A DNA stretch of 64,000 nt from Heterotrichella gracilis (Eukaryota; Sar; Xanthophyceae; Tribonematales; Xanthonemataceae), in assembly GCA_032358255.1 (NCBI GenBank), contig JAULBX010032035.1, positions 1 through 64,000 of the forward strand. The letters are read 5' to 3'. The notes beneath the pieces were generated by a model that saw only the letters and a program-made list of their open reading frames with translations, did no database searches and had not been told where the DNA came from. The position numbers were made by a program, and so were the translations under genes. Shown one piece after another: positions 1-64,000 of the stretch; the first letter of the stretch is position 1; the number at the start of each line of letters is the position of its first letter.

Positions 1-204
1 GTATCCATTGGCACCACTGCTGCCTGTGATACCCCAATGTGGCATGTGAAGGGATGTGGCGCATCGTTGAAGGTTCATTGTTGCGCTGGCAGGTTTTACC
101 TGTTGATGGTCCAACAGCATTTTACTTGAGGCCCATGTTACCCCTTGTGAACCCTCAACCCTAACCTCGACCCTAACCTTAACTCTAATTCCCGCCCCCC
201 CCAG

Positions 205-405
205 GTTGGCTTCAGCGCCGACGGGCGCTACGTGTGCAGCGGTGACGGGGATGGCAAAGCATTCTTCTGGGACTGGAAGACCTGCAAGATCTTCCGGTCG
301 CTGAAGGCGCACGAGGGGGTGTGCATCGGCGTGGCCTGGCACCCGCTGGAGGTGTCAAAGGTGGCCACATGCGGCTGGGATGGGCTCATAAAGTACTGGG
401 AGTGA
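205..405 (+). CDS. PRP17: PRP17/CDC40-like pre-mRNA splicing factor, last exon (partial)
   Basis: This is the terminal exon of a WD40-repeat protein. It opens after a C-rich AG acceptor at 203-204, is in frame for 66 codons and ends at TGA 403-405. The peptide has FWDWKT, then [14 protein letters not shown] and the ending [14 protein letters not shown], a strong match to the C-terminal WD repeats of PRP17/CDC40. In yeast and animals that protein joins the spliceosome for the second catalytic step in the nucleus. The rest of the gene lies to the left of the window. Bases 1-204 are probably the preceding intron, because no coding frame continues through them. Family identity rests on recalled conserved C-terminal residues. 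Confidence 0.85.
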
Positions 406-2487
406 GGCGAGGGGGGTATGGTGGGGGTGACAATGGGAGGAGGGATGGGCTGTGGTGGGGCAAGGGGGGTTGAGGTTGGGGCAGGTGGTGGGCCGGGGCG
501 TGGTGGGAGAGGGTGGTGCCACAGGGAGTGGGGTGGGGGTGGGTACCCGCCACACTGCTTTTCCCTGGTGTGTGGTGGGATCTACAGGGGTGGGGCGCCA
601 GGGTGGGTGGATGTGGAGGTGAAGGGCGACCGCGGGAGGTGGCGCGATGGGGGCTGCTTTGTGGGAGGTGGGAGACGGGGTCTTAACATCATTTGCAGCA
701 TTGCGTGGTTCATGCAGTAGTGGCCATGGTTTTTCGGACGGCCTTGCACTTTGCTGGGGGCGATGCATGTTGTGCACGTATGCAGCAGATGCTGCGCAGG
801 GGGTGCTAGTGCTAGTGCCGTGTGGGGAGACACCTGGTTCCAGGGCCTAGTCAGGGACCTGAATATAGCGTGGCTGTGGCGGCGGTGGCGGGGTATTTCC
901 AAGTTGAATTGGCTGGAGGTCAGGGTGTAAGGCTTCAGCCCCCTGCGGGTGGCTTGGTGGGAAACGTGTACAAGCTATTGGATGTAACACTCTGCTTATA
1001 ATAGTTGCGAATGCCGTCGAGTACAGTGTTGTATTGCATCCCATGGCACCATCAAGGCAAGCTATTTCAAACTGGTGTCGCTCTAAGATTTTGCAGGTCA
1101 TTTTCATACCGCTAGTAACAGGGCAACACATCCCCCATGGCAGTGCTATGTCGAGGACAACGGGACAGGCCTGGGGACCAGGGCCCTGGTGTCTGTTGTC
1201 CTAGATTTTCGTAGTCCCTTGTACTCATGAGTTGCAGCCGCAACGTGTCACAAGGGGCTACTAAATCTGACCTGCTGAAAAAGGCTTTAAAGTTTAATAT
1301 GCTGTTTCCCGCTCTTTTCCAGCAGTATTGCTCCCCGTTGGTCAGCCCACTGACGTTTTCCCCCTTTACAGCGCAATCAATTAAAATACCTGACTCTTCG
1401 CCCAACGACGCGGCCTATCGTAGTGCACAGCGTCAACAAGCCAGATTGGACAGTGCACTAGGACAAAGGGTGACTGGCAGTTGACTGCTCTGACGGGTAC
1501 CGAATGCACCCGGGTTTGCGTAGCGGCATGCGTTATGGGAAACCCGTAAAACCAGAGAGGGATGGAGTGGGTTGGCAGCCTATGAACGACAAGGACCACT
1601 CGTACGTTCAACCCAGATTCACATTGGACAACACACTGGGCCCATCTGTACGGCTGCAGTCGTTGCCGCTACTAGACCACGCAGAGAGGCACAGAGTTTG
1701 GGCAACGGTGCAAGGCAAATAGGAGATCGGCGGGGGCTTAACTGGAATGGTGGTGGCTGGGCTTGGATAAGGCGGCTCTGTATGCGGTGATGGACTGAGT
1801 TCTTCCTTGGGAGGAGCTGGGAGTTGAACAGCCGTTGGGCCAGCCAGGTAGGGGACCTGCTGGCATGGGTTCAAGAAGGGGTGGGGGGTGGGGGGCTGGG
1901 TAGGGACACTCATTGTGCCTTTTGACTTGTGCATTCACATAAATGATGTCCTCCAAGGCACAGGCTTCAAGGGGAAGTGCACGAGTGGTAGGCAGTTGCC
2001 AAGCTGAGGTTTGCAAACCCTGTTTGAAAAGTATGGCTGGACGGTTTGGGAGCGGTGAGGTCTTCTCCTGGTTGTGCATTCCTTTCAAGTTCATTTTTCC
2101 AACCCGGTGTACTTATGACCCTCCAGCCCTGGGTTATAATGGGTCATACTTGAGGCGCCAGCCCTGCCCAGTGCCACCAGAGCACGGAATGCTTAGGTGG
2201 GCAGAGTGGCCACGCCTGGTTGCCAACTGTGCATACTTTTAGCCATTGTGAGCCACTTAAACAGGCTTGTTGCGTTCACATGCACTACTCAATCTGCCAT
2301 CTCACCAACTTGTGCCGCAGCACTGGTGGTGGTCGTATCAGTGGCGCCCTGCGGAACTGTGTGCGCCCTGCTCTTAATGCAGCTGTAGCACGCAAGCAGC
2401 ACCCAAAGTTGGTGATACCAATCCACAAGCTGCGACAGCTTTGTAGCGCGGTTCAGCATTGGGTGCTTTGCCGTGGCAACACCCACA
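406..2487. other. Intergenic spacer, PRP17 3' flank and CG-1 gene upstream region
   Basis: About 2 kb without a supportable gene. The first few hundred bases are G-rich on the plus strand and are probably the 3' untranslated region of the splicing factor. Open frames here are low-complexity proline/histidine or glycine translations of this G-rich tract with no family signature. No tRNA or transposon structure was seen. Confidence 0.6.
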
Positions 2488-2519
2488 GGGGGACTAGAAT
2501 AGTCCTATTCTAGTCCCCC
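2488..2519. repeat. Perfect 32-bp inverted repeat
   Basis: Two 15-base arms (2488-2502 and 2505-2519) are exact reverse complements separated by TC. It lies 52 bases upstream of the ATG proposed for the CG-1 gene, so it falls in the promoter, the 5' untranslated region or an upstream intron. It could form a hairpin in RNA or be a dimeric protein-binding site, but nothing decides between these. Confidence 0.9.
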
Positions 2520-2571
2520 TGCCACCCACACGCCAACCTCCCCTTGCACTGCAGGTGCAATTCTCACCCAG

Positions 2572-5500
2572 ATGGAGGAAGGGGGGGGCCTTTTCCCCCT
2601 GGGATCCGCCATCGGCCTCCCTAGCGTCCCCATGGCTCTGAAGGAGGTCCTGCACAAGGGGCAGACCACTTGGCTCAAGAATGGGGAGGTGTACGACATA
2701 ATCACGAACTTTCCAACATATGGCTTCCAGGTAGGCAAGCGAGGGGAGGAGAAATGGGAGAGGAGGGGAGGGGAGGGCAGCACAGCCAACCCCACGAGAG
2801 GATCGTTGATCCACCACACACTGCCCTGGTGTGCCATCACCTTTCCCGCACCCCCCTTCCCCCAATGCCCGCCTGACCACATGTCCCCCCCCGCCCCCTC
2901 CCCCCCAGGGGTCCACCTCCCCCCCCTCCCGCCCGCCCCCCGGCTCCCTGTTCCTGTTTGACCGCAGCCGCACGCGCTTCTTCCGCAAGGATGGCTACAC
3001 ATGGCGGCGCAAGGGGGACAAGACAGTCAGGGAGACGCACGAGAAGCTCAAGGTGGGGGGGTTGGGAGCTGGGGGTGGAATGCGCTCTCTAGGGCACCGC
3101 ATGCAACTTATAGCGGTATGCCCAGATGAAGCTTGCCCTGGACTGGGGTTTGATGGGCAGGCAAGGGCTGGCAGCAGTGATCCAGTGCCTGCGTGGCAGC
3201 AGTGATCCAGTGCCTGCGTGGACACAATGCACCACATGTACTCAAAAGCGCCATGGCGGGTGGACACATTGAAAAAAGCTTGTTAGCCAAGGCTTGGCTC
3301 TGTCATGCCGCATAGTCAGCAATGCCAAGCCTGGTGAACGCAGCACCCCTGCTTTTGCCTGCCCCGCACCTCATTCCACCCCTCACCTCCCCAGGTTGGT
3401 CCCCGAGAGGCGCTCAACTGCTACTATGCTGCCACCGAGGTAGAGGACGGCACACACAGGAGGTGCTACTGGCTCATTGAGGAGAGCGCAAGGTGGGTGG
3501 GGGGGTGGGGTCAGGGGACGAGAGAAGACCCTTGCGCATTGTTTGTTTATGTGCGTGTGCTTGTGTGATCCTGATCCACCCTTGGCTGCTGCGATCGCAC
3601 CATATTGTGTGCCGTTAAATGCTGATGTTACACGGGACAGGGAAGTGCCAGCCATGTGCCAATCCCATGTGCATACCGCCAACTCCACTGCGCATCACCC
3701 ACCCACCACCCTCCTCACTACCTGTGCAGCAACATGGTGCTGGTTCACTACCTGCCCGCCACCACCCCGCCCCAGGCTGCGCGCATGACCGGGTCAGTGG
3801 CGCCCACCCTCACCCTCACACACTCGGCATCATTCCAAGGGGAGAATGTGGAGGCAACGGTGAGACCACGGGGACAGAAACACTTCCCCGTTGCTTTCAC
3901 AATTGTATGGCACGGATTGCGGACCGTGACGGGCTTTTTTCGTTATTCTGCTTTTCTGTCCATGTACGTCGGCTGCAGCGATACAGCCAGACTGTTATGG
4001 CATGGCATGACCATACCCACAACCACCCCATGGATAATCTGGCCTGAGCATGAGCCACAACCACATGGCCTTCTGCTAGCCACTTACCCACACCCACACC
4101 CACACGCCCACCACCTGCAGAGCTCCGGCAGCGCCCCCTCCTCCGCCCCCACCTCAGACACATCATTCTTTCTCACCGCCGCCCACCTGGACGGGGTGGT
4201 GCCGCAGGAGGGGGCCGACCAGCGGCCCCCCGCCAAGCGCAAAGCCTTACAGGGACTGGGGCGAAGCGTGAACGGGGCCCAGGGGCAGAGCCAAATGGTG
4301 CGCAAACCATGGCCATCCAAAAAACCCTAAGATGGCATTGATGGTTGCCGACTGATCAATGGTTGCTTCCTGTCTGTTATAAGATCCTTGTATTTCTTTG
4401 GAGTGGGTTTGCTTATTCTCCTGCTGCGCGTGTGGGGTTGGGAGGTGAGCATCTGTATTGCATGTATGCAGATGTGGGGTAGCTGTGGATGCTTAAGTGG
4501 CATCACTCTCCAAACAGCAGCAGCCATTGACCCCGGCCCCACCCCGCAGGCACAAAACCAGCAACAGCAGCAACAGCATCAGCAGCAGTTTGCCGCCCAC
4601 CTAGAGCGCGTGGCCTCCCAGGGGGGGGTGTCAACCAGTGGGGAGGGGGGGCTGGCAGGCATGGTTGGTGGGTGGGACCAAGGGCTGCAGCAGGCAATGT
4701 TCAGGTGGGGGCGACGGATTTGGGGGGTGCGCATTGATGCACGGGGCTTTGACAATTGTGGTTGTGGGTCAGATGTGTGGTGGTGGTGTGGGGGGGAATG
4801 GCACTGGAAGATGGATGGGTATGCAGCGGTGGATGGTGGGCATGCCTGTAGGGGCAGCAACCTTGCCTGAAAGGGACAGTGAAGCATGCACCGCTGGGTG
4901 GGTTCTCTCCTCCCCACGCATGTTAAATTCACCAGCTCTGGGGGCTTGGATAACCGGTGTAAGGAACCGGCTGGTTTGCCAGCCTTCGTGCTGCTCGTGC
5001 TCCTGCCTGCCTGCATGGGTGCGAAAGGGTGTGCATGTGAAGGTTAATTACCAGTCACACCTGTTGAACATGTCACTGTACGTCATAAAATTCCTCACGA
5101 GTTTACAAGTGCTGTAAAATTTGGCAATCGCTGCTAATGTACACTGCACGCTGCCAAATGCGGAACATGTCCCTAATGTCTCCACCTCCTCCCCTTGCAG
5201 TGGCGCTGATCCCAGTCAACCGCTGCCTCGGGCCCCCAGCCTCCAGCACCTGGCCATGCACAACATGCAGCAGCTACCACCGCTGGAGGGGGCAGGCATG
5301 GGGCCACCGGTGTGGGCCCAAGGCGGTGGGCCAGGGCCAAGCATGCCGATGCCAGTGGCAGAGGGGGGGCAGGCTGTGGTGACTGTCACGGGGAGGGAGT
5401 TTCGTGTGCAGGTGGGTGGGGTGCATGCAATGGAGAGAACCCTTGTGAGGGTTTGAATGATGTCACGCAATCCTGCATGATCTTGGTGTCCTTGGCCCCC

Positions 5501-6924
5501 CTTTGACCTTTGCCAGTCGCACCTCTCAGTCCCCTCACCTCTCCCCTGCTTCAGGAACCGCCTGCCCGCCCCCAATCCATCTTCCCCCTTGCGCCCGACC
5601 CCCCCACCCAGACCTCCGCCGGCTTCCCCCCCCTGCCCTCCGACGCCGCCATGTTTGACCTGGCTCTGTCCATGTTCCCCTCACAGCTCATGAGCGCCAG
5701 CGTGCAGCTGGAGGTGGCACCGCTGGTGCTGGACACCCAACCCTCAGGTAGGGCCTGGGCGCCGGATGCAGGGTCGTTGGATAGGGTATGATTTCTGGAC
5801 ATACCCTTAAGATATTTAGGGGTAATTGAGCTTGACCTAGCTCTCAAAGAGTTGCTTGTTATGTAAGGTGTGCATGAAGTGGGCATGGGAATGATGGCTG
5901 CACACCAGGTGATGATGACATGGGTAAACCTGTGGCACGGATGCGAGTCTAGGCCATCAGAGACAGGCAGTACAAAGTACACGACTGCGTGCGACCACCT
6001 GTGCGCAGGTTCGGTTTCCCTTGTGGGGTCTCTATATTGCCCTATCCCTGCACGCCCTCCACCACCATTACACCTCACCCCCCTCTCCGCAGGCGCTGCC
6101 GCCTTCTCCTCCCTTCCCTCCGCCCACCTGGCCACCCTCAGCGGCCCCCTCCCCGCCGACCTGGAGATTTCTGGGCTCAGCTCTGTGCTTCTGTCAATGG
6201 AGATCAGCTCACTGGACCTGGACCACTACATGGCGGCGGTGGGGGCGCAGGGGGTGGGCGGCGCGGCCACCAGGGGAGGCGAAGGGGAGGAAAGAGGAGG
6301 GAGGAGCGCGCGGTCTGCGACGGTGCGTGCGGTGGGGTGAGGAGGGGGGAGGGGGGGTACAGCCATGGGAGTGCCATGGGTGGATGAAGTGTGTGGCTTA
6401 TGTGAGCATTTTGCATGGTGTGTAGCAATGGCAATGATGAGGTGTGTGTGGCATGCATGTGATCGTTGCTACATGGCTACCCACATGCGGTGGCATCTGG
6501 CTAGCGAGCAGCCTCCATGGAATCCCGCCGTGCGTCAGGCAAGCAGCGTGTAAGTCTACAGATGCACCACGCTCCCTCCCGCAATTCCCACTGACGCACC
6601 CCCTTGTTGTCACCGCAGCCCCCCTCTGCGCCGGCCCCCACCCCCCACCCCCCACTCGGTGACAGCGCCCAGCAAGGGGAGGAGCACCGGCTGAGCCACT
6701 TCATAGAGAGTCAGCAGGTGGCGGTGCCCGAGTGCTCCCTGCTGCGCCCCGAGATCCCCACAGTCATCGAGCAGATCCTGCAGTCATTCCCCTCGGAGCA
6801 GCTGCAGGGTTTCTCCATGGCTTCCCTGGACCTCACCTCGCCCTTTGCAGCGCTGGCGCACAGCGGCGGGCCCTCGCACCTCACCTCGCAGCCGGAGCAG
6901 CAGTGGCAGTCCATGCAGCAGTGA
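2572..6924 (+). CDS. CG-1 domain transcription factor (CAMTA-like, short form)
   Basis: Ten exons join in frame: 2572-2730, 2909-3052, 3395-3492, 3730-3859, 4121-4297, 4550-4704, 5201-5411, 5555-5747, 6093-6322, 6619-6924. This gives 600 residues plus TGA. Exons 1-4 encode a CG-1 DNA-binding domain with NGEVYDII, PPGSLFLFDR, FFRKDGYTWRRKGDK, ALNCYYA and NMVLVHYL, the hallmark blocks of calmodulin-binding transcription activators. A basic stretch PPAKRK in exon 5 may be a nuclear signal. The rest is low-complexity: a glutamine run in exon 6, then Pro/Ser/Gly-rich sequence and a hydrophobic-acidic C-terminus. I see no IPT/TIG domain, ankyrin repeats or IQ motif, all usual in plant CAMTAs of about 1000 residues. 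The start is the first in-frame ATG; an upstream exon cannot be excluded because a second AG lies at 2552-2553. Exon 5 also runs on to a stop at 4328-4330 if the next intron is retained. Confidence 0.82.
3170..3219 (+). repeat. Exact 25-bp tandem duplication in intron 2 of the CG-1 gene
   Basis: A 25-base unit at 3170-3194 is repeated without change at 3195-3219. It lies inside the intron 3053-3394 and does not touch a splice site. Confidence 0.9.
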
Positions 6925-8404
6925 GGGGTTGCCGGGAGGTCAATGAGGGAGCGGCAGGGCAGCATGGTGTGGTGCGGGAAGAGGAATAAGGTGGCGATGG
7001 GGCAGCAACGAATGTGTGGGGGGGGGTCAGCAATAGAGTGGGTGCCGGGCCAGGCACGAGTGAGGCAGCATTTTGTTGGGCAGAGCAGCAAGCGGGTTGC
7101 TGGGATGGCAATGCGCTGGTGCGGAAACCCTGGGTGGTTGAGAATCATGGTGGTGGCTACAGAGTGTGGTTGCGGTGCCTGGGAGGGTATGGGCTGTTGC
7201 CAGTCTGCAGGGAGAGCACCTGGGATCCCTCGCTAGATGTGGGTTGGGCTGGCCGCCGTGGTGCGCAGTGCCACATGGAGCTGTGCGCGCCACCTGCAGG
7301 CACACCTGTATAACACAGCTGGCTACCATCCTAGCTGTTGTACCTGCTATATGAACGCTTGCAAATACTGTAGTGCCATGCCCTTGTCATATACCTCGTA
7401 GCATTAGGAGACTCTCCGAGTTGTTTTGGCCATTATTGGGCTGCGCCAACTTTGGGATTGGCTGGCCATCTTACTCAGTTTGAGAGAATATTCATGCGCA
7501 GTTTCTAATATCTTTTTGTCCAAGTCCAGTCTGTAGTGTGTGGTTCGTGTGCGTGTTTGTGGGTTATCGTCCCTTTCCTTACCGTTATCTAGGAGTGAGC
7601 CAACCCCGTGTGCCTCTTTTTCTTTTCGAGAGTATCCTTGTGAACACTGTTTTACATCAGGACCTGCATCCCATGCCCTTCATGTACCATTATGGTATGA
7701 CACTCTAGGGTGTGCGTGGTCCCTAGTCCTTTAGGCATCATATGCTGAGATTCTCCAGACGTCTGTACAGTACTGGTGGCATATCGCACCGTGTAAGTGC
7801 ACACCCCTTGAAGGGTGCGATAGGTGTAGTGTAGTGCCCTTTTATTAGACCCTATGTAAACGTTTGTATGCCTAGCACTATCCCACAGCTCGTTTCAGTA
7901 ACAATTGCTTGAGGTGAACACCAGGATCAGGCATACAGCAAAATTTGATTTAATTTAATGGCATGCCAACGCATGCCACAAGCAGTCAAACAAATAAGGT
8001 GGGAAACCTGGTTGAACCACTGCAATGAAATCCAAAGGCTTTAAAGCAGGTTTGGGCGTCCACTTAAACGCCAAAACCCAAACCCTCACTTGTCTCAGGT
8101 CTCAGCAAGTCAACTCCCTCGTTTCAAGCACAGGTTTGGCCACACCCTAAGGGGCTGAGTCAGGTGGCGCCAAAACTGTCGGTTGTTCCAAGGCACCGGC
8201 AGTGCTTAGTCGGAAAGTTTTCTTCTACTTCTACGGTGTATGCAGCTGTGCTTTCTCGTTGTAAACTAGGACCCAACTGTTTGATGTGCAATGCCGTCCC
8301 TGCCCTCCGTTGCAAGGGCACATGCATGCATGCCCTAAAGCAATGTGCTAATGCATGCACATTGAACAACGTGCCCATCTCCACCCGCGCTTCATCGTGC
8401 CACC
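6925..8404. other. Spacer between CG-1 gene and RING-CH array
   Basis: About 1.5 kb without a convincing gene. The first part is probably the 3' untranslated region of the CG-1 gene. The segment near 7650-7770 is recognisably similar to 11860-11945, upstream of RING-CH copy 2, so the array's duplication unit includes part of this spacer. Confidence 0.55.
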
Positions 8405-11309
8405 ATAGCCCTCCAAACCTTCGCATCTAGCCATCACCTGAGTATTCAACGCCAGTTTGACCTGCATGTAGCCTGCCTCCCTCCCGAGGTGGTGGTACAA
8501 GTGCGGCATGCCCAGAGGGTGAGGCAGCTGCAAGGGCTGGACAGCCTGCTGCAACAGCCAGAGGAACACGCAGGCCATCTGGAGGGAAAGGAAGCTGTTT
8601 GTCGACACTGCTTCGCAGGTCAAGAAGATGGGGAGCTGCTGTCGCCCTGTGCCTGCAGCGGCACGCAGGTGAGTTTTAAAAGCGTATGGGCACTGCCAAT
8701 GCATCGGCATCCTGCACATCGCCCCTGACGCACCTAGGTGCACAAAACCGACATATTTGATTTAAATAGTCCTATGCCTGATTTGGGCACTGTTTCTTGG
8801 GTGTTGTAGCCAACCAGGCAGGGGCTGGTGCGTGTCACTGTGCAGTGTTTGCAGGTGGCCAGGGTACGTACCCAGTAGCTATAAGCATGGGTAGGTCCAG
8901 GTTTGTATCCCAAAGACACTGTAATCCAGAATTGCTGTTCTTTGCTGCAGGGGTATGTTCACAGGAGCTGCCTGGAGCAGTGGCGCGACATCAAGGCGGT
9001 GGAAGGGCGAGACGCTGACCGGCTGTGCCACTGCCACCACTGCTCTTGTTCGCTAAGCTTAATCCATGCGTGTATACATAGCTTCAGCCATGCACTTGCA
9101 TTGCCATTGCATTGCCCATACCCACTGAAAGCATGCCAGCACACTAGTGGGGGAAAACAGCTCACAGTGATCACTCGGTAGCCACCTGCTATGCCCTACG
9201 CTGCAGCTGTGACACCTGCCTCCAGCCGTATGGTCCCGGCCTCCAGCAGCGCGGCTTCTGTTGGTACTACACCAAATTGGTGCAGCTGCGCGGCTTCCCA
9301 CGAGGGCCCCTGTTTGTGGTGAGTAAGGGTGGGGTTGCTGGTGACGAGCTCGAGGGGCGGATCAGCGCAGATGGCGAGAAGTGTGCCTCTTCTGGTTAAG
9401 CATGCTGCATGGTGGGATCCCATCAATGCCCAGAAGCTACGCTCTCTGTGATATCACGGCTATATTGGAGGTACCTACTCTAATCACGGTCTCTCATCAA
9501 CAGTGCTTGACCCATTCAATTTCCTTTGGGAGTTAACGGGATGCTTTGGCTTGATGGTTACAGCTGATGGACGTGTGCCTGTGCTGCACAAGCGCCCTGC
9601 TGCTGGGCGAAGGGGAGGCAGCACCCAGCATGGGGGTGCTTTGGCAGCGGCTGGTGGCGTCGCTTCAGGTGCGGGCTAAGTTAGAAGGCGTCCTGGCAGG
9701 TGACGCACTGGCTGGGATAGTGCAATACAGCTGGGCAATATGCCAACAGGTCAAGCCCAGGGCTTAGCGCATGTTGTGGTGCTTCACTACCTAGCAGCCT
9801 AAGCCGCGCATGACGCTGCATACTGCTGACCTTAATTAATACAGGAAGCTGCCCATCATGACGTGGCACGGGTCAGAGCATGTAGAATGCCTGAATAATT
9901 GGTGGCGCCTGCCAACATGAATGATTGAAGCGATGTTATTCAGGTTAAGTATCAATTGGTCCTGAACCGTTGTCCATAAGCAATTGAGGAGGTGTGAACA
10001 ACTATTCTTGAATGATTAATGGTGTATGAATGTTTGATGATGTTTTAATAATAAATGATGTCTGCCGATATGGATGGATTGATGATTGTTGTCTCAATTG
10101 ATAAACTCCTGATAAGGTGTGTCAATGAAATTATTGAAAGAATCATTCGACAAAGACTGCTGATGATGTCTGAGTGGTGCAGGCGCATGCGCTGGCACAG
10201 CAGCCATCACAGGAGCTGGCAGGGTTGATGGCGGCGGTGGATGTGCTGCTGCACCCCTACCTTGGTGTCAACTTCAGCATGCTGTCCCTGGCGCTGGTGG
10301 GGGATGTGGCTGTGCAGTGGACCGGTGCGAGGTTCCTGCTGGGCATGTACAGGATGCACTGGCGCTGTTCAGGTGACCTAAGACGTAGTGAGGGCTTGGG
10401 ACTAAATTTGCATGTTGCTGGTGGAGGGGTGTGAACCCGGGAGGCAAGGGTTGCATATAGAATCCGCTGATCATCGATGGTAATTGCTGTTGACCACGGG
10501 CAGGAACATGTGTGTAGGGCCCAGCGTTGTCTTCAATGATCAGCCATCACTGCGTTCCATCCATGTTTGATCAGCCATGTTTGATCAGCGATGATCAGCC
10601 ATCCTGCAATTCTACGGCCCATCCCCCCAGGGGATTCATTGACTTTGGGCCCGGCTAGCTGCAACTGGTCACGTTTCATCTTGCAGAATCCCAGCAGTAC
10701 GTACCATGCACTGTGGTTGACACACAATGCGGATTCGATCACAGTATGTACCAGGACATACGGTTTAACCTATAACTTATGCCCAGTGGGTGATGAGTGC
10801 AGGGCATATTAATCCGTCCACTTCCTTTCGAGAAAAATACAACCTGCAGTGTCTAAAACGGAGATGCCACCGAAAAAAAATAACCGGGTAGCTTGTTGGG
10901 TCGCCATAAGCGTTCCTTGCACTTGAATGGAATGTGCTTGCACCCCACTCCCTCCACAGGCAACCCCACGTGACTCGCCCCACCCCCACACCCTCCCCTT
11001 CCTGCAGCGCACCGCTGGCTGCTGGCCGACGCCACCATCACAGCTGCCTACTGGTTCTCCTACTTCACGCGTGTCGTCATCTGGACCCTCCCCCTGCACC
11101 GCGCCATCAAGGTGTTGAACAGCGCCTCCCCGGAGATCATGACCGCAAGCCTGCTGTCGCTGCGCTCGCTGAGGCGCCTTGTTGACCGCCATGGGGGTGA
11201 CTTCTACAAAACGGGGCTGTGGCAGGTGGGGCAGCAGCTGGGCGTGATGCTGTACGCCAAGGTGCACGAGCGCCTGCTGGCACTTATTGTGGACCTGCTG
11301 AAGAGCTGA
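8405..11309 (+). CDS. RING-CH (RINGv) zinc-finger protein, array copy 1, damaged start
   Basis: Six exons: 8405-8668, 8951-9021, 9207-9318, 9564-9668, 10183-10372, 11008-11309; 347 residues to TGA. The RING-CH motif spans exons 1-3: CRHC, CAC, then VHRSC and CDTC, with the CLEQW tryptophan. This C4HC3 pattern is typical of MARCH-type E3 ubiquitin ligases, which are usually membrane proteins; the C-terminal 200 residues hold several hydrophobic stretches but no clear membrane pair. Intron phases (0,2,0,0,1) equal those of copies 2 and 3. Oddities: the codon aligned to their ATG is ATA (8405-8407) with a stop 40 bases upstream and no in-frame ATG in exon 1; the exon-2 donor is GC (9022-9023) instead of GT; exon 4 has lost 24 codons in frame, though its splice sites remain. 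All other frames are open. It may use a near-cognate start, gain a start from an upstream exon, or be a young pseudogene. Confidence 0.68.
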
Positions 11310-12588
11310 CCGCCAGTGTTGGCAGCTGGTGGTTGCAGCTGCTGGGGAGTGGGGTGCGCGATGCATGTCTAGGTGACACACTGTGCTGCGGGTGACACAG
11401 GGCGCCACACCTTCTACCACTCAAGCTGCTGCGCCTGCCACATGCATGCTGGCAAAATACCCTAGTGCAAGTTTCCTCTTGACAGTGGCATGCACCTCGT
11501 AGTGTGCATAACATTTTTTTGTGGGCTTATGTGGGCTGGGCTCATCTCCTGTGCAACTCGTGTAGATGCAGCCAAACTTGGCCAGTTACCATCACTTACC
11601 AGCAATCAGTAGTAGTGTATACGTTCTGTCAGCGCAATTATTCATGCATACATTTTGTCAGCGTTTCTCTTCCATGTCCAATCCGCAGTGCGGTCTATGT
11701 ATGCGTGTGTTTAAATATCTTCCCCTTTTTATGGGTGTCTACTGCAAGAACTCACCCTGGTGTGTGGCTAACCTTAGGCTAACCAAACTAGCCAGCATGT
11801 GCCTCAATTCCAAGAGTTTTGCAGCAGGGTATACCTATGTGTGTTATGAATTTTTGTATACCCAGTATTGCTATGATACACTAGTAGGCTAGAATTCGGG
11901 GTCCCTATGTCCTCCAGCATCAGATGCTGAGGTTCTCATGACAGCAGAAGAAAGGAAAAGCAGTCAAGAAATGGAACTCCCACAAGTTTCTGGTGATATA
12001 ACGTACTCGGGCGTTTATATATTTCCATATGGTGTATGTCAGGTGTGGTCGCCCTACTAATATACCTTATGTATCTGTTTTCGTGTGTTTTTAGGAATGT
12101 GTTTGTAGGTCTATCCATAGCCGCATCAGCAGCAAGTTCTCGAAAAAAAACATCGAGCCACTACATGCCGCTACATACCAATCAGCACTGCAAAGTCAAG
12201 CTGGCAAACCGGGCTGAGGGCGGCAGTGCATCCTCATGGGTTTAAGGAGGTCTTACAAGCTACCTGGGCCACAATGAGGAGCTTCAGTCCCATTGGCTAT
12301 GCTAGAACGCCCCAGAACCTGCACTTGCCCAAAAGGGCTCTGTGAACCCCACTGACTTGTCCCCACCTCAGTCGGTTCGCACATATCAAACTGGATAAAC
12401 CAGATAACAGCGATATATCAAGCAGGTTGTGAAGTTTGGACACTCTGCCTTTGTTAGTCGGGTACAGGAATAATTTACGGACGCGTCACGCCCCTCCCTG
12501 CGTTCCCTTGCAAGGGCATGTGTATGCATGCATTGGATGAGCCACTGAATGCCGATGCACCAACTTGCCTCCACTACATTGTGCCACC
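11310..12588. other. Spacer between RING-CH copies 1 and 2
   Basis: About 1.3 kb with no supported gene. Bases 11860-11945 resemble 7650-7770 upstream of copy 1, including GGTCCCTA and ATGCTGAG blocks in the same order. This is expected if copies 1 and 2 arose by tandem duplication of a unit including upstream sequence. Shared promoter elements may be here but none is recognised. Confidence 0.55.
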
Positions 12589-15393
12589 ATGGTCCTTCAC
12601 ACCTTCGCCTCGAGCCATGACTTGCCACGGCAGTTGCAGTTTGACCTGCACGTGGCCTGCCTCCCTCCCGAGGTGGTGTTGCAAGTGCGGCATGCGCAAT
12701 GCCTGAGGCAGCTGCAGGGGGTGGACAGCCTGCTGCAACAGCGGACAAAATTTGTAGGCCGGGCGGAGGAAGAGGGTGCAACCTGTCGACACTGCTTTGA
12801 AGGGAGCGAAGATGGGGAGCTGCTGTCGCCCTGTGCCTGCAGCGGCACGCAGGTGAATTGATGGGCACTCCCAATGCATCGGCATCCCTCCTTGTGGGCA
12901 CCCACATGGCATCGGCAAAGTTCACAAATATGCTCTGAGAGGTTCTTGAAGGCCTGCATCTATGTCTCTTTGGTCAAAACCAGTTTCCTGGTGTGTTCCA
13001 AGCAAGACAGGCACATAAGGTTACTTCGTGTGAAGCACAAGGGGGGGAGGGCTGGAGGTGGCCTGTGTACCCCAGTCGCATGCATGGGGCCAGATTTGCA
13101 TCTCAACGGACACACGGGGTTAGAAGTTTATTCAGAACTGATTTTCTGGTGCAGGGTTATGTGCACAGGAGCTGCCTGGAGCAGTGGCGCGACATCAAGG
13201 CGGTGGAGGGGCGAGACGCTGACAGGTAGACCGGCACTTGCAGTGCAAAAATGGCCTTGCATGGTGAACCCACGGGTGCATGTACAGCCACACCCATGCA
13301 CTTGCTGTCCTGCCATGCCACGGCGCATACCCATGGTATACTGCACCACCCCACTATGGGGAAACCAGCCCTCAACCCCGCTGCAGTGAGTAACCTGCTG
13401 TGCCCTGTGCTGCAGGTGTGACACCTGCCTCCAACCATACGGCCCCGGTCTCCAGCAGCGCGGCTTCTGTTGGTACTACACCAAGGTGGTGCAGCTGCTG
13501 GGATTTCCCAGAGGCCCCCTGTTTGTGGTGAGTGGGTGGGGGGTGGGGGGGGGGTGGGGGGGTCCTGGTGGGGAGGGGGGTGGCACAGCGCAGCAAGGGT
13601 GTGTTACTGACCATAACACGCTGCATGGTGTGAGACACGAATGTTCCCCAGTACAGTCACGGTGGTGGTGGGCTAGGATTTAGGGTTTAGGGTTTCTAAA
13701 CACCCTATAGGGTGTGAGACACGAAGGTTACCCTGGTGGTGGGTTAGGAAGTCAGGGGTACCGCACCTCCCATTTCTTTCTGTGTAATTTTATCATTCCT
13801 GCTTGTACATTTGGCCGATGACGGCATGCTTGGCATTGGTTGCAGTTGCTGGATGTGTGCCTGTGCTGCGCAAGCACCCTGCTGCTGGGTGGGGTGGCCT
13901 GGGCAGAGACGACGGTCAAGCTGAAGATTGCAAGGGAGGTGCTGCAGATGGCACTGTGCAGGCCAGGGGAGGTGACACCCAGCATATGGGTGCTTTGGCA
14001 GCGGCTGGTGGTGTCGCTTCAGGTGCGGACCAATAGGGTCCCTGCAGTACCGTGCATGGGACAGGCAGCCTGCGTTCAGGCAGCGAAGCGGGGCACATGC
14101 GCCCCATGCCGCGCTACCGTACATGTACACCTTGTGGCCGCAACCTGTTGCCCAAAACCATTTATTGGTACCACTGCATTGCATTACCAAGCAAGGTGCA
14201 CCCTCAGATAAAATGGCGTGCACACCACAGATTAATGAATGTATTGGATGTCTACATTGATTGGTGATATTGCCTGTACGTGACCCTGCACAGTCACGTC
14301 ATGGTGATCATTCCAGAATACCCTTTCATTGATGAGGTCTCAAGGATCAGATGCGTGATGATTGATGATGGTTAAATGGTTGCTGTCCCTGCTGGGTGCA
14401 GGTGCATGCACTGGCACAGCAACCTTCACAAGAGCTGGCGGGGCTGATGGCGGTGGTAGATGTGCTGCTGCACCCAGGCATCGGAATCAACTTCCTGATG
14501 CTGTCCACAGCGCTGCTGGGGGATGCGACGGTACAGTGGGCGGGTGTGAGGCAGCTGCTTGGGAGGCCCTTCTGGCATTGTTCAGGTGAGCTGCACGGCA
14601 TGTTGCTTGAAGTGTTTAACCCCGGACGAGGTTTGCATGTGGCCTCTAGCGGCAACAACCAGCGCTGTCTCCTTTTATGAGCCATCACTGCATGCGTTGC
14701 ATTCATATATGCAATCTGCCCAAAATTGTGGATGATCACGGTTCATCTGACAGAATTACAGCAGTGCCATGCACTGGGGTTGATTCGTGATGCATAAGTG
14801 TGTACAGCTGTATAGCTACAGTCTGTGGGCGCCTGCCATGATCGTTTGATTTCGTTGACCCCACTTCGTTCCAAATCATGCGAATACAATTTGAATAAGC
14901 ATTTGCAGATGCCATTGAGTTGTCACCTGTGGATTCGTGGCGCGTTGCATTGCCACTGGGGCCAACTGCAACATAGGAGACCATGCCTGCACCCCACTCT
15001 CCACACCGACCGCTGCCTCCTTCCTCACACGCACACTCACCCATACCATACCACATACCGCCAACACTGCCCTGCCTCTCCTGTGCAGCTCACCACTGGC
15101 TGTTGTTCAAAGTCGCCCGCCAAATTGCCAGGCTGGTCTTCTCTTGCTCGCACTTCGCCATCTGGACCCTCCCCTTCCGCTTCACCATCAAGGTCATGAA
15201 CAACACGTCCCCACATCTGATACGCTACACCCCCATCTGGTCGCTGCAATCCATGCGGGGCTTTGCTCCGCGCCTCCTCAACCATGTGTGGGAAGCGGCG
15301 CTGTGGCAGGTGGGGCAGCATGTGGGCGTGGTGCTGTTCCTGACTGTGCATGCGCGGGTGCTGGAAATGACTGCCCTGCTGCTAGCCAGCTGA
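12589..15393 (+). CDS. RING-CH (RINGv) zinc-finger protein, array copy 2
   Basis: Six exons: 12589-12852, 13155-13225, 13416-13527, 13846-14022, 14402-14585, 15089-15393; 370 residues. The ATG sits in GCCACCATGG, the same context as copy 3. The RING-CH zinc ligands are all present: CRHC and CAC in exon 1, VHRSC in exon 2, CDTC at the start of exon 3. Seven residues separate the CxC from the histidine, as in the RINGv family. Exon 4 carries a further Cys-rich patch (CLCCAS) conserved across the array. The C-terminal exons have amphipathic and hydrophobic segments of unknown fold. By family it should be an E3 ubiquitin ligase, probably at a membrane, but the substrate is unknown. All splice sites are GT-AG and every exon is in frame, so this copy looks functional. 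Confidence 0.82.
13679..13695 (+). repeat. Interstitial telomere-type repeat (TTTAGGG)
   Basis: Just over two perfect TTTAGGG units lie inside intron 3 of RING-CH copy 2, followed by a partial inverted copy (CTAAACACCCTA). Confidence 0.85.
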
Positions 15394-16090
15394 CCACGTT
15401 GGCTGCTGGTAGGTACTCGACGGGGTACCTGTAAAACCCACGTGTCTTTGTGGTTTGTGCACCACGGTGCGGCAGCTGCCGGGACAGCTCAACATGATAT
15501 TGAATGGACAGCGGCCATATTGGACTCCAAGCCATTACGCATGCCCTTTGTGTTCTCTGACAATCTTGCAGAAAGTTTTGCGTTGTTTGTGTGTTGAAAA
15601 CCCATATGCATGCCCACAGGTGGGACATTCTTACAAATTTCATATTCAATTTTTGGTTACAAGTGCACCCTGCTCGCCACCTGGTTTCAGCGGCTGTGGC
15701 CTTGGCGGGTAATACAACATTAATGTTTGCTGTGGCCGTTCGCGTTCTTTCTTTTTTCCTTACCTCCCCTTATCTGCATAAATCGCTGTAGGCAAATTGC
15801 ATTTTTCGTTTTTCCTGATCTGAGCTCAGAGCTCAACCTGACCTGACCTGACAGCTGAGGAGACTCGAGGGTCTGCAGCTCTAGAACCCCACCTTGCGAC
15901 GGTTGGGGTTCGCCCACTTAAATAACGACAAGGTCGTGCAAAGACCGTGGTCTTCCACTGTTTTGGAAGATATCTGTGTGCGCCGTTGAAAAAGGGTCGT
16001 TTGGTGCGCCAGCGGGTACCAATTTGCAATGCATGCATGAAGATGCATGCAAAAACACATGCGCACTAACCCGCGTTTCATCGTGCCACC
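15394..16090. other. Spacer between RING-CH copies 2 and 3
   Basis: About 700 bases without a gene. The last 25 bases before the ATG of copy 3 match the region before the ATA of copy 1 almost exactly (CATCGTGCCACC), so the duplicated unit reaches upstream of the coding start. GCATGC palindromes occur at 16028-16050. Confidence 0.6.
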
Positions 16091-18608
16091 ATGGCCCTCC
16101 ACACCTTCGCCTCGAGTCACCACCTGCATATCAAACGCCAGTTTGATCAGTGTGTGGCCAGCATCGCCCCCGAGGTGGTGATCCAAGTACGGCATGGCCA
16201 GCGGTTGAGGCAGCTGCAGGGGGTGGACAGCTTGCTGCACCAGCCAGACAGTGAAGAGCAGCTGGAAGAGGTGGAAGATGGTGCAGCCTGTCGACACTGC
16301 TATGCAGGGATTGAAGAGGGAGAGCTGCTGTCCCCCTGTGCCTGCAGCGGCACGCAAGTGAGTTGGGGTGTGCCAACCCTGGAATAGCACAGTCCGCCTT
16401 GAGTGTCTGTGTATGCCCATTATTTACCTAGATTTTGGGTACAAATCTGGTGTCTTGTCTTGTAGCGAGCGGATCAAGCATGGCTGATTAACTCTAGATG
16501 GGTTTAGGGAGCACGGGAGGTGCACAGCTGTGATGGAAAGGCCACCGTGTGTACCGCAGGAGCAGAATGTGCAGCAATACAAGCAATACTGCAGCATAGT
16601 TGTATCATTTATTACTTTGTGCTGCTGCAGAAATATGTGCACAGGAGCTGCCTGGAAGAGTGGCGCGACATCAAGGCCATGCAAGGACGCGGCGCTGACA
16701 GGTATGCATCCAGTCACTGTGCGATGCACTGTGAAACAGCGGGTGTATGTACGGCTGCACCCAAAACCTGCTGAGGCCACCGTGGCCATCCACGCGGCAG
16801 TAGGTGTGACTGCCGCGTGTATGCAATCCCAGTGCCAAAAGTAGCCTGTTGTGCGCTTTGTCGCAGGTGCGACACATGCCTGCAGCCCTATGGCACTGGA
16901 GCCTTACGGCGTGGTTTCTGGTGGGACTACATCAAGACTGTGCAGACACTGGGCTTACTTAAGGGCTTTATGTTTGTGGTGCGTTTGCGTGGGTGGGGAG
17001 GGGGGATATGGGAGGGGGTGAACACAGTTGCGACATGGTGAGCCAGGTTTGATGTCACGTGTGTACAGACCATAGTATGCACACCCAAGTGGCATCCTGT
17101 TGGCAAATAGGCGTATCATGCTATACTGCATATTCTAGATATGCCTGGCCAATACGGCAACGGCTTGGGAATGGTCGCAGGTGTTGGATGGGTGCCTATG
17201 CTGCGCAAGCACTCTGCTGCTGGGTCATGTGGTCTGCGTCGGGAAAATGGTGGCACAAAGGCATATGGGGGAGGTGCTGCAAGCTGCCGTGTGCAAGGCA
17301 GGCGAGCCGGCGCCCAGGATGCGTGTGCTTTGGCAGCGGTTGGTGGCATCGCTTCAGGTACGACCAGTACTGGTGCCCGGACTAGCATGGCCACCCAAGG
17401 TGAACCTATGTGAGCCAGCTGCCTTGTTGAGGTGATTCCACACAGCTGGAGCAAGGCAGTGGGCAACAAATAGTTGGCAACAATAAGTTGATTCAGGCAG
17501 CACAGCCTTATAATGCACGTACGCTGGAAACTAACAAGGACATGTCCATTACGGATCAGAGCACTTTGCAATCGTACAATAATAACATGTACCATAATAA
17601 CATGTTGTAACAACAGTTGTTTGATGTTTTTTGCTGGGTGCAGAGGAACGCACTTGCACAGCAGCCTTCACAAGAGCTGGCAGGCGTAATGGCGGTGGTG
17701 AATGCAGTGCTGCACTTGTGCATACCAACCACTTTTCTGGTGCTGCCCTTGGCCCTGCTGTGGAATGTAATCATGGAGATGACAGTAATGATTGGGCTGC
17801 TTGGCCCGGCGGGCTTGAGGCACTGGCGATGTTCAGGTGAGACGTGTAGCCCAGCTTATTATGTGGTCTCAGGCTGCGTTGCATCTTTGTATCAGGTTCG
17901 TTATAGAAACCAAAGCACTGATCAGCCTTCATCTGACCACCGGCGTGCATGGTGCATATTTCAACCTTGGTTTTATACCTTGCAAAATGTCTCAATTGGG
18001 CCCAATAGAACTCTGTAACTTCTGATGCCATGCAGTGGAACAGTTTGCATGCATGCAGTGGCAGATTTCTCCCTAATATTGCGCTACGCTTGGATCCAAT
18101 AGTTTTTGTAAGTACTTACACGAGATTCAATCTCTATTCATAATTATTCTGCATATGCAAGCTAGAGTCTAGACCGTGGAACCAATGACTTACTGCAGTC
18201 AACCACTGAGACAGATCTCCAACTTCATCTTGAGTGATACATGCGAGCAACTCGGGGGTTCTGTCCCAGCCAGCCTCTGACCTGCGCCTCCCCTCTCCTG
18301 CAGTGCACCATCGGCTGCTGTGGACAGCTGCCCGCGCCATCACCCAATTGAACAACCTCTTCCTGCATGCCGCCACACTCACCCTCTCCTTTCAAATTAC
18401 CATCAAGGTCATGAACCATTTATCCACAGTGGTGGCGCAAAATGACCTGTTGCTGCAGCCCCTGTGGCCCCTTGCTGCCATTGTGTTACGCCAGTTTCCC
18501 TGGAGCCAGGTGGTGGAATGGCAGGTGGAGCACAAGCTGGGCATGATGGTGTATGTGGTGGTGCAAGAACCTCTGCTGGCAATATTAGATGCTGGTTTTC
18601 TGAACTGA
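16091..18608 (+). CDS. RING-CH (RINGv) zinc-finger protein, array copy 3
   Basis: Six exons: 16091-16357, 16631-16701, 16867-16978, 17181-17357, 17644-17836, 18304-18608; 374 residues. The start is GCCACCATGG, as in copy 2. The RING-CH motif is complete: CRHC, CAC, VHRSC, CDTC, with CLEEW between the His-Cys pair and the last Cys pair. Exon 1 ends CAA before GTGAGT, where copies 1 and 2 have CAG. Exons 2, 3 and 4 have exactly the lengths of copy 2 (71, 112, 177), while the C-terminal exons have diverged most. Exon 5 is markedly hydrophobic (FLVLPLALLW), so a membrane segment is possible here. Predicted role: E3 ubiquitin ligase of the MARCH type, target unknown. No lesion was found. Confidence 0.82.
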
Positions 18609-19242
18609 ACATTGCAGTTGAGCACTTGAAACCTGATCAGCAGAATACTATGTGAGACTTTTGCAGTATGTGAGACTTGTGCAGTATGTGACAGATGCTG
18701 GGTTAGATGATGAGGCCTGCAGCATCTGTACTGGCTACTCACGTGGGCGCACGTGGCCACATGGTGTCAGCTGCCTGGCAACGCAGCCTACGCAGGCAGC
18801 AGAGTGGGGCATGATTGTCAACGATTGACACTACTGAGAGGGCAACCATATGTCAAGCCCGCCTGAGCCTCCTTTAGATACCGTAGATATGTAGATATTA
18901 TCCTCCATGTATATTTCTACTGTGTAAATGGGGATGTAAGTGCCGATTTGTGCGTCTTTGCCACTTGGAGTGGGGTGCCACCTACTAGGCTCTATCTGTA
19001 ACCCTAGGGCCCTACTGCGCGACGCTAGGGTTTCAATAAACACCATTCAAACATCCGATGCGGACGGTTGGGTTCGCTCTCTCGATACCCATGATTCGTA
19101 CGTACACTAGAGTAGGATTCTACTCTTATGTATCAATATTATACGGTTCCTGCTGCCGTGGTCGGTTGTAATCGAGACGCAACTGGTGAACGCTGTGTGC
19201 CCTGTACATGTACGAGCCCCATCCTCGCCTCTTTGTGCCAAC
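18609..19242. other. Spacer between RING-CH copy 3 and pseudogene copy 4
   Basis: About 630 bases, no gene. It contains an imperfect 18-bp tandem repeat (two full units and part of a third) at 18649-18694, 40 bases after the stop of copy 3, in its likely 3' untranslated region. Confidence 0.6.
18649..18694 (+). repeat. 18-bp tandem repeat, 2.5 units
   Basis: Units 18649-18666 and 18667-18684 differ at one base and a third partial unit runs to 18694. It lies just downstream of RING-CH copy 3. Confidence 0.8.
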
Positions 19243-21828
19243 ATGGCCCTCCACACCTTCGCCGCAAGCCACCACCTGCAACTTCAACACCCTTTTCACT
19301 TTTATATGTCCAGCCTCCAGCCCGAGGTGGTGGTACAAGTGCGGCATGCCCACCGGCTGCGGTAGCTGCATGGGGTAGACAGCCTGTTGACAACTTTGCA
19401 ACAAGACCCGCAAGGGCTGCAGCTTAATGAGGAGGAGGACGAGCATCGCTGTCGATATTGCTTATCAGGAGTCGAGGAGGGAAAACTAATAGCATCCTGT
19501 GCTTGCAGCGGCACGCAAGTGAGTTGGGACAGTAGACCCTTCCTTCCCGTGCCGGCATGCCGGGCATTCCTGTGGTCTCGGACGTCAGCACGGAATGGGA
19601 TAGGCCAAGCAAGCGGCTACAACCTGCTGGTATCCATTTAATATATTGGCCAAGCTAGTCTCCTGACATTCACCACCGAAAGGTGAAGGGTGGCCTGTGC
19701 ATGGCATGCAGACATGTAGAGGTGTGTGCTGGTGTTGATGCAGGGGAACGCGCACACGAGCTGGCTGGAACAGTGGCCTGCCACCAAAGCCGCCGAAGGG
19801 GTCAACGCTGACAGGTATGCCCCTGGTCACAGGGCAAACATTGCACTTTTGCGGTGAACCCATGCACCTGCCCATGACATTGCACATTGTGCACCATTTA
19901 TTGTACTCGCCTATGAAAGGGGGATATTTTGACGAGTGATATCTGTATACTTCAGTTTCTGTGAATTATATTTACCCATGGGCTGGGTATTTGCCAAATA
20001 CCAAGAGTCTTCAATTGCGCCTCCCCAAAGTACCCAGTGTGCCTCCCCACACTCGGGCCGATGCACGGTGCCAAATATCCTTACTCTGGGAGTCAACTCC
20101 ATCCAATTAAATGCGACCATTTATCACAGCTGTGCGCACATCGTATGTGAGAGGACCTATGGCGCTGTGGTACAGGTGTGATACGTGTCTGGAGCCGTAT
20201 GATTTAAATAACGCGCCAATGGACTGCAGTTTGTGGTGGAAGATCTACAAGAAGACGCTGGGCTTTGCTGTTTGTGGTGAGTGTGGGTTGTATGGGTGGC
20301 GTGGTGGAGTTGACAGGATATGACAATGTCATATCCTGCAGGTTCCATCATGGTATGCATACATGGCGGTGAGACAAAGGAAAATTTAACACATGGTCCC
20401 CGTAACTGACCATCGCATGCGCATTCAATGGTGGAGGAGTTGATGAATTGGCTATCACCAGGTTCGGATGGCCATCACCGCTGTGGCACAGCAATTGGCT
20501 AGATTGTATACCAAGACTGTTCCCGGGACCCCACACTCACGGCAGCTGTTTTTCAACGTTGCAGGGCTTGGATTGGTCCCTGTGCTGCGCTACCACCTTG
20601 GGTGCTGCTGCCTGGGCCGGATTAATGAAGACGATCAAGGTTGCAAGGACGGGGCTACATTTAGAGGAGGAATTCTGGCATAGGGTGCTTCAGCAGCCAC
20701 TGCGGCGGCGGGTGGCGCCTTCCCAGGTGTGTGCACCATGGTCATCAAGGTGGCAGTGCCGTGCCAATGTCCTGTGGATGCGAGCTGCCCAGCTAGCATG
20801 CTTGCAATAAACTCTGCCCTAGCGTTAGCTAATGATGTGAGGCAGTTATGTGCATGCAACACGCTGCGTGCCTATCAAGGGAAGGGTATTATACTGCCAC
20901 ACAGGGTTGCCATGTATGCATTGCTTCAAGCCTGATCAGTCAAGACAGACAGCCTGGCAAAGTAGCCATTGCAATAAGTCTCATTCATTGGCTTTTAGCA
21001 CTTGGCAAAATCATTAAAGAACATAAGTTTAATATAATGTTTCTGTTTTCCCCAGTACTGCCCTCAGCAGGCGTTTCAGGAGCCTTCAATGGAGCAGGCT
21101 GCCCAAGGCTTGATGGCGGCGTTGGCGGTACTCACATTCAATAAATTGTTACGCCACTTAAAGCACTGGAACCACTAGTGTACAGGGCGCTGCTGAAGTC
21201 TGCAGCCGTGCAAAGGGTCTCTGTGTGACAGCTGCTAGGGAGGACAGACTGGCAGTGTTCAGGTACGGTGCAGGCCCTGGGTGGGGCTTGTTGTCGCCGA
21301 GTTCGGAAGTGCCAGACCAGCTTGAAAAACTTAAGCTTAAATAAAAATATTGTTTTATCTTAAAATCCGTACTACAAGTCACTTTTAGGAGGAGGATATG
21401 TATTCAATTAAAATTATGATATGGAGTATAAATGTTCAAAGCATGCTTGGATTGATACATTCACCCCCACCCACTTACCTGCACTTCCCTTCACCCTGCA
21501 GCTGCGCACCGCCATGGCTGCAGAGGACCTGCAAAATTGCCCAGATGAGCAGCATGCTGTTTGCATCGCTGGATGCCAAAATACTCAACCTCCCCCGGTA
21601 ACCATCATCAGCGCAGCCCCAGTGCTGATGAACTTTCACCTCTGTGCAAAGCCCCAAGTGCGCTTGGGTACCATGATGTTCACTAGCAGCTTGTAATGGC
21701 CAGTTGCCATTGCATGGTTGCAGCTGGCGCTGTTCCTCGTTGAGCGTCTGCTGGGCATGACATGGCATGCGATGGCGTCCAAGCTGGTGTTGCGCATGCG
21801 CATAGTGCAGAGGCTCCTGTCCAAATAA
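19243..21828 (+). pseudogene. RING-CH array copy 4, pseudogene
   Basis: This copy keeps the six-exon plan but is broken. Exon remnants lie at 19243-19518, 19744-19814, 20176-20276, 20565-20726, near 21057-21260 and near 21503-21828. It begins ATGGCCCTCCACACC like copy 3. A TAG at 19363-19365 replaces a CAG codon conserved in copies 1-3 and stops translation after 40 residues. In exon 2 the zinc-binding HRSC has become HTSW, removing a ligand. Exon 3 is 101 bases instead of 112 and shifts the frame. Exon 5 contains further stops. Exon 1, 2 and 4 boundaries are still recognisable, and the final exon ends at a TAA. The amount of drift suggests this is the oldest inactive member of the array. Confidence 0.85.
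20314..20338. repeat. 25-bp near-perfect palindrome in pseudogene intron
   Basis: Two 12-base arms (20314-20325 and 20327-20338) are exact reverse complements around a single A. It lies just after the degenerate third exon of the copy 4 pseudogene, so it is probably without function there. Confidence 0.85.
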
Positions 21829-22011
21829 CTACTTTTTGTATACACGATTAATGATGCATGCATTGGTCGATTGCAGTCACAATATGATCAGGCTACTAGC
21901 ATAGTATGGCATATAAGAGATGGGACTGACAGCATTGTAAAATCACATTGTACAATGGGCACATCATCAGCATGTGAGCCCTGGCGCCCACCCCCCTGAC
22001 AGTTGGACTGC

Positions 22012-24508
22012 TCACATCAGCCAATCCTCCATGTCCAGCTCACATGGCATGCCAGGTGGCAGCCCCATGCTGTCAGCCGCCACGCCAGTGCCCCTGCCAC
22101 CCCCACACACGCCGGCAACCCTCGCCCCATCATGGTGTGCCTCTGGGTAACCTGCACCTGGCCACGGGTCCTCACCTGCAGCGTGGAGCGCAATTCCGGC
22201 GGCGCTGCCACGCTGCCTGAAAGGGTGTCCTCCCCATATTACCATGCTCCCCTTGTTCACAAGCTCACACCTCCCCTCAAGGGAGGGGTGGTAGCGCGCA
22301 ATGTGGGCACGGGCACTGGCCTCACTCTGCAGCCATCCACCCAGCAAAAGTTGAGGGGCCTGACTTTTGAGAACCAAAATAGCTCAATTGACATAGTTAA
22401 TTGAATCAATCAACGGCACGAGTTTGGCCTGCCGTGAGTCATACACACAGGAACTCAACCCAGTGCAAGGACTGACCAGTATCGTGTCGCACTCAAAGGT
22501 CAGGCACAGCGTCCCCAACAGGTGGCCCGCCAGCCCCTTCCTCCCCAGCTCCTCCTCCTCCTCTGGCATAAGGGAGGGGGGTGCGCACAGCCGCGCAGCG
22601 TCACCATTGGTGCGCTCAACACATGCGTGGGCGGTGCGGCCGGTACTATTGGCAGGGAGGTGCAGGCGATGAGGAGAAGGGTGGTGCACTGTCATTGGCG
22701 TCCATGCATGTGCTGATTCTGATTATGCTCGAGTATGTGTATGATGCCCACGCCACGTGCAGCCGGCAGTCGAGTTGGTGAGCTGCTAGTAAAAGATGAT
22801 TGCGAATTAAGTGACAGCATGTGGAATGTTCTACAGGGGTCTGCACATGGCATGGTATGTGGCAAGGGTCCTTTGACGCATCGTCCTGAAGAAGGACTTC
22901 CAGCGATATTGTGCTGCTGGGTACACAGATGCATGTACTCCGTGCGCACTTGCATGGCCACAGTGCTCACCTTGGGTCCAGCAGCTCCAAGTCCATGAGG
23001 TGCCACAGCGGGTCGCGCGTGCAGTCGCGGTAGGGAAGGATGTCACGCGCGCACACTCCCAGGTGGATACCGCGACATGGGTCAAAGAAGTGGCCTGGGT
23101 GGGGTGGGGGAAAAATGCATGCAAAAGGAGCATGGCAGTAGTAGTATCACAGTGGAGCATGCTCGGGGCCTACTCGACGACTACAAACAATAGGCAGAGA
23201 CTGAGAAGGGCACATGGGGCCACATGGGTGCAGGGCACATGGGTGCGGGGGTTGCAAGGAGCCCCAGATGTGCAAGGGCGCGGTGCCGGTGGGGCAGTTT
23301 GTGTCTAACCATTGCGCGAGACATGGACATGCACTAGCTGCAACATGTGCCACACTCCCTACACTTCTCCATCCCTTACCCTGTCACCAGCCCACACCAG
23401 TGTGCCACCACCACCACCACCTCACCTCTGTCCCCACCTGATATCTCGCCCGTGTCTGTCACTGCAAGATACGCCACACCCTCCAACCGTGTGCCAGGGC
23501 CATCTCCAGGGGCACCAGCAGGGCTCACCCCCTCGTCATCGCCATTTAACCCATCATGGGCACCCTCATGCCCCTCCAGCCAATCCCCAGCGGGCGTCGA
23601 GGGTGGTGCCACAAGGGGGGTGTCACTTGTGGGTTGGGAGGGAGCAGCTGGTGGTGCTGCCCTCCCCTTCCTGCCGCTGCGCCACTCCCCTGGCGGTGGA
23701 ATGCTGGTATGGGTGGTGGTGCTGGCCACGGCAGGCGTATCGCCTGCAGCAGGGGTGCCAGGCTAACACCCAGGACCAACACAATAGAAGTGACCTCCCC
23801 TCCCGCCCACCCTGGATGGGCACCAGTGCCTCCATTGCATGAGTGTGCAGGTGCGTGCACTGCTCCTCAGCAACAGCCACCTTGTACGGGTTGGGCAGTG
23901 ATTGCCCCCTACAGGTGTGCAGACCCTGAACTGCCTACCTGATGCAGTCCGTTCGCTGGTGCCAAGCGGGGCATCCCCGGGTGGGGCTGGCAGTTGAGTA
24001 GCTCCACCTTGCGGCTCCAGTGGCACCCGCACCTCCACGTACACCTGGTCGGGTCCTGCAGGGGAGGCGCACCATAACGCACCTCAAGCCCGGCCAACCA
24101 ATGACCCACTGCCAGCGCTTGTATGGTGTTTAGGGTTTTGCAGTTAGGGTCCAGGACTGCATCCCGCAGTGTGGCACAAGCAACCTGGGTGTCACGCCAC
24201 TGCACAGCAACCCCTCGGGCTCATACACCCACCGTTGATCCCTCCAGTTCGTGCATGGCCCCAGCGGTGCTGTCCTGGAGTGCCAGGAGCACATTGGCAA
24301 AACATGCAACCTTAAGTGTCGGGGTCTAGCTAGGGTGCACTATAATAACCCTACAGCGTCGTAGGCACCCGGCGGGTACCCTGGCAGTACCCGAAATTCG
24401 GGATACTACGGCCTCACCTTGCTGCCTATCCTGCTGGGGTGTGCGTGCGTGCCAGGGTGAGACAGAGAACTCCACACTCTTGGCCGCAGATGGCCTGGGG
24501 CGAGGCAT
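22012..24508 (-). CDS. Unidentified multi-exon protein with C2-like segment, 5' half unresolved
   Basis: Four 3' exons join in frame on the minus strand: 23743-23438, 23094-22971, 22645-22477 and 22326-22012, ending MEDWLM and TGA. They read an acidic, Gly/Pro-rich linker, then GIHLGVCARDILPY, LMDLELLDP and LGTLCLTFECD. This arrangement resembles a C2 domain, which often binds lipid, though I cannot name the family. Upstream, coding-like segments include an ATG at 24508 (MPRPRPSAAK), a stretch near 24110-24190 with NTIQALAVGHWLAGLEVRY, and YVEVRVPLEP near 24030. These cannot be joined with ordinary introns: frame changes need gaps of only about 17-30 bases. Possible reasons are very short introns, a decaying 5' half, or assembly errors. 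The stop lies 184 bases from the end of the RING-CH pseudogene, in convergent orientation. The existence of the 3' half is reasonably sure; start and function are not. Confidence 0.5.
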
Positions 24509-26131
24509 GGTGAGGGCACAGGGCCTGCTGGGAAGCGGCGGTCAGGACGGGGGGCACGGTGCTGTTCGTCTCTACAAGGGATGTCTTGTAAGCCTGCAGG
24601 GTTGGGTTTGTGTTCAAATACTGCCCACGTCTGCCCATGCCAGGCATGTATGGCCCAAGATGGAGGCACAAGATTTTGACACACGCACCAGGGCGTCATC
24701 CTTATCTTATTATCTTATTGAGTCAGGCAGACCACTTGTGACGAAAGATGCGAACGGCAAAGGCTGTGACTACGTATGGGTTGTGTATTCTATGTGTTGA
24801 GTTGGCACACGCCCATGCCCTTCATACCGCTCAGTATTGTACCCAGTGACCAGCGGGCGCCGCAAAAACCTTGCAGTCGAATCAGGCCCAGCAAATAGAT
24901 GACCTATCAAGAAACCAACGTCTGGCTATCGTCGCTCGGGTCTTGTTTTACGTGGTGCCTGTAAACGCACCGTATGCATGCATGCATGGACCAAAACAAC
25001 CAACACAACTAATCAACCAACCACATGGAGTATGCACTACTTGTTGAATTTACGTTTGGTAGAACCCACCCCACTGGCCAATAAAGACGAAACGCAGGTC
25101 GTGCCTGGAAGCCTCGCACCCGACTCCCCAGGAGTATCAATATCAGCCCAGCTTGTCAATAGACCAGGACAATGGTTCAGTAGCTTTGTTCACGCTGAAA
25201 TAGTGTTCATCTTTGCCTTGTTGTTGGCCAAACTGGTGCAAAAGTCAGGCATGCCATGGACCTATGCAAGGGGTGATACAACCAAAGCTCCGACACTGTC
25301 CCTGTTCACAACAGTCCCGAACCTGGGCATTTTCCAAACAAAAAACAACTTCAAACGCACGTTCGTCCTCAATACCAGCTCCATTTGCTTTCTTTGATAG
25401 ATTCGGCGTATCGGTGTGCGTTTGCAAGCTTCTGCACCCACCCTGCTCCCCATCTGTTCCCTAACCCAAGACTACACAGTTTTGCAAGCAGCCTTAAAAC
25501 CACACCCTGTCTCTTACTATCTCCTCAGCCATGTCGTATGTAAGGAGTGTGAGTTAATGTTCCTGCATGTTCGCCTGTGTCCAGCCACGAGCAGCACTTG
25601 GTAAGAAGCCAACACAGGCTTGTATCCCCGACATGCCAAATGAAGCCAATCAGCGTGGGCGATGTCAAGAAGCAGCCTCGTCTTCACCGGTATGGGACTT
25701 TGCAACCAAAAGCAAACAACCCAGTTTGAACAGTTTGCCATCGAACAGACTACCGGCGTTTGAAGACGTAGTTTTAGGTGGATAGACACTCAGACCTTAC
25801 ACGTATATATCAACGCCTTTAACCATGCAGCTGCCGCGTGTCTTTAAAGTGTCTCCCACTCCCTTTGCCTGCACCCTCTTGCCTGTAACAGTTTCGTCAA
25901 CGCCGAAGTGGGTACCTACGTTGCCAAGTATTCAACACGCTTGTATGCACCGTACCGGTATGTGGACACTACGTGTATCCACGGGCCTTCCAGGGGACCC
26001 TTTGTACCTGGGCCCCAGTAGCACACAACGCGCGTCGTGTGCTAAAAACTGCATACAACTTGCTCTACGCTCTCAAACCTAGAGCACCTCGGCTCTGCCA
26101 TCGGTCCCTGCACTACCCTTGTGGGCTCTGG
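24509..26131. other. Spacer before TBC gene
   Basis: About 1.6 kb in which no exon can be supported. Part may be the 5' end of the minus-strand C2-like gene or an upstream exon of the TBC gene. A run of overlapping GCATGC/ATGCAT palindromes lies at 24973-24989. The open frames at 24978-25397 and 25567-25785 have no recognisable domain. Confidence 0.45.
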
Positions 26132-29100
26132 ATGTGCCCTACCCTATGTACTCCAACCTATGTGCTCAGGTTGGCTAAACCCACCTCACAGCACCCTCCC
26201 CCCTTCCCCCTCTGCACCGTCTCACTTGTCAGCTGCTTGCCTGTGTGTGCCCAGGCCTCAGTCCTTGAGGGCGAGGAGGGTGTGCTCATATTCGGGAGCC
26301 GGGAGAGCAGCTGTGCAGACTGCGCAGTCCTCATAGACAGGTATCCCATAAGAGCCAGGCAGTGACAGGTGGACCGTAACCTAGTGCACCGGTTCCTGCT
26401 GTCAGCACTGGCAACCCTTGAGCACAAGGCTTGGCACACATGTTTGTGTGCAACCACAGTGCAAGGGTTTCTGCAGTCTGCAGTACCTTTGTGCACCACA
26501 ATGCAGCACCAGTCGCACCGCACAGCACTCGTCACCACAGTTGGGAACCAGTCATTTGCACGCCAGCAGCTTGCCACCAATGCCTAAACCCTAGACCCTG
26601 CACAAAACGTCGTGCCGCACGGTGTCTGCTCTTGAACAGTCACAATGGGTAAGGAAGCAACGTCAAGCAAACAAACCCCCTTGCCATACCCCTCAACCCC
26701 CACTCCACTCCCCGCAGGCGTGAGATCGCAGGCGCTGTTGCCACCGAGGGGCTGACCTCCCACCCCCTGGGCATGGAGGCGGAGGAGCCCTCCTGGGGCA
26801 CCGACGGGGAGGTGGTGGAGTATGATAGCGATGGGGAGGCTGGGGAGGTGGCCAGCCCGCCACCCGCCAGCGACGTTGACGCCGGTGACGACTCTGACCA
26901 CTTCTCAGACATTGGGGAGGCAAGCGAGACAGAGGTGGGGAAGGGGGTTACTCCCTGTGTGTGGGGGATTGAGCTACTCTGACCACTTCTCAAACATAGG
27001 GCAGGGACCTCTGTGAGGGGACGGGGCACCCTTGTGGGCTGCCTATACTTTGTACAACAAGGATGTTTGGCAGCACTTCAGCAAGAAGGGGTGCAGGATT
27101 TAGGGATTTTTGACAGTGTAGTGCCCTTCCTGGGCCGCCCTCGCAGGGCTACTCTAGGTTGCGTACTGGATCAAATGCGTGTGCGTGTAGGGGTACGTCC
27201 CGCTGACCATCGCCCCACCTGATAGCCACCCATCAATCGCCACCCCCCCGCTATGCAGGTTGTGTACGTGAAGGAGGGCGTGTGCGTGTGGCCCAGCAGG
27301 CAGGAGCACATAGCGGGGCGCCTGTCACTCATCCGCCAGCACCGAGTGACCTTCATGGCCTGGCTGCCCTACTCGGTTGGGAGGCTGGATCCTGACGGGG
27401 GGGTGAGGGTGGGCGGAGGGGCGGAGGAGGGGGGCGCGGGCACAAAAGGTAGGGCGGGGGGTAAGGGGCGCGTAGGCTGTGGAGTATTGTATCTTGATTG
27501 GTACATAAATCCTGGCATGGAAATTTCTGTGGGCATCGCCCCATTGCCATCTCGGACATGGGCAACCATCCAGCCTGCTTCTCAGCACCCATCACCACCG
27601 GCACCTGTGACAGGGTTTGCATATGTATACCATTGTTCACCTTGACAGTTGAGGACGATTTATATGAACAGACTTAGAACCCAGAAACAATGAATCTCCA
27701 AAGAATTAGAACAAATTCCCCCTACTCTTCTCCAGGCCGCACCATGTACGCCGTCCACCCCATACCGCTGTCTGAGGTGCGCGCGCTGCGTGTGCACACA
27801 CCGGCATGGGGGGCGCACTATGTGGTGGTGGTGCTGGCCTCAGGGCTCACGCTGCCCCCGCTGTACTACGCAAGCGGGGACGCAAGGGGGCTGCTGGCGG
27901 CGATACGCGAGGTGGGGATGGGATGGGGCATGTGGATTTGAACTAGCGTGAGGTAGCAGATTGGTGTGGGCTGGGTAGTGTGGGGTATTAGATAGCTTTG
28001 AATGCACAGTATGGGCTACACCCCGGCTTGTGCCAAGCGTCATGGCACCCCTCGCTTGGCCGCCCATCTTGGTGCCTAGCCTCCATTCACCCTCCCACCC
28101 CCGCGCTGTGGCATCATACACCGCCCCCTTCATGCACGCACTCATGCGATCCCCCCCCCCACCCTCCCCCCGCAGCACGCCCCCCTGCTGCGCTCCGAGT
28201 CCGACCCCTCCGTGTGGCTGCTCAACGACACAATGGACCCGCTGCAGCGCTCACTGACGGCGCTGGATGCGGGCGACATGGCACTGGGGGCGCCGCCAAT
28301 GGACGCATCAACCACCTTTGCACCGCCGCCAGGTATCATTGTAATTCTCGGTCTTTGGGAATCGCATCTGCAACCTCAGGATAGCATTATTATAACTACT
28401 CAATTTGCATGTTACCTGCGCCGTTTGCATTCACAACCATGTGCACCGCTTGAGTTGAATTGCATTTGCAGGCTCACGATAGCACTCATAACTACAGAAT
28501 CATATTTGTACATCGCGCTGTTGTTGTCACAACCAACCTCTGGGTGACAACCAAGCTGCCACCTCAAACTCAAGTCCCACCCGCAGGCCCCAGCGGCAAC
28601 CCCTGGGATGGCGAGGGCCCCCCCGGCACCGCCAGCCTGCACGCCGTGCGCAACTCCTTCATGCACCTGCTGGACAAGTTCCACCGCGTCATCCAAGTCT
28701 CAAAAGAAGCAGGTGCAGCTGCAGGAAGCAGCATGGTAGCCGCCTCGGCCCTGCTCCTCAACCCCTTGGGGGTGCCGGGGGCGGAGGCTGGGGTCATGGG
28801 GGTTGAGGAAGAGGCGGAGGCCAGCACTGGTGTGGGTGTGTTTGAGATGGTGGACCGCGCCAGTGGGGAGGTGGCGGTGGAGGCCATCCGGCGGCGCGTG
28901 CGGCCGCCCCCACTGACCAGTGAGGAGTTTGGGACCTTCTTGGACGCGCAAGGTGGGTGCAGGGTGAAGGGACGGTGGGTCATCAATTATGAAGCATATT
29001 GCAGGGCTGGGAGCTGGGTGTGGGGTTGCTTGGCTTGCAAAGCTGTGGACTGTGGGCCGATGGGGGCAGGGGTCTGCAGGTGGTGCATGTGCATCACATG

Positions 29101-32100
29101 GGGGAACTAATGCTTCATGGCACACCCACCTCAGCCCTCATGAACTAGGGGTATACTAGATAACCTCGTATATTAGTATACCTCTGCTAAAGGATACAAA
29201 GTCCGCCCCTCCCGCAGGCCATCTTGTCGACCCCCCCGGCCTGCGTGCGCGCGTGTTCTACGGGGGCGTGGACCCACAGGCGCGCCGCGAGGTGTGGCCG
29301 CACCTGCTGGGCGTGTACCCACCAGGGGCAAGCACTAGGGAGCGACAGGCGGTGCTGGGGGAGCGGCGTCAGGAGTATGATCGGCTCAAGCGCCAGTGGC
29401 GGTCGATGACGCAGGCGCAGGCGGCACGGTGAGGGTGGTGGAAATTTTGTCCTGAGGGGGTGTCGGGGTTTCAGTGGCGGTCTCCGATGCAGATGGTGCT
29501 GTGAGGGTGGGTGGGCATGGTGCTGATGCCCTTGTGACGTGTCAGGTAGTAGTGGTGGTGGTGGGTGACCATGGGCGTTTGACATAACGTAAAAAGGTGA
29601 TGTCATTTTAAAATCTGAAATAACATTATTTCTATGTGTTTTTCAATCAACATATAAAATAATCTCATAAAATGTACTATTCTGTAAGGATTAGTAGTAG
29701 TAGTATTAATCCTTATTGCTTAAAGTATGTTTGGGTGGCAGGCAGTCGAGCCAGGCGTGTCCCGGTCACCTTTATAAACCCTCACCACCACCCTGCAGGT
29801 TTGCCAGCTGGCGGCAGCGCGTGACTGCAGTTGACAAGGACGTGCGCCGCACCGACCGCGCGCAGCCCTTCTACTCGCGTGAGGGCTGTGCCGCAGCCAA
29901 GCAGCTGCGCGCCATCCTGCTCACGTATGCAATGTTCAACTTTGACCTGGGCTACTGCCAGGTGCGAATGGCACAAGCAGAGGTGTTTGCGTGTATTGCA
30001 TACAAGCCTGCGTGGGGTCAGATTTGTGGCGTGAATTTGGGGTAAGCAGCGTGACTGGCTGTGCACCATCTGCCGCGCTGGAACCAGTGACTGAGATTTA
30101 TATCCAAGAAATGCATGTCCTGACTTGCTTAGGCATACATACACAGACATGTACCCCTGGACTGCGCATGCTGACTTGTTTGCTTGCTTGCAGGGCATGT
30201 CTGACCTTGCCTCCCCGCTGCTGTACGTGATGCGCCACGAGGCGGACGCCTTCTGGTGCTTTGTGTCGGTGATGGAGGGCATGGAGGCAAACTTCCACAC
30301 AGACTGCACGTAAGTGGGGAGGTCTGGGGGATGCGGTAGGAATTTGGAATGAGGGTGCTGTGGGCAATCCGGGATGAAATCAGATCCTTTCATTACTATA
30401 AAGACACTTTCCTACAGGGTAACTCCTCCTCAGTAGGTGTTGGCCTGCCACCAATTGGGCATCCCTTGTCGCCGCGGACACCTCAACCCCTGCCAGCGCT
30501 CAGCGCCCCACCCACTGGTGGTCACATCGGATCCAATAGCCTGGTGTTTGCCAGAGGGGGTTTCAGCGGTATACATCACCGCTGACACCCCCATTATATA
30601 TTTGGCCGCCTTGCCACCCCAACCTCAGTAATCTGATCTTGCCCTCGCCAATTCACCCCCCTTTCCCGCCCCTCTGCAGCGGCATGCACGCCCAGCTTGT
30701 GTGCCTTGCCCGCCTGCTTCAGCTGCTTGACCCCCCCCTGCACGCGCACATGGAGCGGCACGACTGCCTCAACCTCTTCTGCTGCTACCGCTGGCTGCTC
30801 ATCCACTTCAAGAGGGAGTTCAACTATGAGGAGGTGGGTGGGGAGGGGGGACGGGGAGGGCTGGGGGTAGTAGAGTGTAATTATTGAGATGGAGAGATCC
30901 AGGTGGGATTCAAAAGGGAGTTCAACTATAAGGAGGAAGGTTGGGTGGGGGGAAGGGCTGGCATGCCTGCAGTGGATCGCCTTGGAACGCACCATGTGCA
31001 TCTCAGGAGGCGTGTTTAAGGATGTAGGGCTCGCGGGAGGCCTAGGTGCATTACCAGAAGGCAGCAGATGCCTCATGGGTGTCTGGCTTGGGATTGGAAA
31101 GTTGGCTTTGGGGAAAAGGGGTTCTAGCTGGGACTGCAGCACATGTGCGATGCCTGCAAAGAACCACCTGGCAGGGCCACATTACGAGCGGGAACAGTGC
31201 ACAAGTGCGAGAAAGAAAGAGGGTTGCGGTGGCGCTGGCGGATGTATCGCTGGTCAGGGGAGTGGCATGGATGGCCCATCAGAGATGTCACAGGAGTACA
31301 GCGCTCAAGCCTCGTGCATCTGAATCAGATGCATGTGGACTCTTGCAGTACACACATCCTATATTCTTGTAACTGTGTGACACCCTTGACGCCTTCCAGG
31401 TACTGGTAGGTCCCAGTGTACCAGTGTAGTCAGCCACTGGCTTCCCTGGTAGCCTGGTACCTACCACTACCTGGAGGGATTTAAGGATGTTGCGTAGTTA
31501 CAATGGTATTTAGAATGTGTGTACTGCAGCAGACTAGTATGCATGTGGCCTGAGGTTGGGTGGTAGATTTACTTGCCAACGGGGATAGATGTTGACCAAA
31601 CATATGACCAACCACTTGGGTGGCCCATGGCGTTACAGGAGGCGAGCGAAGCCGTCTACTGTAGGGGGACGGTGGGGAGGAGAGCCTGGGGGGGCGTCCA
31701 GGTGTCAACCAGTGCATGGTCAACCACAAAAGCACCACAGGCGTAACATCACATTACATGCGTGCCCCCGAAGGGATGCATCCACTGGCTAAACGATGTT
31801 AAGCCCAGGTTTACATGAGCTGTCCTTGTGCATCAGCTCTCCATCTTATTACCACATTTCTCACCTGCACTCATGAACCACCCTCTCCCCCCCCCTTTCC
31901 CCCCCCAGGTGATGCGCCTGTGGGAGGCGCTGTGGTCCCGCCACCTGTCCCCCGCCTTCCACCTGTACCTGGCGCTGGCCATACTCAAGCACCACCGCAG
32001 GGAGATCCTGGAGGGCGGCCTGGACTTTGACGGCCTCATGCGCCTGTGCGTGGGGCTGTCGGGCAGGATCGACCTGGATGCTGCGCTGCGGGATGCCGAG

Positions 32101-32196
32101 ATATTGGTGCACTACGCGGGGGAGGCGGGCAGGCAATGTGTGGCAGAGATGGAGGGGGAGATGAAGAAAGGGGGTGGGGGAACCCCGTCCTCGTGA
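26132..32196 (+). CDS. TBC-domain Rab GTPase-activating protein (GYP7/TBC1D15-like)
   Basis: Eleven exons: 26132-26340 (5' end uncertain), 26718-26934, 27259-27448, 27736-27911, 28176-28332, 28587-28952, 29218-29428, 29799-29961, 30194-30309, 30680-30833, 31909-32196. About 748 residues from the first in-frame ATG, or 707 if only 26255 onward is exon 1. The N-terminal half holds a block also seen in TBC1D15-type proteins (VVYVKEGVCVWPS, then WLPYS). The TBC domain begins at PPGLRARVFYGGVD. It has the catalytic arginine finger in KDVRRTDR and the glutamine finger in FDLGYCQGMSDL, so GTP hydrolysis on a Rab protein should be accelerated. It probably acts on endomembranes or mitochondrial/vacuolar traffic; the Rab partner is unknown. 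An acidic linker lies in exon 2. The start at 26132 gives an unusual Cys/Pro-rich leader, so a missed upstream exon after the AG at 26253-26254 is a real alternative. Confidence 0.82.
26976..27001 (+). repeat. Copy of exon-2 end inside TBC intron
   Basis: These 26 bases repeat 26891-26916, near the end of the preceding exon, with two mismatches. The copy lies about 40 bases after the donor site. Confidence 0.8.
30909..30936 (+). repeat. Copy of exon-10 end inside TBC intron
   Basis: These 28 bases repeat 30807-30834, the last codons of the exon and its donor, with two mismatches. One mismatch turns the donor-adjacent GAGGTG into GAGGAA, so the copy has no usable splice site. Confidence 0.82.
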
Positions 32197-33723
32197 GGGG
32201 GGGGGTTCGGGGGGGTGGCAGGAGGAGGGAGTTGTGCCCACTGCGAGGCGGGCAGGCAGTGTGGTGGGGATGAGGGCATTGTGGGGTTAGCGGGGGGTTG
32301 GGGGCGCAGGGCCAAGGGCGTGTAAGCATTGGTGTACAGTAGGGGGGGGCTTTGGGCAGGGAGGGCAGTGTCAGAATCATCGTGTACAATAGAGGAGATA
32401 GCATGCATGGGGAGGACAAGGAAGGCATTCTGGATTTGCCTTGCGTAGTGTGTTCGCCGCCATTCTGGATGGCCAGTCAGAGCCTTCTGCTGCAAACCTT
32501 GTCTGGCTGCTGCTGCTGAGTGGCGCACACATGTGGATGAAGCCACCGCGGCTGAGCTTGGCAATTTTGTCTGCAGTTACAACCAAGTTCAACCTGTTAC
32601 ATTACAACAGTAGTACTGCTGTAGGCAAAGAGTGCTGCTACGGCCGTACGGTAGCCGGTACGGTCCACTGGAGACCTGGCAGGTCTTAGACCTGTAGACT
32701 ACTGTAAATTGTTGATAACACACGAGGGTACCTACAATAATATGTAAACATTCAATATTCGCAATGATAGTCCTGAAAACAGGCTCAAGCTCGTCATATG
32801 CCAGTGCACATATGCCACATGAGGGAAATACATTGACTCATTTGGAATGCCATTGAATGCATCATAAGCACATGCTTCTGCAATCCCTGATGGCACAACG
32901 CATCAGGCCTGTGCCTAGCTGTGTCCATGTGTAAGAGTTTTGAGCGACCATAATGACCATGCCCCTGGATCTTATGATGACTTGGACGCCTCTCTGCACT
33001 GCTTAGCAGCGACAGCGACTGGGCCGCGTAGCACACAGTGCCGCAGTACTGGCAAGTACGTGCCCTGGCACGCCATGGTATGCGCCATACCACACCAGGC
33101 CTGCCTATCACTGCCACAGCCGCTGAGTTGGCCGCCTATGCCGTGATGGTGGCGCTTCGAGCATAGTAGTACCCCTAGGGCCTGGCAAGCTCTTGGTGCC
33201 GAGCCTCAGCTAGTGGCGGAGTCTACCGCAGTGTCCAAGCTCGTTGCTAGAAAAGATTCAGCTGCGGGCCCTGCAAAGCAGCTTGCCCGATTGGCGAGCG
33301 CGCTGCGCGCACATGGCTATGGCCCTGTGATCTCCCCCACCATCTTGTTTGGCGCCTTGTTCTCCGGGCGAGGGGCGGTGGCCACATGCAGCAACACACC
33401 TAGCGCGCTGCCTGCACAAAAACGGGGAGCAAGTGTGTTACGAAAGGCAGCAGAGGGTGTCAAGGATGGGGTGGCGAGAACATAATGTCACGTTCCACAG
33501 TGGTAGCTGTAAGCAAAGTGCAATGAGCTCGTCAGTGCGCTCGTCTACAATGGCACCTCCAGAGATGCATAGCTAGCTGCGCATGGCAATGCGGATGACT
33601 CACAGCCTGATGCGGCTTGGATAAATTCTGCATGGGGGGGAATGACAACCTGGAAGTACATGTACCGAACACCACCCACTGGCCGATACCGCCTGCAAAC
33701 AGCACTTCCGCCCCAGTCCACCC
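32197..33723. other. Convergent spacer between TBC gene and small membrane protein gene
   Basis: About 1.5 kb. Bases 32197-32400 are G-rich and are probably the TBC gene's 3' untranslated region; 32245-32273 repeats coding sequence at 32122-32150. The open frame at 33213-33485 starts at GTG and has no family signature. No other feature was seen. Confidence 0.55.
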
Positions 33724-34771
33724 CTAAGGCCATCCCCCGCACCACCCCCGCCACCACCCACCGAGCGCCGCGCCCCCCACCAGCGTCTTGAGCCCCGTCC
33801 CCAGCAGCAACATTGCCGCACCCCCACCCACCACCGCTCCCTCCTGTGCAAACAGGTCTGTGCGGTTCTGTCCCTCGCTGTAGTGCAGCCTGTACACCCT
33901 GTCCTCAAGGCCCTCCTGGTCAATGGAGGCAACCTTGGCGGCACCCATGGCGGCTGCGGGTGGAGGGGAAGCAAGGGGTAATAATTTCCAGAGACATATG
34001 AAACAAATTAATATTAAAATCCATAAGCAATGTTTTTTCCTCAGAAAGAGAAAAAAAATGAAAATCGGAAAGATGAAAACGAGGAAGTGAACAATTTATA
34101 TACAGCGAAGATGATGATGTGCGCATGACGTGCGTGCAGGAGCACAGGAGGTGGATACATGGGAGCATGGATACATGGGAGAGCTGTGCCAACCCCTGTT
34201 GCCATTGCTGCAATTGTCATGCACGTGAGAGAGCATGCTTTAAAACAGTATGCGCACAGTGAACGGTGCGAGCCCTGGTGTGCCGGGCGCTACAAGTCAT
34301 CTGGTGAGTGGTGCACATACCGAGTATCAGGAAGGTGGTTTCATGCCAAGTCTACACGTTGTGCAGCAGTCGGCCAACAACAGCGCGGCAAATACTGCAC
34401 CAACATACCAGAGTATGGGTGCAATGCCCGTCGCAATACTGCTTCGCACCCCCGCCGATACCTGCCCCCCCTGCCCGCCAATCAACACCCCCACCCCCAC
34501 ACCCCAAACCCCCCGGGTGACAAGCACTAGCCCTTGTGTGCGCACCTGACAGCGCCAAGCCCACGAGAGCCGACGTCCCCACCGCCGCCAGCGCCCTAGG
34601 CCCAAACTCAGGCAGCCTGAGGCCGCCCCCCTTGAAGTAGGTTCGCCCCGCCATGATGGGCACCACCAAGCCCACACCCACAACCGACCCCCCCTGGAAC
34701 CCCTTCTGCATCACGTGGTTCATAAGGCGGGCAGCGGAGTATTTAGAGGGGTCGAAGTCGGGCTCTGTCAT
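33724..34771 (-). CDS. Small hydrophobic protein of unknown function
   Basis: Two exons on the minus strand, 34771-34546 and 33953-33724, give 151 residues. The protein begins MTEPDFDPSKYSAARLMNHV. Gly/Ala/Val-rich segments follow (GGSVVGVGLVVPIMAG, ALAAVGTSALVGLALSG, GAVVGGGAAMLLLGTG) that could cross a membrane two to four times. Between them is a charged loop with SIDQEGLEDRVYRLHYSEG. The glycine-rich helices recall small organelle inner-membrane proteins such as the Tim17/complex I B14.7 group, but I see no decisive motif. The splice sites (GTGCGC donor, CCGCAG acceptor) and phase agree. The upstream spacer is shared with the divergent RCC1 gene. Confidence 0.72.
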
Positions 34772-36227
34772 GGTGGTGTGAGAGCAGTGGGCGTTGGGTG
34801 ATTGAAGAGGGGAGGGGTGGTGGTGCAGATGGCTGTCAGAATTAGCTGCTGTTGGGAGGGCACCTGCAGCAGCGCAAAAGCAAATGGTGTCATATAAGTA
34901 ACACATTGCATAGCGCTTTACCAGGGGCTAGGGGCAAGGAGTTTGGTAGGTGAGCACCAAGGGGTTACGTATGCATGCATGAAACGGCCATTGACCAAGG
35001 CATACTTGGAAAATCGACTACGCTGTACTCTTTAACATATTAGCTACCACCTGTGAAATGCATACGGCTCGCGATGCTCCTTTATAGCCTGCAATGGCCA
35101 TTTGTGTGTCAAACCCTCGCATGCATGCATGCAAGTTGTGGCGGGAAACGACGTGCTTCTGATGACAGGGCGCGACAAACAAAACAACAGCTGTATACAG
35201 CTCGATGAAATTACATCAATGTACCAAGAAGGTGCGAGACACTGCCAGGATAGGCCATCACAACGGAAGGTGGTTCCTGGTATAATGCATGCATGTGGAG
35301 GGCGCACCTGCAGGTCTCAGCAGTGCACCATAAACAACAGGGCGTACGTGGAAAGTGAGCCCAGCGTAGTGTAGACGACAGGCGCATACGAACACCTGCC
35401 TGAACTCGGGTCATCCTTTAAAAGGTTGGGTCTGGAGTTTTGACATATATCCACCTATGTATTTCCTGTGTGGACTCGGAATACCGTACTCGCCCTGCAC
35501 CCTACTTAAGGCTGCACTCCAGGTTTGGAGATACCCACTGCTGTACAGCAATATCATTTACCACTGGCCATCATTGACCGTTGCAACGTGCCTTGATGTA
35601 GAAGGCGACGCACATGCCGTGTGGTGTGAGGCACAGCTAGCTGCTGGGGACCTGGGTTTGCCAAGCAAGGTACGTCAGTATGCTGATGGAGTTAAATACC
35701 GAGTGCTTGGAGGGCATGCTGCCTTCAAAGCTCGTTGCAGTGGAGTGACTGCTTGTGGTGTCACAGTGCATCTGGCATGCCATTGCATGCACGAGTAGTG
35801 TGTGCATGCATATGCCCTGCATGCATATTGGCCACTGCACATCACATGCACTGTCTGTCCTGCAGTAGCTTCAGAGGATAGCATGCTGCCTTGACGCTAC
35901 AAGTTCATCTCGGCAGCCCATTCCCACATACAGTTCCCACCACACGTTCCCGACACCTGTTGATCCTGCTCCAGCGCCAGCAAAACTCTGCGCTGTTCAG
36001 TTGATGCAGCAACACACTTGGTGGTTCCAATTTTGGTGCCCTGGGCGCCGGCAGCCTGCCAGCCCGAGCAGCCCCCGACCTCCCCTCCCTTGAGCGCAGC
36101 ACACCCCTCACCTGGGCCCCACCCACCACTGGCGCTGACATCCTCCCCCTGACCTCTGCCTCCCATATTCCCCCTTGGTTGACACCGCCCCACTCGTCCT
36201 CCCACCTCAGGACACACCCCCTGCCCC
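34772..36227. other. Divergent spacer between small membrane protein and RCC1 genes
   Basis: About 1.45 kb holding the 5' flanks of two divergent genes. It has several ATGCATGC palindromes (34971-34980, 35120-35133, 35284-35295, 35804-35826). No coding exon or RNA gene was recognised. Confidence 0.55.
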
Positions 36228-39200
36228 ATGGCGGTGCGGCGGGTGCTGGCCACCTGGGGAAACCCCGACTGGGGTCGCCTGGGGCACGGTGATGGGGGTG
36301 CTGCCATGGTGCCGCGTGTGTGTCGGGCGCTGCTTGATATGGATGTGGAGGGGGTGGCGACAGGGGGGGCGCACACGCTGGTGGTCACGGGTAGGTGGAC
36401 AGGCGGGGCGTGGGGGTGATGGGGTTGTAGCAAGGTGGTGAGTGCATTTGCGTGGCTGAGTAGTGTGACCCGCATGCGCTTGTAGGTGCATGGTGGAGGG
36501 TGGTGGTATGCTAGCATGGCAGTTGGACGGGCACATCTCGGCACAGTGCACACACTCATGTTCACCATTCAAACCCCCATGCACCTGCTGTTCAACCCCA
36601 CCCCCCTTGCACCCACCTTACCCCCACTCCCCCACACTGCCCTCACCACTCCCAGGCTGCGGGCGGGTATTCTCCATGGGCCTCAACGACTGGGGGCAGC
36701 TGGGGCACTCGCAGGGGGACACACATGTGGCGGTGAGGGGAGGGGAGGGAACGGGGCAGATTACGTGCAAGGATGTTGGGTCGATACAGGCTGAGGGACG
36801 CATGCTGCACTTGAGCGTACCCCAGCCATGTCTGCTGCTGCTGCCCACCCTCACTTGGCCTCCTTAGGTTTGCAGGGTATAATGCATAGAAATTGCATGA
36901 TATTTGCAGGGTGTAATGCATAGAAATATCATGATATTTGCAAGGTCTAATGCATAGAAGTTTCATGATATTTGCCAAGCCAGCTGCATTATTCCGGCTG
37001 TAGTGCCAGAATGCACGCCATCATTCATCCCGAGTAGCCACAGGCCAGTCATCGCCCCTTCATGGGAGGCCCAGTGTTCAGCTGCTGGCTAGGGTTTTGT
37101 TTTCTCATAAAACCCTACTCGCCCGCAGGTTCCCCAGGAGGTTTCCCTGCCCGAGCCAGTTGTGTGTGTAGCTGCGGGCAACTACACCAGCTTTGCGGTA
37201 GGGGCAGGAGGGGGGGTGTACGCATGGGGGCGGAATGAGGAGGGGCAGCTAGGGCTGGGGAAGAAAGGGGGCAATTCTGCTGGGGAGCCAAGGGAGGTGA
37301 AGGCCCTCAAGGGTAAGTTGGGGCGCATTACACCCATAGACAAAATGATGCAATTGAACCGGCAGCCAGTGATGATTCATCAGCTTTGATGCATGATGTA
37401 TGTGCTCTGGTCAGAACAAGCAAGACTGGTATTCAGCAAAATGTGCATCTGCAGTACATGTCTTTGACCCTGCTCCTTATCCACTTCCTCCCCTGCACAG
37501 GCGCAGGCATCTCCTCCCTTGCTGCTGGTTCAGACCACAGCCTGGCCCTCAGCCATCAAGGGGAGGTGTTTAGCTGGGGCACTGGGGAGGGGGGCAGGCT
37601 GGGACACGGCAGGGGGGAGGGCATACTGGCCAGATTGATGCGACGAGGAGGGGAGGATGCCACCCCCCGCCTGGTGCGGGCGCTGGCGGGGGTGGAGGTG
37701 GTGGGGGTGGCAGCGGGGCAGCTTCATTCAGGTAAGGAACAGACAAAACCCCGATGTGCACCACATGCTAACTGGGTATGATGCTGGGCGCAAATTGGCG
37801 GCACACCCCACCCACCCCTCTGCACACACCCTCTGCTCCTCCTCAATGTTGATATCATGATCCCTGGCCCCATCCCCTTTACCTCCATGCACCTCTCCCC
37901 CTTTGCAGGCGCAGTGACGTCGGACGGCTTTGCCCTGGTTTGGGGTTCAGGCCGCTTCTGGCAGCTGGGTCTGGGGCATGAGCAGGATGTGGAGACACCC
38001 ACACAGGTGCAGGCAGGGGCAGGATAGGGAGGGTGTGCGGGGATGGGAGGGGAGGGAGGGTGTGCCCATACGGATGTGAATCTGGGTGCCATATAGGGGC
38101 AATGGATGCACGGCATAATGGCATTAAATTTTGTGGCAGTGGGTGCCGCACATACCCGGGTATGCCACATGAGGTACCAGTATATGTGCGGGTTGGGGGG
38201 GGGGGATCGATCAATAGGACGTGGCCGACCATGCGTGTAAACACGGATGCCTTCTTTGACTGCCAAGGAGCCACACACATTGGCATGGGACTCTCACTGT
38301 ACACTCTACTCAATACACCCCCAGCCCCTGCCAGGTGCCTGGGCTGCCTTGCATGCCTTTGCTTGCCCCAATGGGAATCGCACACCCTGGAACCTAAACT
38401 CTTACCCCCCTGCTCTGCCAGGTGCCCGGGCTGCACAGTGTGTGCGCGCTCGCCCTAGGGGGGCTGCACACCCTTGCGCTCAAGCATGGTGGGGAGGTCA
38501 TGGCCTGGGGATCAAATCACGGCATATTGGGGATGGGCACGCAGGACCCAGGGGCTATCCGGGCCCCCACGCGCATCCCAGGGCTGTTTTGTCAACAGGT
38601 AATGCTGCAGATTCGATTGGGATCCCAACCAAGGATACCATGCCCCCACACATTGCTTTCAGGAAGGACCACTGCATTGCACCACTGCACTGCACGCACC
38701 CAGGATATCACACCCCACACCCCCGCAATCCGCGTATGGTGGCAGGATGCAGTTTTGAAACAGTCACAACATATGTAGTGGCATACCATCATCGCACATC
38801 AGGCCAGCTGCAGGTAGGGCACAAGCCCCACGCCCTGATAACCCATTTTGTACTTCCTCCCTTCCAGGTGTCAGCTGGTTGGCGCCACAGCCTGGCTGTC
38901 GGCGGTGGTGATGCCCTGGCGTGGGGGTGGGGGGGATCAAGCGGCACCCCCTCACTGTGGGAGCCGCAGCAGTCAGGTGGGGGGCAGCTGGGGCAAGGGG
39001 ACGAGTGGGACTACCCTCGACCAACTAAGGTGAGTAAGGGGCTGAATGGCTGGGGACGGGGGTTGTCGCTGTGCATGCTGTACGCGGTGAGCTGGGCCAG
39101 AGATGACTCCCTGGGATTAGGTAGGCACAGCAAGACCCACAGGTGCAATTTGAAAAGCATACTGCCATGCATGGTCCACAGCAGTGTAACTACTATGTAG

Positions 39201-39560
39201 GGCGTGTGATGTTATCTGACGGCTGCGCCACGGTATACGGTAGTCAGCTGCTCACCGCTGCTCTCAGGTGCACTTTGCCAGCAGGATACCCACGGCTATG
39301 CGTGCACATGCAATCTGCCGCAGTGGCACTGTCCCGCTCACATGCCCGCTGCCTCGTTCCCCTCCCCACTCTCCCCCCTTGGCCTGCAGATCTGCCAGCT
39401 CATGACGGCTGAGGGCGAGGTGGTGCAGCGTGTTGGCCCAGGGGAGGAAGAGGAGGGGGAAGGCAGGGAGGAGGGGAGGTCGCCCAGCTGGCGGGTGCTG
39501 CAGGTGGCTGCTGGGTTCAACCACAGTGCGGCGGTGGTGGAGTTGGAGCAGCCATCCTAG
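36228..39560 (+). CDS. RCC1-repeat beta-propeller protein
   Basis: Eight exons: 36228-36390, 36656-36732, 37129-37312, 37501-37731, 37909-38006, 38422-38598, 38868-39029, 39390-39560; 420 residues. Seven RCC1-type repeat signatures are visible in order: GRLGHG, GQLGHS, GQLGLG, GRLGHG, WQLGLG, GILGMG and GQLGQG. This is the number needed for one complete seven-bladed propeller. Each is preceded by a W-G block such as AWGRN, SWGTGEG or VWGSG. No signal peptide or second domain is present. The family includes guanine-nucleotide exchange factors for Ran and UV-B receptors such as UVR8; I do not see the UVR8 tryptophan cluster or C-terminal VP motif, so neither role can be assigned. The start ATG opens directly into the first blade (MAVRRVLATWGNPDWGRLG). 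Confidence 0.82.
36869..36970 (+). repeat. 34-bp minisatellite, three units, in RCC1 intron 2
   Basis: Units 36869-36902, 36903-36936 and 36937-36970 differ from one another at a few bases. They are AT-rich compared with the surroundings, and each contains ATGCATAGAA. The repeat lies in the intron 36733-37128. Confidence 0.88.
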
Positions 39561-41181
39561 CAGGGTTGGGGATCAGACCATTTGCACAGCTTTTATAAAG
39601 TAAAGTTGCCCACTGCTGAAGCGGCTTCAGGCTGCCTTGAAGTGTTGCCGCTAGCCTAGCTGTATCCAGTTAATAACATTATATCACAATGGTTATCGGC
39701 TTAGCATATCGGCTACCCTGGAACTTGCTCAGCACTGTGCTGTGCTGTCTTGAGGCAACGATTTTGCGTGCTCCAAATGGCGCCAACCCGGGGGTACATG
39801 CGTGATGGAATTCCATCGCCGAGTAGGGTTTAGGGTTTAGGGAGTATCGGTGGAGGGTTTTGGGATACCATCGATGACGTCACCGCAGATCAGATCCGGA
39901 CTGTTCGCCTCCACTCCTCGCTCCAACCCTGCTGCTTGTTTAGCTGTGGAAGAACTCCTCTCCGCACCAGAACGTTCAGAATGCCGCCTATCGTAAGGCT
40001 ACAAGTCGAAAGCTTTCACTTCGGGGTTGCTAACCGTGTTACTGTGTAGCAGTCTGGTGCTTTCAAGCAGTCGACTTGTTGGTGGACCCCCGCCATCCTC
40101 AAAGCTGTTTTGCACATACACACTGCACTCGCCAGCAGTGCAGCACATTAAGCCCTTCAACGGAAGTCTTTTCACGTCAGTCTTTCAAGGCGCTATCTTT
40201 TGAACTAGTGACTGAGGAGTGTGTGCCCAGTGCGACTTGTCCCGGCCCGGTGCGATTCCACGACGGTCCAGAGGCTGCGGGTGAGTGGATAGCCAAGTGC
40301 TAAGGATATCAGTGTGCTCTTAGTTAACACCTTTACTGCGCCAGAACTTATTTCCTGCGGGTAGCTTCGATTGTAACGTGGGGGTAGTAATGAGAAGCAG
40401 GGACTGGTCCAGGTGGACGGTGTGAGGCGTTTATGTTTCGTATTGTCAGCATATCCACGGCGCATTTTGAACTGTGCCTCTTTTGCTTCAGTGCAAGTCT
40501 TTTCTGAGTGCGTTAGGACCCTTTGCTGCTGCAGACTGGAGTAGAAGGTGCGTGTTACCACGAATGCACACACGTAGCTTCCTCTGCGTTTCGGTGGCAG
40601 TGCGCCTTGGTTAGCCATGTAGCCCAAACCCGAGCAACTCCAGCTCAGAGACACCACTTCCTGCCGAATGGATAGCTCAGTGCTGAGTCCTGTTAGGCAC
40701 AGGATCTGGTTGGGACGATCCCACGCCGTGCACGTGCATTATCAGACTCCTGGTACAAGGCTTTCCCCAATCGTACCAGGATAAGTTTTGTTGGCATTCC
40801 CTGTACCCCCTCGTCTGGGCAGCACGCTCGGGCTTTTGTGCCTTAGCTTCCTCGCCATATTTGTCTATTGTAGCTATTGGGTTGCGTTGTATCCGTGTTC
40901 AGGCCCGAGGTAGCTACATCCGATGTGATGGAAGTATATTGGTACACGCACGCTGGTTTCAGTGCAAACCTTCAGCACTTTTGCTCGCTTAGTCTTACAC
41001 GCGTTATATAGACGGCTCCGTTGCTGCAATTCAGCTGCTTGGCCGTGGTGCTGTCTGAGCTGCCTGGCTGGCTTGCCAACCCCCCCAGGCTAATCGGCAC
41101 CCTTGCCCCTGCAGGCGAGGCATAAACAGCTTGCACTGCTGAGGGGTCTGGGAGACCTGCTGCCCATCCCGCTTGCCCCTT
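39561..41181. other. Spacer between RCC1 and PP2C genes
   Basis: About 1.6 kb with no supported gene. It contains a telomere-type TTTAGGG pair at about 39824-39842. Open frames here are short and lack domains. A stretch at 40665-40735 superficially resembles a tRNA D-arm but does not fold as a tRNA. Confidence 0.5.
39824..39842 (+). repeat. Interstitial telomere-type repeat (TTTAGGG)
   Basis: Two TTTAGGG units preceded by a partial unit, in the spacer after the RCC1 gene. Confidence 0.85.
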
Positions 41182-43177
41182 ATGGGACCCCAACCAGGCA
41201 GCCTGACAACTGATTGGTTTGCCTCACAACGGCACCGCAAAAAGGAGGTAAGCACAACACACCGAGTCTCAGTGGGGATGGTTGTATCACTGTGGCTGCA
41301 TCGTGATACCTGTTCCCCACCAAGAGTGTGTGGTTGACCCCAGCATATCAGCACCCACTGGCTGGCGCAGCTGTACATTGCAAACCCTTGAAGGGTTTCA
41401 AGGGGTTTTGTGGGGGTTTGCAGGACGTGGTGTTTGCTGTGGAGGAGGGCAAATTCTGCATATATGGCGTGCTGGACGGCCACAACGGAGTGGTGGCAGC
41501 GGAGTTTGTGAAAGAGTACCTTCCCAAAGTCTTCCTGGCAAGCTTTGGGGACACAAATGGTGTGGGGGGGGACAAACATGGTGTTCACTTTACCGCCTGC
41601 AGAATGCTTGCAGTTGTCGTTTCAGTGCCACAGCACAGATGACGGAGTTGTCCAGCTCAGTCATAGGAAACTCCCTTTGTTGGAAATGCCACAGCACCCA
41701 CTTGCTTGTGCTTGCTCGTTCACTGACCCGCTGTCTCCCCAGCCGTGTCCTGCACCCCTCCCCGGCTCACCCAGCTGCTCCCCCTGCAGGCCCGCACAGC
41801 CGGGAGGTTGTGGCACGCGCCCTGGCCACCTCCTTTGTGCGCGTCAACGAGAGCTTCTGCGTGGACCACTTTAAAGCTGGTGCGTGGCAAAACATAAAAA
41901 ATAAAATAAAATAAAATGAATTTCTATAATGTTGTATTTACTTTTTTTGCCACGCCATGGGGATGCTGATACTGTGGCCCACATCCACAGCCTGCTGCTG
42001 CCATTCGACCATGGGTTGAGGTGCATTGCAGGCATACGCAACCCCACATCCATCCCTGCCCTCACTGTTTTCCTCCCCTTCAAGTCAATCCGCTGCGCGC
42101 GCTCCCTTCCCCCAGGCACCACCGCCACGGTTGCCGTGCTGCACCAGGACGTGCTGACAGTGGCCAATGTGGGCGACAGCAAGGCGGTGCTGGACACGTG
42201 GGCAGAGTCAATAGAGGTGCGGCGGTGCAAAAGGAGTTGTTGCTCTGGGTCTTCAGCGTGTGTTGCTTGTCATGTAGTATTGCGTGAAGTTGCATCGCGC
42301 AGGCGTGCGCAACCTGGCGCACTTCGTGACATTTTGCATCCCCATCTTCCCCAAGGGCAACAACTTTCCCAGCAGCTGCTTCGATCTCCATGCACACCCC
42401 TCCACCCATGCCGCCTCACCCTGACTCCCACCACCCGCCCCACAGGTCACTGCAGACCACCGCATCGGCCCCGACCCCGATGAGGTGCAGCGCCTCAGCC
42501 AGGCGGGGGCGCTGGTGGCCAAGGTGTGCCCCATCAACGACGGGCCTGCGGCGCCAGGCGGGGTTGGCGTGGGTGTCATGCGGGTGTGGCCTGGCGGCCT
42601 GGCCATGTCGCGCGCCATCGGCGACGTGGACTGTGGCGCGCACATCATCCCGCACCCACACATCACGCAGGTGGCGGTGCGGGGGCGCTGCCGTCTCATG
42701 ATGGCCAGCGACGGGGTGTGGGACGGCGTGGCGGGCATGCGCTACGTGGTTGGCAGCCTACGGCGGGGCGACGTGCGCGAGGCGGCGACGCGGTGCGTGC
42801 GACTGGGCCAGACCAACTCGTGCGGGCAGCTGAAGGACGACTGCTCGGTGCTGCTGGTGGACATCACGCCACAGGGAGAGCCCATGTCACCGCCTCCCTC
42901 TGCGGCGCAAAAGCAGGGCGGGGGTGGGGGGCTGTTTGCGTGCATGTGCGTCGGCCCCGCGGCTACGCTGGATGATGCGGAGCGCAGCGCCCTGGTGCTG
43001 GATTCCTTTGACAGCTACAAGCGGTACGGGGGCGGCATCAGCGGGGCGGCGGGGGAGTACTATTCGCACGACAGCGCGCGCGATGGCACGACCTATGTGA
43101 AGGCCATGCAGGCCAAAGCAGCTGCAGTGGGGGGCCAGGGAATGGGGGCACCTGTGGCCACTGTGCTGGAGCACTAG
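41182..43177 (+). CDS. PP2C-type serine/threonine protein phosphatase
   Basis: Five exons: 41182-41247, 41424-41559, 41790-41879, 42116-42216, 42446-43177; 374 residues. The PP2C (PPM) motifs occur in order: RHRKKED, YGVLDGHNG, GTTATVAVL, VANVGDSKAVLD, TADHR, GGLAMSRAIGD, MASDGVWD and KDDCSVLLVDI. The metal-binding aspartates of DGH, SDG and DD are present, so it should be an active Mg/Mn-dependent phosphatase. The WPGGL and SRAIGD spacing and the extension after the phosphatase core resemble, from memory, a plant clade that includes Arabidopsis At1g47380. The C-terminal 70 residues are Gly-rich with a possible FACMC cysteine cluster. There is no signal peptide, so a cytosolic or nuclear place is likely. 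The first exon is only 22 codons and its ATG is the only one in frame there. Confidence 0.87.
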
Positions 43178-43203
43178 AGTCCAATGGAGCACTAGAATCC
43201 ATT
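43168..43203 (+). repeat. 18-bp tandem duplication over the PP2C stop codon
   Basis: Unit 43168-43185 contains the last codons and TAG of the PP2C gene. Unit 43186-43203 repeats it with two mismatches and keeps the CACTAG. Confidence 0.85.
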
Positions 43204-44260
43204 GGAATGATGTGCACTGGCACGCTTCAGTTTCTACTAGTTGCTAGTCTGCTTTCATCCGTTTGCCTCAACTGAAATTGCCGGGTGTACTGCTATTGGT
43301 GTTGCTGGGGATGGGGACGGGGGCCATGTTCCCTGTTCACCCTGCGATTGTATTTATATATTTTTTTGCTACACTTGTGTTGTAAAGCTGGCAAGGACCT
43401 GCTTTGGGCCGTGAGTGGCGTTTCAGAGGTAGTTTCCGCAGGCTGTTGATGTTCCCTGTGCATTTTATCGCAGCAGTTTCAGAGATCATGGTTACCTTGT
43501 GGTGTACATTGCATTGCAGGGGTTGTTATTCTTTTGCCGGGTGTGCATTGACAAGGTGCACCTTGCCAGCGAATGTGCACTGCTTGGTGTGATGGCACCT
43601 GCTGCCCAGGGTATCCCTGCCACAGTGTGGTTGCGGTTTTGGACCATTTGATCAGTCTGCATGGCTGCTTGTTCTGGGCAAAATTTGCGAAGTGAAAGGT
43701 TGCAGGCAGTTGCAGAGGGAATTATAATCAAATTTCAAAAGGCAACCTTTGCTTTTCTTGTGATTAAAAGACTGTCAGACAAAGTTTTTCATGTAGATAT
43801 TACCCACGCAGGCTACTAGGATCTCGCTAGTGACTTTTATCAGGGCTACAGGTCGTGACCGGGTAGAAAGGAAAGGAAATTCCATTCATTGCGCAAAGGT
43901 GCAGCATTTATATTTAGCTTATAGCCGGGGCCACTGGCTCGCATTAGGGCATGATCACATCCAGCCAAAACGGCTGGCCATGGAGCAAGCGCTTCGCAGC
44001 TGCCTCTAGACTAAAGGCATTGCCAATGCCAGCATATGTAACAGAGCAGTTGCTGCTCACCATTGCCAACCTGGCAGGCGTCTGCCATTGTCAATCATTA
44101 TGAGTATTCTTGGGGCCCCGGAACGCACATCCCCCAGGTGCCAGGTGACGTCGCGCTGGTTGAAGTTACGAATAATAAGTTAAATCAGAAGATTATCCTA
44201 CCAAGCAATGCAGAATGTGGTAGGATGAGTCCCTACGATGAAAATGGCAACTGTGTGCTG
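43178..44260. other. Convergent spacer between PP2C and asparagine-synthetase-domain genes
   Basis: About 1.1 kb, holding the 3' flanks of two convergent genes. The stop-codon region of the PP2C gene is tandemly duplicated at its start (43168-43203). No gene was found. Confidence 0.6.
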
Positions 44261-47200
44261 CTAGAGAGATGGTCCATCCACATCCACACTTGCGCTAATA
44301 CCATCCACATCCAGCGCTGCTCGCTGGCACCCCCGTGGCACCTCCCCCAGCCTCACCGAACCAGCGCTGGCCAGGTTGGCGGCCCGATTGCTGCCCCAGG
44401 CGCGCTGGTTGGCCAGCTTGCCCAGCCGGGTGCCAAACTGGATGGCCCGCTTCACGCGGTCGGCGGCGCGGGGCAGGCTCAGCAGGCGCAGCGCGGTGCG
44501 CAGCACAATCTTGTCCCCGGTGCCAGGGGGGAGCGTTAGGTCTGTCACCAGGGGGAGGGGGAGGCGCAGGATGGCGTCCAGTACGTCTTCGTCCAGGAAG
44601 GGGTGGCGCGCCTCGCTGTACAGGCGGGGGGAGGTGGTGTGAGGGGGGGAGGCGTGTGTTGTGGGGAAAGTGCGGGGCGGGGAAAGAGCGTGTTGATGCA
44701 GGCGGAGGATGTAGGATGGATGTGGGGGTGAGACCCACCGGTGACAGAACAGGCCATGACCAGACGCAGCATTGGTGCCATTGAAGTGGTGAAGCACACC
44801 ATCTATATGCAAGAGTGCCATGCATTTCACTGGTCTCGGTGCCTGTAGTCACAGCACGCGCAGGCCCAGCCCACAATACTGCAGGTCCAACACTGGTTTC
44901 AGATTGCATCCACTCGAAGGTACCACGGCAAGCATGATAAACCCTGCCTGCACCACCCACCAAGCCCCACCCAAGGGGTCCATGGCTGCCCCCATGTCCC
45001 ACCCACCGTGCATGGTCAGCGATGAGCCTGTCATCTCGCCCCAGATTCCTCAGCCACATGCGGCGCACATCCAGCGCCAGCTCAGCATGCAGCGCGCATG
45101 CGCCACCGTTGCGGAAGCATGTGCGGTGCCGCCCGTAGCCCCCGCACTGCTCGTCGGCGCCGTGGCCCAGCAGGACCACGCGCGCTGCGGAGCAGAATGG
45201 AGTCGCTGCGGCAGCATGTGGCGCTGATCCAGCATGAGCCGCGTTGTCGCTGATGGGATATGCGCCGGCGGTGTCATTAACCACTGACCTGTGTGCGCTG
45301 GCCGGGTCAGATGGCGCTGACTCAGAGGGACTGACATGTGGCCCCGCCTGGACGGGGGATGTGCCGACACCCACAACAGGCGCCAGCGGTGGTACACTGA
45401 GGGTGCCAGGTGGTACTGAGGCGGCATGTGGTGCCTGAGGAGGGATCCCGTTGACAGCCCCATGTGGTGCATGTGGCGCTGGGTGTGTGCTGCTACCTTG
45501 CACCACGTGCATTGTGCCGCGTGCCCTTGCCGCCAGCCACAGAGCCGCGCCGATGTTTAGGTCCATGACTGTGTCGGCGGGGTGGAGCAGGGCGCGGATG
45601 TGGGCACTGACGGCAGCAGGGGCACATTGTGAATAATGTCATACTGAAGGCATGTGATGTCAGGTCAAAGCACGGACAGAGGTAGACATGAAGAAGAACA
45701 TTGTTCCCAACTGATGGCGGTCTCTGCAGGTATGACCCCATGTGCATGGTACACTGCATGGGAACTGTTTACAGCTGGGTGGGGAGATGCACATGGGCGC
45801 TGTGCCAGCACGGCATGTATACTCACCTGCCCATACACACCGCGCTCCAAACTCTTCTTACACACACCCCACATATACACGCACCATGCACAGACACACA
45901 CACGTGAACACCTCTGATATCCATACACTCCCATTTTTTTTCTTTTTATTATTATTCACAAGCGTGGTCCATCCCAGCATAAGCTACCAACAACTCTGCA
46001 GCAGTTTCCCACCCACCTGTGCTCATCCACATCCTCAAGCCCTGCATCCACCTCAATCACCCGCCAAACCCTTTTTGGAGCAAACACCGCCAGCTCAGTC
46101 AGTGCGTCATGCGCCGCCAGCCTGTCGGGTGACCTTCCGCCATCAAAGCAGATGGTGGCCAGGTCAATGGGCGCCTCAGGGGGGAGTGCCAGGTGTGCCA
46201 GTGCAGCCAGGAGTGTGGAGTCAACCCCCCCGCTGAACAGGATAAGAATCGGAGCGGGGGGGAGGTGGGCGGTGGACAGGGTGGCTGGGGTTGCGGGTCG
46301 AGCATGTGTGATGGCTCGGCATCGTACCTGAGCACCACATGGCGTCATGTGACCCAATGCTGGGCGGTGCGCACGGGAGGAGGTGATATGGCATTGCCCT
46401 AATGAGGCTAGGTCAATCACTGTGCTTTGGCACAAGCTTGTGCATGCTCAGACGAGTATCGCAAATCACAACAGATTACCCCAGCCTCAAGGTGCCCAGA
46501 AAATGGCAATTGCACTTTTCAACCAGTACAGTATGACAAATGCCCCCCCTCCTTCCATGTGCTCTTCTACTGTGCATGTGTGCCTCACCTCCACTGCGGC
46601 GTACAGCGCTTGGAGCACACCCACAGCGCCGGCATGCACCAAATCCCCAGGATCACACCCGTGAAGTAGGTGGGGCCAATCAATGCCTGAGGATATGGTG
46701 CTGAAGCTGAAGCTGGTGCCGGTGCTGGTCCTACTGCAAGATGCGCCCTCCCGTTGCGTTTCTTTGCTACCAGGCCCTGATGTGCTTGCGCCCTCCCCTT
46801 GCCAACCACCACACGGGCCAGCACCATCCATAGCGGTTGACCCAGCTCCCAGCTCCAACGCCCCATCCCCGCATGCATCATGCCTGCCACCTTCTGGCCC
46901 TGCTTCATTCCGACCATGCCGTTGCCCCCCCACCACCTCCCCTGCTTCCTCCCCACTGCACCCATTGCTGCCACCCCCCGTGCACTCACACGGCCCACCC
47001 ATGTGCCGCGCTGCATGCGATCTGCTGTAGCGCTGTATGCGTGCCAGCTGGGCGTCGGCCCATGGGTGCTGAGTCAGCACGCCAGTCGCATGTCCGCCAT
47101 CCACATGGCAGCGGGGTGTGAGGGCCAGCGAGTACATGCCTGGCGCCAGCTCCTGGAGTGACATGTGGCAGTGGCATGGGTGACAATGTGTTGATTCTGC

Positions 47201-49028
47201 AGATGGATTGAAAGCGGGGATGTGCAGATGATGCGCGCCACATCCCCATAGTGAAAATGTAATGCGCGGGCCACAAAATGCGCCATGTCATGAAACAATG
47301 CTGGGGCTTCTTAACCAACCCTGGGGTGTGCTGTTGGGGCCCCAATTTCAATTTGATGTGCACTGCCTGGTGAGTGCTGCGTACCTGCCAGAACCCTGCT
47401 ACACCGCTTGGGCCCTCCGCCGCCTCCTCCATGCTCCCCCCACTCCCCCCATCCCCCCTGTCCAGCGGCCCCACTGAGGTCATCACCAGGCGGGGGTCAG
47501 CCGCATCTGGGTAGTGTACCAGCAGGCTGCGGCGGCCTAGGGTAACGGGGGGAGATTGCAAGCTTGAGTTTTGAGGGGAACTCATACCAGAGATGGGGCG
47601 CCACCCGGGTCTGTAATGCACCACGTTTTTGTTATAGCCCCCATCACGCCATGAACCAGCCGCAGCCAGCAATGCTTCGTAGATGCCACAGAATGCATGG
47701 AGACCATGCGCTGCAGTTCGAGCAGAACAACACAGAACAGTGTTAATCTGCAATGTCCAAGAAAGGCAATCGACCTCCATGCCCATCGATCCCTCAAGTC
47801 CTTCCCCTCACACTCACCCATGACATCCCTCCCAAACCACAGCGTTCCGCTGCCCGCCTGCCAGTACACCAGCGCCCACGGACCTCGCAGTGCGCTGAAG
47901 ACACCTGGCACCCCGCCAGGTGGCGCACTGGCCAGGGCCGCCAACAGCGCTGCGCCATCGTTGTCATTGGCGCCCAGGGGGAGTCCAGCAAAGATCTCCC
48001 CTGCATTAGAGGAACAGGTGATGCATGGCCGTTCAGTGGCATGGGCATGTTCAAGCTTGGTGTGAGTGGGCAGATGGAGGTGCAGGTGGTGGTGGATTGG
48101 ATAGTGCGGAATGGGCATCGTGCCCCACATGATCCAGCCGGGTGAGCTACACGCATGAGTGGTCAGCATTGCACGTTGTACGTGCTTCAGAACTTTGCGC
48201 GGGCACGCCTGCATGGCAGTGCCCCTATCTTCACACAATGTAAGCGCACGTCTACCTGCATGGCCACATGTTCATGCTGCCTAGCTGTGGGGTGTGCCAT
48301 GGCCGCCATGGAGTCACCTACCGTTGAACATGAGCACATCCCCTTGCTGGTTGCGCATGGGGGTGGTTGCCTCCTCCCCTCCCCTCAGCTGCAGCAGTGA
48401 GGAGGCCATGTGCAGGCGGGCGGAGGGACCAAACGCCACCTGCGGAAGTAGGGTTTTGGCTGGGGTTTTTTAGGCCATCCACTGCTTCGCTTGCGTTCTG
48501 CACTCACGCATCGCAGCACATGCCAATAATGATGACTGGTCTATTGAATGCGCATAATTGCAGGACACTTGGACACTCCTGAGCGCTGCCACGCACTAGG
48601 GTTACCTCCAGCTCCCCAAAGCAGTCTGGCCCTCTGCTCCTGATGCCCTGGTGCAGCGCCTCCTTGGCAAGGAGCACCCGGGGCTGTGCCCCTGCAGGCT
48701 GGTCATGGTCTGGTGTAGTGCAACAGCTGGTGGCACCCTGTGAGGAACAAGTGGCAACCAGGGTTGTTGGCATGGCGGCACTGCCTAGGGCTTTGGGGGT
48801 GGCATACAACCCAAAGAGGGTCGCAATCGAACGACACTCTGGCAAAACGTTTTTAGGGAGCTACATTCGCGCATATAACGGCAGCGTACTAGGTGTAAGC
48901 CACTGTGCACGCCACTGTGCAGGCGCGTGCATGGCAGCACCGTATGCATGCATATGACCCCGCACCTCTCCACCCTCGCCACCTCGCCGTATGCAGACCC
49001 CCTCCACTACCAACACTATACCACACAT
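44261..49028 (-). CDS. Asparagine synthetase domain-containing protein (ASNSD1-like)
   Basis: Nine exons on the minus strand: 49028-48966, 48737-48606, 48439-48322, 48000-47818, 47536-47385, 47152-46589, 46327-46017, 45606-45007, 44615-44261; 825 residues. It begins MCGI, giving the Cys2 nucleophile of a class II glutamine amidotransferase after removal of Met. HQGIRSRGPD, MFNGEIFAG and LWFGRDVMGRRSL follow. The synthetase half has the ATP-pyrophosphatase loop LFSGGVDST, then MDLNIGAALWLAARARG, LLGHGADEQCGGYGRHR and HPFLDEDV. This order and the GRRSL block fit ASNSD1 better than true asparagine synthetase. Animal ASNSD1 is about 640 residues; here two long low-complexity insertions account for the extra, one in exon 6 (Gly/Ser/Ala-rich) and one in exon 8 (Pro/Ala/His-rich, over 100 residues, just before VVLLGHGADEQ). 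The reaction catalysed by ASNSD1 is not settled. Confidence 0.87.
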
Positions 49029-49857
49029 CCAGGAAGTGCTGGTTGTCAGCTGGCAGAGTACAGCTCGATCAGGTGGGTGAGTACCCAAGGTGTTAAAAAG
49101 TAGGTACTACCACAATGAACAACAGAGTTTGGGCAAATTTAGACGTGTGTTGGCGGTGCCTTTAGCAGACTGCGGGAAATGGTGCGTGCTAGCAGGCTTA
49201 CATAGAGACTCCAGTGAACTTCACTGTAATCTATCAGGGTTTTTTAGGGTAAATAACCTAGGGTTTCATTCTCCGCTGTTCGCGAGAGCTGGAAGTACCG
49301 GGCACTGTTTCGCCTAATGCCTTGCTTCTCAACCGTTCTGTATCCAATCATTCTAACACTTTCAAACGTGACGTCCCACGGCGTCACTGGGTCCGACTGG
49401 TGTGCGGTGGTTACAGATTCTGCCGTTACTGTCGGTTGAATTTGCTTGGCAGGAACATCCTGCGAGTGAAAACACGCTTACATCCAGACGTGAAAGGTGC
49501 GGCAACTGCCCACGTTTAGGAGAGAGTTGAGAAGAAACACATATGTATGCGTGAAACAACTATCTCGCTGGCTTTAATGTGCCATGCCACGGAATGTGGG
49601 GATGCTGCCACCTCGTTTACAGCGCTTGTGTTCCACAAAGGGAACGGTCACTTTGTACAAGCAAAATCATTTTGGCCACTCGCCACTTACTACCTTGTTA
49701 TGCCTGTGAGCAGACGGGGTTCACCTGCGCTGGCCTGACTAAAACCCTGAACAGGCTCGGGTTCCCAGCTGTTTTCCTGTATTGCATACACCCTTCCCTG
49801 AAGCATTCATGTGTTATTGTTTCTTAGCCTGCAGGTAATACTTGGTTTTTGGTAGCC
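49029..49857. other. Divergent spacer upstream of ASNSD1-like and 79-residue genes
   Basis: About 830 bases containing the 5' flanks of two divergent genes. A CTGCAG acceptor-like site at 49829-49834 precedes the ATG of the plus-strand gene, so a 5' untranslated exon may lie here. No other feature was seen. Confidence 0.5.
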
Positions 49858-50259
49858 ATGTCCGGTGAGAGGAAGGCCCACAACGGGGACAGCTTCAGCA
49901 GCGATGTCTACCGGTCTGAAGTGAATGGGTACTGCAGCATCGACTACCAGGTCCAAGCCAGGCACCCAAAGTACGTGCACAAGCCACCAGAGGAGCCCGG
50001 GGAAGAATACGTACCAACCGTGAAGTGAGTAACAAAGTCCTTGCACCGAGCCAGCCTCCTTGGCCCGAGGCACCAAACCAGCACCATGTGTGAGCCCTGC
50101 CACTGAACAGGTGGTGTGTATGCAATGGGTCACTAGATGGCTGGGAGACCACTACTCTTGACAGCAGGGTTTTCCTCTTGCTTCAGGCCAAAGCCTCTCA
50201 ACATCGCGCCCCGACCCAAGGGCTGGAAGAAGCCCGCAGCCCCAACCGAGCAACAATGA
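49858..50259 (+). CDS. Small conserved-looking protein, 79 residues, unknown function
   Basis: Two exons, 49858-50024 and 50187-50259, joined through a good GTGAGT donor and a pyrimidine-rich TTCAG acceptor. The protein begins MSGERKAHNGDSFSSDVYR. It is hydrophilic, rich in Tyr, Pro and Lys, and ends in a Pro/Lys-rich tail (PRPKGWKKPAAPTEQQ). There is no signal peptide, membrane segment or known motif. The balanced codon use across both exons and in-phase splicing argue for a real gene. I do not recognise a family. Confidence 0.65.
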
Positions 50260-50809
50260 CAAGGCTGCCCACTACCAGTTGCCCACCCCAGGGGTTGAAG
50301 GCACACCTATACATACACGGCTGCAGCACTGACCTTAATGCCCCACCCAAAAAAACACCCTATACGCGGAGTGTGCGTGACTTGATATCAACAATGACCA
50401 GTGAGGTGATCAGCAGTTGGACAATTACTGCGGCATCCTGTGGCTACTGCGTTATCATACTGCCCCAGCTTATGTACATAGATTGGTGATGTAACTCACT
50501 ACTTGGCAAAAGCTGCAACATGTTGCAATGCTGCAGACAGCTCAGTAACTGCAAAAGTATCCATCAAACGCATTTCCCAATGGGACTCGTCAATCAAGAA
50601 TGTAGCCACGCGCCGTATGCACCCCCACCCATCCCCAACCGATGCACGTGGGTACATTAGTAGTCACTAGTGTGCCCAGGTGCAAGCTTCAACACTACCA
50701 ACAAAACGCCCCTGCATTACTTCACGCACCCACCCATACCAAGCACCTAGCAAACCGATAGTATTCAACCCCTGCCCAACCCCTGCTCGGGTGCATATGG
50801 TAGCTCCCC
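50260..50809. other. Convergent spacer between 79-residue gene and M20 peptidase gene
   Basis: 550 bases of 3' flanking sequence for two convergent genes; nothing else recognised. Confidence 0.6.
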
Positions 50810-53800
50810 TTACATCAGCGCCAGCTGCATCACCCGCGCATAGAAGCGAATCGCAGCCAGGTAGGTCTCAGGCGTGCAGCGCTCGTCAGTCCCGTGCACC
50901 CGCTTCATGTCGTGCCTGCTGGTCACAATCTCCGCGGGTATGAAGCGGTAGGTGTGGCCCCCCGCCAGAGCCTCAAAGTGCTTGGAGTCTGTGCCCCCAG
51001 TCATCAGCACAGGAACCACAGCCATGGGGCCCTGCAAAACGGAGGGGGGGGGGGGGGTTGAGTAAGTGACGTGATAAGGGATAAGGGAGGGTGGTCCAGT
51101 GCCAGTGGTTATTATCGGTGACCACTTGCGCTGGATGTAGTATGGCATACGATGGGGGATTGCAGGGGGGTTCATCTGTAACTACATGCAAGCCAATGGT
51201 AGGAAGCATCCCCCAACGGCAGCCTGCAGGGCCGCACGCTGCACTCGTATCCCTCACAATCCGCTGCCATGCCATGCCACACCATGTCAGTGCACTACAC
51301 CACAAACGTCAACAAGGTCACCGCAGGTAAATGCACACCCAGCTCAATGTCCCCACACCTTGCCCGCCCCCAGCGTCTCCAGTATTGCCCGCTGCAGCAG
51401 GTCCCAATGCGGCCCCTCAGCGGGCGACACCACCGAGGCCCCGGTGACCATTGCATTGGCCACAGGGCGTATGGATGCACGCGCCAGGTCTGGCCCCAGG
51501 GTGGCGCGCAGGTAGTGCTCGGGGAAGTCAAGCTGCTGACCTGCAGGGCCATGTACATATGTTGGTGCCCATTGACAGTCCCCAAGTTTAAAACCAGGAC
51601 TGATGCAAAACTGGGCATCAGACTTGTAAGAAAATTCTAAACCCTAAACCCTAAACACAAGGGTACGCTATTCGATATACCCAGGACAAACATATGCACT
51701 TACATGCACGCAAATCGAAAGGACTGCCCTCCAACTTTGAAACCCAAACAGTGCAAGAATGTGTCCAACTGGCGGGTACAAGTAAATGATAGTTCAACAG
51801 AACCCAGGACAATCCATGCACTGCCAGCATGTAACACTTTTCTACCACCCGCACCCCAACCCCCACCCCTCACCCGGCAGCAGCCTGAAGTTGAACACCG
51901 CCCTGCCCCGCTGCGGCATCACGTTGTCCCCCGGCCCCATGGCGTCCAGCCCTGTGCACACCACTGTGTTGCGCACTAGGGCGGCAATCTCGGGAGAGCC
52001 GCTGGCAGCCAGGGCGCGGGCAACAAGGGGGGCCACAAACCTGAAAGGGGGAGAAGAGGGCGGTAGGGAGGGGAGGGAAGGGGCGGTCATGTGCACATGT
52101 GGGTTGTTGCGCCAGGGAGCCAGGTATAACCCTAAACCTTGAGATCATACAATCGAGTTGCAAGCTATTTCAGGGCATACGTTCTAGACTACAAAAACAA
52201 AATTCCAAAACGTTCCCTACCGCATCTGTTAGGGTTTCCAACAGACCCAAACCCTAAACCCAGCCCCTAAACTCCTAGACCCTCAACCCTTGACCAGCCA
52301 CCCCACCTGTTCCCCGCATGTGCCGCCACTACCCTGTACAGCGGGTTGCCCAGCAGGGGGACCAGCGCCTTCAGCATGGCGGGCAAGGGGGGAGTGAGAG
52401 ACACAAAGGGAGGGGAGGTGTCGATGCGTGAGACCAGGCGAGACAGGATGGCTGCCGCGGAGGAGCCGTCCAAGGGGGGCATGCTGGAGTGGCCCCCAGG
52501 GGAGGTCACCTCCACCTCCATGCTCTTGTAGCCCTGCGCATAGGTTGGGGCTGTGTCAATCCCCGGGTGCCACAATCACTTGCCATGACAAGTGCGCGTA
52601 AGTGTGTAGATGGGCGCTTACATGCAGTCCAGCAATTTAGAGCACCACACATAAAGTGCCGACAACTTTAAGCTAGCAAGCACATCAACTATGTAACTCA
52701 ATGGCTATGCATGATTAGGACGTGCGGACATGGCCTGTTTGTCCGTGCATTCACCATCCCCATGTCCCCCACCCACTCCCGCACCTTCTCCGCCACCCCC
52801 ACCACCGCCACGCGTGTGTCCGATATGCCCTGCAGCCCCTCAGGGTACAATATCCCCCCCTCGTCAAACACAAACTCAAACTGCACCCCTTGGTCCGCAA
52901 GCAGCTTGGCCATGGCAGCGGCACCGTACTGCCCCCCCACCTGCACATGGGCATCGAAGACAGGTGTCAGCATCGTGCCGGCCGCTGGAATAGCACGTGA
53001 GCAGTCCCCCGCGCACATGCTGCGCCCTCCAGCAGCACATGCAGGGTATGGTAGGGTATGGCAGGGTATGGTTTGATGTGCATGTGCACCGTGAGTGGGT
53101 CCCCAAATGGACTATGCGCCAAAGCTCTTATTGTTGTAGGAGCAGCTGGGGGCCTCAGGACTTGATGTGCAGAGCCTGATAGCGATCCGTGGATACCACA
53201 ACCACTTTGCCTGATCATTCGCCACATTCCAGTCCGTGCACCCTCTGTCACATGTCAAGTCATGCATCATCCACTCCACAGCATGCTCCTTGCCCCCCAC
53301 ACCTTGGTGGTGGTTTAGGACCACGTGAAAGGACCAGGTGTGTACCACACACTCATCCCCGTCCCCACCATTCGTATCCGCCACCCACCCACCCACCCAC
53401 CCACCTCCTCATCATGCCCGAACGCAAAGTACGATGTGCAACGCGGCTTTGACCCGGCCTTGATTGCCTCACTGGCTGCCTCAAGCATGGACACCACACT
53501 GAACTTGACGTCGATGGAGCCCCGACCCCAGATGTACCTGCACATGCATAGAGTTGCCATGAGGTTTAGGGTGTAGGATAGGCTTTAGGGTTGTGCACTT
53601 GAGGGCCCCCCCCTGAACTTGGCATCGATGGACCCCAGGCCCAGATGTAACTGCACAGACAGGGTGCATGGAGTAGGCATTGGGTTTAGGGTTCCAAATT
53701 TTAGGGTTTGTGCATGTAGACATGGGGTGTAAGGATGAGGGTTGTGCATGTTGACTGGGCAATTGACGGGGCCCAATGCCCAGGACTGCACCCTCAACTA

Positions 53801-54734
53801 GGGTTGAGAAAAGTGTATCAGCCTTGGTGTGCAGTGAGGCATGCACAGGTGCGCCATGCACGTGGGTGCCCATGGCCATGGCTGCCTGCAATCCAGCGTA
53901 TGGTTGAATGCCGACAGCCCCCGGGTGCTACACGCGCAGTGGAGTGGTACATGCAACACACTGCTCGCGCATCCATCCAGTCATCCACCCCTCCCGCTTC
54001 ACCCATCCGACTGGTGCGACAGTGCAACAACGACACAACTTTTCTGTGTGTGCCTGATTCACGTACCCGTCTGCTATGGCCCCACTGAATGGGTCGTGGG
54101 TCCAGTTTGACGCGGGTGTGACGGGTGCCCCCACCACGTCTATGTGGCTGATGAACAGGAGGGGCTTGAGGGAGGGATCGGTGCCCACCCACTTGTACAG
54201 CAGGCTCAGCTCGGACACCTGGTGAGGGGAGGAGGAGGTGACGCGTGTGTGACTGGTTGAGGTTTAGGGTTTAGGGTTGGCAGAAAGGTAGGGTTGGCTT
54301 TTGAAAGGACCTGGTGTGATTTGAAGGTACACAGGGAATGCTCAGAGCGCGGCAGGGCGTCCACCACACTCGAGCGCCCATTATGTGCACGGTCAAGTAG
54401 TGAGGGTTGATAGGGTATTGTGAAGGGTTTTGTCGCCCACCTTGGTCAGCTTCATGGTGGCATGCACCTCCGGGTACGCCTCCTCCAGCCATGCGTGCAG
54501 CTTCAGGAACTCGTCCCGCTTGAGCACGTGGTTTTCTGCATCCTTGCCGCTCACTGTGTCAAACTGCAGGATCCGAGAGAAGCGCTGGATGGCGCCTTGG
54601 GGGTCTGACAGAGTGATGGACACAGGGGGGAAGCTGTGCAGCGAGCCCTGTGGGTATTGCTGTATGGTGTACAGGACGGCGGCCACGGCGGCTGCGATGG
54701 ATGTGAGGGTGAGGAGGAGGCCTGGGCCTGCCAT
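50810..54734 (-). CDS. M20-family metallopeptidase, membrane-anchored (carboxypeptidase S / PM20D1-like)
   Basis: Eight exons on the minus strand: 54734-54441, 54218-54067, 53537-53405, 52940-52785, 52533-52307, 52040-51874, 51540-51359, 51031-50810; 510 residues. Residues 4-22 (GLLLTLTSIAAAVAAVLY) form a single N-terminal membrane anchor or signal. The two-zinc M20 site is recognisable: FISHIDVV (His, then Asp), WGRGSIDVK (bridging Asp), GHDEEVGG (catalytic and ligand Glu), FDEGG and the late RVHGTDE histidine. A dimerisation-domain block VTSPGGHSSMPP is also present. Relatives are yeast vacuolar carboxypeptidase S and animal PM20D1, which hydrolyse or form N-acyl amino acids; the substrate here is not known. 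Length and motif order match the family. Several introns contain telomere-type CCCTAAA units, and intron 2 holds a duplicate of the start of exon 3. Confidence 0.87.
51637..51656 (-). repeat. Interstitial telomere-type repeat (CCCTAAA) in M20 intron
   Basis: Two full CCCTAAA units and a partial unit lie in the intron between exons 6 and 7 of the M20 gene. Confidence 0.88.
52248..52260 (-). repeat. Short telomere-type motif in M20 intron
   Basis: AAACCCTAAACCC, just under two units, in the intron between exons 5 and 6. Confidence 0.7.
53499..53660 (-). repeat. Tandem duplication including the start of M20 exon 3
   Basis: Bases 53499-53550 (the first codons of exon 3 on the minus strand, with the acceptor and upstream intron) are repeated at 53613-53660, an offset of about 114 bases. 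The copy still translates to GLGSIDAKF against GRGSIDVKF in the exon. Both units are followed by a TTTAGGG motif. A more degenerate third unit may extend to about 53760. Confidence 0.75.
54261..54278 (+). repeat. Interstitial telomere-type repeat (TTTAGGG) in M20 intron
   Basis: Two TTTAGGG units in the first intron of the M20 gene. Confidence 0.85.
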
Positions 54735-55754
54735 GGTGGCAGGGAGTCTCCCAGATGTAGGTGTTGGTGGTCTTGACAGTGGCTGTGCTTTGTGGTTGAC
54801 TGCGTGATGGGCCTATTGGTTTTGAGCCTGTAGAGGTAGGGCTGTCACCAACACCAACACGGACAAATTTGCTCCTGCGAGCGTGGTGCGCCAGTTGGGC
54901 CTTGGTAGTAGTCGGCATGCAGCTGCAGATCTGTCAAGCAGGTTTTATACTGATACAGCTGCAGATAACCGGGTTTACATCCGAACTGATGATAAGCTGG
55001 AAGGTGTTTAGAGCCGCTATCAGGCGTCAGACTGGCAGGCTTGGTTCGCAAGAGGTTGGGTTCAGCACAATATGCACAATATGCATGCATGCATATGCGT
55101 GTGGTCACCTGATGCTGTCAGGAATGGCGCTATTCGACGCAGCTGTATTGTGCTGTGCACCCAGCCCTTCAATCCGCAAGCCAAGCGCTGGACCAGACGC
55201 TGTAGGCTTTCACCAAAGACACCGTTCGAGCGCGGTCGTGTAGTTTATGTGCACGTAGTGCAAGTGCGCTCGTCACAGACCTTTGAGTGGGCTCTGAGAC
55301 CAGCTGGTGCGCAATACAGACCTTTTGCAGTGAACACAGCAACGTTGCAAAGCCAGCTCGTGGGTTGGGGACCTAGTTGCAGCTATGGGCAGGTGTGCAC
55401 CCTGCAGTAGACTTGAACCAGTGGGCTGTAGTCCTTTGCACCCTCCCGTACTGGTATGTGTACACCCGAAATTGGGTGTAGAAAGGAAGTGTGCATCCAG
55501 TTGCTGCAGATACACGCCTGCAACCTCACAGCTGGTGTAGACATCTACCCGGTTTCAACACAGTTAATTAGTGGGTGTGCAAGCTCACAATTGCAAGATC
55601 CCATTCTCGTTCTCAATCAAGGGTGTGTTGGTGGCGACCCACGCCGCGCAAGCTTGAAACTAGTAGCTACTGCAAATAGGGCCAGCTGATCCCTGCATCT
55701 GGTCTTCAGCAACCCTAAGGAAAGCGGTGAGAAGTCTCTGGCTCGGGAACGGGC
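54735..55754. other. Divergent spacer between M20 peptidase and BRO1-like genes
   Basis: About 1 kb with 5' flanks of both genes. A GCATGCATGC palindrome run lies at 55081-55094. No exon or RNA gene was recognised. Confidence 0.55.
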
Positions 55755-58700
55755 ATGGAGCAGCCACCTGGGTCCTACATGTACATCCTGCTGCCGTACA
55801 ACCGATTATGGGAAAAGCTGAACACAAAACACATCGACTTCGACAAGGTCCTGACGGCGGTCCACGCCAACCGGCTGGAGCGGTTACGGGACCTCAGCGT
55901 CCGAAGGGCCAACTGCTGCGAGGCTGATAAGCGCAAGGAGAACGGCGCCGAGTCCAGCTTGCAATGGTGCGTCACATGGGTTTGGGAATGCACATGCCGT
56001 GAGGTCTCAAGCCTGCGAAAGGGGCCCGGTGCTTGCGTGAACGTTGCGGAATGCATACACAACTCAGTCACGCATAACTAACTGCTGTGAGGGCGTTGTG
56101 GGTGTCGTTCAAGCGCATCAGAGAGCACCGATGGCAGTCTCTGGGCAGAAGCTCAGCTGCCATATGCATGCATATGCACACGTTCTGAAACAGCTGGCAA
56201 TTGAACCGCTTTATAGCGCCCATTAACCTTTTATCATTAGTAAATATCACTCAAGTGGCCTGTGCACACAAAGGTTTCAGTCAAGCTGGCTGCAGAATCC
56301 ATGCGCAAAACCCTCTAGGGTTGCTGCCTAGGTGGCACATCGACTTCACCCGCCTGCACGCCTCACCCTGTTTCCTCCCCCTGCTCCAGGTCTGAGATGT
56401 ACCTGGCCCTGTTGCGTAATATGGCGGAGGAGGTAGGCACACAGGCACTGCCATTCCTACCCCACCACACCTAGCCACAGTAGTGCAATATGCATAGTGG
56501 CATTCATTTTGCAGCTAGCCAGTAACAATCCACTCCCTGTCACTGACACTGGATGACAGCGCCTCAACAGGCACCGCACCCCACATGCGTATTGCACTGC
56601 ATCACCAAAGCTATGGTTTCCTTGTCATACCAAGCTCCTCCACATTCTGGGTCTTGACCCGTAACAGCTTGGCTTTTAGTTACTTATTAACATGACAAAC
56701 CTAGCTAGAATGCCCTCTGCAGTTGGGTAGCACAATAGGCAGGCACAATACTCCTGGCTGTGCGTTACTCTGTTGTGTGTGTGCGCAGGTTGAGAGCAGT
56801 GAGACCTCCCGGTTGAGTTTTGAGTGGACCAGTCCCCTTGGCGATGTGGCTGCGCTCAGGACCTACCGGCTGCATAAGCTGGAGGAGGAGCAGGTCATGG
56901 TGAGGAGCGGATAACAAGTAACCAACCTTTTCTTTTATTGTTATTTTTTTCAGTTTGGTCTTCAAAAACTACGCCGACACAACTGCTGGTGTGTCCCTGT
57001 GGATCCATGGTGCTGCACATACCTTGCCACTTAGCAATTCCCTATACAAGCAGTACCTTTGCATGTGCTTGGTGCCAGGCGTTGAGCCCCCTGCCTCATC
57101 TTGCACCTGTGTTCACTCCATGTGGTGATAAAAGTAGTAGCCAGAATTGCAATCATGCATGCCATATGGACAGGCAAGTAATCAGGTGGGATCAGTAGCC
57201 AGATGCGACCATGCACTGCCAGCATGTGTGGACTGGTTGGCCATGCGCCCGTCTCAAGTATTCCCTGCACTCCAATCGCAACCCCATCCCCAAACGTTTC
57301 CCTATACCCCAATCACAATCTCCTCAATGTGGCCTCAGTGAGGTGCCGTCTGCCCACCTGCCGCCCCTCCCCCCAACTCCCACAGGCACTATACGCGCAC
57401 GCAGCGGCCCTGTACCAGCATGCTCAGCAGCTGGCCACCCCCCAGTCCCCGGTGGGCGACGCCACCCCCCCGCCGCTGGATGTGGAGCGGCTGGCGGTGG
57501 CGGTGACCCAGCTGCGGCGCTGTGCTGGGGTGATGTCTGCGGCGCACAACAAGCTGCAGCAAATGGACCTGCCGCAGCACAGGTGGGGGATGGCTCTGGC
57601 TGCGTTGGTCAGTGCAGGGAGTAGGGTATCAAGAATGCCCACATCAGCCATGCACATGAGCGCGCATTGACATGTTGGATGGTACCCAGTGGGTACATCT
57701 GACCAGCCCCCCTCCTGCTTTCATTTGCCCCACCCCTCCATCCAGGCCCGCTGAGCTGTACGAGGAGGTTGCCCAGGGGTTGCACAAGTGCTGCCTGGCG
57801 GGTGTGCAGATGGTGATGGCGCACAGGGCGGGCGCAAGGGGGGCGGGCACTGGGCTGGCCTCCGAGCTGTACATGGGGGCATCAGGTGGGGGAGGGGTTG
57901 ATGGGGCAGGCTGGTGACGTGGGGGAGGAGCAATCCATTCCCTAGGTTAAACATCTCCCTACACCCCTTTCCTTGTTTCATTGTCCCCACCACCACTGCT
58001 GCACTGGCACCGGCATCCTCTGGCAAACACTTTTGAAAATACGACCATGCGCATATTGCTGCATTTTGCAAAGGTTTTTTGCATTGGTCTATCACACAAT
58101 CCACAACTCACCGCAGTACGCCGTTTTAGAATGCAAATGGCGCGTAATGCTGCATACCTACGCATTACGCATTCCTTGTTCCGGTTCTTGAGTTCCCCAC
58201 AAGCCAGCAATCCCTCCGCTGACCTGTACGACAAGGCAGCAGGTGAACCCTAAACATCAAACCTAAACCCTCATCGCACCCCCGCAGGCCTGTACGATGA
58301 GGCCGCAGCTTGGCTCAAGCTGTGCCCCGGCGGCCTCTGTGTGGTTGACCCCTGGCGACGGTGGGTGGCCATCGGGTCTGCCATTGCTGAGGCGCGGTGC
58401 TACTGGGGGCTGGCGGGGGGGGAGGCGGCCAGGGACAACATGGGGGTGGCCGCGCCAACCATGGAGGTGGGTAGCGGGGTGGAGGGGGGGGTGGCGGCAG
58501 GGGTGCCTTGGCAGTGCACTAGGCTTCTGCCAGTGAGAGCCTGCCTGTGCCAAGGCCAGGTGGGGTACAGTAACCACACGGAGTGACCTGACTTGCCCAC
58601 CCCCCTTCCTGCCCTGCCTCACCCTCTCCCTCCCACCCTCCCGTTGTCTTTCCCCATCCCTCCCTCCCTGCCTGCCTGCCTGCCCCACCCGCACTGACCC

Positions 58701-58955
58701 ATGGCGTGTGTGTGTGTGAAGCGCTGCGTGTCGCTGCTTGAGCGCTGCGTGGCTGTGGCTGAGGGCGACCCCGCCTGGGCACCCCAGCTGCAGGACGAGC
58801 TGCGCAGCGCCAGGGGGGTGTATGCAAAGTACGAGGGGGAGAGGACGGTGGTATACTTCCAGCCCACAAGGGGGGTGGTGCCGCGACCCGAGGGGAGGGT
58901 GCTGCCGGGGCCGCCGCCCTTTGAGTGGCCAACCAGCATGGACCATTTCCTATAG
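55755..58955 (+). CDS. BRO1-domain-like protein (BROX type), tentative
   Basis: Seven exons: 55755-55966, 56390-56432, 56789-56899, 57386-57582, 57746-57885, 58288-58466, 58722-58955; 371 residues. The start is MEQPPGSYMYILLPYNRLW. The middle reads RLSFEWTSPLGDVAALRTYRL, followed by helices ALYAHAAALYQHAQQLA and ELYEEVAQGLHKCCLAG, then LYDEAAAWLKLCPGG and AEARCYWGLAGG. The F-W-T block followed by repeated Ala-rich paired helices is like the BRO1 boomerang domain of ALIX/BROX proteins, which bind ESCRT-III and act in endosomal sorting. The C-terminus (PPFEWPTSMDHFL) is not a CAAX box as found in animal BROX. The assignment rests on pattern only. Exon 2 is just 43 bases. The last acceptor (GTGTGTGAAG) has a poor pyrimidine tract, so that boundary is the least sure. 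Confidence 0.62.
58222..58242 (+). repeat. Exon-like duplicate in BRO1-like intron 5
   Basis: These 21 bases resemble the first 21 bases of the next exon (58288-58308) and also the start of the preceding exon near 57750. The copy ends in a GCAGGTGA donor-like site. It may be a relic exon or an alternative mini-exon. Confidence 0.6.
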
Positions 58956-60675
58956 GGGCGCCTGGGGATTCGAGAAGCCAAAAATAGTTTGAAAGGTGTC
59001 TGGGGATCTGATTGGCCAAGTCAGCATGGATCATTTTCTATTCGATCGCCTGGAGGTGGCGGGGTGGTGAGCACTGGTCTGGAGGGCGTATGCTGTGGTT
59101 GGCGAGTTGGGCAGTCATACAGTTGCAACAGCGGGTGGCAAGTTGCCATTGGCGTTGTGCGTGCGCTAGCTGCTGGCATGTGCATGCAGGTGTGTTGCTG
59201 TATTATAATGCTGAACAGCACCACATATGACCGCCTTTGGCATCTTTTTCTCGCTTTTTCTTTGTGTACCTGGACTGTAGTGAAGGATCATGCTGCGGAT
59301 GTATACTGATGGAACCATTGGATTTTACAGTGTTGCGATGAGCACAGTTACTGGCTTTTGAAGTCATCCACTATGGCCGCCCTGATGGCTGGTGGGCCTG
59401 TTGAAAGATATCGCCACTGGCTCTGAGACCTGAAATGTGGATTGTAAACCCTAGCTCAGGGTTTGGACAGTTGTAAAAGGCGGGGTGACGGCCGCGCATG
59501 CGGGTGGCTGCTGCCACCGTTCCAGGATCACCTCGGCAAATCATGGCAACACAGGGTGAGACTGATACAGTGCTTGAACAGGCTAGCTCCAATCCTATTG
59601 GTGTTTAGTTGCAGCTTACACAACAACGTTTCTGGACTGTGTATGACCTGACCCGCTGTTACGAACTCCGATACTTCAAGCTCCACTAGCGGGGCCTTGG
59701 CCATTAGGCACCATCATATCCCGGAGGTCGCGCTGAGGGCTGGCAGCTCGACAGGAAACAGTGCTGCTTATTTGAGACACCTCAGGTACTGGTAATGACT
59801 GGTGTTTCGTAGGTTTTATCAAAAGTGGTGGGCGTCGCCACATGACAATGCCCTGGATATTCATGGCATGACAAGCACTGTGGCCGTAAAAGCGAACGCC
59901 CTTACCCACTTGGTTAACGTCATGTGCTAGGACGCAGTGGTAACCAGTGTATGTTATCACCTGCCCCTTGCAGTTTCCGTGGCCCTCGAACCATTTCAAA
60001 CTTGGCGACCCATTTCAAACTCGCCACATTGGCGACTTGCGTTCACTCGGTTTCAGAGAGCACCCTGTCGCAGAGTTGAACCATGTGTTGTTATGCCACC
60101 TCATGCACATAGCCTGCGCTTTTTAAAGGAACAGACCTTGTCCATAGCCTTGTGTTGGCGTCTCGAAACAGGGGATGTACTACTATTTGAAACGTGAATT
60201 TGAGTTTAGGTGAGCAAACTAAGCGGCCTTCTCTTTGGCTTGTTGTGACTCGCTATGTTCTATTATTGCTTACGGCCTTCAACTTTGCTGGGTAGCGCGG
60301 TGCGCCGGGACTAGTGCTTGCGGTTCTTAGGCACACCACATGTGCAATATCATGCACAGGCACAGTCAATACACATCAAGCACAGTCCGTGTTGCTAAGT
60401 CCTAGGGTTCATGTGGTAAAGGTTGGGTTGCAACCCAACACGGCCTCCCCAACCTCTAGGGCCGTGGCCGCATGGGGGTTGTATATATGTGAAACACCTG
60501 GGCAGTCCAGTACTGCTCTGCAACAGGCGTTGTACCCCAGAGACAGTGCACCGGAGATGCCTGTATTGTATCTGCTCAAACCGCCCTGACCAGTCTCTCT
60601 ACCTCAGCCACCACCGCCACCCCCACACCACCTTGCCCGCTCACAGGCCCATTGCACCACCCCCCCTGCGCCACC
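58956..60675. other. Spacer between BRO1-like and plastid-protein genes
   Basis: About 1.7 kb. Bases 59009-59055 repeat the 3' end of the BRO1-like coding region (58922-58967), with the stop codon changed. The remainder shows no coding exon, RNA gene or mobile element. Confidence 0.55.
59009..59055 (+). repeat. Duplicate of the BRO1-like gene's 3' end
   Basis: This segment matches 58922-58967, which covers the last ten codons, the TAG and the following bases, with several substitutions. It lies about 55 bases after the stop. Confidence 0.72.
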
Positions 60676-62296
60676 ATGCTCTCCTCCGCAGCCCACTGCC
60701 GGACGCAGCCCGCCGCGGCCTTCCGAGCCCAGCAGCCGCAGCTTGCCCGCCGCGCGCGTGCCACCGCCCTGCGTGTGTTTGCGGGCAAGCTGTCCCCCGA
60801 AACCCAGAAGGCCGCCCTTGAGACGCAGGTGAAGCGCTCGCGCAAGAGCAAGAAGGCAACCAAGGCCAAGACAGAGGCTGTGCCATAGTGAGTGCAGGCC
60901 CCCACCCTTACCCCACCTCAAGGGTACACAAGGCAGGAAGGCAGCTGTTTTTAAACTGAACTTGAAGCTCCATAGAGGAGGGTGTTTTGACTTGCCATCC
61001 GGTCAAGTCAATGCTGTGATTCGCCCTCTCAGAAAAGGCCCCGCCCATTGAAAACCCTAAACCCTAAAGAAGCATGTGTTTCCTCCCCTTGCAGTGAGGA
61101 GGAGCTGGCCCAAAGGCAGGCGGAGGCGCGCAAGTGGGTGCAGAGCTACATGGTGAGCGGGGAACCCTACACCCTAACAGGACGCACACATGGTGTTGCC
61201 TAAATGGACTGCCCCATTGTAAAATGCACCTTGCCCATGTTCCAAGCCCTTGCGTGCACTGTCCTCCCACCTGCCCTGCCCCTGCCGCAGAGCCGCATTG
61301 CCGGGGAGACCTCCGCCGCTGTACAGGCCGACCTTCGCGCCAAGCCGCTGCTGGGAGACGACGTGGTGGCGGCCGCGCTTGAGCGCCAACACCAGGTGAG
61401 GCGCGGTATATGGCTTGGGTGGTGGAAGGGAGATGGTGGGGGGTGAGGCTGGTGCACCAATTGTGACGGCGTGCTGCAGGTTGCAATATTGTCCGTTGCT
61501 GCGATATTGATTACAGTATCATTTATTGGCCGTGGGTTGGGCCTGCGGTGCATGAGCTGCTGGCTGGGCTGTTCCGCCTGGCGTTGGGATGTAACACCCA
61601 CCCCCTGCACCGTGCTGACTAACAAGCTGCCTACTTACATGCCCATGCCTGTGCTCGTTGCGTGGCAAATCTGGGCATCTCCTTGTGCTGCCGTCCTAAG
61701 CTGCATGGTGCCAACCGCAGGGGACCACCGGCAGCGAAGCCGCCCCAGCCCCAGCAGCGGAGGAGGCACCAGCTGCAGCAACCCCCGAGGTGCGCCAACT
61801 GGGGCCCAGGTGCACACATAGGTGCCGCACACCCTGCATTGCCGTGGCCGCCTCTGCACCCACACCACTGTGGGTGCATCATTGTGCCTGGGTGTGTGTG
61901 TATGCACATAAGTCACGAGTGGCATGGGGGGGCCAATGGCATTGGCGGCGCAGATGGCATTGGTGACGAGTTTGCCAGCCGTCCCGTCATCAGATTGCTG
62001 GTGCTCTTAGCATCCACCTTATTGTCAGTTATGCATCACAGCCACATGCTCCCTTCCATTACCCCACCTGCCCACCTTTCCCCACCCGCGCATTCCCTGC
62101 CGTCGGCATGTTAATACCAGACCCCACTGTACCCTAGGCGCGTGCATCCCACCTACACTCATCCTACTTTACCCTCCCCTCGCAGGCCAAGAACGGCAGC
62201 CGGTTTGACCCCTGCACTGTGTACGACGACGGCACCCTGCTGTACACCTCCACCGCACTGGGGGCAGTCAACTACGAGGACGTGCTCACAGGCTGA
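60676..62296 (+). CDS. Plastid-targeted protein of unknown function
   Basis: Five exons: 60676-60887, 61095-61152, 61291-61395, 61721-61789, 62185-62296 (last exon begins at 62186 after the AG); 184 residues. The N-terminal 40 residues are rich in Ala, Arg, Gln and Ser with no acid (MLSSAAHCRTQPAAAFRA, later RRARATALRVFAG), a good chloroplast transit peptide. A lysine-rich stretch (KRSRKSKKATKAK) follows. The mature part is mostly charged helix with an Ala/Pro/Glu linker encoded by exon 4. It ends FDPCTVYDDGTLLYTS and YEDVLTG. No membrane segment or catalytic motif is visible. The codon across the first intron (TA|T) would read as a stop if unspliced. Intron 1 contains a telomere-type repeat. 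Family not recognised. Confidence 0.75.
61051..61069 (-). repeat. Interstitial telomere-type repeat (CCCTAAA) in plastid-protein gene
   Basis: Two CCCTAAA units about 25 bases upstream of the acceptor of exon 2. Confidence 0.88.
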
Positions 62297-64000
62297 ACCA
62301 ACACCCTCCTTAGGGTTTGTCAGCAGCGGATGGCGGTGGTGCTTTCACAGGGCTGTCCAACCGTCAGTGTTGGATGGTGTCAGGGGGGATTTCGGAGAAG
62401 ATTGGAGTATACTTTTACTGGATGAGTGTTGGGCGTCCCTGGGCGCATTGTGACTGGCGGCCAGGACTGGTGTGGTTGGCTCAGGACTGCAGTGCACAGC
62501 CAGCAGCGAGCAATACATTGAACTGACCATTTAGTGCACCCTGCTAAGGATTGAGTGTGAGATGATGTAGACATCAGCATGGTAGCGGGGTAGCTGTTCG
62601 TTTCCGCGGCCTGTCAGGGTTCAGTTGCTGCAGGCATTGGACCATTGTGGCGTATATTGGGCGCCAGCCGTGAATAAAGTTTGACTTGATGGTGGTGGTG
62701 TTGGAAGAGAAAGGCAAAGAATTTGGAGCGTTTCGTTGCTGCGTGCAATAAGACTTCGTTCTGCTTTTAGCCAGGCTGTATGTGATGTTCTTTGCTCGCT
62801 CCTGTTGATGCTCGTCACCTGGGTGCAACCCTTGCCTCAACGGCTGTGACGTCTGCCAGACAAAGCATATTTGCGTGCAGGAGGGAAAAGAGAACCTTCT
62901 TCGTGGTGAGCAACCACTTGCTGTATCCAGTGAATGCATCTGACACGGGTTTCAAGTGGGCACCACCCACCACCTCTTAACCATGTGCACATGTGAGCTT
63001 CTCCACCAGGTTGAAGGGTAGGCACAACCTGCGAAAACCAAACTACCGCACACTGCTGCCTTCTTTCAGCCCAGTAACCGGGTGAAGAATCCAACTGCTG
63101 CTTCAAGTGTGGGCAATATGTTGCACCACCACTCGCGCCATGCAGGCAGGCATCCACACAACCCTGTTTGATGCTACCAACAGCTGAAAAGGTCAAGCAA
63201 CACCATAAATATCACCGTATCGAAGGAAGGACTTTGCTGAGGTGGATCCAATTTGTGCTAAGAAGTTGATTGCCGGAAAATCAAATCTGATCGCACACAC
63301 TGCGCACATGCCTTCGTGTGAGAGGCATGTGCGGCTTTGTGGGCAAACCCGGTCCCGCGGGATCCCGAGCTGGGCAGCGCGCTGCAAACTTCTTGTCAGC
63401 TGGAGTCTGGAAATGCCATGAAATGCCAAAGGGTAGTAAACATGTATGAACGGTTTTGCAGCACTGTTGGGGGTGTGCCCCCCTCGCATTTGACGCCGCC
63501 AGAGGGTCCCAAGGCCAAAGCGGCGTATTGATCCTGTAGGAGATTCCTTCCATTGCTTCTGCTGAGCTTCAGCGAGGTTCAGAAACAGGCTTGCGTAGCG
63601 TGGCTCCACAGAAAACTGCAAACAAGGTGCAACCAACGCCGCAATCCACACTGAAACGCCGCTATTTTTTATCTCAGACGGTTGATATACAGCTCCGTCG
63701 ATTGTGAGGTTGGTCAGTGACGAGTTCCCAGCAGCATCTTCCTGAACAGCTCACTGCTGAAGCTGCCGTTCTGCGTGTGAGCAGTTAGGCGCATTGGCTG
63801 TTGCCCCAGCTCCTGCCGTTGCACCCTCCCCATTATTGCCTTCAGCGAGACAGTGGCGTCGCTATTGCCTGGGACTTGGAGGCGGCGTTAGGAAGGAATT
63901 GCCTGCATTTTGCGGGTGCTTCCGGAGTGTTGGTGCTGACTGGGAGTGTAGGTGAGAAACGTGGCCGTCGTAAGGTATCATACCACCGTCAGGCCGGCGC
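62297..64000. other. Right-end flank with no supported gene
   Basis: About 1.7 kb downstream of the plastid-protein gene. The minus-strand open frame at 63193-63651 (152 codons) has no recognisable domain. Bases after about 63700 may be the 5' region of a gene outside the window, but no exon can be defined. Confidence 0.5.

Follow-up and report, generated by a model that had tools for sequence, protein, structure and literature searches.

A stretch of 64,000 nucleotides, referred to as the window (C900:1-64000), contains four genes of the RING-CH type (Pfam RINGv) that lie head-to-tail on the + strand and start at 8405, 12589, 16091 and 19243. We consider it likely that, in this alga, they form a small tandem cluster of RING-CH E3 ubiquitin ligase genes, and that the cluster is subject to birth and death. 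The cluster would be in the middle of such turnover, with copies 2 and 3 intact, the start of copy 1 lost and copy 4 dead, and the best reading of the array combines a conserved catalytic part with a fast-evolving tail.

Gene models and damage within the array

The gene models were derived from splice sites after reading positions 7500-24500, and they agree with the four same-strand copies and the start positions that the sequence-only reading had proposed. Each of copies 1-3 has six exons, of which exon 2 is 71 nt and exon 3 is 112 nt long, and intron phases of 0,2,0,0,1. Copy 1 (8405..11309, + strand) consists of exons at 8405-8668, 8951-9021, 9207-9318, 9564-9668, 10183-10372 and 11008-11309 and contains 347 codons without an ATG. 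Copy 2 (12589..15393, + strand) consists of exons at 12589-12852, 13155-13225, 13416-13527, 13846-14022, 14402-14585 and 15089-15393 and encodes 370 residues, and copy 3 (16091..18608, + strand), with exons at 16091-16357, 16631-16701, 16867-16978, 17181-17357, 17644-17836 and 18304-18608, encodes 374 residues. Exon 4 measures 105 nt in copy 1 vs 177 nt in copies 2 and 3 (72 nt less), and the last exons of copies 1, 2 and 3 (302, 305 and 305 nt, respectively) keep the frame and a near-constant size. The six-exon architecture had been claimed for all four copies; it is shared by copies 1-3 but has broken down in copy 4.

Copy 4 (19243..21828, + strand) is a pseudogene. Its exon 1 contains an in-frame TAG at the place of a CAG in copies 1-3, a Trp in exon 2 replaces one of the zinc-ligand cysteines and thereby breaks the C4HC3 set, exon 3 measures 101 nt between splice sites that match those of the other copies, with loss of the frame and the phases, and exon 5 carries a TGA stop within its part alignable to copy 2. 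Additional stops in the joined translation were not counted separately because the frame is already lost by then. We also considered a genetic code in which TAG is read as Gln, and rejected it because the 101-nt exon 3, the lost zinc ligand and the TGA stop are present in copy 4 as well.

Copy 1 has an ATA at 8405, where copies 2-4 show an ATG in a similar context. No in-frame ATG is found upstream, between 8405 and the TGA at 8363, and the first in-frame Met is located past the RINGv domain. Intron 2 of this copy would need a GC donor (at 9022), which is tolerable by itself. Despite the ATA start the frame is open across 347 codons. Copy 1 has lost its start codon and is probably decaying, and copies 2 and 3 alone look intact.

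Searches of the 68.5-Mb assembly (903 contigs) with the proteins of copies 2 and 3 and the DNA of copy 2 found no further full copy; the match counts are lower bounds. The one fragment beyond the array lies on another contig (C725:772-1007), where 236 bp are 98.7% identical (blastn) to the copy 3 stretch 17102..17337 (+ strand), which takes in the final part of intron 3 and the greater part of exon 4. In other parts of the window, 20 open frames were searched against Pfam, with two matches.

The RINGv domain and its known relatives

Judged from their sequences, the proteins of copies 1-3 are RING-CH proteins, which bears out the earlier assignment to this type. Their Pfam RINGv scores are 41.4, 41.7 and 39.6 bits, respectively, at a cut-off of 21.6, and all eight zinc ligands are complete and in the order C4HC3. 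A match to the ligand pattern places the domain at residues 66-116 in copies 1 and 2 and at residues 67-117 in copy 3. The proposal that introns split the domain at the same two points holds in copies 1-3: the first intron follows SGTQ, identical in all three, in phase 0, and the second lies in phase 2 in the codon preceding the last CxxC. The N-terminal 60 residues and the part that follows the RINGv domain gave no Pfam match. The RINGv domain would bind a ubiquitin-loaded E2 and transfer the ubiquitin to a target.

A study of tomato RING genes (PMC6801689) describes plant RING-v domains by a Cys as ligand 4 and a His as ligand 5 with seven residues between them, and adds an Arg after ligand 1 and a Trp four residues after ligand 6 as usual, not absolute, features; an Asp two residues after ligand 7 is given there as usual in tomato and not as defining. 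Copies 1-3 resemble the plant domains so described in the Cys and His ligands seven residues apart, in the Arg directly after ligand 1 (CR) and in the Trp four places after ligand 6 (HRSCLEQW or HRSCLEEW). They differ in the residues that follow ligand 7, since the motif CDTC has its Asp at the first place and a Thr at the second, where the described plant domains usually have Asp, and also in their first 60 residues and the segment downstream of the domain, which fall outside the Pfam families. In the tomato study, 50 tandem events account for 60 RING genes (all types taken together), although segmental duplication is seen there as the principal mechanism. As tandem RING genes are thus on record in tomato, the clustering itself is unremarkable. 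Listings of the literature on RING-CH or RINGv genes in algae or in tandem yielded no such array.

A sequence search of the PDB with copy 2 gave four listed matches, all restricted to the RINGv domain and lying within residues 61-119. Two of them are DOA10 chains (the best being 2m6m, E 1.4e-8), the others being 2d8s, a 'cellular modulator of immune recognition' (E 4.7e-6), and the viral ORF K3 (E 0.048). DOA10/MARCH6 (TEB4) is thus the best match by sequence among solved structures, for the RINGv domain only, but the array proteins have ~370 residues vs 1319 in the DOA10 chain and no match beyond the domain. Membership in DOA10/MARCH6 was rejected on the length of the proteins (370-374 aa) and the limitation of the copy 2 match to residues 61-119. 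As in animal MARCH proteins, the RING-CH domain of the array proteins lies near the N-terminus and the C-terminal part behind it is hydrophobic. Two transmembrane spans are present in most MARCH proteins (PMC4897099); in the array the spans are putative and the match to a solved relative is limited to the RINGv domain. A virus-related RING-CH was also considered: searches with two short peptide patterns found 40 fitting stretches in viral contigs and 24 in prokaryote genome contigs, and zero of either were confirmed as relatives.

The part after the RINGv domain is fairly hydrophobic in copies 1-3, with Kyte-Doolittle means of 0.41-0.65 and maxima of 2.0-2.2 over 19 residues. When these residues were shuffled 1000 times, the best stretch was reached in 349, 427 and 569 cases for copies 1, 2 and 3, respectively. 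Since the hydrophobic stretches are no stronger than those of the shuffles, it is the composition that speaks for membrane spans, and anchoring of the proteins in a membrane is plausible. The hydrophobic C-terminal part may both anchor the protein and contact the target.

Divergence and constraint among the copies

The codon comparisons take in the three sequences of copies 1-3, with copy 4 left out. The whole proteins share 53-67% identity, far above chance, and the whole-gene dS (NG86) amounts to 0.44 between copies 1 and 2, 0.69 between copies 1 and 3 and 0.71 between copies 2 and 3. Copies 1 and 2 align at 70% identity between 8294-9334 and 12492-13541, that is, through the 5' flank and the first three exons together with the two introns between them; because of this alignment and the lowest dS, we regard them as the youngest pair. 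Their introns are 46-62% identical vs 36-42% after shuffling (one shuffle per intron), the weakest being intron 4 (46% vs 42%). For pairs 1-3 and 2-3 the introns are 44-61% identical vs 33-49% after shuffling, and a shuffle equals or beats the real identity in two of the ten introns (introns 2 and 5 in the pair of copies 1 and 3), so there is little intron signal in these pairs.

We estimated dN/dS by NG86 with a codon bootstrap (498-500 usable resamplings). The RINGv domain has ratios of 0.17-0.20 across the three pairs, with upper limits of 0.34-0.47, the N-terminal 60 residues have 0.39-0.44 and residues 121-270 have 0.33-0.54. For the last exon the ratios are 1.24, 1.17 and 0.71, with intervals of 0.79-2.03, 0.74-1.84 and 0.41-1.14, all spanning 1, and the protein identity between copies is 28-38%. 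The RINGv domain is under purifying selection and the last exon is changing near-neutrally. The long C-terminal region, which the sequence-only reading had called unclassified and expected to hold a conserved domain, is indeed without a Pfam match, but its last exon has the lowest identity and the highest dN/dS, so that conservation is lowest, rather than highest, in this region.

The last-exon ratios could also be taken as diversifying selection on a target-recognition part, driven by an arms race or by new substrates. The NG86 values of 1.24, 1.17 and 0.71 are taken in its favour, as are the frame and the near-constant length that the exon has kept next to a conserved RINGv domain. However, every bootstrap interval includes 1, YN00 gives lower ratios of ~0.76 (copies 1-2) and ~0.91 (copies 1-3), both below 1, and between copies 1 and 2 the divergence of exon 6 (JC 0.50) does not exceed that of the introns (0.54-0.95). 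Relaxed constraint accounts for the pattern without selection, and we consider diversifying selection very unlikely. A reading in which the catalytic part of the ligases is fixed and the last exon varies freely within its frame, with duplicates rapidly gaining different targets or membrane partners, is similarly improbable.

The damage raises a second alternative, that the whole cluster is dead or dying and that copies 2 and 3 are unexpressed as well and merely still unbroken. The death of copy 4, the missing start of copy 1, the about neutral rate of the last exon and the copying of a copy 3 fragment to C725 would all fit this. Nevertheless, copies 2 and 3 keep their frames and splice sites over six exons despite a dS of ~0.7, and the RINGv dN/dS of this very pair is 0.17 (0.07-0.41), which makes a dying cluster unlikely. 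Under the preferred reading of a cluster in birth-and-death turnover, it is the loosely constrained tail that would let copies drift apart or decay.

Related genes elsewhere in the genome

Outside the array, RINGv-only matches were found on two contigs, C576 (with copies 2 and 3) and C132 (with copy 3 only). A RINGv profile search of the genome listed five loci, among which both the array and C132 were absent; this would be explained by an exon-by-exon search meeting a RINGv domain that is split between exons. Classical RING genes (PF13639) have at least 50 matches in the assembly. Chlorophyll-binding proteins gave 43 exon-wise matches there, and a CP26-like exon came closest to the PDB chains 7pi0, 9is4 and 6kac, of which 7pi0 is from Dunaliella and 6kac from Chlamydomonas; a search for the RuBisCO large subunit in the assembly found none. 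Of six other RINGv loci examined, only C132 shares the position of the array's first RINGv intron. C156 apparently has an intron ~8 nt earlier and in phase 1, as read by eye, and C576, C640, C296 and C221 read straight through without an intron there.

The C132 gene (C132:53264-55801; L045:4265-6802) was modeled with exons of 432, 68, 178, 123, 178 and 140 nt that encode 372 aa, and its six exons have the phases 0,2,0,0,1, as in the array. The exon limits were placed by eye, with open frames and GT-AG sites as guides, and not blind; if phases are independent and equally likely, five would match by chance with a probability of 1/243. The first RINGv intron lies at the same place as in the array and the second is displaced by four codons with respect to the last CxxC. 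The protein has a RINGv domain of 43.1 bits, which fits the same ligand pattern (with ranges) as copies 1-3, and is otherwise without a Pfam match. Against the array, its RINGv domain shows 51-57% identity across 37-39 aa (BLASTP E 2.7e-11 to 5.3e-10 in two-sequence comparisons), and BLASTP detected no similarity outside the domain.

Searched back against the genome, C132 is present in one copy as far as searched, and its best non-self matches are copies 2, 3 and 4 of the array (E 2.9e-4, 0.0034 and 0.05), with C156 just behind (E 0.086). From the array side, the exon-wise searches favour C576, whose RINGv domain lies mostly within one exon and is the strongest unsplit one in the genome (59.5 bits): with copy 3, C576 (E 0.0061) came ahead of C132 (E 0.0099), with copy 2 only C576 of the two was listed, and tblastn on the fetched loci likewise favoured C576. 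As the sequences share little, kinship between C132 and the array is supported more by gene structure than by sequence.

These results bear on the claim of a local array defined by its architecture. Tandem duplication stands, with the C725 fragment as the only copy found elsewhere, but the same exon number and phases in the hand-built C132 model weaken the architecture as a defining trait. A correct C132 model would suggest that this gene structure is older than the array. The array is most likely an ordinary small gene family under duplication and decay. It alters no general view, and it adds a small case in which RING-CH ligase genes of an alga have been duplicated in tandem and are decaying.

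Open frames and a telomere-like repeat in the window

Among the open frames outside the array of four RING-CH genes, one on the forward strand (42485-43174) encodes a partial PP2C phosphatase domain, scoring 29.9 bits against the Pfam cut-off of 20.3, and another of 317 amino acids (38247-39197, forward strand) has a weak RCC1-like match of 27.2 bits, far under the cut-off of 150. Within the array, intron 3 of copy 2 carries a short telomere-like TTTAGGG repeat of two units and a partial one (13679-13695).

A copy 3 fragment beside a multi-copy element

In copy 3, window positions 17102-17337, which take in the 3' end of intron 3 and the greater part of exon 4, match positions 772-1007 of L039, a stretch of contig C725 in the same assembly, over 236 bp with 98.7% identity. 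Close to this fragment, L039:208-564 is the end of a multi-copy element. When L039:1-1800 was used as the query (40 of 457 candidates scored), 39 of the 43 matches listed lie within 208-564, and 37 of these 39 share an end point at 561-564; no repetition was found among the matches listed from these scored candidates for bases 565-771, between element and fragment. The C725 fragment represents a recent gene-fragment transfer.
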